Shown here piece by piece: positions 1-33,177 of a DNA stretch of 33,177 nt. The notes under the pieces are model-generated. The model ran no database searches and was not told the origin of the DNA. It was given only the letters and a program-made list of their open reading frames with translations. The stretch is taken from IMG/VR virus record IMGVR_UViG_3300007541_000091, positions 1 to 33,177 of that record; one strand, given 5' to 3'. The position numbers were made by a program, and so were the translations under genes. The stretch's first letter is position 1. Every line of letters begins with the position of its first letter. This stretch comes from a virus.

Positions 1-669
1 GAGCGTAGCAGCGTCCACAGGGCCTTCCGTGACGACCACCCTCTCTTGGGACCAATCGAACGGATAGAGGATCTCAGAGGCTCTCACGGCGCTGTGATTG
101 AGATACTTCGGAGACATGGATGGTAGGAAGGACCGACCCTGGAAGTAGAAGATATGATTGTCTGCATAGAAGGGGATCAGAATCCTTCCTGCATAACGAC
201 CTTCGACAGATGCGAACCAAGGCTTGTTTTCATCAAATGCAATCCGATCTAGCTTGCGATCGAATATAACATCTCCAATGTATTTGAATGTCTCAGGAGC
301 ATCTACGAAGTGATGAAGCTCAAGACACTTAAACTCTTCCTTGAACTCGTCAATTGTATAGAAGATCTTCTGTGCAGGTTCAAGCGGGGTCTCCTCCTCG
401 TGAATGCTCTTGATGCTATCGAAGATGACATTCGCTCGCGCACGCTCGTATGTGCAACCTTCGACGGATGCGACAAGCTGAATGAAGTTTCCCCGCTTGC
501 CAGACTTGAAGCATTGCCAAAGCCCAGTGTCAGTGTTGACCGACATGTGCATTTTATAGTCTGGCGCGAAGATGGAATTGATAGTTACCTCTCTACCACC
601 TGAGACATACTTTAGGTTAGGCTCGAAGTTTTTCTTCAAAAATTCTATAATTAGATTGGAAGAAATCAT
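1..669 (-). CDS. DNA primase, DnaG/gp61-like (partial, 3' end outside window)
   Basis: The minus strand is open from an ATG at 669 to the window edge (223 codons, C-terminal part missing). Residues about 30-65 align without gaps to the zinc-binding CHC2 domain of bacterial primases, and the last visible residues contain a TOPRIM signature, E-G-P-V-D-A, at residues 215-220. A primase makes RNA primers on the lagging strand at the replication fork. The domain looks degenerate: of the four expected zinc ligands only Cys53 remains, the others being Ser32, Ala35 and Ser56. The start is forced by an in-frame TAG three codons upstream, and AGGAAC lies just ahead of the ATG inside the neighbouring divergent gene. 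Fusion to a helicase in the missing part cannot be excluded. The family call is firm; whether it still binds zinc is doubtful. Confidence 0.85.
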   Translation of the reverse strand, partial: MISSNLIIEFLKKNFEPNLKYVSGGREVTINSIFAPDYKMHMSVNTDTGLWQCFKSGKRGNFIQLVASVEGCTYERARANVIFDSIKSIHEEETPLEPAQKIFYTIDEFKEEFKCLELHHFVDAPETFKYIGDVIFDRKLDRIAFDENKPWFASVEGRYAGRILIPFYADNHIFYFQGRSFLPSMSPKYLNHSAVRASEILYPFDWSQERVVVTEGPVDAATL

Positions 670-1446
670 ATGACGTTCCTATCAACAATCTCAAATAGCA
701 AAAGTGACATTATAGATCAATGTCTTCTGAAGTTCCATTATAGATATAATGAGAAGCTCAAAGGCAAGAGCGCAAATGAAGAACCCTTGAACTACGGTAG
801 CTACATTCACAAGATTTTTGAAGATGGTGTGAAATACACCAAAGTCGAAGATTTGCATCGGCTGTCTAATATGCTGATGGAGGAGTATAATGTCACACCC
901 AAGAGGAAGAAGGATACCGACAAGTGTATCAACAACTTCCTCAGATTCAATAGCAATCTCAAGGGGGAGACAGTCTCTTGTGAGCTTCATAGCAAGATCG
1001 AACTGGCCGAGGGGATACAGTATGAGTTCGTTATTGACCGTATCGTTAAGGGGCCAGAGGGTGGCTACCTGATCATAGACTACAAGACCTCAAAACGAGA
1101 GAAGACCAAGGTAGAACTTTTTAATGATAACCAGCTACGTGGTTACGCTTACGCGGTTAACAAGCTGTATGACGTTCCGTTTAGCAAAATTACGTGCGCT
1201 CATTACTATCCGCTGACTAACAATCTGGTAACTGTCAGATACTCATCATCACAGATATTCGAGTGGAAGAAGCGACAAACAAACAAAGTCTGGAGAATCC
1301 GCAAGATGAAGAAGACTGAATTTGTTCCGATGGAAAATGAGTTCTGTAACTGGTGTGAATATAAGAATGGGTATTGCCCCAAATTCAATGATCAACACAC
1401 AATCATTCACTGCATCAACGAGGAGAAACAGGCTAAAAAGAAATAA
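670..1446 (+). CDS. Cas4/RecB-like PD-(D/E)XK exonuclease with Fe-S cluster cysteines
   Basis: This 258-residue protein shows the hallmarks of the Cas4/AddB-like nuclease family: Cys18 near the N-terminus; a G-x3-H-x3-E motif with His47; a metal-binding core made of Asp123 (VIDR), Asp137 and Lys139 (IIDYKTSK), with Gln155 and Tyr159 following (QLRGYAY); and a C-terminal cysteine set Cys226, Cys229, Cys236 that with Cys18 would form a 4Fe-4S staple. Such enzymes degrade or resect DNA ends, so a role in phage recombination or replication is likely. An in-frame TAG six codons upstream fixes the start, and GGAAGAA gives a good ribosome binding site located inside the divergent primase gene. It is not a CRISPR gene here: no array or cas1/cas2 is present. 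The family call is firm; the physiological role is inferred. Confidence 0.88.
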   Translation: MTFLSTISNSKSDIIDQCLLKFHYRYNEKLKGKSANEEPLNYGSYIHKIFEDGVKYTKVEDLHRLSNMLMEEYNVTPKRKKDTDKCINNFLRFNSNLKGETVSCELHSKIELAEGIQYEFVIDRIVKGPEGGYLIIDYKTSKREKTKVELFNDNQLRGYAYAVNKLYDVPFSKITCAHYYPLTNNLVTVRYSSSQIFEWKKRQTNKVWRIRKMKKTEFVPMENEFCNWCEYKNGYCPKFNDQHTIIHCINEEKQAKKK

Positions 1447-1714
1447 AAGGTCTATATAATTCTAGATCAATCATTTCTAAAAAGTCTTCCACGATGTCTT
1501 TGCGATATCTACCTTTACTTGTAAGGTAGTTAACTAAAACATTCTTCTTTAAAACTTTACCAGCTTTAAAGTTTTGTAAAAGTTTTAGTTGAAACAACTT
1601 AATCATTCTTTCTGAGAATAGATCTTTCCATTTATCTCTGAACTTAAAACTTAATGTATAATCCATTAAATCATAAAACTCAAGTAAATCTATCTTTATA
1701 TCATGATTAATCAT
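1433..1714 (-). CDS. Small protein of unknown function
   Basis: A 93-residue leftward frame fills an otherwise empty stretch between the nuclease and the structural block. It is rich in Lys, Leu, Phe and Ile and looks mostly helical, with no motif I can assign. Its last 14 bases overlap convergently with the end of the nuclease gene. The base composition is as AT-rich as the structural genes. The ribosome binding site is weak (GGTG about five bases before the ATG), and the divergent gap 1715-1798 would contain its promoter. The size and the location next to a late-type operon would suit a transcription accessory factor such as T4 gp33, but I see no convincing similarity and do not assign it. 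It is probably a real gene, because the stretch carries no better frame. Confidence 0.6.
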   Translation of the reverse strand: MINHDIKIDLLEFYDLMDYTLSFKFRDKWKDLFSERMIKLFQLKLLQNFKAGKVLKKNVLVNYLTSKGRYRKDIVEDFLEMIDLELYRPFISF

Positions 1715-1726
1715 AACACCAAAAAC

Positions 1727-1741
1727 AATACTATATACATA
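1727..1741 (+). promoter_or_regulatory. Candidate late-type promoter of the tail block
   Basis: The stretch contains TATACATA (1734-1741), one mismatch from the T4 late box TATAAATA, preceded by AATACTA. It lies in the only sizeable non-coding gap before the long rightward tail block. The same octamer occurs before the gene at 30004. No -35 element is evident, as expected for T4-type late promoters. Confidence 0.4.
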
Positions 1742-1761
1742 ACTGAATCAAGCCTTAACAA

Positions 1762-1782
1762 GCTTTAAATGATTATTAAAGC
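1762..1782. repeat. Perfect 7-bp inverted repeat (possible operator or leader hairpin)
   Basis: GCTTTAA (1762-1768) and TTAAAGC (1776-1782) are exact reverse complements around a 7-base loop. The element lies 16 bases before the start codon at 1799, between the candidate promoter and the first gene of the structural block. It could be an RNA hairpin in the leader or a protein-binding site. No T-run follows, so it is not a typical terminator. Confidence 0.4.
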
Positions 1783-1798
1783 CGGAAATTTCTGAAAA

Positions 1799-2296
1799 AT
1801 GAAGGAGCAACACAAAAAAATTCAATCTCAACTTCAAGAAGAGGGGATGTTTCGAATAGGTAAGATCCACAGAAGGAGCGAGCCTAGCCCAGAAATGTAT
1901 CAACCAGGCCAATTAATAACGTTTGAATACAAAGGTGAAGATTATTCAGCCCTAGTCGTATCAACAAAAACAAATCCTAATGGTCCATCATATACGTCCC
2001 CTAGAACACGAAATAAATTATTTACTTGTATAAAAATGAATTTTAATTTAACTTCTCATAATATATTTTTACAACAAATATACAATAATGAAAAAAGAGC
2101 AACTTACAAAAAATTCTCAAAGAGAGCTTCTTGGCTCAGACGATGGTTTTCTTTTACTAAAGGATCTATGAGAAGATTACTAGTAGGAAACGTAGTTGGT
2201 AAAAGTAATTTTAGAACTTTTATATTTAAAGAGATGAGAGATATAGCTAGATTAGATTTAGTATCTACTGATATGTATGATCAAGATGAGGAGTAA
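1799..2296 (+). CDS. Protein of unknown function, first gene of the tail block
   Basis: A 165-residue basic protein at the head of the structural operon. A short polar N-terminus is followed at residues 36-50 by a beta-rich stretch (GQLITFEYKG, then YSALVVST) that looks like the start of a small barrel, then by an Arg/Lys-rich helical half with WLRRWF and SMRRLL. The end is acidic. I do not recognise the family. The position three bases before the tape measure gene suggests a tail assembly or chaperone role, but the sequence itself does not show this. The start is uncertain: ATG 1799 has only a weak GGAA ten bases upstream, while an internal ATG at 1847 (Met17) sits directly after GAGGGG. There is no frameshift arrangement as in lambda-like tail chaperones. 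Confidence 0.7.
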   Translation: MKEQHKKIQSQLQEEGMFRIGKIHRRSEPSPEMYQPGQLITFEYKGEDYSALVVSTKTNPNGPSYTSPRTRNKLFTCIKMNFNLTSHNIFLQQIYNNEKRATYKKFSKRASWLRRWFSFTKGSMRRLLVGNVVGKSNFRTFIFKEMRDIARLDLVSTDMYDQDEE

Positions 2297-2299
2297 TGA

Positions 2300-3886
2300 A
2301 TGGCTAGTCCTATTGAAGATAAATTAGATCAACTTATTGACGCAGTAAATGATCTAGCTGATACCCTTAAAACGGACAACAGTTCTAGTGGAAGTCCTTC
2401 TACTAACTTTGATAAAGTTATTGATGGGATGGGAAAACTCTCAAATCAGCTACAGTCTATGGGAAGAAAGTTCAATAGTTTCATGGAGCCTTTAGCTAGT
2501 TTTGAGAAATCTATGTTGAGAATTAACATGGATGTTCCTCAAAGTCTTGATAATGTTGTTAAATCAACTCTACCCTTATCAACTAGATTGCAAGCTACAC
2601 AAGCCTTAACAATCGCTGGGCTTGAAAAGAATACACAGACTCTAGGAGAGACAGTAGCTAGATCAGAAACCTTAGGAGAGAACATAACTCAGTTATCAGC
2701 AGGATTTAGACAGATACAACTGTCATTAGGTCTTAATGCGTCTCAGATAGGTAGGTTAGGCGTTGATTTAGAAGAAACATCAATGAGGTATAAGACCTCA
2801 ACCACAGAGTTAGTAACTGCCTTAAGTCAATTAGGAAATTCACTGGCTGTGTTAGGCCAGTCGGGTGCTTTTAGGTCGGCTGGAGCGGTATCAGAAGCCG
2901 TAGCAACGACCCAGAGGTTCGCTCCAGGACTGATGCAAGACTTCATCAACGGACTAATTGGAGGAGGCACTGATCAACTTGGGATGAACCTTATGCGAGG
3001 CTTAGAGCCTCTAGCAGCAAGATTACTTAACGACCAAGTTAGAGATCCTCAAGAATTGTTTAATGCCATCACCACAATGGTTACTAATATCGAGGACTAC
3101 TTCGGACCAGTAACGGGTGAAAATTTTAGAGTTATATCTGATATACTTCAACAGCAGTTTGGGCTATCTTTTGAGCAATTAAACTCACTAAAAGCGATGG
3201 CAGAGCAAGCACGAAACGTAACACCAGAGCAAAAAGCTTTACAAGATAGAATGGACGCCGTTAATCGCTCATTAACCAACTTACTACCAAGAATTCAAGA
3301 ACCTCTAATAAAGATTGCCGAAAGAATATTAAGATTTATTGACAACCATTCAGATTATTATAATATGTTTGTTAATGTTTTAGCTGCATCAACCTTTGCC
3401 ACTATGATTAGAGTAGGGTTGCAAGGTATCGCATCGGCGTTAACCGTAGCGGGTCTAGGAAAAGGATTAAATGCAATCCCTGTTATTGGAGGAGCCTTAG
3501 CTTTTGGGGCTTCTTTGTTTGCAGGATCTATGGTCGATAGTCTACTAGAACCTTCCAAAAAGACTGCTGAACAAACGGGTAAAACCGCAGAAGAAATTGC
3601 AGCATTAAATAAACGAGATGAAGAGAGATTTAACCTTGAAAAAGGAAGCAGACCAGATACAGCTAGACAATTAAATGAAATTACAACAGCTTCTATAGGA
3701 AGAATTTTAGCTCTGTCTCAAGATGCTTCTATGTTAGATAATCCTTTAGAGCAAAGAAAACTAACAATACGTCTAGTGGAAGAGATGGAAAAAACTAATC
3801 TCTACTTAAAAGATTTTGAGGTTGACAGAAGAGCAACACCAAGACCAGTGCCACAAGGCACACCAGTAATTGGAGGAGGTAACTAA
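2300..3886 (+). CDS. Tail tape measure protein
   Basis: At 528 residues it is close in length to T4 gp29 (about 590). The N-terminal 150 residues are helical and polar with regular leucine spacing. The middle is Gln/Leu-rich helix, and residues about 355-415 form the hydrophobic, Gly/Ala-rich segment typical of tape measure proteins (for example IPVIGGALAFGASLFAG). The C-terminus is Pro/Gly-rich and flexible. Such proteins set tail length inside the tube and are ejected into the host, where the hydrophobic part may interact with the inner membrane. The next genes encode the tube-baseplate junction and wedge proteins, which fits. GAGGAG six bases before the ATG gives a strong ribosome binding site. 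Assignment rests on size, composition, the hydrophobic segment and position rather than on a catalytic motif. Confidence 0.72.
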   Translation: MASPIEDKLDQLIDAVNDLADTLKTDNSSSGSPSTNFDKVIDGMGKLSNQLQSMGRKFNSFMEPLASFEKSMLRINMDVPQSLDNVVKSTLPLSTRLQATQALTIAGLEKNTQTLGETVARSETLGENITQLSAGFRQIQLSLGLNASQIGRLGVDLEETSMRYKTSTTELVTALSQLGNSLAVLGQSGAFRSAGAVSEAVATTQRFAPGLMQDFINGLIGGGTDQLGMNLMRGLEPLAARLLNDQVRDPQELFNAITTMVTNIEDYFGPVTGENFRVISDILQQQFGLSFEQLNSLKAMAEQARNVTPEQKALQDRMDAVNRSLTNLLPRIQEPLIKIAERILRFIDNHSDYYNMFVNVLAASTFATMIRVGLQGIASALTVAGLGKGLNAIPVIGGALAFGASLFAGSMVDSLLEPSKKTAEQTGKTAEEIAALNKRDEERFNLEKGSRPDTARQLNEITTASIGRILALSQDASMLDNPLEQRKLTIRLVEEMEKTNLYLKDFEVDRRATPRPVPQGTPVIGGGN

Positions 3887-3887
3887 T

Positions 3888-4904
3888 ATGGCTAGTCCTA
3901 GCAGTAAACTCGGAGACCGCCAGTTCGAAGAAAGAGCTTTTTTAGAGTTTTTCTTCTATCAAGAGCCTTTTAGTTTTCTACGTATACCCTCTATTGATGT
4001 ATATCCTGAATTTCAAAAAGTAAAAGTTCCTATATTTGAAAATCCAACAATAAGTGAATCAAAATCAGCTAGATTATCAAGATATAAACCTATAGGTAGA
4101 AATGGAGATTTGTATTCTTTCTTAGGATCAGATTCTAGACAAATAACTTTAAGTTTTAATATGACTCTACCTCACATACTTGATCATGCCCAACTAACTA
4201 CAGAAGTTTATAAAAAGAAAGGATATTTTGATACACTATTTAATGGAAGAGAAATAGATGACGCTGAAAAAACTAAATTTGAAGAAGGAGTTAAATCTCA
4301 ATTTTATCCTACGTTAAGCGAAACTGACTTACTAAAATCAATAAAAGCTTATGAAGAGAAAATGATTTCTGAATTAGAAAAAAATCCTCTTGGATTCGGA
4401 GGTATAACACAAGCAATTCTTAATTTTACAAATTTATTTGGCATTAATGATTTAGACGCAGCAAGGTCTAATAGATTAGAGGGAAGACTTAAAGTAACAA
4501 AGGTAAAAGCTTTATATTATTTTTGGACTAATATCCTAAGGACTTCTACTTTAGGTGGTCCTAATGGGATGCCTCCCCCTATAATTAGATTAACCTTTGG
4601 CCCTCTTTTTCAAAGAGTTCCATTTATTGCAAGTAAATATAGTATGTCTATTGATGAACAATCAGGATATGATTTACTTACTCTCTTACCTAGAAGGATT
4701 AAGTTTAGTTTAAATTTAGAAGAAATAAGAATGGGAAACTTTTCAAAATATGCTCCGATAGACTCCGGTGGCGGAGGCTATGAAGTGGTGATGGAATCAG
4801 AAAACCCAGCAGACTGGAGCGCGGTATTAATTTATGGCACAACAGATCCAAGACTTGGACCCATTGGAGAAGATTTAGATGAGAGTGTAGAGGGTGCAAC
4901 ATGA
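3888..4904 (+). CDS. Baseplate / tail-tube junction protein (gp48/gp54-like)
   Basis: A 338-residue protein. The first part has a beta-rich domain with RQITLSFNMTLPHI near residues 77-90. The second part contains the pattern P-P-I-I-R-L-T-F-G-P-L-F followed by a strand ending in a LNLEE motif, typical of tail-tube initiator and LysM-associated tail proteins that connect the tube to the baseplate. In T4, gp48 and gp54 do this job at 320-364 residues. I prefer the ATG at 3888 over the in-frame TTG at 3870, because GGAGGAGG at 3872-3879 is then a ribosome binding site at correct spacing and the gene does not overlap its neighbour. Its first 13 bases are identical to those of the preceding gene. 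It overlaps the next gene by four bases (ATGA). Exact equivalence to gp48 or gp54 is not established. Confidence 0.6.
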   Translation: MASPSSKLGDRQFEERAFLEFFFYQEPFSFLRIPSIDVYPEFQKVKVPIFENPTISESKSARLSRYKPIGRNGDLYSFLGSDSRQITLSFNMTLPHILDHAQLTTEVYKKKGYFDTLFNGREIDDAEKTKFEEGVKSQFYPTLSETDLLKSIKAYEEKMISELEKNPLGFGGITQAILNFTNLFGINDLDAARSNRLEGRLKVTKVKALYYFWTNILRTSTLGGPNGMPPPIIRLTFGPLFQRVPFIASKYSMSIDEQSGYDLLTLLPRRIKFSLNLEEIRMGNFSKYAPIDSGGGGYEVVMESENPADWSAVLIYGTTDPRLGPIGEDLDESVEGAT

Positions 4905-5176
4905 GTCATTATGTTAATGGTTATTCAGATTACACTCATAGAGGAGTGGTTCTTAGAAGCAGTGTAGGCAACACTGAAGCCGACGACTACATAGCACAGT
5001 TAGAATTATCTAATTATAGATCTGGGTTTGTGCCGTCTGAGTATCACAATAGACCTGATCTGATATCTACTGTTTTTTATAGAAGTCCTTATGACATTTG
5101 GAGACTTTGTTTAATTTCAAATAAGTTTGATGTATTTGAAGACTTTAGAGTAGGTTCAAGAATTGCAATAGAATAA
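4901..5176 (+). CDS. 53: Baseplate wedge protein, gp53/LysM-like
   Basis: A 91-residue protein whose second half (from about residue 50) reads as a LysM-like fold: RPDLISTVFYRSPYDIW, then an LCLISNKFD strand and a final G-x-R-I-A-I segment. This is the layout seen in T4 gp53 and in the small X-type tail proteins of Mu/P2-like phages, where a tandem Trp/Tyr pattern precedes a G-x-x-L/I ending. It is shorter than T4 gp53 (196 residues), so it is a reduced version holding mainly the LysM-like core. In T4, gp53 locks neighbouring wedges together around the hub, and the position just before hub and spike genes agrees. Translation is probably coupled to the preceding gene through the ATGA overlap; GAGGG lies upstream. 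Confidence 0.65.
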   Translation: MSHYVNGYSDYTHRGVVLRSSVGNTEADDYIAQLELSNYRSGFVPSEYHNRPDLISTVFYRSPYDIWRLCLISNKFDVFEDFRVGSRIAIE

Positions 5177-5177
5177 A

Positions 5178-7970
5178 ATGACTCCTATTACTCTAACCCC
5201 TAAAGTTATTTTCACAAATGATCTTTTCATTGTCTCTGCATTCGAAGAGTCGAGAGTATTTGGAGATTTTGATAAAATTGCTACTAAAACAGCATCTGAA
5301 AGAAATAGTATCTATTTATCAACAACAAATGACAATATCTTAAGCTTAGATTTTAAACTAATAGGAGCTACAACCGATACAAAAGGTCCTAATATAACTT
5401 TAGATATTTTAGATCCTACCGATCAATTTGAAACCTTAATATTCTCTAGAAGGATCTCTAAAATCCCAGTAAACTCTCATTTTTACTTAGCGTTTGGGAC
5501 AGATGCAGAATTTGTTAATTGGTCAAATATTTTAAAAGTTACTTTAGTTCACGCTGAGTTATTTAATGAATTTGATCAAGCAAAAACAATAAGACTTCAT
5601 TTATTTGCTGCTGTTAGACTTGATAGTTTAAATATTGATGTATTTAATGGATATACAAAAGATCTTAAAGAGTTTGATGATTCTCTTCAAATTATTATAC
5701 CATCAAAAAAATTAAGAAGTTATAATTTAGAAGAATTGATTAGCCAAAGAGATGCAAGAAAAAAAGCCATAACTGATCTTGCTCAAAAACAAGATCTTAA
5801 GGGTAAAGCAAAAGATGTGTCTATACTACTTGGTAAGATAAAATATCAAAAAGATTATATAAATGAAATTAAGAAACTTATTGAATTTTATGAGAGCAAA
5901 GTTCAAGAACTTCTTCAAGAGGCAGATGATATTAGGAAGAGATCACAAGGTCTCCCAAGCGTAGCTTTACAACAAAGAATATATCCTGAACTTGCTCGGA
6001 TCGGTAAAGAAATTGATACTATTAATCAATCGAAGGCTTCTTCACAGACTCAGCTAAACGAACAAACTCAAAAACTATCTAATCTTCAAACTCAATTAGA
6101 AAATACAAAACCTGATCCTTTAAATCCACTAGATTCTTCATATGAAGAATTCTACGAAGAGGCTCTTGCATTAATAAATAAGGTCACGAGAGATCCTTCA
6201 TTAGCAATAAATATTTATAATTTTCCTGAATATGAAAAAGAATTATTAAGAGTATTTAAAGGTTACAGTTCTTTTGATGTTTGTTTTAAAGAGGTTATTA
6301 ATAAATTATTAAATGCCTTATATTCAGACGAGGTAACTACCCTCTTCTTAATACAAGATACTGAGAAAATTTTCTACGATAATTCAAAAACTGAATTATT
6401 AGTTCTAAGTCTTAGAGAAGCTTTAAAACAGACTAGGGATTCCGTATTCTACCAGAATAGAGATAAAAATATCTATATCCCAGAGATTGATGTAACTGCT
6501 CCTACATATACAACTATTACTAAATTTTCAGATGATAATTTAAAAAATTATAAAAATTATCTTACTTCATCTGTAAAGCCTTTATTACCAAAGTATTTTG
6601 AGATTAACATAGTAGAGGAGGTATCCAATGAAGAAAAATTAATCCGATCTTCGGCAGGAATAAAAGGACTTAACGAGGAGCCGATTCGTGACCCTCGATC
6701 TCCTTTCGGTTCTACTCCTCGGCCTGATACTGTTCTTTATCAAGAAATATACGAAGGTGTAACTAATCAGGAACTTAGAATATCTATAAACATTCCTAGA
6801 AGAGACGGAGAAACGGACGATTCGTTTAAAGTAAAAATAACTGATTTTTTCCTTCAGCTAGAGAGAGGTTTAAGTATAGTAGATAAGGATGGTTTCCAAG
6901 ATAACCTAATTTTAATTGCAGAAAGTGATACAACAATCATAAATAATTTTTATGATTTCTTAGACCAAACAGACATAGGAAAACAATTAATTAGAGAATT
7001 TAAGATAAGAAAAAATAAGCCTCTAGTAATATTAGGACAGTATACTGTAGTAAGAGCTTTACTTTATGGCGAGCAATATTTAAATACAAAAACTAGCATT
7101 GTAAATACTATTACAAGAGATTATTTTAGTAAATTAGTAAAACCTAAATTAAAAAATAAATCTTTTAATATGTATGGAGAACAAAATAATCTTTTGAGTA
7201 ATTTAGAAAAACTATTACAGTCAAATAGTATTAAAACTCAAGAATTTATAAGTAATGTTAAAAATATTACTGATGATTTACTTATATTTAAATATAATGT
7301 TGAAAATCCTAATATTTTAAGCATAAAAGTAGATGATTATAAAGCTTATACTAAGTATTTATTACTTACTAATAATGATCCTACAAATCCAAGAGAAGCT
7401 TCTGGGCTTGATTTCTCCGGTGAAGAAAGTGTTGGTAATCTCGTTAGAGAGCAATTAAAAAGATCACTAGAATTTCCAATACAAGATAAGATAGATAATT
7501 TTATAGACTATTTATTAGATAATACTGATTTTAAGCAAACTAGCTTCTACTCTGGTTTACTTATTGAAACTATAAAACAAATAAATGCCGTATCTACTAA
7601 AACACTTCCTCTAGCAAAAGATTACCAAGAACTTATAACGAAAGCGTATAATCTATATGACAAAAGCGGAGATTATCTTAAATTTGCATTTGCATTCTCT
7701 AGAGATGCTTCCTTACAGTATGAGCAAATGTATAGAGGCTTGCAAGTTGCTAGATTCCGAGTAACAATAAAAACGCTTCCATTTTTCTTCGTTTCTAACT
7801 ACGGATATTTTAGAAAAAATTGTCTATTATTAGCTAAAAGAGTTAATCTGATAAATACAAAATCAAATCTAGACAATATAGTAACTGGTGGATACGAGAT
7901 TATTGGAATTAAACATCGGATAACTAGTAATTCAGCAGAAAGTGAATTTATTCTACAAAGATTAAAGTGA
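5178..7970 (+). CDS. Baseplate hub protein (gp27/gpD-like), enlarged, with coiled-coil insert
   Basis: This 930-residue protein ends (about 845-930) with the signature of tail hub proteins: a barrel strand RVTIKTLPFF, a segment mentioning asparagine-rich turns, then GGYEIIGIKHRI and a last strand ESEFILQR. The N-terminal 180 residues are beta-rich. Residues about 187-311 form a long charged coiled coil (Lys/Glu/Gln heptads), and the middle is Asn/Lys-rich helix. T4 gp27 has 391 residues, so more than half of this protein is extra. The next gene encodes the OB-fold spike, the usual partner of the hub, which supports the call. The gene is among the most AT-rich here, apart from a GC-richer patch near 6640-6730 encoding a Pro/Arg linker. 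The start codon has only a poor ribosome binding site. Confidence 0.68.
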   Translation: MTPITLTPKVIFTNDLFIVSAFEESRVFGDFDKIATKTASERNSIYLSTTNDNILSLDFKLIGATTDTKGPNITLDILDPTDQFETLIFSRRISKIPVNSHFYLAFGTDAEFVNWSNILKVTLVHAELFNEFDQAKTIRLHLFAAVRLDSLNIDVFNGYTKDLKEFDDSLQIIIPSKKLRSYNLEELISQRDARKKAITDLAQKQDLKGKAKDVSILLGKIKYQKDYINEIKKLIEFYESKVQELLQEADDIRKRSQGLPSVALQQRIYPELARIGKEIDTINQSKASSQTQLNEQTQKLSNLQTQLENTKPDPLNPLDSSYEEFYEEALALINKVTRDPSLAINIYNFPEYEKELLRVFKGYSSFDVCFKEVINKLLNALYSDEVTTLFLIQDTEKIFYDNSKTELLVLSLREALKQTRDSVFYQNRDKNIYIPEIDVTAPTYTTITKFSDDNLKNYKNYLTSSVKPLLPKYFEINIVEEVSNEEKLIRSSAGIKGLNEEPIRDPRSPFGSTPRPDTVLYQEIYEGVTNQELRISINIPRRDGETDDSFKVKITDFFLQLERGLSIVDKDGFQDNLILIAESDTTIINNFYDFLDQTDIGKQLIREFKIRKNKPLVILGQYTVVRALLYGEQYLNTKTSIVNTITRDYFSKLVKPKLKNKSFNMYGEQNNLLSNLEKLLQSNSIKTQEFISNVKNITDDLLIFKYNVENPNILSIKVDDYKAYTKYLLLTNNDPTNPREASGLDFSGEESVGNLVREQLKRSLEFPIQDKIDNFIDYLLDNTDFKQTSFYSGLLIETIKQINAVSTKTLPLAKDYQELITKAYNLYDKSGDYLKFAFAFSRDASLQYEQMYRGLQVARFRVTIKTLPFFFVSNYGYFRKNCLLLAKRVNLINTKSNLDNIVTGGYEIIGIKHRITSNSAESEFILQRLK

Positions 7971-7976
7971 TTTAAA

Positions 7977-9401
7977 ATGATTGTATTAGAGGCAAAAGTT
8001 AAATCTTTCTTGGATGATGAAAAAGAAGGCACCATTCGAGTCGTAAGGTTTGAGAACACAGAGAAGGAAGAAACATACGAAGTTTATTATACTAGTCCTT
8101 ACGGATCTATTGGTAAGGACAAAAAGCCAGGCATGTTCGCTGTCCCATCCCCAGGACAGCAAGTTTTAATTATACAACCTGATGAGTCTAGCACTTGGTA
8201 TTTTCTTTCAGTCATTCAATCTGGTCCTCTAAAAGATAAAACAAATATGCCGGAAAGCGTTTATGGAAAACGAAACGCCCCAGGACAATTCATACTAAGA
8301 GATCCTACAGGTAATGAGTTAATGATGTCTCATGAGTATAATAAGAAAGGTTATAACACTAAAGTTAAACTAAAAAGCTCACTAGGCAAAAAACTTGTAT
8401 TAAATGATAGTCCTAAAATTAATCACGTTTCATTAGAGAACGAGAGCGGAGATGGTATTAAAATCAGAGGAAAGTATCAAAGACAACCTCTAATGTGGCC
8501 TCCGCCACCTCCAACAAGATCAATTGATATTTCATGTAAAGGCATGTTGAATATGACCTCGCGGGAAGGCGGAATCAACATGACGCTGAATGATGGAAAA
8601 GACATTAGCATTAGAAACTCGTCTACCGGATACAACGTTATGTCTGCTAAGTGGACTTCAGAGGAAACTTGGGCTAGAACTCCACTAATTATACCCTATG
8701 GTAATGTTAACATTTCCTCAGACTTTAGAGATGTTAATATTACAGCAGGTAAGACTCACTCATTTGTCCATCAAATATTTCCACCGCTCTATCAATCAAG
8801 ATTCCTTCTATACAAGGATGTGTTCAGAGGTAAGATTTTATTGAAAGCTAGGGGAGCAGGACCAAGGTATCTTACTGGTGATAGCGAAGGTGTTATGGGA
8901 CCAGTCATTCAGCTAGCTAGCGACGGGGCAGTTATTATTAAATCTCTAACAGGCAAAATTTATATTAAAGGTGACGTTGTAAATATTAGAGGTGATAGGG
9001 AAGTTAATATTGAATCTCGTGGCAACATACAAATGAATGCTGGCGACTTCCTAATCGCTACAGCGAACACCAACGCGGGAGCAGCAGGAGACGCAGGAGC
9101 TTTTGGGCTCTTACCAGGCAGACCTGTAGCGTCTGCACCAGACGTAGTGAAAAATCTATATGAAAGTGGCCTTCATGCAATAACTGAGATAAACTTACCA
9201 AGAGTGAAGACTCCTTTTGCTACACAGTTCATGATGGGAGGTCCAACAGGAAATGTCATAATTGATGGCCGTATTGTCACTGTGCATGAGCAAGTCCCAA
9301 GAATCATCTATCAGAGTGTCCCGAGAATCCCACTCATAGAGGCTAGAAAAGCAGGAACTCCACCAGTAGTTCTTTCTGATGAAGAGAAACAAATAGTGTA
9401 G
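7977..9401 (+). CDS. 5: Baseplate central spike, gp5-like (OB fold plus beta-helix)
   Basis: Residues 1-105 form an OB fold typical of gp5/gpV/VgrG spikes (MIVLEAKVKSF, GMFAVPSPGQQVLII, then STWYFLSVIQSG). From about residue 160 the sequence alternates short strands as in a beta-helix needle, including KIYIKGDVVNIRGDREVNI and SRGNIQMNAGDF near residues 322-355. A Trp-Pro-rich break (WPPPPPTR) separates the two parts. The protein would sit below the hub and pierce the outer membrane. No lysozyme domain is visible between OB fold and helix, unlike T4 gp5. The C-terminus (PRIIYQSVPRIPLIEAR) is not the Gly-rich PAAR tip. It follows the hub gene by six bases. The ribosome binding site is weak, but the first residues fit the expected first strand, so the start is probably right. 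Confidence 0.8.
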   Translation: MIVLEAKVKSFLDDEKEGTIRVVRFENTEKEETYEVYYTSPYGSIGKDKKPGMFAVPSPGQQVLIIQPDESSTWYFLSVIQSGPLKDKTNMPESVYGKRNAPGQFILRDPTGNELMMSHEYNKKGYNTKVKLKSSLGKKLVLNDSPKINHVSLENESGDGIKIRGKYQRQPLMWPPPPPTRSIDISCKGMLNMTSREGGINMTLNDGKDISIRNSSTGYNVMSAKWTSEETWARTPLIIPYGNVNISSDFRDVNITAGKTHSFVHQIFPPLYQSRFLLYKDVFRGKILLKARGAGPRYLTGDSEGVMGPVIQLASDGAVIIKSLTGKIYIKGDVVNIRGDREVNIESRGNIQMNAGDFLIATANTNAGAAGDAGAFGLLPGRPVASAPDVVKNLYESGLHAITEINLPRVKTPFATQFMMGGPTGNVIIDGRIVTVHEQVPRIIYQSVPRIPLIEARKAGTPPVVLSDEEKQIV

Positions 9402-9430
9402 TAAACTTGATATATAATTAAGGAATAGTT

Positions 9431-12067
9431 ATGGCTTTTGATTTTAATTCATTTGTAACCTCAATTGGTAGTGGCGGAAACCCTCTTACATCAGTAGGGA
9501 CTAGCTTTGGTTTACCCTCATGTTTACTTAATTTAGCTGCCGAGGCTCTTGCTCTACTTCCGTCACCATTACTAGCCTTTATGAATGAATTAGCTGCTGA
9601 AGCCGCAGCTAGAGCACAAGAATTTTTATCTGAATTATTGGATAGATTATTCTATGCAACTGGAATTTTAGCATTTGACAGTGAAAATGGTTTATTCAGA
9701 TTCTTTTCGGACTCATCTATATTTGGTCTTTTTAACGAGATCGGTGCGATAGTAGCATCAATAAACGGTGTCTTAGCTGCTGGAGCTGCGATTTATAATG
9801 CCGCTCAAAATTTGATAGCGCAAGTTGAAGAAATCATAGCTTGCTTGAACGACTTCCTAAACGGCCCAGGAGGCCCCTACGCGCCCGACCTAGAGCCTGC
9901 TTCTGATCAAAGAGCAAGATACGACGCATTAGCGGCCTTAGAGTTCGCTAAGTATGCTGCTCAACTACAACTAGTTAGAGATGCACTTCAGGATATAAAC
10001 AACACTCAAGATAACATTGCAGCAGCAATTGCTATCGTAAATCAAACAGGCGGAGTCACCGTCCCCCCAGATCTATCCGGCCTGGGTTACCGAGTAGCTC
10101 AACCTTTTGATGCAGAAGCGGAAGTTATTCGTCTTATTTTTGGACCTCCTAAGAGCACCGAAGGACAGTATCTATTAACGATAGACGGGTTATATTACGA
10201 CAGTCAGACTGAAGGAGAGATTGAACCAGTCTTAATCTTCTTAAGAGCTAAAGACAGAAAGATTAGAACAGGTGACAGGTGGAGACTGGAGCATATCCCA
10301 AGCTTGGGCGGTAAAGGAGATCACGTATCTTCAGAAACCTTTAATAAGTGGGTCAACAGTATCTTTGATGTTAACAAAGTTGATGACAGCTTGTTCATGA
10401 AAGATCATTATGAGAAAGATCACTTCCTCAAGGTGTTGATCGGAAACAAAGAGAAGAGAGTTTTAGATCTTTCAGGATACATTCAACAGCTACAGGCAGG
10501 TGGACAATCTCAAGCAATAGTTGATAACTTCAAACAAGCCCTACTTAGTGAAGTAGCTTATCATGAAGATAAAATTAGGCGACGCAAAAAACAGATTGAA
10601 ATTGGGGCTAACGTAAGCCGAGTTTTCGGTGTAAGAGAATCGTTCCGACCAGGCCAAGTGCCAATTAATGATTTCTCTTATCTTCAAGAATGCAATATAG
10701 GATTAGCTTTAGATACACAAAGACAACTAGTTCTACGTCAAGACGAGGTATCTGGCGTGGTCTTACCAGTTAAACCTACTTTCAGTGTGGTTACACCAAA
10801 TCAAGGAGTATCAGACGAACTAGATTACCTAGTCGTCCCACAGGTAGGCATAGGAGCAATTATCACTGACTCCTCAGGAGTGTCAGATTCTAGTGCAGTA
10901 GAACTTAGTCTCGATGCTGTCATCTCCACTGATGGACTGTTCTCAGTATACAATTACCTAAATAGTTATATTGAAGCTTATCCATCAAGCACAAAATATA
11001 CAGTATTAAACTGTGCTACCACAGATGATTATAATAATGCACAATTAGTAGGTAGTAATCAACAGTCTGTCTTTGGTTTAGGTCTAGCTTCAGTCTACTT
11101 GGAAGGCATTACAAAGAATAATGGAACAGCGCCGTCGGCAATAGGAAGCTTCGTTAAACTCCCAGACACTCCTGAGTATCAGGATTGGTTATATAATTCT
11201 GAAGGTGCCTCATTCCAAACTTGGCTGCATGTTCCTGATTTATCCTCAAACAATGGTTGGTTTAACAATGACGCATCATCATTGTATAGACTAGTTCTGT
11301 CTTGTGAGAATACTGGCACTCACCCAAATGCAAATAGGACAGAAGACATACTAAGTATAAAACAAGAAAAATTATCTGAGTATACCCGAGGGATTGTAAT
11401 GGGTTTTACTCGGGACGATCGTTGGACTAAAGGGACATCACCCAGTAATAATGAGTCCGATAACAGTGCATCTTCAGCCGGATTCATAATTGCTCCGACT
11501 ATAAGTTATGATAATTCTTCGATAGGGTTTATAACAAGAGATTGCTCAATCGTTGATGGGTATCTAGGAATGTTTGTGCCAGCCTCTGCAACCACGACCT
11601 CAGGAAAGAAGCTGTTTGATATGGCAGACTCATTTTGTGATTTAGCTGTGACCTTTGATTACAAAGAAGATCAAGTTTCTCTATACTTAGACAGTGAACT
11701 TTTAGCTACATCATCAATTGTCGATACATTTGGAGTTCCTAGGTATAGTCCACTGAAATTACCATCGGTTATCTTCCGAAATTCTTTTGAGTATAACGTA
11801 AGCTCTATTGGACCTTCAGCACCTGCTGCCCTGAGGGGTGGACCAAAGCTCTATAAGTTCTTTACTCCTTGGATTATTGGAGGAGGCTACACAGATGGTA
11901 TGGCTCTCACAGGGAACTTCATGGGCGGTGAATATGGTGGAGTTACTAGTGGCCTTCGCGGGTATGTAGGTAGCACTAAGTTCTATGAAAAATCCCTTTC
12001 AGCTAACCAGGTAACTTTTAACTATAGAATACAAAGTAAACTATATAAAAATATCGTAATAGAGTAA
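9431..12067 (+). CDS. Baseplate-associated structural protein with C-terminal LamG/concanavalin-like domain
   Basis: An 878-residue protein. The N-terminal 170 residues are Ala/Leu-rich amphipathic to hydrophobic helices (for example LPSPLLAFMNELAAEAAAR), followed by a Pro/Gly break and mixed alpha/beta regions with basic helices near residue 380. From about residue 594 it has a jelly-roll of the LamG/concanavalin A-like type: FQTWLHVPDLSS, then FCDLAVTFDYKEDQVSLYLD and the closing LRGYVGSTKFYEKSLSANQV. Such domains often bind carbohydrate, so contact with the host surface is possible. Its place between spike and gp25 genes argues for a baseplate role. The start has AAGGA at good spacing, and the 29 bases before it contain TATATAAT, a possible weak promoter. 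I do not know a T4 counterpart. The LamG call is firm, the role inferred. Confidence 0.7.
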   Translation: MAFDFNSFVTSIGSGGNPLTSVGTSFGLPSCLLNLAAEALALLPSPLLAFMNELAAEAAARAQEFLSELLDRLFYATGILAFDSENGLFRFFSDSSIFGLFNEIGAIVASINGVLAAGAAIYNAAQNLIAQVEEIIACLNDFLNGPGGPYAPDLEPASDQRARYDALAALEFAKYAAQLQLVRDALQDINNTQDNIAAAIAIVNQTGGVTVPPDLSGLGYRVAQPFDAEAEVIRLIFGPPKSTEGQYLLTIDGLYYDSQTEGEIEPVLIFLRAKDRKIRTGDRWRLEHIPSLGGKGDHVSSETFNKWVNSIFDVNKVDDSLFMKDHYEKDHFLKVLIGNKEKRVLDLSGYIQQLQAGGQSQAIVDNFKQALLSEVAYHEDKIRRRKKQIEIGANVSRVFGVRESFRPGQVPINDFSYLQECNIGLALDTQRQLVLRQDEVSGVVLPVKPTFSVVTPNQGVSDELDYLVVPQVGIGAIITDSSGVSDSSAVELSLDAVISTDGLFSVYNYLNSYIEAYPSSTKYTVLNCATTDDYNNAQLVGSNQQSVFGLGLASVYLEGITKNNGTAPSAIGSFVKLPDTPEYQDWLYNSEGASFQTWLHVPDLSSNNGWFNNDASSLYRLVLSCENTGTHPNANRTEDILSIKQEKLSEYTRGIVMGFTRDDRWTKGTSPSNNESDNSASSAGFIIAPTISYDNSSIGFITRDCSIVDGYLGMFVPASATTTSGKKLFDMADSFCDLAVTFDYKEDQVSLYLDSELLATSSIVDTFGVPRYSPLKLPSVIFRNSFEYNVSSIGPSAPAALRGGPKLYKFFTPWIIGGGYTDGMALTGNFMGGEYGGVTSGLRGYVGSTKFYEKSLSANQVTFNYRIQSKLYKNIVIE

Positions 12068-12069
12068 CC

Positions 12070-12537
12070 ATGAAAAATTTAGGAGAAGATATTTATATTG
12101 GAGGTAAGTTACAGAGTAATGAAAGAAATAACTCTGTTACAAGAAAAGTCTATAAAAATACATTAGGTTTTGCTTACCCACTCAAGGCAACTTCTACTAA
12201 AGGTTACTTTAGCAATGTATCGAACCAGGAGGCTGTAAAAGCCTGCCTTTATCAATTACTTAGAACATCCCCAGGTGAGAGGTTAATGCTGCCTCTTTTT
12301 GGTTGTTCTTTAAATACTTTACTTTTCTCACCTCTTGATGCAGATTTAGTAGAAGAGATTAGAGATAGAATTGTTACATCTATTTCTTTATATCTTCCTA
12401 AAGTAAAAATTTTAAAATTAATAGTAAATCCTAATAATGTTTATAGTAGCGAGGGATTACCAACATTAAAAGTGTCTCTCTGGTGTTCTATAAGATCAGA
12501 AGTCGATTCTATTTTTGAAGTGAGTGTGCAGGTATGA
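12070..12537 (+). CDS. 25: Baseplate wedge protein gp25 (GPW/gp25 family)
   Basis: A 155-residue protein with the family signature at residues about 50-95: EAVKACLYQLLRTSPGERL followed by MLPLFGCSLNTLLF and a helix-strand stretch containing DRIVTSISLYLPKVKI. T4 gp25 (132 residues) forms, with gp6 and gp53, the inner wedge ring that starts sheath assembly, and this family is restricted to contractile injection machines. The ERLMLPLFG motif corresponds to the conserved EW/ER-R-P-xxG loop. The N-terminal 35 residues form a polar tail. The gene overlaps the gp6-like gene by four bases (ATGA), the usual 25-6 neighbourhood. The upstream ribosome binding site is weak. Confidence 0.92.
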   Translation: MKNLGEDIYIGGKLQSNERNNSVTRKVYKNTLGFAYPLKATSTKGYFSNVSNQEAVKACLYQLLRTSPGERLMLPLFGCSLNTLLFSPLDADLVEEIRDRIVTSISLYLPKVKILKLIVNPNNVYSSEGLPTLKVSLWCSIRSEVDSIFEVSVQV

Positions 12538-14147
12538 GTTTTAGCGGAACCGTAGATTCAGATTTCTTAAAGCTTGCCAGAATCCCAGAGGAGCGAAAGA
12601 AAACCTTAATTGATTTCGCAGCCAATGATTTTGATTCATTGAAGATTGCTTTGTATGATTATATCAAAGCTGTTTATTCACTAGACTACAACAACTTTCT
12701 TGAGTCCGACTTAGGAGGAATGTTAATAGATTTGATGTCTTATGTCGGATCTGTAACTAGTATGAAAGCAGACTTCTTAGCTAATGAAAACTACTTAAGA
12801 ACAGCTAAGAATCGAAATAATGTCAAAAAGTTATTAGAGTTAGTCGGAGTTAGGATGAAGGGACCTATCAGTGCAGCAGCAAACGCCAGAATAACTTTTG
12901 CCTCAAGCCCTTTCGATGATGTCGATCAAGATCTAATTATTGATGCAACAGATAGAACAATTGTAATCAACTCCGCCCAGGACGGAGAACCTCTAAACTT
13001 CACTCTATACAAAGTTGAAAATGGGCTGGTTAATCCCGCTAACCAAGATGGAAATATCTTGTTAAAGGAAGTTGAAGCTTCCAACTTCGCTGAAGGAGAC
13101 GCTCCAGGGTCCGGTAGCGTCTTCGATAATTTAGTTTTACTAGAAGGGGCTTTCGTCAAGAAGACAGGAACTTTCGGAAATAGCACTGGGACCAAAACGG
13201 TTACTTTAGATATTGGACCTATCGTCGAAGGGTCTGTTGAGGTCTTTGTTGAAGGTGATGCTGCTACTAGCGGAGTTTATACTAGAACAGACAATATCTA
13301 TTTTGCTTCAGGTGCTTCTGATAAAGTTTTTCAAGTAGTAACAGATGATGATTTCAGAGGCACAGTAGTTTTCGGGGACAGCATTATCGGTATCTCCCCA
13401 AAACCCTCAGATAGTTATGTAGTAACCTACAGAGTCGGAGGTGGTTCTAGAGGCAACATAGCAAGTGAGGTTATCAACGCACCCATAACAGCTACCAGAG
13501 GCGTCACGGAGGCTCAGGGCACTCTAGAGAACACTTCAATAGGAACGGGTGGCGCAGAAGCAGAAACTGTAGAGAACGCAAAGAGATATGCAGGCTTAAC
13601 TTTCAGAAGACAAGACCGCTTAGTAACTCTTCTAGATTACGTCAGCTTCGCCAACAGCTTTATCTCTCAGTATGGATCTACAGGAAGAGCTACAGCAGCA
13701 ACGAGGAGAGCCTTCTGCTCTGCTAACATCATTGATATCTATGTTCTAGAGAAGGCCAGTGATACACAATTACGGAAGGCTACACCCACGTTCAAAAAGC
13801 AACTTATTGATGCTATGTCTCCAAAAAAGATGCTAACGGATGAGGTCGTAGTTGTAGATGGTTTAATTAGAACGTTAGATTTAGTTGTAACTATCAGAGT
13901 AGATAGAGAAGTTAAAGAGCAGGAAGAAGTAATTAAAGCACAAGTAAGAGATACAATTCTTACTTATATGAATATAGGAAATAGAAATTTTGGACAAGAG
14001 TTTAACCCCCAAGACCTTGCTAGAGAGATATTCCAAAATCCTTATGTAGTCTTTGCTACCATCGACAACTTCCCTCAAGTCGTTAAAGCAGATTTTAACG
14101 AGATTATTCAACTGAATAACCTGGCTATTAATGTTGTAAGAGTATAA
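12534..14147 (+). CDS. 6: Baseplate wedge protein gp6-like (baseplate J family)
   Basis: A 537-residue protein resembling T4 gp6 (660 residues). The N-terminal conserved block lies near residues 28-110, with DFDSLKIALYDYIKAVYS, a YNNFLESDLGGMLIDLMSYV segment and NENYLRTAKNRNNVKKLLEL. The central part is beta-rich (about 115-330), and the C-terminal part (from about 345) has the baseplate J features GGAEAETVENAKRYAG, a VTLLDYVSFA helix and the DREVKEQEEVI helix-strand repeat. In T4, gp6 dimers make the inner ring and the iris of the baseplate that widens at contraction. It lies directly between gp25 and the gp7-like gene as in other contractile phages. The start overlaps the previous stop; the gp7-like gene starts on the last base of this stop codon. 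Confidence 0.9.
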   Translation: MSFSGTVDSDFLKLARIPEERKKTLIDFAANDFDSLKIALYDYIKAVYSLDYNNFLESDLGGMLIDLMSYVGSVTSMKADFLANENYLRTAKNRNNVKKLLELVGVRMKGPISAAANARITFASSPFDDVDQDLIIDATDRTIVINSAQDGEPLNFTLYKVENGLVNPANQDGNILLKEVEASNFAEGDAPGSGSVFDNLVLLEGAFVKKTGTFGNSTGTKTVTLDIGPIVEGSVEVFVEGDAATSGVYTRTDNIYFASGASDKVFQVVTDDDFRGTVVFGDSIIGISPKPSDSYVVTYRVGGGSRGNIASEVINAPITATRGVTEAQGTLENTSIGTGGAEAETVENAKRYAGLTFRRQDRLVTLLDYVSFANSFISQYGSTGRATAATRRAFCSANIIDIYVLEKASDTQLRKATPTFKKQLIDAMSPKKMLTDEVVVVDGLIRTLDLVVTIRVDREVKEQEEVIKAQVRDTILTYMNIGNRNFGQEFNPQDLAREIFQNPYVVFATIDNFPQVVKADFNEIIQLNNLAINVVRV

Positions 14148-17100
14148 TGAGTTACAACTTATACAGAACAACAAATAAAAGATTGAGTAAGAGAAACTTT
14201 TCCGAAGTTCTTGAATCACTCATACCTAGCTTATACTTAGCAGATGATATAGCTGAGTTTGGGAAGGCTGACGATTTATTAGATACAATAATAAATTCCC
14301 ACATAACTATTGCCTCTAATATCTCACAAATTTTAGATGTTTCAAATGGTTCTGTATTTTCTGGTATAGATGATGGTGTTGAAGGAATTTTTCCATTTTT
14401 TCTAAAACAAAATACATATAACGAGATAAAGCCATACAATTTTTTCAGAAACTTACTGATTGAAGACGAGAAAAACTTTAGTGATTTTGCTACTTCGAGT
14501 GCATTTGTTAATTACTTAGTTTCAGGATTTATCCCAAAAATTGAAACTAACTCTCCGACCCTGACTACTCACGATAACCTAATAGAAAACTTAGGTTGGT
14601 TTTATTTCTTAGCTAGTGGTAACTCAGAGAGTGTCCAACCTTCCTCTTTATTACCAAACTACCTTGTTAAGTTATACAGAGGAGAGAGTATAGGTCTCAA
14701 TGATGGTATCAACTGTCTGACAGAGTATCTGTGGTATAATCAGACTACATTCTCCGCTTACATACCAACTCAGTTCCTTTCAGGAACAGCAACTTATACA
14801 AGTGGAACTCAGCAACTCCAAAAACTCAAGACTTTAAACAATATCATTTATTCAAATGAGTATTTCGACCGATCAGATTTTAAAGTCTATGAAGCTTTTG
14901 ATCAATTCGTCCAGCTAGGAAATTTCTCACCAGAATTCTTGTCTAATGGTCCATTCTGGAGACTTATTAAGTCGTTCTCCTTTGCGTTTGCTGATATGCA
15001 AAATGAGACAGACAAGCTTCAGACTTTGTATGACCTACAGGACTGCCCTGACGAGCTTTTACAGGAGATAGCTTACCTAATCGGTTGGAAGTTATTGGGC
15101 TCTGATCCAAATAAATGGAGACTTCAATTATTTAATGCCGTAGATCTATACAAGAGAGCTGGAACTAAACAAAGCATCCAAGCCGCAGTAAACTTAGTAT
15201 TTACTGAAGGTGTCGTAGATATAGCTTCTGATATTATTGAGCTATGGGAATCTTATTTGCCATTCTTGGCTATGTATGCTCTAGCTACAGAATCATATCT
15301 ATTTAAGAGTTATGATACTTGGACTCGACCAATATCTAATCAACTAAAAGTAGACAAGTATGATATCTATAACTTCGAAAATAATATTCGATTAGCTGTA
15401 GATAGAATCTTACTTACTTTATATGAGAAGCATCCTGATAGCTTCAAGATCGGAGGTAGACCATTTAAGAAGGCTCCATTCTTTAGATTTAATTATCGAG
15501 GGAGAGAGTATCCAATCCCTCCGTTTGAAGAAATTCCTTACTACTTAAGCTGCGAGATAACTCAAGAATTAGTAACTGACTTGGTTGATGAATTAGTTTG
15601 TTTCGGTGTGCGCCCCGCATTTGCTGATCAGGTCGGTGAGTATATTTTAGATAATACTCTTAGAGCCACCGATGAAATAAGAGAAGAAAACTCTTGGTTG
15701 ATGTTTGCTTCTGGTATGTCCCTGCCACCAAACTTCGATTCTCTTCTGAGCGTAATCGGCGATGAGTCTGAACGATACCTAAGTCTTTGGAACGGCAAGT
15801 CTTCTCACTATTATCTTGCATTTAGAGCTAGCGATTTTGATTTCACAAAAGTAACTTACGAGGCTAACTCAAAACAAGTTATCCTTATCGCAGCAGAAGC
15901 TGCTAAACAGTTCGCGCCCGCACACGCGATAGCAAACTTTAAAGTAGTAGCAGAAGATAGCGAAGATTATTATGCAAACGGCACCATGTTTATGCGTGCC
16001 TTTATTGATGACTACGAATCTTTAGATGCAGCATCATCCTCTCTAACTATTGCTAATACTGAGTTAAGCGGCGTGGATTTTCTAGGAGGCGATGGCGAAG
16101 TATTCAGTGGTCTTGGTCGAAACGTATACGATACTCTTTTAGATTCTTGCTACACAGATAGCTCTAGTGTAACAACACTTAGGAACTCTTTTAGGCGAAG
16201 AAACTACAGGTCTACATTAAATATCGCAGGGTATTACGACAGGACTGGCTTCAACCCACCAATTTTCCTAGACAGTGCGATAAGAGGGCTGCAAGTATCA
16301 GCAGACGATAACCTGATCTCTTTAGGCTTCATCCCATCATCCTTGAGTTATGTTTCAGCATTTACCGACGCAGAATGCAGTGGGATGTTATCTAGCATAA
16401 ACCCAATCTTAGATAGATGTAATACTAAAGACAATTCCAGTTACTTCGGTTACTTCACGTCGGGCACTCTAAAGACTAGGGGCTATAATTCTATTGATGA
16501 TGATGTCAGTGGATCAACTATGTATTTGGATCGAGGAGATCTTGATCCATTTATGTATGTAATTTATAAAATTGAAGAAGAAAAAATTAAGAGAGTTGCT
16601 CAGAAAATTGTAGAAGACAACTATGAAATATACGTAAGCAGTCTGAACTGGAAGAATGTTTCTGGGTCGATAGCAAACAGTCTGTTGTCTTGCGAGCCTC
16701 TCCTAAGCTCTCTAGACGAATACAGAAACTATACGTTCGGACAAAAAATTCATAGATTATTCAATATCTATACTTCTGGATTTAATAACCATGGCTTGCT
16801 TGGCTACGATCAGAATGATCTGAATAAAGCTAATATCCTCGTCCACTGTTTTGGTAGCATTCTAGATAACAGTGACCTTTCTGAAAGAGGAAGTTATGAT
16901 TTGTTTGCAAGTAGCCTAGACTCTGCTACTCGTCTCACACTCAATTCAATCTACTTCTCTGGTGCCGCTTCAGCAGTATCGGCTTACGGGACCTTCACAT
17001 TTACAGAGTCGTCCTCTCTGGTAGCGTCTTGTATACAGGACGTAGAGACAACTGTAGAGTTAGTAAACTCAGCCATAATGAACAACGTGGAGTTGGTTCA

Positions 17101-18124
17101 CACGTCAGGCGTAAGTAATCAGAATGAATTTACTCTTTATGATATTCAAACTGCAAAGAAGTCTTATGCTTTTAACAATCCTCTAATCAAACTAAAATCT
17201 ATAAATGGATTGCCTAGAATTAGATTTACTATAAAAGGATCTGATCTTTCAGAAACTTACGGCCAACACAGAGATAACTCATTCCTCCATCCTGAGCACA
17301 ATTACAAACTTAGTATTAAAGGCTTGGCTGCCCTTGATGATGGATCTTTACTCACAAACTCTAAACTAGGTGTTTGGATTCACACCAAAGCCGAGGTAGA
17401 CGATACCAAGGCTACTAATTATGAATTCTCTTGGCACTTCAACAAGAATAAACAATGGGAACTAGTTCCTGTAAGTAAACTAACAAAAACTAAGATTCTT
17501 CAAGATCTAACTCACTTTATAGCATTTGATGATCCTGATATTGGTGAGGCTTCTTCACTAGCTAGACCATGCCGAGCACAACTCAGTGGAACAGTAGACA
17601 GATCACTCACAGAGTTTAATGAGTCTTACTTCTCAACTAAGGAAATTGTATTCAATACATTAAACAAATGTATGAATATAATTCAACCTGAGGCTTACTA
17701 CAGAAATCATGGACAGGTTCATAGATTCGACCAGACTTACTATGTTGAAATTTTCATGATTCCAACCATTGACAATACAGATAAATTTATTCTTCTCGAC
17801 GAGATCAGCTTAAGGAACGAGACATTGTGGGATTACACTAGAATAGAGCTGGACCCGGATCTCATTCACACAATGACCCACCCGCTGTGCAGCAATAAAA
17901 AATTAGATCTATCCCCAGACGACATAAGAACTATAATAAGATACTACAATAGTTTAGCTGGTAAGGGTGTGTCTAAGGGTCCTCTTGGAAGGGACTCGGC
18001 TAAGAGTTCTTATATCAATATGCCTAACGGCGGCGGCAGATTAAACTATAGATTCAGCCCAGAATGGTATAATAATACTAAAGCAGGGACTAACTCCCAA
18101 TATACTCAGATAGATTTCACATAA
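14147..18124 (+). CDS. Baseplate wedge protein gp7-like (with P2 gpI-type domain)
   Basis: The largest gene of the window, 1325 residues against 1032 in T4 gp7. Residues about 287-350 match the tail protein I pattern: TLYDLQDCPDELLQEIAYLI, then a Trp-rich turn and LYKRAGTKQSIQAAVNLVF, where a GT-x-x-S-I helix is diagnostic. In contractile phages this protein follows the gp6/J protein and joins the inner wedge ring to peripheral proteins and fibers. The rest alternates helical blocks (380-500) with long Ser/Asn-rich beta regions (550-1050), and the last 150 residues contain FDQTYYVEIFMIP. The extra length probably comes from inserted peripheral domains. Gene order (25-6-7) is the strongest support. 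The start codon shares a base with the preceding stop; AAGAG is the only ribosome binding site. Confidence 0.78.
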   Translation: MSYNLYRTTNKRLSKRNFSEVLESLIPSLYLADDIAEFGKADDLLDTIINSHITIASNISQILDVSNGSVFSGIDDGVEGIFPFFLKQNTYNEIKPYNFFRNLLIEDEKNFSDFATSSAFVNYLVSGFIPKIETNSPTLTTHDNLIENLGWFYFLASGNSESVQPSSLLPNYLVKLYRGESIGLNDGINCLTEYLWYNQTTFSAYIPTQFLSGTATYTSGTQQLQKLKTLNNIIYSNEYFDRSDFKVYEAFDQFVQLGNFSPEFLSNGPFWRLIKSFSFAFADMQNETDKLQTLYDLQDCPDELLQEIAYLIGWKLLGSDPNKWRLQLFNAVDLYKRAGTKQSIQAAVNLVFTEGVVDIASDIIELWESYLPFLAMYALATESYLFKSYDTWTRPISNQLKVDKYDIYNFENNIRLAVDRILLTLYEKHPDSFKIGGRPFKKAPFFRFNYRGREYPIPPFEEIPYYLSCEITQELVTDLVDELVCFGVRPAFADQVGEYILDNTLRATDEIREENSWLMFASGMSLPPNFDSLLSVIGDESERYLSLWNGKSSHYYLAFRASDFDFTKVTYEANSKQVILIAAEAAKQFAPAHAIANFKVVAEDSEDYYANGTMFMRAFIDDYESLDAASSSLTIANTELSGVDFLGGDGEVFSGLGRNVYDTLLDSCYTDSSSVTTLRNSFRRRNYRSTLNIAGYYDRTGFNPPIFLDSAIRGLQVSADDNLISLGFIPSSLSYVSAFTDAECSGMLSSINPILDRCNTKDNSSYFGYFTSGTLKTRGYNSIDDDVSGSTMYLDRGDLDPFMYVIYKIEEEKIKRVAQKIVEDNYEIYVSSLNWKNVSGSIANSLLSCEPLLSSLDEYRNYTFGQKIHRLFNIYTSGFNNHGLLGYDQNDLNKANILVHCFGSILDNSDLSERGSYDLFASSLDSATRLTLNSIYFSGAASAVSAYGTFTFTESSSLVASCIQDVETTVELVNSAIMNNVELVHTSGVSNQNEFTLYDIQTAKKSYAFNNPLIKLKSINGLPRIRFTIKGSDLSETYGQHRDNSFLHPEHNYKLSIKGLAALDDGSLLTNSKLGVWIHTKAEVDDTKATNYEFSWHFNKNKQWELVPVSKLTKTKILQDLTHFIAFDDPDIGEASSLARPCRAQLSGTVDRSLTEFNESYFSTKEIVFNTLNKCMNIIQPEAYYRNHGQVHRFDQTYYVEIFMIPTIDNTDKFILLDEISLRNETLWDYTRIELDPDLIHTMTHPLCSNKKLDLSPDDIRTIIRYYNSLAGKGVSKGPLGRDSAKSSYINMPNGGGRLNYRFSPEWYNNTKAGTNSQYTQIDFT

Positions 18125-18137
18125 ACTAGGTATTCAT

Positions 18138-19154
18138 ATGATTGGTATTGTAGAAGTTTTTTATGGCAATGAAAAAGTAGCTGAAGAAGAGAACATGATT
18201 CTTGACCAGCTTGGTGAAGTCATTGCAACTTTTATGAGTTTACCAAGGGGACTTAGTAATATTGAATCAGCGTCTGCTATTCTAGATGCTTCAAATTACA
18301 CCATCCGAGCAGCTAGTTTAGGAAAAGATGCTTTGGGCTATCAGCACCATGCTCACTTTCAAGGGTTGTCTGCATTAAATAGCAGTGGTAATGTGTATAG
18401 AGTTATCTCATTCCAAGATAATTCTGTATCTAGCTACCACACGAGCGCAGTCTACCAGGAAAGATTTTTAAAACTTTTGCCGGAGTTCTCTAAACCTACC
18501 ATGACTAGGCTAGAGTCTACTTCAACTAAGGTTTCTTATTTACCTAGTAGTCTTGATATGGGGCATAATTTAAATCTTATGCCTAGTGGTGGGTTATCAT
18601 CTTGTCTGGGTTGCTATGCTCCAACTGGAAGTTTTCAAATTTTTTATCTAGGAATCCCATCAGACCTAACAAATATTACTGATGATAATATCATTTGTTC
18701 TGGTCTATTTAATAATGTTTCGGGATTCAACGCATATCAGTCAATAGATTCTAGGGGATTTATTACCATGCAATCCTCCTCCCTAGTCGAAGGTAAGAAT
18801 CTAGAAGCAGCGGGGATATACCCAGGACTGTTATTAACGCACTCCACTGGATGGGATGCGGCAAATGCAGACTTCAATGTTAAGTATCTTCTAAATATAA
18901 ACTCAAAGGATTTTATTTGTTTAAATATCTTTGGGGGTATATACAATATAGGACTATGGTGCTATGATATTGGGGCAATGATGAGAAAGGGTATGTATCC
19001 TCCCTTCTCTCAATATGATAAGGAAGAGTTGGAATATAAGCTAGTTGCAAGAAAAACTTTTACGAAGGATCTAACTTATCAGCAAGACTATGGCCTCCCT
19101 GGGATTTTGGCTTCTGAAGATCTTAAATTAGTATGGACTTGGAGATTTAAATGA
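18138..19154 (+). CDS. Peripheral baseplate or fiber-adaptor protein, paralog of next gene
   Basis: A 338-residue protein. Its start (IVEVFYGNEKVAEEENMIL) and its end (SEDLKLVWTWRFK) resemble the ends of the following 203-residue protein, so the two are probably paralogs sharing a fold with the N- and C-terminal strands paired. Residues about 250-285 contain LNIFGGIYNIGLWCYDIG followed by a Pro-Pro-Phe, a pattern that parallels LNEIGLFMKNP in the paralog. The central part is Ser/Asn-rich and beta-like. Position after the gp7-like gene, where T4 has the wedge-fiber proteins gp8-gp11, suggests a peripheral baseplate or fiber attachment role. The start has only TAGG upstream. A four-base ATGA overlap links it to the next gene. 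I cannot name a T4 homolog. Confidence 0.5.
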   Translation: MIGIVEVFYGNEKVAEEENMILDQLGEVIATFMSLPRGLSNIESASAILDASNYTIRAASLGKDALGYQHHAHFQGLSALNSSGNVYRVISFQDNSVSSYHTSAVYQERFLKLLPEFSKPTMTRLESTSTKVSYLPSSLDMGHNLNLMPSGGLSSCLGCYAPTGSFQIFYLGIPSDLTNITDDNIICSGLFNNVSGFNAYQSIDSRGFITMQSSSLVEGKNLEAAGIYPGLLLTHSTGWDAANADFNVKYLLNINSKDFICLNIFGGIYNIGLWCYDIGAMMRKGMYPPFSQYDKEELEYKLVARKTFTKDLTYQQDYGLPGILASEDLKLVWTWRFK

Positions 19155-19762
19155 AAAACTTTGTTGAAACTTTAGACGTTAATGGACATTTACAAATAGT
19201 TAAGGTGTTCCGTAATGGCGAAGAAGAAGTTGTTTTTGATGATCCTAACGTAATCGTTTCAGGTATGGGGATGGGTTTATCTTATCTTTTTAGCCTATCA
19301 GGATCTCCAAATATATTAGATTATCAGCTAGACCGATTCCAAGTGGGAGTCAGTGGAAGTCTTGCTAAACAAGTTAGCTCTACAAATCAGCTAGCCGGTC
19401 CTCTTAGCTCTGCCGCAGAATATGGCGATAATGCTCTTCTGTATGTGATTGAAGCATATCACGCCATAGACTCACAAAACTCTATTGGCCCTGAGTTCTT
19501 TGGCTATATCCCATCACACAAGGTAAGCAAGGTTGGAGAGCGCAGTGTCCGATATACAATTACTCTAGATAAAGATTCATGCAATAACCTTACTAGAGAC
19601 GGTAACGAAGTTGACCTAAATGAAATTGGGTTATTCATGAAAAATCCTCAAAATAGTAAATTGGCTCTAGATAACTCTGTATTAGTAGCATACAGATATT
19701 TTTCAGGTATTACAAAAACTGAAGATTTTTCTCTGATATTCAGATGGACGATTAACTGGTAA
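19151..19762 (+). CDS. Peripheral baseplate or fiber-adaptor protein, shorter paralog
   Basis: A 203-residue protein with the same ends as the preceding gene product: IVKVFRNGEEEVVFDDPNVI near residues 16-35 and a last strand EDFSLIFRWTINW. Residues about 160-175 hold VDLNEIGLFMKNP, a motif I associate with phage tail and fiber proteins. The protein is about 135 residues shorter than its paralog, having lost most of the central Ser/Asn-rich part. A strong GGAG lies upstream and the gene overlaps the preceding one by four bases, so the two are probably made together. They may form adjoining parts of one peripheral structure. The role is inferred from position and paralogy only. Confidence 0.5.
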   Translation: MKNFVETLDVNGHLQIVKVFRNGEEEVVFDDPNVIVSGMGMGLSYLFSLSGSPNILDYQLDRFQVGVSGSLAKQVSSTNQLAGPLSSAAEYGDNALLYVIEAYHAIDSQNSIGPEFFGYIPSHKVSKVGERSVRYTITLDKDSCNNLTRDGNEVDLNEIGLFMKNPQNSKLALDNSVLVAYRYFSGITKTEDFSLIFRWTINW

Positions 19763-19766
19763 GATT

Positions 19767-22700
19767 ATGGCTTATCTTCTAGATGATTTATATACAGCTT
19801 CTGGTTCAGCAAAGCCTTTCGGCTGTTGGACCGATGGCGTCACAAAGTTCACAGCGGCATCTTTTTATAACTACGAGCAGGATAACTTACCGTTATTTGA
19901 TCTAGAAGAGCGAACCCACTTCTTGTGGGAGAAATTTGGCTATCCTACATCATCAATTCCTGGGATGGTCCTATTAGTTTCGGGCGACGCCCCCGAGGAA
20001 GTAATAGCCTGCCAGAGCAACATATTCCTTGATTTAAGTTCAGCCGTCAACGCGCTACCAAGACACCTGAACTTCCCAGCTATAATTGAAGTTGCTTCAT
20101 TTGGTGACTTAGGAGATCTAGAAATCACAGATATTCAGATGGGTCCTAACGGGAGTCTGGAGATCATTAACCGATTAACTTACGATAAGAAGATTGGATA
20201 TAGAGGAAGCTTTGATGGTTCCTGTGTAAGCACTGCTACAGGAGATCATGCTGATTACGGAAACTTGCTAAAGAATATAACATCATCAAAAGTAGATGAT
20301 TACAATGGTCTGTTATTGTTCTTTGGTAACGTTAGAGGCTACTCTCCATCATCCTTGTTAGGTATTTCTGTATTCTCTGGCACAGACTATGCTTATAGCG
20401 ACAGTTTAGCTTTAGTAAATCTTGATGAAAGAGTCTTAGAAGCATACACAGGTTTTTATGGCGTGCCTCCTGGGGAGACCCCTTACGGGGCAACCTTAAA
20501 TTATGAATTTGGCAGACTGTCAGTGGGACAACTCACATTACCCAGCCAGATTAACTCAGCACAAGAGCTTCTAGTCACTTCTGTGCTAGCTGAAGAGACT
20601 ACTACTAGTAATCTGACTGACTATGATCCAAGTTCTTATAATCAAATAGAAGGTTACTCATTTGGTAGTGAACTATACAGAAGTTTTACTTTAGGTCTTG
20701 CTCAAACAAGAAAAGTAAAAGGAGTTTATTACGGAAATAACATTAACTCAATTAAAGTTAATTCCTGTGCAGGTCCGATCTACATTAGAGGATTCTATTG
20801 CTCTGGAGATGGAGAGACATCAGAAATAGGTGTTACTGTCAAGGACTCCACAGTATACTTTGATAATCTTGCTGTTGCTAACTACATCAAGCATGGTGTT
20901 CATATTGAAAACTCAAATTTCCATGTTCTAGGGTCTTTCTTTGTTCACAGATGCTATGGTTTAGATTCTAACGGTGACCGTCTGTCTAAACCTTGGTTAG
21001 CGTTCAATAGCTTACTCAAAGAAGCTCCGAAGGATGATTCTGCTGGTGTCTACGCTCTAAACTCAACTCTAATCTTTGAGGATTCAACTAAAAGATATCA
21101 AGAATATCTTGGAACTAAAACTTCTGAGTATCCATCGGCCACTTACAAGCAAGGAAATTCTAACACTAGAATTGTAAGTAGAAACTCTACAGGATTTAAG
21201 TTAATAGACTCTTCAATTGAAGGTGGCAGATCAAGAGAGCTGTCTGGCATAACTTCGTATAGTGAGTTTACTTTCACAGACTTCTTAATGGCTGAAGGTA
21301 ATGCTAACTATGGTATTGATCTAAAGAATTCTAATATTTCTTATAAAGGTCGCCTTGAAGTTTTTGGTAATACAAGAGGCATTAAGGGAGTTAACTCTGT
21401 CATTCTTAGCGATGAGTTCTCAATCGAGAAAAACCACTTGTATGGTTTATATCTAAATAACTCAGAGTTTATTTACGGGGCTTACCCACTGACTAACAAT
21501 CGTAGATTAGACTTTGAATCTCTAAATCTAGCTTACGATCAAGGAAGCCCAAAGAGATACTCCTATAAGCTCATAGATAACGGTCAGCATGTTTACGCAG
21601 TAAACTCTAAGTTTGATATTCCGTCATACTCCTATGACACCCCATCCTACTTCGGTAGACTTTATTTAAAGAACGCTCACGGAGTAAATCTTGATAGGGA
21701 CTTAGCACCCTCAATTGAGCTAGTAAACTCAATCGGTAAGTTTATTCACTTAACGTCTTTAAGAGAAGGCGTTGAATCTAGGATCGCAGAGGGTTCCCAC
21801 CTACTAGTAAAAGACAACTCTCAAGCCTATATCTTAGGGACCGCTTCATCTGTCTGCTGTTTCTTAGCAGGATACCCAGAGGTTCCTACCTACCTTAAAA
21901 CAAAATACTACGCTCCTCTTGTAGCTGATGATAACTCTACGATTAGATTCAGAGGTCCCGTAATGATTTGGGATGGTGCTGTTGGAGCTTATGCTAAAGC
22001 AAATTCAAATTTAATATTTGAACCTCATAAGATTGGTAGTGAATCTTTGGATATCAACGGCTTTAACTTAAGCGCAGATACTAACCACACAATGATTGAG
22101 ATCAAGAGTAATAGATGCTGCTTAGTTGCAGATAAAAACTCAAATATTATAATGGAGAATCTTGGAGATTATCACTCTCATTGGGGAGCTACTGATTTAA
22201 CAAATACAATCTATCCAACTGATGCTTCATATCTAAACTATCAAAATTATACAGATAAGGGATATTTCCAATTCCTTCCTAATCCAAACGATGCAGAAGC
22301 TAACGGAGCAGGCGGTATTTCACAAATAACTTACTCTACAAGACCCTCTACATGCAGAATGCAATCAGCCGGAGGTAATTATTACTGGTCTAGAGATCCT
22401 TTCAATGCTGATCCTTACCACTTGTCTGCTTTAACTCAAGGAGGTCTTTGTGTTAAAGCTCTGAACGGCTCTCACGTCAATGTGAAAAACGTCCACTTCC
22501 CATGTGGTTATTGGAATGCTAGCTCGGTGATTTATGATTACACCGCAGCAGATGCCTTCTGCTCAAGAGTATTTATCTGGAACTTGTCTAATGACTCGAC
22601 GATGCACGCTAGATTCCTAAGCGTAAGTGGAACATATCCCGCAAGTGCGGGATACCATGGTCCTTTCGCTGTTTGGACAAGTGCAGCTAACGCAGCAGCA

Positions 22701-23273
22701 TACGCAGCCCCGTCATCAACACCGGACACGTCAACCTTATCTGTGTTAGATTATTTTGGTAGCGGGCTCCCTAATACTTGGCAATTACCAGATGGCACTA
22801 GTGCAACTTATGGTCAAGGTGGATTCTTCAACCAAGGACCGTTTAGAATTTACAGAGGAGTAGACTCCTTTGCTAATCAATTGTATCATCCTGGATCAGC
22901 TCCGGGACTTGTAGTTCAGTTATATGCTCAAGGGTATAACCCATCTGGCGACTTGTCTTCCATACCAGAGACTAGCGGTCTTTACGGAAAAGTTCTTAGG
23001 GTATCGGAAGCTAGCGGTTTAGAGTCTAGTGGTTTTTATTTCTGTAATGAATTCCTAAGACCTAATCCAAACTCTATAATGTTAGATGAGTCTGCTGCAA
23101 ATACATTTGCAAATTCAAAGAATGGAGCTATGGGAACTTCTAATAGACCACAGATCTGCACGATTTATATAGCTAGGAATGATCAGTATGGAGAGGGTCG
23201 AGAGTTCTATGCAGCCGCTCTAGGAAGAGGATTTAAGAGTCCTAACATATTTGATATACTAGAAGAGAACTGA
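19767..23273 (+). CDS. Large beta-helix tail/baseplate protein (spike or fiber-like)
   Basis: A 1168-residue protein. Residues 28-58 carry a module shared with the next gene product (FTA, then E-x-D-N-L-P-L and L-x-E-R). Residues about 320-830 form many right-handed beta-helix rungs, each with a turn of the kind V/L-K-N-S-N-x-x: GVHIENSNFHVLG, GFKLIDSSIEGG, IDLKNSNISYKG, LYLNNSEFIYG, VADDNSTIRFRG. The fold is shared with phage tailspikes and pectate-lyase-like enzymes, so host surface binding or polysaccharide cleavage is possible, but I see no identifiable catalytic triad. The C-terminal 120 residues form a separate domain ending in GEGREFYAAALGRGFKSPN. A strong hairpin lies within the gene near 22645. 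It probably docks on the baseplate through its N-terminus and acts as a peripheral spike. Confidence 0.6.
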   Translation: MAYLLDDLYTASGSAKPFGCWTDGVTKFTAASFYNYEQDNLPLFDLEERTHFLWEKFGYPTSSIPGMVLLVSGDAPEEVIACQSNIFLDLSSAVNALPRHLNFPAIIEVASFGDLGDLEITDIQMGPNGSLEIINRLTYDKKIGYRGSFDGSCVSTATGDHADYGNLLKNITSSKVDDYNGLLLFFGNVRGYSPSSLLGISVFSGTDYAYSDSLALVNLDERVLEAYTGFYGVPPGETPYGATLNYEFGRLSVGQLTLPSQINSAQELLVTSVLAEETTTSNLTDYDPSSYNQIEGYSFGSELYRSFTLGLAQTRKVKGVYYGNNINSIKVNSCAGPIYIRGFYCSGDGETSEIGVTVKDSTVYFDNLAVANYIKHGVHIENSNFHVLGSFFVHRCYGLDSNGDRLSKPWLAFNSLLKEAPKDDSAGVYALNSTLIFEDSTKRYQEYLGTKTSEYPSATYKQGNSNTRIVSRNSTGFKLIDSSIEGGRSRELSGITSYSEFTFTDFLMAEGNANYGIDLKNSNISYKGRLEVFGNTRGIKGVNSVILSDEFSIEKNHLYGLYLNNSEFIYGAYPLTNNRRLDFESLNLAYDQGSPKRYSYKLIDNGQHVYAVNSKFDIPSYSYDTPSYFGRLYLKNAHGVNLDRDLAPSIELVNSIGKFIHLTSLREGVESRIAEGSHLLVKDNSQAYILGTASSVCCFLAGYPEVPTYLKTKYYAPLVADDNSTIRFRGPVMIWDGAVGAYAKANSNLIFEPHKIGSESLDINGFNLSADTNHTMIEIKSNRCCLVADKNSNIIMENLGDYHSHWGATDLTNTIYPTDASYLNYQNYTDKGYFQFLPNPNDAEANGAGGISQITYSTRPSTCRMQSAGGNYYWSRDPFNADPYHLSALTQGGLCVKALNGSHVNVKNVHFPCGYWNASSVIYDYTAADAFCSRVFIWNLSNDSTMHARFLSVSGTYPASAGYHGPFAVWTSAANAAAYAAPSSTPDTSTLSVLDYFGSGLPNTWQLPDGTSATYGQGGFFNQGPFRIYRGVDSFANQLYHPGSAPGLVVQLYAQGYNPSGDLSSIPETSGLYGKVLRVSEASGLESSGFYFCNEFLRPNPNSIMLDESAANTFANSKNGAMGTSNRPQICTIYIARNDQYGEGREFYAAALGRGFKSPNIFDILEEN
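22635..22654. repeat. GC-rich 9-bp inverted repeat inside the beta-helix gene
   Basis: TATCCCGCA (22635-22643) is followed after two bases by its exact reverse complement (22646-22654). This gives a very compact GC-rich hairpin in an otherwise AT-rich coding sequence. No T-run follows. It encodes part of a Tyr-Pro-Ala-Ser-Ala-Gly-Tyr stretch, so it may be a coincidence of codons. Confidence 0.5.
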
Positions 23274-23274
23274 T

Positions 23275-25713
23275 ATGGTTTACGAAAGTAATTTTAGATT
23301 TCATGATCCCGTTAGATACTTCACGGCTAATGATCCATACTATTGGGAAATAGATAATATTCCATTAAAGCAGTTAATGGAAAACGATCTATGGCTGAAG
23401 GATCAGCTAGAGGCTGGTATCAAAGTTACTATTGATGAAATAGACCGATCAGGTTTCAGTGAGCTAAAACCATATTCAGAAGAAGTAGATAATATCGTTA
23501 AAGTTAAGCCTGGGCGTTTTACTGCTAGGATAAACGACCCAATGGTGGATCGTAGATTACACGATATTAGTCGAATTGCAGGCGAAGTCTTCGATGAAGA
23601 TCATGCTTGGCGAGTTGCAACCTTAGCTTCTAGTGGTATTAACTTAGGGACTCTTACATCAGGTCTGACAACACAAAATATTGCTGATGACGCCACATAC
23701 ATGAATGGTCTGTATGAGAGAGCATTCACGGCGGAAACGGTTTCAACATACCTGCCTCCACAACCAATGGATGCTGCAAACACTAGAACAGTAATTCCAG
23801 CCAACACAGAACTTGCTATTCCTGGGTTAGATGGTATGTTCATTATTAAAGACCCTGAGGGTGTCGCAGCAGCATACAGATTTGCTACGAGCGCCAACGA
23901 AGGCAACTATGTAAAGTATGTAGATAGATTCTCCACAGCAGTGACTAGAGGATTTATTCACTCTGGGAAAGCAATTGAACAAACTCTTATTAAGTTTTGG
24001 CGAGGTGTCACTAGAACAGCAGTTGTTGATATTCCTAATGAACTTAGTTTAGAGATTCCATCATTTAATTTAAATGATTTTAATTACATTGACACAGACG
24101 GCACAGTAAATCAAAGACTAGATGCTGAAATTAGAATAGACTTACTGTTTATTTATTCTAAACCTGTAGATGCTCCAAGCACTAAGATTCGTAGTAATCT
24201 AGGATCAGAATTCTCTAGAACAATTACTCGCGCAGAGTTAGGTTTAGTTAAGGGTGCCGGTGTTATTCTAGATAAGACCGCGAGAGCTTATGGAAAAGTT
24301 AACGAAGCTATTGCAGACGATCTTGGGACCAAGATTTTTGCTAACGTTAATGACTCTCTCTCAACATCTGGAGGCTTCGAACGCGAAGGAATTTACGGAT
24401 CTTTCCCAGTCCCAGATGACCTGATGAACCTAACGCCTCTTCTGATGGAGAACTTGGAAGAGGGCCATCCTTTATTAATTGGGCAAAGCATTCTCCCAAT
24501 TGCTTATGTCGTAGTTAGAAAGCCAGAAGGAGCCTCAACTCAAGCTGTTGTAACTAACAACGATATTATTGATATCAGACCTTTCTTTAGAACAACAGAA
24601 CTGTCTTATAATGAAAGAGCAGGTATCGCAGCAGCCTCTCCTCAAATTTCTTTTGCTAACCCCGTTGTTGGTAGATTAGAACTGAAAGATAATCTTAGAA
24701 AGGTTAAGCAATATATTGACGACGCTCTTCCTACGCCTGGGAATAGCGGAGGGGGCGGTGGAGGAGGAACTCCATCGGCTAGGACTTCTGTAGCTGAAGT
24801 GATAGGAACAGGTTATATCCTCGGTGGTTTAAACTACGGACCAGAGGCTGCGATCATAGACTTTGAACGTAGATATCGTGGAAGATCTCCTGCTAGTTTA
24901 GCCGAGTCTCAACAAATATTAGTCGATGATTATGGCTACCCTCAGTATCTTGTTGATAACAATATGCTAGATAATACTCCTGGTTGGGATAAGGCATTCT
25001 GGGCTGCTGCCGCAGTAGGTCAACCTGTAGAAGCTAATGACTTCATAGATATTCTCTATACGGATGCGAATCCTAATCAACTTAATGGACAACAGAAACC
25101 TAACTATATTGATATAGGTTCTAAAGGGGTCGGTAAAAGCACTAGAGTAAATACTAGAGGACCTAATGGAGAGAATAACATGTGGACCGGGGCTTCCTGG
25201 GTAGCTATGACTTGTCGTAAAAGGATAAACTTTGATAATCTAGACGCTTCAGCTTTCGATGATTATTATGTAGAAGTAGACACTGTAAATTGCAGTTTAA
25301 TGATTAATGTAGCGAATGCTAATGATTGGATTTCGATGAATAATATTGTAGTAACTAAAGAAGGCCCAAGCTCTTTCGTAATTCAGTGTTTCTGGAGTCC
25401 TTACATGATGAACTATAACAATAACCCAGCCATGACTCTTAACGATCTGACTCAGGCTTATGGAAAGACTGGAGATGCTAGATATAGTCGAATTAGAACA
25501 GATCCACTACTAACAGCAGGAACTTGGGTATGTCCTGCCTCTTTCGCAACACAAACCTCTACAGGAACAGCTTCCTTAGCAGGAGCACCGACAACTGTTC
25601 AAGGAATAGCTACACTTCCTTCAGTTCACTTTAGAGTGATTGGCATCAGATCAGACCTAGAAAGTAACTTGAAGACTTACGACACAATAGCTACTCCACT
25701 TAGATTGTCATGA
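23275..25713 (+). CDS. Baseplate-associated structural protein with shared docking module and Gly-linked C-terminal domain
   Basis: An 812-residue protein. Residues 16-46 (FTANDPYYWEIDNIPLKQL and following) match, without gaps, the N-terminal module of the preceding beta-helix protein at residues 28-58. The next 450 residues are mixed alpha/beta and include repeated beta-hairpins around FRTTELSYNERAG. A run of seven glycines near residue 495, encoded by a GC-rich stretch, links to a C-terminal domain of about 300 residues rich in Asn, Trp and aromatic residues (VDTVNCSLMINVANANDW), which looks like a beta-sandwich and may be a binding domain. It starts two bases after the previous gene and shares four bases (ATGA) with the next. 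The role, a structural part docking on the baseplate, follows from context and shared module; I know no T4 counterpart. Confidence 0.55.
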   Translation: MVYESNFRFHDPVRYFTANDPYYWEIDNIPLKQLMENDLWLKDQLEAGIKVTIDEIDRSGFSELKPYSEEVDNIVKVKPGRFTARINDPMVDRRLHDISRIAGEVFDEDHAWRVATLASSGINLGTLTSGLTTQNIADDATYMNGLYERAFTAETVSTYLPPQPMDAANTRTVIPANTELAIPGLDGMFIIKDPEGVAAAYRFATSANEGNYVKYVDRFSTAVTRGFIHSGKAIEQTLIKFWRGVTRTAVVDIPNELSLEIPSFNLNDFNYIDTDGTVNQRLDAEIRIDLLFIYSKPVDAPSTKIRSNLGSEFSRTITRAELGLVKGAGVILDKTARAYGKVNEAIADDLGTKIFANVNDSLSTSGGFEREGIYGSFPVPDDLMNLTPLLMENLEEGHPLLIGQSILPIAYVVVRKPEGASTQAVVTNNDIIDIRPFFRTTELSYNERAGIAAASPQISFANPVVGRLELKDNLRKVKQYIDDALPTPGNSGGGGGGGTPSARTSVAEVIGTGYILGGLNYGPEAAIIDFERRYRGRSPASLAESQQILVDDYGYPQYLVDNNMLDNTPGWDKAFWAAAAVGQPVEANDFIDILYTDANPNQLNGQQKPNYIDIGSKGVGKSTRVNTRGPNGENNMWTGASWVAMTCRKRINFDNLDASAFDDYYVEVDTVNCSLMINVANANDWISMNNIVVTKEGPSSFVIQCFWSPYMMNYNNNPAMTLNDLTQAYGKTGDARYSRIRTDPLLTAGTWVCPASFATQTSTGTASLAGAPTTVQGIATLPSVHFRVIGIRSDLESNLKTYDTIATPLRLS

Positions 25714-28421
25714 GTTTCTTTCCTTGTGGTGATGAATACAGACCAGGGTATAGGCCGCTACCAACACCAATAAAAAAGCCTGGCCCTGGCGGTGGGGATT
25801 TGATCGCAATACCTCCTGACGATCCTGTCCCCCCTAGAATCATTCCACCACACGAAGAAAGACAACCAGTTCCTCTAGACCCATCACCTGGAACCCCGAC
25901 ACCAGGAAGACCTACAGGAGACGAGACTCCTTACAATCTCTTCAAATGTGAGGAGACTATAATCTATTGTCCTAGCCCTAACTCAAACGTAATTAGGCGA
26001 GTAAATAGGAGATGTGTTGCTTCTCCACCAATAGTTGGTCTGCCTTCCCCACAAATAGCTGCTCAATACCCGTTTAGAACTTTACAAAACTGTCAGGCTA
26101 GTTGTGCTGGTGATACTGGAGATAGGCCATGTCCTCCTGGTGGTCCTACAACGGGGAGTCCTAGAGGTGTTGAACCTTACACTAAATGGGGATGTTTCCG
26201 AACTCCTATCTTCTGTCCTGATAATCAAACAATTAAAAATTATAGAAGGCAGTGTAGGTCTATTAGTCTAACTACCTTTCCTCCACCACCCCCGATTGCA
26301 GCAGATTACCCACACGATACTTTAGAGCAATGTCAACTAACTGACTGTGCCCCGACCTCTGACCAACAATGCCCACCAGAGTATGGAGATACTCGGATAT
26401 ACGCCATTCCTCCGATACCTCCTACTAGGGATAATCCAGTTGGATTAGAACCTCCACCGGATATAACTTTACCAACAGATCCTCGAAGACTATTGGATGT
26501 TGATCGGACCACATCCATTAATACAGGAACTATCTCACTAAGAGATAGGCTTACCTTTGGTATTGTAAATCCAATCAATGTTGATGAAGGGACTAACACT
26601 TCAAAGATAACAGGAATATCAACCCTCAGAGATTCACGAGGCGGTTCTTTATTCTTAAGCCAAAACTTCTCATCTAGCTCTCTGAACCAGATGTATGATA
26701 ATATTAGAAATATTTTCAATTATACTGGGAGAGTGAGGGCATCCTCGGTCGCTAATACAAAACATTTAAATGTTTTTGGTAAATCAATCGCTACAGAAAT
26801 TGGTTATATTTTAAACAACTATGATTCTAGTAGCTTATGGAAAGAAAAACATATATTAACCTTAACTTTAGATAAAATCTATGATAGTCTAACTACTCCT
26901 TTAAAAGTAGCTATTGACAACATTTTAGATGTTGATGGAAGAAAGATTAAAAAAGAAATTTTCTTAAGAGGTATTTTTAATCATATTATTAATAATACCG
27001 TAGACTCAATCGACGTTAATTATTACATTAATTTATCTAACCAAACACCCAACAGATCTCAACTAACTCTTGGTTCTACAGACCTCAATGGTAATCCAAA
27101 AAAAGTTTTAGACTTTGTTCAAGGTAGAATGCAAAGTGCTGATCCAAACCGATACAAAGAAGATCAACACAAAATTGAAGTCGCCAGACTTAAGTTCCTA
27201 CCTACAGATATTAAAGCTAAAATCTCTGTCGAGACTGTAGCAAGCGCAACCTACACTGTTGGGTTGGAGGATGCTGGGATAGCCTTCGTCAACCCGTCAG
27301 CCGTTGTAGACCATGTTCCTCTAGGCGCAGGAGATGGTTATTACATAACCCTTGAGACATCTAGTGGAGAGATGCCAATTGAATTAGATACCTCTCTCAG
27401 CGCAAGTTATTATCTACCTCTAGCAGATAGAAAGATAGCTTTGAATTTACTTAATCAGCCCGCAACAATTAACTTTTTTGTTTCGTCAACTTTCCTAAAC
27501 TCAGAGCTGTCTTCCGGGTATCAAGAGTCTTTCACTGCATCTGCCCAATATTTTAAACTAGATTTAGCATCAATTAGGAACAACATAAAACCAGGATTAT
27601 TCATCAACCAGGTAGAAGCTAATTACGTTAAATTATCAGCTAGCGCAGACATTACAGAACATTCAAAAACATATGGAGCAAAAGCTGTCAAACTAAATGT
27701 TCCTTACGATGATCCCTTTTTCCAATACGCAGATGTAGAAGGTCTAGTAAGACTTGCTATGAATGAGATCACATTCCAAGAGGCTGATGAGAATGAATCA
27801 CCGAGCGGGAGAAACATCATTCTTAGAAGTATTCCTGATGCAATCATCATATACCCTGCCAAAACCACGGCAGAAAACCCATTCAATGCTAAATCAGTAA
27901 TAACTAATATAACTGATACGCATGTTGTTCGTTATCTAGAAACAACAACAAACATTAATGCCACAACTGAGAATTTATTAAACCGCCCATCGCTTCCTTA
28001 TAAGTTCACTTTTGATTATCTGAATACTTTTAAGGTTGGGCTAGTAGGATTAACTGATACACAAAATATCGTGTATGTTTATGATTCAAACGACTTTCCT
28101 GTATCCTACCAGGTATCTGGTCGGTCTGCGGTTGGAAAAGTTATTTACGATGTATTAGAAAATAGACTAAATAAGAGGTATAGTTTTACTTATTTAACTT
28201 GGTGGGATTTGTATAGAAGACTAAATAAGAAGGACTTTACTAAGTTTATATTCACAGCACCTGAATTTTTACTTAATCAGATGGCGGTGTCTTGGCGAGG
28301 ATATCAATTTAAAAACGTATTATACAGAGGTCCTAATCAAGCTCCAAATAACTTGACAGTAATTGATCCTAACATTGATGATCCGATCATTCTGTCAGAA
28401 ACAATAGATAGATTTTTGTAA
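25710..28421 (+). CDS. Large structural protein with Pro-rich N-terminus and two six-cysteine modules
   Basis: A 903-residue protein. Residues 11-75 are Pro-rich. Residues 80-141 and 162-221 are two tandem modules with matching cysteines (80, 87, 102, 128, 132, 141 and 162, 169, 182, 208, 213, 221), each with an Arg-Arg before the third Cys and a Y-P-x-x-T-L helix start before the fourth. These look like small disulfide- or metal-stabilised domains exposed on the virion. A Pro-rich linker follows (about 222-260). The rest (260-903) is a large alpha/beta part with hydrophobic beta segments, and the end (WWDLYRRLNKKDF) is aromatic. It is the last gene of the tail block and overlaps the previous gene by four bases. 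The start has a weak ribosome binding site. Function is unknown; a peripheral baseplate or fiber-linked protein is most likely. Confidence 0.55.
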   Translation: MSFFPCGDEYRPGYRPLPTPIKKPGPGGGDLIAIPPDDPVPPRIIPPHEERQPVPLDPSPGTPTPGRPTGDETPYNLFKCEETIIYCPSPNSNVIRRVNRRCVASPPIVGLPSPQIAAQYPFRTLQNCQASCAGDTGDRPCPPGGPTTGSPRGVEPYTKWGCFRTPIFCPDNQTIKNYRRQCRSISLTTFPPPPPIAADYPHDTLEQCQLTDCAPTSDQQCPPEYGDTRIYAIPPIPPTRDNPVGLEPPPDITLPTDPRRLLDVDRTTSINTGTISLRDRLTFGIVNPINVDEGTNTSKITGISTLRDSRGGSLFLSQNFSSSSLNQMYDNIRNIFNYTGRVRASSVANTKHLNVFGKSIATEIGYILNNYDSSSLWKEKHILTLTLDKIYDSLTTPLKVAIDNILDVDGRKIKKEIFLRGIFNHIINNTVDSIDVNYYINLSNQTPNRSQLTLGSTDLNGNPKKVLDFVQGRMQSADPNRYKEDQHKIEVARLKFLPTDIKAKISVETVASATYTVGLEDAGIAFVNPSAVVDHVPLGAGDGYYITLETSSGEMPIELDTSLSASYYLPLADRKIALNLLNQPATINFFVSSTFLNSELSSGYQESFTASAQYFKLDLASIRNNIKPGLFINQVEANYVKLSASADITEHSKTYGAKAVKLNVPYDDPFFQYADVEGLVRLAMNEITFQEADENESPSGRNIILRSIPDAIIIYPAKTTAENPFNAKSVITNITDTHVVRYLETTTNINATTENLLNRPSLPYKFTFDYLNTFKVGLVGLTDTQNIVYVYDSNDFPVSYQVSGRSAVGKVIYDVLENRLNKRYSFTYLTWWDLYRRLNKKDFTKFIFTAPEFLLNQMAVSWRGYQFKNVLYRGPNQAPNNLTVIDPNIDDPIILSETIDRFL

Positions 28422-28423
28422 AA

Positions 28424-28442
28424 AAACTAAAATATTTAGTTT
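28424..28442. terminator. Weak AT-rich hairpin after the tail block
   Basis: AAACTAAA (28424-28431) and TTTAGTTT (28435-28442) form an exact 8-bp stem around a 3-base loop, right after the stop codon of the tail block. The stem has a single G-C pair and no clear T-run follows, so termination would be weak. It may instead be part of the AT-rich promoter region beside it. Confidence 0.25.
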
Positions 28443-28478
28443 ATAAAATAGATTTAAGATAAATACCTTTATAGAGGA
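28442..28478 (+). promoter_or_regulatory. Candidate late-type promoter and leader of the head block
   Basis: The region holds TATAAAATA (28442-28450) and GATAAATA (28458-28465), the latter one mismatch from the T4 late box. It is followed by ATACC and by an AGAGGA ribosome binding site. A closely similar 30-base leader precedes the scaffold gene at 32530, with ATAC 22-23 bases before each start codon. It is the largest non-coding gap between the tail and head blocks. Confidence 0.4.
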
Positions 28479-28485
28479 TAGTATT

Positions 28486-28827
28486 ATGTCAAACTCAAAT
28501 GAAGTTAAGATGTTCCTAGAAGGCTGCGATTGGGAAAGCCTTGGCCTTTCACCAAAGAAAGTTGTTTCTGAATCAGTCGAAGACTACCACCAGCAAGTTA
28601 ATGAGTCGGATGATTTAGAAGCTGGTTTCTACGATGTCGATGGAGAGCTATTCTTTGTCAGCGAAAATCAAGAAGTATTTGATGTCTTCACTGACGAGGA
28701 AGAGCAGGTATTTGTTTACCACGATGACTACGGTTTACACCAAGTTTTTGAAGGTGAAGAATCCCTGATGTTCGAAGAAGTTGATACTGATGGCTTTGAA
28801 GTCCTTGAAGAAGAATTTGAGGGCTGA
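28486..28827 (+). CDS. Small acidic protein, candidate prohead core / internal protein
   Basis: A 113-residue, strongly acidic protein: about 35 Asp/Glu, only three Lys and no Arg. The N-terminal 27 residues are mixed and carry MFLE at 9-12, a plausible cleavage site (Glu12-Gly13) for a T4 gp21-type protease, though position P3 is Phe instead of Leu/Ile. The rest alternates acidic and aromatic residues in a strand-like pattern (GELFFVSENQEVFDVF). In T4 a small acidic prohead core protein, gp67, precedes the protease and scaffold genes, so this could be a functional analogue. I see no sequence similarity to prove it. A strong AGAGGA site and a candidate late promoter precede it, making it the first gene of the head block. 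Confidence 0.6.
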   Translation: MSNSNEVKMFLEGCDWESLGLSPKKVVSESVEDYHQQVNESDDLEAGFYDVDGELFFVSENQEVFDVFTDEEEQVFVYHDDYGLHQVFEGEESLMFEEVDTDGFEVLEEEFEG

Positions 28828-28829
28828 AT

Positions 28830-29249
28830 ATGAATCATTCTTACCCAAGCATAAGTGTCTCAAAGTTTTTTGAAGACATGCTAAACGAGGGTAAAGTTAG
28901 ACCAGAGGCAAGTCCTATGACTGCCTCTGATCCTTCTATGCCTGATCTCAGAGAAATTCCTGATGTTGATATCAACGATTTATTTGGTGCTCCGAAAGCT
29001 CCTAAGAAAGTTGTTGCTGAAGCTAAGGAATCATCAAAAGACCTAAAACAAGAAATGCTTGAACTCATGGTTGAGTTCAAGCAAGTTGTTCAAAAGGCTA
29101 ACAAGCTATTCTCGGAAATGACAACTGTTGGGAGCCTGGGAATGCATTTAGGTAATCCTGATAATAAATCTAGAGACTGCTCCAAGAAAGAAGAAGCTAA
29201 GAAAGGCTACAAGAAACCGATGAAAATGCTCAAGAGGAGACAAAAATGA
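28830..29249 (+). CDS. Small head-block protein, candidate protease-processed core protein
   Basis: A 139-residue protein in the head block. The N-terminus ends a short amphipathic helix with MLNE at 17-20, which fits the L-x-E site of the T4 prohead protease family (cleavage after Glu20 before Gly21). The centre is a charged helix (KQEMLELMVEFKQVVQKANK), and the C-terminal 35 residues are strongly Lys/Arg-rich, ending in MKMLKRRQK, suitable for binding packaged DNA or acidic scaffold. It starts two bases after the acidic gene, with GAGGG upstream, and overlaps the next gene by four bases (ATGA). I do not recognise a named family. Context and the cleavage-like site make an internal head or prohead core role likely. 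Confidence 0.58.
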   Translation: MNHSYPSISVSKFFEDMLNEGKVRPEASPMTASDPSMPDLREIPDVDINDLFGAPKAPKKVVAEAKESSKDLKQEMLELMVEFKQVVQKANKLFSEMTTVGSLGMHLGNPDNKSRDCSKKEEAKKGYKKPMKMLKRRQK

Positions 29250-29980
29250 GATACTTAAAATATGTTAGAGTAGATGAGCGAACTGATGTAAGAACAGATA
29301 GAACTGACGCAGCCCACGAAGATTATTTAAAGCTTAAAGCTGATGCAGAAGCTGGAGTTGAGGGGGCAGCTAGAAAGGCCCGCATAGCAAGGCTTAAGAC
29401 TAAGGGTCAAGGTTACAAAGATGAGATCGCAAGAGGGGCAGTCCCAGACTCAAAGATATCTCGCAAAAAGGCTCTAACAAAAGCCAGGAAGTTTAGAAAC
29501 CTAGCGGCTAGAATAGAAAGTCCTCCACAACGGGAAGATGCCGGTGTTATCCCTTTAACTCTTCCAATGATTGCTGAAACCAACAAGAAACTCCGTGATG
29601 ATCGAGACAGAGATGCACTAACCCAGATCTACAGAAGCAATTATCAGGGTGAGGTTCCGAGTCCCCCGCCGAGGGAGCCGATGCCGCCCGGTCCTCCTCC
29701 GAAAAAGGGGAAAGATGGTCCTGCTGCGACGTATCTCAGATCTAGAAGGGATTCGAGGCAATCTGGGCGAAGTAAAGCCAGACAAATTGCGATTGCTAGA
29801 AGCCAAGGAAATCCAACGGGTGCGCCAGGAACACAGCCAAGTGTTACGGGCCAACTCCAGGCAGAACCCCGCAAGAAAATCAAAGCGGGGACATGGAAGG
29901 GAAACAGATACCCCCATGACCTCGGAAGAACAGTCCCTAAAGAGGAAGCAGATAAATGGGAACGTGAAGACAGAAGTTGA
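29246..29980 (+). CDS. Basic, Pro-rich disordered head-block protein
   Basis: A 244-residue, Lys/Arg-rich protein with little expected structure. The N-terminus has an Arg-Thr-Asp repeat (RTDVRTDRTD at 12-21), then charged helical segments with many Lys/Arg (KARIARLKTKGQGYKDEI), a Pro-rich stretch near residues 137-155 (PSPPPREPMPPGPPPKKG) encoded by a GC-rich patch, and a basic tail (ends near KWEREDRS). It may bind DNA or acidic core protein in the head. A possible cleavage site, VDE at 9-11, fits only loosely. It is preceded by AGGAG and overlaps the previous gene. The GC-rich patch leaves other frames open, but this frame has the ribosome binding site and the coupling overlap. Function is unknown. 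Confidence 0.5.
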   Translation: MRYLKYVRVDERTDVRTDRTDAAHEDYLKLKADAEAGVEGAARKARIARLKTKGQGYKDEIARGAVPDSKISRKKALTKARKFRNLAARIESPPQREDAGVIPLTLPMIAETNKKLRDDRDRDALTQIYRSNYQGEVPSPPPREPMPPGPPPKKGKDGPAATYLRSRRDSRQSGRSKARQIAIARSQGNPTGAPGTQPSVTGQLQAEPRKKIKAGTWKGNRYPHDLGRTVPKEEADKWEREDRS

Positions 29981-29981
29981 T

Positions 29982-29989
29982 TATACATA
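29982..29989 (+). promoter_or_regulatory. TATACATA box before the DUF6321-like gene
   Basis: The octamer TATACATA, one mismatch from the T4 late box, lies in the 23-base gap after the stop at 29980. The same octamer precedes the tail block, and the shared word AGCCTTAA follows in both places. The ATG at 30004 has no clear ribosome binding site, so a promoter here could give a very short leader. Confidence 0.35.
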
Positions 29990-30003
29990 AGCCTTAATAC
30001 ATC

Positions 30004-30450
30004 ATGAAAACTTTAACAAGAGTCATCTTAGAAAAGAAAGGTCGCTGCTGGAAAGGTTACAAGCCAACTCCAGGCAAGAAGCCTTACTCACCCGGCTCTT
30101 GTATGAAAGAGGCTAGAATAGCTACTTTACAAGAAGCTAAACTAATAAAGTCTAAGAAAAAGAAGAAGGGCGGTAAGTCCCCTGCTTGGCAACGCAAAGC
30201 AGGGAAAAACCCTTCAGGCGGTTTAAACGCTAAGGGTGTCGCATCATACCGTGCAGCAAATCCAGGCTCAAAGCTGAAGACTGCTGTCACAACCAAACCA
30301 TCTAAATTGAAGAAGGGCTCAAAGGCAGCCAAGCGTCGTAAGTCTTTCTGTGCTCGTATGGGCGGAATGAAGAAGAAGCTTACAGGTGCTAAGACCAAGA
30401 AGAACCCTAATTCAAGAATTAACAAATCATTAAGGAAGTGGAACTGCTGA
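30004..30450 (+). CDS. Lys/Cys-rich internal head protein (DUF6321-like) with capsid-targeting N-terminus
   Basis: A 148-residue, strongly basic protein. Residues 1-10, MKTLTRVILE, closely mirror the capsid-targeting peptide of T4 internal proteins (MKT-x4-I/V-x-E, cleaved by gp21 after Glu10). Residues 14-33 hold a C-W-x-G-Y...P-Y-S-x-G-S-C module (Cys15, Cys33), and the C-terminal 35 residues (Cys116 to Cys148) hold FCARMGGMKKKLTGAKT and a final LRKWNC. This C-terminal block recalls a family I know as DUF6321, present in many phages and thought to be head-associated; the number should be checked. Lysine runs (KKKKKGG) point to DNA binding. After cleavage the mature protein could be packaged and ejected with the DNA. 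It sits two genes before the protease. The ribosome binding site is unclear. Confidence 0.7.
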   Translation: MKTLTRVILEKKGRCWKGYKPTPGKKPYSPGSCMKEARIATLQEAKLIKSKKKKKGGKSPAWQRKAGKNPSGGLNAKGVASYRAANPGSKLKTAVTTKPSKLKKGSKAAKRRKSFCARMGGMKKKLTGAKTKKNPNSRINKSLRKWNC

Positions 30451-30866
30451 TGAGTTTCTTATCTCTTATTAACGAGTTTTCTAGCAAAAATACTGAAGTC
30501 TTTAGAACTAAAGAAGGGACTAAAGGAAAAAACAGAACAGGAGTCCTTAAAGCTCAAAAATCTAAAGTTAAGGTTTATGCAACAATTATGGACGCTCTTA
30601 AAAATGGGTCCATTGGAGATGTTTTTTCGACCGACGGATCAGATAGACTTTATGTAATTACTAAACAAAAATGGGGTAAGGATCAAGATCAAGTTGTCGC
30701 TGGTAGAGTAGCTAAAGGCTTCACTCCTGGCTCTTCAACTCCTTCATCAGACTTCAAATCAATTATAAAGCATTCGGTTAGAACAAAGGCTAGATATGGT
30801 CAGCCTCTCTCAAAAGAGTTGAAACAAAAATATGCTAGTCGAATTAAAGCTACAAAAGGAACATAA
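30450..30866 (+). CDS. Small head-block protein with protease-type N-terminal site
   Basis: A 138-residue protein. I use ATG 30450, which overlaps the previous stop by one base and follows GGAAG, rather than the in-frame GTG at 30438. The N-terminus MSFLSLINEFSS contains LINE at 6-9, matching the hydrophobic-x-Glu cleavage pattern (after Glu9). The rest is basic with Lys/Arg (for example KAQKSKVKVYATIM), a small beta segment (DRLYVITKQKWG) and a basic C-terminal helix (KELKQKYASRIKATKG). No family recognised. It lies directly before the protease gene (one base apart), consistent with a co-packaged internal protein, but a different role cannot be ruled out. Confidence 0.55.
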   Translation: MSFLSLINEFSSKNTEVFRTKEGTKGKNRTGVLKAQKSKVKVYATIMDALKNGSIGDVFSTDGSDRLYVITKQKWGKDQDQVVAGRVAKGFTPGSSTPSSDFKSIIKHSVRTKARYGQPLSKELKQKYASRIKATKGT

Positions 30867-30867
30867 T

Positions 30868-31854
30868 ATGCTATTAAAAGAAGTAAGAGTTTTAACCGAC
30901 TTACAGGTTATATCAGAATCTCGTGATACAGGAATAATGTGCATTCGAGGAACATTCCAACGCGCAGAGGAGGAAAACCACAACAAGCGAGTATATCCTA
31001 AAGCAGTATTAGAAGGTTGTGTCAAGTCCCTGCAAGAAAAGCTAAACGGCAGAGAGCTTGTTGGAGAACTCGACCACCCTGCTGATGGAGTTGTAAAACT
31101 TCAGAATGCTTCTCATTTAGTCACCAAGCTTGAATGGAAAGGCAATGACCTTATTGGAGAAGCTGAAATTCTTCCAACCCCAGCAGGTCAGATCGCAAAG
31201 AGTCTTATCAATGCAGGTGTGAAGATTGGCATCTCAAGCCGTGGTATGGGAACTCTTAGTGAATCATCAGAAGGCACAAAGATTGTTAACGCTGACTACA
31301 AAATGATTACCTTCGACCTTGTTGCTGATCCGTCAACCAAAGGTGCATATCCATCACTCGCAGAATCAAGACAACACGCTCTAGATTTTGTTGAGAACGT
31401 AATCAAGCCTGCAATTTCTGAAAAAGCTTTTGTCGCTCGTTTGAAGAAAACCCTAGATGAATCTAGAAAAACTTCTCAGTTATCAGAAGGTCTGAGGAGA
31501 TTAGAAAGACAACTACTGAGCAAGAAAATGTCTCCAAAAGCTAAAGAGCAAGCTAAGAAAAAGCAAAAACAGAAAGAAAAGGTTAGATTTGATAGTGAAG
31601 AACCTAGGACGCAATCAGTGGGCGAAAGTAGAGCACAGGCCAAGATGAAGCTTGTAAAAGCTATCCAAGAAATGTGCGGTCCTAAGCATGGCAGAAGGAG
31701 ACTAAAAAAGGTTGTGGAGAATAAGATTAAACCAAAGACTGGTTTATACCGTCCTGGTGTGAAATCTCCTGTGGTGCCAATAAAGGCTATTAGGGGAGCA
31801 GATAAAAAATTTCATGATTCTCGCGCAGTGAGTAATCAAAGAGGAGAAAGCTAA
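30868..31854 (+). CDS. 21: Prohead protease, gp21-like
   Basis: A 328-residue protein; ATG 30868 is preferred to the in-frame TTG at 30832 because AAAGGA precedes it at normal spacing. The protease domain covers about residues 20-165, with the conserved EEEN-x-N-x-R-x-Y-P motif (34-44), GELDHP with His70, a GISSRGMGT active-site loop (Ser123/124), and FDLVADPST (149-157). T4 gp21 and herpesvirus assemblin use such a Ser/His arrangement to cut prohead proteins and mature the head. The C-terminal 160 residues are Lys/Gln/Arg-rich and absent from the minimal fold. Sites resembling gp21 targets occur at ISE17-SR, LAE166-SR, LDE198-SR and near Glu253, suggesting self-cleavage. It precedes a basic protein and the scaffold. 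T4 order (21-22) is preserved with one gene inserted. Confidence 0.9.
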   Translation: MLLKEVRVLTDLQVISESRDTGIMCIRGTFQRAEEENHNKRVYPKAVLEGCVKSLQEKLNGRELVGELDHPADGVVKLQNASHLVTKLEWKGNDLIGEAEILPTPAGQIAKSLINAGVKIGISSRGMGTLSESSEGTKIVNADYKMITFDLVADPSTKGAYPSLAESRQHALDFVENVIKPAISEKAFVARLKKTLDESRKTSQLSEGLRRLERQLLSKKMSPKAKEQAKKKQKQKEKVRFDSEEPRTQSVGESRAQAKMKLVKAIQEMCGPKHGRRRLKKVVENKIKPKTGLYRPGVKSPVVPIKAIRGADKKFHDSRAVSNQRGES

Positions 31855-31856
31855 TT

Positions 31857-32459
31857 ATGAGACCACTAACACTAGAAATTTTAATGGAGCAAGGTTGGCT
31901 TGGTAGGGCTCTTATGGGAGCCGGAAGTCTTGCTAATAGAATTGGTAGCGCCCGTAAAGGTCTTGCTACTAGAATAGGTAACGCTCGAAAAAGTTTTTCT
32001 GATCTTGGGAAACAACCACCTACTAATAGCTGGTGGAGAAAAAAATCAGGACCAAGACAACTACAATTTAATTTTGATCCACCAGCAAAGCCAACAAACT
32101 CAAATCAAGCAGCAGCAAGACCAAGACAACTAGAATTTGATTTTAATCGAGCAGCAGCAAAACCAGGATCACAAGACCCCAAAGCGAAAACTGCTGCTAG
32201 AGTTCCATCAGCAGCAAGCACAGGATCACAAGATTATAGAGCACAAACTCCTGGTAGGATTCCGTCAAAGGTTCAAAGTAATCCTGTAGTATCAACACCA
32301 TCTACACCGAAGACCCCAAATCTTAAATCAAGAATGGCTAGAGCTAAAGCAAGAACGTCTATGGCAAGAATGCCTACGTCTACTCGTAAGGGGAATCCAA
32401 ATGATACTCGTAAGGGTAATCCAGATGATTTTGGTTATGGTGTTCCTGGGTTGGATTAG
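31857..32459 (+). CDS. Repeat-built basic head-block protein with protease-type N-terminal site
   Basis: A 200-residue, Arg/Lys/Pro-rich protein inserted between protease and scaffold genes, preceded by AGGAGA. The first residues, MRPLTLEILMEQG, contain ILME at 8-11, a hydrophobic-x-Glu site. The body is made of neighbouring duplicated units: RIGSARK and RIGNARK; PRQLQFNFD and PRQLEFDFN (DNA units 69 bases apart); two GSQD units with a following RVPS/RIPS, 57 bases apart; two MARAK/MARMP-like stretches; and TRKGNPND with TRKGNPDD, 24 bases apart. This looks like a protein that grew by local tandem duplications. It is probably disordered and could bind DNA or scaffold inside the head. It overlaps nothing and has no T4 equivalent that I know. 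Function is unknown. Confidence 0.6.
   Translation: MRPLTLEILMEQGWLGRALMGAGSLANRIGSARKGLATRIGNARKSFSDLGKQPPTNSWWRKKSGPRQLQFNFDPPAKPTNSNQAAARPRQLEFDFNRAAAKPGSQDPKAKTAARVPSAASTGSQDYRAQTPGRIPSKVQSNPVVSTPSTPKTPNLKSRMARAKARTSMARMPTSTRKGNPNDTRKGNPDDFGYGVPGLD
32052..32149. repeat. Tandem near-identical DNA units in the repeat-built gene
   Basis: The unit beginning CCAAGACAACTA at 32052 recurs at 32121 with only a few base changes over about 30 bases, in the same reading frame 69 bases apart. It encodes PRQLxFxF twice. Further tandem units follow: CAGGATCACAAGA at 32164 and 32221, and ACTCGTAAGG at 32382 and 32406. Confidence 0.7.
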
Positions 32460-32467
32460 GATGATTA

Positions 32468-32494
32468 AAATAAAATTTATTTAGTTATTTTTTT
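32468..32494. terminator. AT-rich inverted repeat with T-run before the scaffold gene
   Basis: AAATAAA (32468-32474) and TTTATTT (32476-32482) are reverse complements with one base between, followed by seven T (32488-32494). The stem is all A-T and the loop is too short to form as drawn, so any termination would be weak. Confidence 0.25.
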
Positions 32495-32524
32495 ATATAA
32501 TAAGTAGATACTATTTAGAGAGGA
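32494..32524 (+). promoter_or_regulatory. Candidate promoter and leader of the scaffold gene
   Basis: TATATAAT (32494-32501) is followed by AGATACTATTTAG and an AGAGAGG ribosome binding site. The leader from 32503 to the start codon closely matches the one before the first head-block gene (28458-28488). Confidence 0.35.
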
Positions 32525-32529
32525 ATACT

Positions 32530-33168
32530 ATGAGCAAGAGAAAGAATAAGATGCAATCAATTGCAGAAATTCTTCCTGAAAATCTTTCAGAAGAAACTGT
32601 CAATAAGGTTGCTGAGTTAGTCAGTGAGGCTATTGAAGAAGGAGTTGCTCGACAAGTAGAAACGTTAAGCACGAAATTCCACGCTCTTCTTCGTCTAAAG
32701 ATTGACGAAATGAAGGAGCACGCTCGTGCAGAGTTAGAAGCCGAAGATCCTGAGTTCCGTAATCATGAAATTATGGAATCAATCAAAGGTATGCTTGCTC
32801 TAGAGGTTGCCCCTCAAAACGTTGATTCAATTGTCGAAACTCAGTTGAACGAAGCCGCAGAAGCAGTTGAAGATTCAAAGGCTGTTGAGGCTGAACTCGA
32901 CAACCTGCTATCTGAAAACGAAACATTAAAGAGAACTCTGAAGTTAGTGGAGTCTAAGCTTCACAACATCAATAAAGAAAATAAGAAGTTGCAGATTCAG
33001 CTTGAACACAAGAAAGCTGACCTGCAAGAGTCCAGACTTCAGGGTAAGGCAAAGCTCGAAACTCGTTCAATTGATGAGTCTCGTGAAGAGCCAAAAGCAA
33101 GATGGAATGATAGTTTAGTTCCAGGAGTTAATCTTGAGGAGCTAAGACGATTAGCAAACATAAATTGA
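32530..33168 (+). CDS. 22: Prohead core scaffold protein, gp22-like
   Basis: A 212-residue, highly charged, mostly helical protein. The N-terminal part contains the phage scaffold motif AEILPENLSEETVNKVAEL (12-30) followed by a helical block with LRLKIDEMKEHARAELEAE (54-72) and a Met-Ile/Leu block. Residues 110-170 form a continuous coiled coil rich in Glu, Lys and Leu. The scaffold guides shell assembly and is then degraded by the prohead protease. Candidate L/I-x-E sites occur at IAE13, LSE21, LQE167-SR, IDE183-SR and LEE204, two followed by Ser-Arg exactly as in the protease itself. T4 gp22 is somewhat longer (about 269 residues). Its position after the protease, and the expected capsid gene next, match T4. 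The ribosome binding site AGAGAGG is strong. Confidence 0.88.
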   Translation: MSKRKNKMQSIAEILPENLSEETVNKVAELVSEAIEEGVARQVETLSTKFHALLRLKIDEMKEHARAELEAEDPEFRNHEIMESIKGMLALEVAPQNVDSIVETQLNEAAEAVEDSKAVEAELDNLLSENETLKRTLKLVESKLHNINKENKKLQIQLEHKKADLQESRLQGKAKLETRSIDESREEPKARWNDSLVPGVNLEELRRLANIN

Positions 33169-33172
33169 AATT

Positions 33173-33177
33173 GGAGA
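33173..33177 (+). promoter_or_regulatory. Ribosome binding site of the next gene (truncated)
   Basis: GGAGA ends the window nine bases after the scaffold stop codon. By T4 gene order the next gene should be the major capsid protein, which lies outside the window. Confidence 0.5.

Follow-up and report, generated by a model that had tools for sequence, protein, structure and literature searches.

How can a row of non-homologous genes beside a head protease all be substrates of that one enzyme, and which of their products would stay in the phage head? We address this question in the window, by which we mean the whole 33,177-nucleotide stretch analysed (IMG/VR record IMGVR_UViG_3300007541_000091, positions 1-33,177), and specifically in the genes at 28486-33168, named g1 to g8 in Table 1. 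With a probability of roughly 0.78, and judging from sequence, we assign this region, as a prohead-core cluster, to an uncultured phage of the T4 superfamily, in which tagged proteins would be cut by a gp21-type protease. The most likely composition is a T4-type core cluster whose substrates are non-homologous and include two tagged internal proteins, g4 and g5. Because the tags of both are kept in many related viruses, these two are probably packed in the phage head and trimmed there, T4-like. The gene order, the protease family, the conserved sites in g5, g6, g4 and the capsid protein, and the pairing of g5 with the protease throughout the lineage are direct observations. An earlier note on this DNA had taken the cluster for a set of co-packaged, protease-matured internal proteins; this idea gains from the T4-type core neighbourhood and the conserved g4, g5, protease and capsid sites, and loses at the sites of g1, g2 and g3. 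Some members of the cluster may be neither internal nor ejected proteins.

Table 1. Genes, candidate cleavage sites and domains of the cluster, in window coordinates
Feature	Description	Position	Strand	Remarks
g1	acidic 113-aa protein, net charge -32	28486..28827	+	T4 gp67 positional counterpart
g1 site	FLE12	28513-28521	+	
g1 site	VSE29	28564-28572	+	
g2	139-aa protein	28830..29249	+	
g2 site	LNE20	28881-28889	+	
g3	basic low-complexity 244-aa protein	29246..29980	+	
g3 site	VDE11	29270-29278	+	
g3 internal site	PLTLPMIAE	29552-29578	+	ends at residue 111
g4	DUF6321 protein, net +43	30004..30450	+	PF19846 E 9.4e-19
g4 tag	MKTLTRVILE	30004-30033	+	
g4 segment	RCW...GSC	30043-30102	+	
g4 site	LQE44	30127-30135	+	
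g4 domain	DUF6321	30202-30441	+	
g5	138-aa basic protein	30450..30866	+	folded core ~residues 41-136
g5 tag	MSFLSLINE	30450-30476	+	
g6	prohead protease, Peptidase_S77 (T4 gp21 family), basic C-terminal extension	30868..31854	+	PF03420, phrog_207
g6 site	ISE17	30910-30918	+	
g6 further sites	I/L-x-E at residues 185, 198, 207		+	just past catalytic domain
g7	200-aa basic protein	31857..32459	+	
g7 leader	MRPLTLEILME11	31857-31889	+	
g8	scaffold-like coiled-coil protein, T4 gp22 position	32530..33168	+	IAE13

The enzyme itself is readily placed. g6 matches PF03420 with E 2.4e-27 (96 bits against a cut-off of 27) and phrog_207 with E 7e-53, and it is 36% identical to T4 gp21 over 153 aa, a stretch that includes GELxHP and SSRGxGxL (GELDHP and SSRGMGTL here). 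The position of its own N-terminal site, ISE17 (numbered from ATG 30868; the ORF list begins at 30832), is conserved in relatives: nearly all unique proteases have [IL]-x-E at residues 16-18, and among named phages the site reads IAE16 in HTVC008M and LTE16 in P-SSM7. Candidate substrate peptides for this S77 protease are MSFLSLINEFSS, MKTLTRVILEKKG and KVVSESVED. In the capsid protein, the site aligned with LTE65 of T4 gp23 reads [LIMV]-x-E in every lineage member compared (35/35). Taken as sequences, the sites of g4, g5, the protease and the capsid protein support the view that they are conserved as a gp21-type cleavage rule predicts.

Counting triplets at gene starts is a weaker guide. All seven triplets listed in the earlier note are present where it placed them, five of them in the strict [IL]-x-E form: FLE12 (gene at 28486), LNE20 (28830), VDE11 (29246), ILE10 (30004), INE9 (30450, numbered from that ATG; the ORF list begins at GTG 30438), ISE17 (30868) and LME11 (31857). 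When the first 20 residues are drawn randomly from each protein's own composition, the probability of at least five strict triplets in seven is 8e-5. By itself this count is only suggestive, since a strict triplet within the first 20 residues is also found in 4 of the 16 other window genes (Fisher p = 0.05) and since [IL]-x-E ends at residues 6-12 in about 9% of ORFs, in phages with or without an S77 protease. Because of this non-specificity, we rejected plain I/L-x-E counting as evidence. The same background rate and the bare in-window contrast are what one would expect if short I/L-x-E triplets simply arose by chance in Glu-rich head proteins, and chance probably accounts for FLE12 and VDE11, perhaps also for LME11. 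It is unlikely as the origin of the g4, g5 and g6 sites and, as an account of the whole, very improbable, because precisely the two rule positions are conserved across the g5, g6, capsid and DUF6321 families.

More can be asked of the fuller T4 rule, which applies close to the N-terminus and requires E at 0, I/L at -2 and hydrophobic residues at -3 and -6. Only 2 of the 26 window ORFs satisfy it, and these are the adjacent genes g4 and g5. Genome-wide, heads following the rule number 16/669 on S77-positive and 4/375 on S77-negative contigs, an enrichment that is not significant (p = 0.10). For a narrower MK-F-type head the counts are 7/296 and 0/375 (p = 0.003, an optimistic value because this form was defined after the DUF6321 heads had been seen).

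The g5 family is undescribed, with no match in Pfam, PHROG or PDB, and occurs in about 70 IMG/VR loci, always immediately 5' of a Peptidase_S77 gene. S77 is encoded in 48 of 50 records with g5 (usually about 20 bp downstream in the loci examined), and both records lacking it end directly after g5. Across 31 non-redundant g5 sequences, the E is kept in 30, -2 is I/L/V in 31/31, and -6 and -3 are almost always hydrophobic; the entropy is 0.21 bits at E and 1.06 at -2, compared with 2.69 bits at the free positions -1 and -4. The site is seen in 30/31, whereas shuffled N-termini average 8.9 and never exceed 17; departures are LQD in locus L178 and VRE in L134. Behind the tag, the linker varies across the family. 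In the AlphaFold2 model the tag is disordered and residues 1-33 have pLDDT <50, and a fold search returned no significant match in PDB or BFVD. In the window protein the predicted cut falls between MSFLSLINE and FSS.

g4 scores 68.3 bits against PF19846, for which the gathering score is 28.5, which bears out the proposal that one gene of the cluster is DUF6321-like. The proposal that this gene matches T4 almost residue by residue goes too far: all the rule positions fit, yet about 5/10 residues are identical to the T4 IPIII leader. The predicted g4 cut lies between MKTLTRVILE and KKG. Relatives of g4 have the tagged heads MKSFKNFIAE-RCW, MKSFKTYITE-RCW and MKLLTRLNE-KSRCW, and the full tag is present in 16/76 complete DUF6321 proteins versus 4/375 ORFs of S77-negative phages. 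On contigs of at least 58 kb, S77, gp23 and gp20 are all found in 3/3 with a tagged DUF6321 head, and none of the three in any of the 10 without; the smaller DUF6321 contigs stayed unclassified with the further T4 markers PF07230 and PF11649. Most DUF6321 proteins of the named cyanophages examined are without an N-terminal tag, though such phages have S77. The RCW...GSC segment is mobile: the signal lies before it in 18/21 contexts (shuffled mean 3.5, maximum 9), among them S77 proteases that have both in their C-terminal extensions. For DUF6321 the structure model is poor (pTM 0.34), and it gave no significant match to PDB. By sequence, the tags of g4 and g5 have the features of a T4 IP-type capsid targeting sequence.

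Would such a tag have to be cut at all? N-terminal peptides could instead bind the core or capsid as uncut docking helices, with the Glu kept for binding. An amphipathic helix would show the -6/-3/-2 pattern seen here, AlphaFold2 places g5 residues 3-9 in a helix at low confidence, and in the T4 capsid targeting sequence the residues that target (4 and 7) are separable from those for processing (8 and 10) (PMC9026906). We nevertheless consider uncut docking unlikely: the Glu varies least of all positions and the residue preceding it is free, and the same triplet occurs both where gp23 is matured and, within protease extensions, ahead of the RCW segment, where N-terminal docking is no explanation.

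Prohead cleavage remains our preferred reading, and it leads to the question of what the other substrates are. For g1, we base the equivalence with gp67 on position, charge (-32 versus -25 in T4 gp67) and N-terminal alignment, because hhalign gives no significant homology between g1 and the acidic gene of the wider group (probability 0.2%). The g1 site kept across relatives is VSE29, and we rejected FLE12 accordingly. g2 has a homologue in the wider group, the gene immediately 5' of g5 (hhalign 98.3%, E 1.5e-14); the g2 triplet is found in close relatives only (LNE, VNE, VNE, INE), the wider family having LKD, LKS or a shifted LSE13, so LNE20 was rejected as a lineage-wide site. g3 is 18-35% identical to its relatives, with a variable N-terminus in which VDE11 is not conserved, and its sole recurrent site is the internal PLTLPMIAE111. 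The g3 relative in locus L004 has MKTLRKVILEAK at the corresponding point, and an internal ATG at 6382 there is preceded by AAGGA. The expectation that related phages would share the sites thus holds for g4, g5 and g6 and breaks down for g1, g2 and g3, in whose homologues across the wider group the capsid-targeting rule positions of FLE12, LNE20 and VDE11 are unconserved.

Downstream of the protease, g7 has no homologue in syntenic loci, and its leader is one residue short of the strict T4 rule, with Thr at -6. g7, g3 and the protease C-terminus of L003 have PLTxxx[IL]xE in common, a motif whose recurrence near the protease is confined to the window and three close relatives; we treat it as a side observation. 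g8 is 90-92% identical in L003 and L004, where a gp23-type capsid gene comes next; against T4 gp22 it has no detectable similarity with single-sequence templates, a comparison of low power. Searches with g3, g4, g5 and g7 turned up no domain of a known effector.

The cluster might then consist of core proteins alone, with g1, g2 and g5 being gp67/gp68-like, shredded and expelled, no ejected effector, and at most the DUF6321 protein internal. This is a serious possibility, which we rate somewhat below even odds. The near-universal place of g5 directly 5' of the protease across the lineage is that of T4 gene 68, g1 is strongly acidic like gp67, and in T4 the equivalents (acidic gp67 and core gp68) are cut up and mostly expelled from the head (PMC9026906, PMC7411985). 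g5 itself points the other way, as its one I/L-x-E is N-terminal and the remainder is a compact, conserved basic domain, a layout that resembles a T4 internal protein more than a shredded core protein.

On the reading with two tagged internal proteins, assembly could proceed as follows. g1 would serve as the acidic core protein, g2 as a second core protein, g5 as a basic core or internal protein, g3, g4 and g7 as accessory proteins, g6 as the gp21-type protease and g8 as a scaffold-like protein, with the gp23-type capsid gene next in relatives. Proteins would dock onto the assembling core by short N-terminal tags of amphipathic character, which are clearest in g4 and g5. Once the prohead has closed, the protease would recognise [L/I/M/V]-x-E and cleave behind the Glu, its substrates being its own chain, the core proteins, the capsid protein and the tagged proteins. 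The released tags and pieces of the core would exit the head, and the mature, basic parts of g4 and g5 would be retained with the DNA. Whether these parts go on to enter the host is conjecture.

The packaged and ejected proteins of T4 are well studied. In uncultured T4-like phages, the conserved tag points to two prohead-loaded families, the undescribed g5 and DUF6321, the latter present in 464 named phage records, and it offers a sequence rule for finding further prohead-loaded proteins. A broader idea, which we put forward tentatively, is that a transferable 'tag-and-cut' signal, [FYLI]xx[FYVI][ILV]xE, marks gp21-type head payload across aquatic T4-superfamily phages. Its unrelated carriers would be the g5 family, DUF6321, DUF6267, the RCW...GSC mini-segment, a nucleotidyltransferase-kinase fusion and the protease C-terminus; since the signal is attached to such unrelated modules, signal and S77 together could be used to forecast which internal, possibly ejected, proteins an uncultured phage carries.

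Several known systems can be compared with this cluster. SPN3US and phiKZ likewise have a Glu-specific head protease with many internal substrates and a processed C-terminus of its own, but their proteases are distant, several SPN3US propeptides are far longer (>100 residues) and the phiKZ motif is S/A-x-E (PMC7411985, PMC9026906). Cyanophage T4-GC119/DUF6321 proteins, annotated 'structural protein' in S-P4 and RB11-B, have the same C-terminal DUF6321 domain as g4 but are mostly long and untagged, whereas g4 is short and tagged; cyanophages are reported to be without gp67 and gp68 (PMC2984593). With T4 gp67 and gp68, encoded directly before gene 21, the cluster shares gene position, small size, an acidic g1 and basic g5, and gp21-type sites. 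The likeness is one of position and charge only, as neither g5 nor g2 has detectable homology to gp68 (hhalign probability <1% with single-sequence templates of low power). A close parallel is T4 gp21 with IPI-III and Alt, which has a Peptidase_S77 and the L/I-x-E cleavage rule. The lineage differs in that M and V appear to be tolerated at P3, its proteases have long C-terminal extensions (with the tag signal inside those of some relatives), and its tagged proteins, DUF6321 and the g5 family, match no T4 family and are encoded next to the protease gene. The leader is that of the T4 internal proteins: it runs to about 10 residues, of which 4 and 7 are hydrophobic, 8 is I and 10 is E, and here as in T4 different proteins carry nearly one leader (MKTLTRVILE in g4 of the window, MKTLRKVILE in g3 of L004).

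The 33,177-bp virus record belongs to a T4-superfamily phage and consists mostly of tail and baseplate genes, one of them for a baseplate wedge protein matching phrog_219; a block of small genes lies around a Peptidase_S77 gene (see table). The gene order is common to the window and three IMG/VR contigs (L002, L003 and L004), with most head genes 56-92% identical. In L003 and L004 a gp23-type capsid gene directly follows g8, the scaffold-like gene, and its product is about one-third identical to its top matches among named phages; no named phage is a close member of the lineage. Elsewhere in the window, by visual inspection of the translation only, a minus-strand primase-like gene sits beside a plus-strand gene whose Cys-rich motif CNWCEYKNGYC is typical of Cas4/RecB-like nucleases. 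Where relatives carry a PAAR-motif protein (PF05488, E 2.7e-7), the window has a 64-bp gap without a gene.

The earlier note had read [IL]-x-E triplets near the gene starts of this block as processing sites, and every triplet that it listed is present in the sequence. Strict triplets in 5/7 genes have P = 8e-5 on composition alone. Because such triplets also occur in 4/16 other window genes (contrast p = 0.05) and, at residues 6-12, in about 9% of all ORFs, in phages with or without the protease alike, the count alone proves little, and it is conservation of the sites that has to decide.

Conservation is clearest in g5, the gene just 5' of the protease. A profile built from four sequences retrieves 70 loci, and where these are long enough g5 lies just 5' of S77, usually at a spacing of about 20 bp; PF03420 is present in 48 of 50 searched records with g5, and the remaining two are contigs that break off immediately behind the gene. 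No family match was found in Pfam, PHROG or PDB. The N-terminus of 31 non-redundant members reads M-x-h-h-x-h-[IL]-x-E, with E in 30 and D in one, I/L/V at -2 in all 31, hydrophobic residues at -6 and -3 in 29, and -1 and -4 free (entropies of 0.21 bits at E, 1.06 at -2, 1.47 at -3, 1.64 at -6 and 2.69 at both -1 and -4). This pattern is the published rule for the leader of T4 IPIII, where residues 4 and 7 serve targeting and processing requires residues 8 and 10 (PMC9026906). The linker behind the tag varies in length, and in an AlphaFold2 model residues 1-33 have pLDDT <50 ahead of a folded core at about 41-136. In contig L178, g5 is flanked beside the protease by four tandem paralogues (MINENFISRVIQxLVEMRLDE...) that all contain I/L-x-E at residues 16 and 21; the window is without them.

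The protease itself, g6, matches PF03420 (E 2.4e-27) and phrog_207 (E 7e-53); its alignment with T4 gp21 spans 153 residues at 36% identity and contains both GELxHP and SSRGxGxL. Its [IL]-x-E at residues 16-18 is kept across the lineage, with V in a few, and named phages have a comparable site (HTVC008M IAE16, P-SSM7 LTE16). In the capsid protein, the position that matches the maturation site of T4 gp23 (LTE65) in the alignment is [LIMV]-x-E in 35/35 lineage sequences, with 21 L, 5 M, 5 V and 4 I at -2 (P3). V and M at P3 are thus probably tolerated in this lineage, lending credibility to V-type sites.

One such site is in g1, the acidic protein, where the FLE12 proposed earlier is not kept in positional counterparts and VSE29 is conserved instead, with LTE, LNE, IDE, ISE, LKE and similar at the aligned position in 21 of them. 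Profile homology between g1 and the acidic counterparts of the wider group is not significant, so their equivalence rests on position, charge and alignment. The neighbouring g2 is homologous to its wider-group counterpart (hhalign 98.3%); its proposed LNE20 is kept in close relatives only and is replaced in the wider group by LKD, LKS or a shifted LSE13. The g3 protein diverges rapidly. What recurs in it is PLTLPMIAE at an internal position, and similar stretches occur in g7 (PLTLEILME) and in the tail of the L003 protease (PLTLPSIME). The L004 counterpart of g3 carries an internal MKTLRKVILEAK behind AAGGA, a near match to the g4 leader in a different protein, much as T4 IPII and IPIII have one leader for both (PMC9026906). 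No homologue of g7 was found in syntenic loci.

The g4 product is a DUF6321 protein (PF19846, 68.3 bits) with the head MKTLTRVILE, then RCWKGYKPTPGKKPYSPGSC. A full tag occurs on 16/76 complete IMG/VR DUF6321 proteins (for example MKTFKQFVTE, MKSFKNFIAE-RCW, MKSFKTYITE-RCW and MLSFSEFIVE), compared with 4/375 ORFs of S77-negative phages. Among contigs of at least 58 kb, S77, gp23 and gp20 are all present in 3/3 with a tagged or near-tagged DUF6321 head (L062, L066, L076) and all absent from the ten without one (0/10), a split expected by chance 1 time in 286 (calculated by hand) that includes L076, whose head MKKFKSFIVKEE misses the rule by one residue. The DUF6321 proteins of named cyanophages correspond to T4-GC119; some records annotate them as "structural protein", and the N-terminal tag is usually absent. 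In cyanophage S-RIM14, MKKKTYEEFVSE, near the T4 leader, lies inside a DUF6321-containing protein, after an N-terminal SKKQQRFFGMVRAAQKG segment and before DUF6321.

Some tags are followed by a segment RCW...GSC, and [ILV]-x-E falls within a few residues before it in 18/21 distinct contexts (shuffled mean 3.5, max 9), several of which are interrelated, so that the shuffle test counts non-independent events; the three exceptions include L038, an S77-negative contig. The contexts lie behind N-terminal tags and within S77 C-terminal extensions (RFADVIRE-RCW, LFGDIIKE-RCW in L122, L125 and L163). Because the signal recurs in such non-homologous places, it would be hard to explain by a shared N-terminal structure. 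A small MSAFRNYLSEGVVK protein also carries the segment C-terminally, as do the S77 protease extensions of L122, L125, L163 and L168, suggesting exchange between the two. Separately, DUF6267 proteins in three S77-positive marine T4-like contigs have leader-like heads (MLSFKSFLTEQE, MNFTEFLTEGK and MLSFKSFLTEES), and an 847-aa protein headed MRFSDFLQEQ, which combines a HIGH-type nucleotidyltransferase-like start with a Zeta_toxin/AAA_33 kinase domain, is a candidate packaged enzyme.

Coordinates of the features discussed
Feature	Location	Remark
Block of small genes around Peptidase_S77 gene	window 28486-33168	3' of tail/baseplate genes
g4 (DUF6321)	window 30004-30450	
g5	window 30450-30866	
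Primase-like and Cys-rich genes	window 1-1446	
PAAR-motif protein	L116:6337-7173	between fibre genes and acidic gene
Tandem paralogues	L178:3484-3843, 3840-4160, 4729-5073, 5070-5396	
DUF6321-containing protein, S-RIM14	L110:3264-3734	
Small protein with C-terminal RCW...GSC	L175:10069 and L140:2971 regions	
DUF6267 proteins with leader-like head	L190:6972-8174, L195:2809-4035, L196:10213-11403	DUF6267 starts at residue 15-23
847-aa protein	L195:11362-13905	

Tagged head proteins processed by gp21 are, as a kind, already known from T4. What is new is the lineage, the g5 family, the RCW-segment signal (also in the tails of some proteases) and the evidence for DUF6321 as frequent tagged cargo; a search that covered few subscription journals found no published description of these features. 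The best-supported account of the cluster is a T4-type prohead core, which g1, g2, g5 and g8 would form or join and to which accessory proteins would dock via their tags. Cleavage by S77 after Glu is predicted during maturation, and g6 itself bears candidate sites before (ISE17) and after (ISE185, LDE198, LSE207) its catalytic domain. In T4, gp67 and gp68 of the core are cut into fragments and most of this material exits the head; the IPs and Alt stay in it and are then ejected (PMC9026906, PMC7411985). Judged by the number and placement of their sites, g4 and g5, with an N-terminal tag and a basic body, resemble the T4 internal proteins, and g1 resembles gp67.
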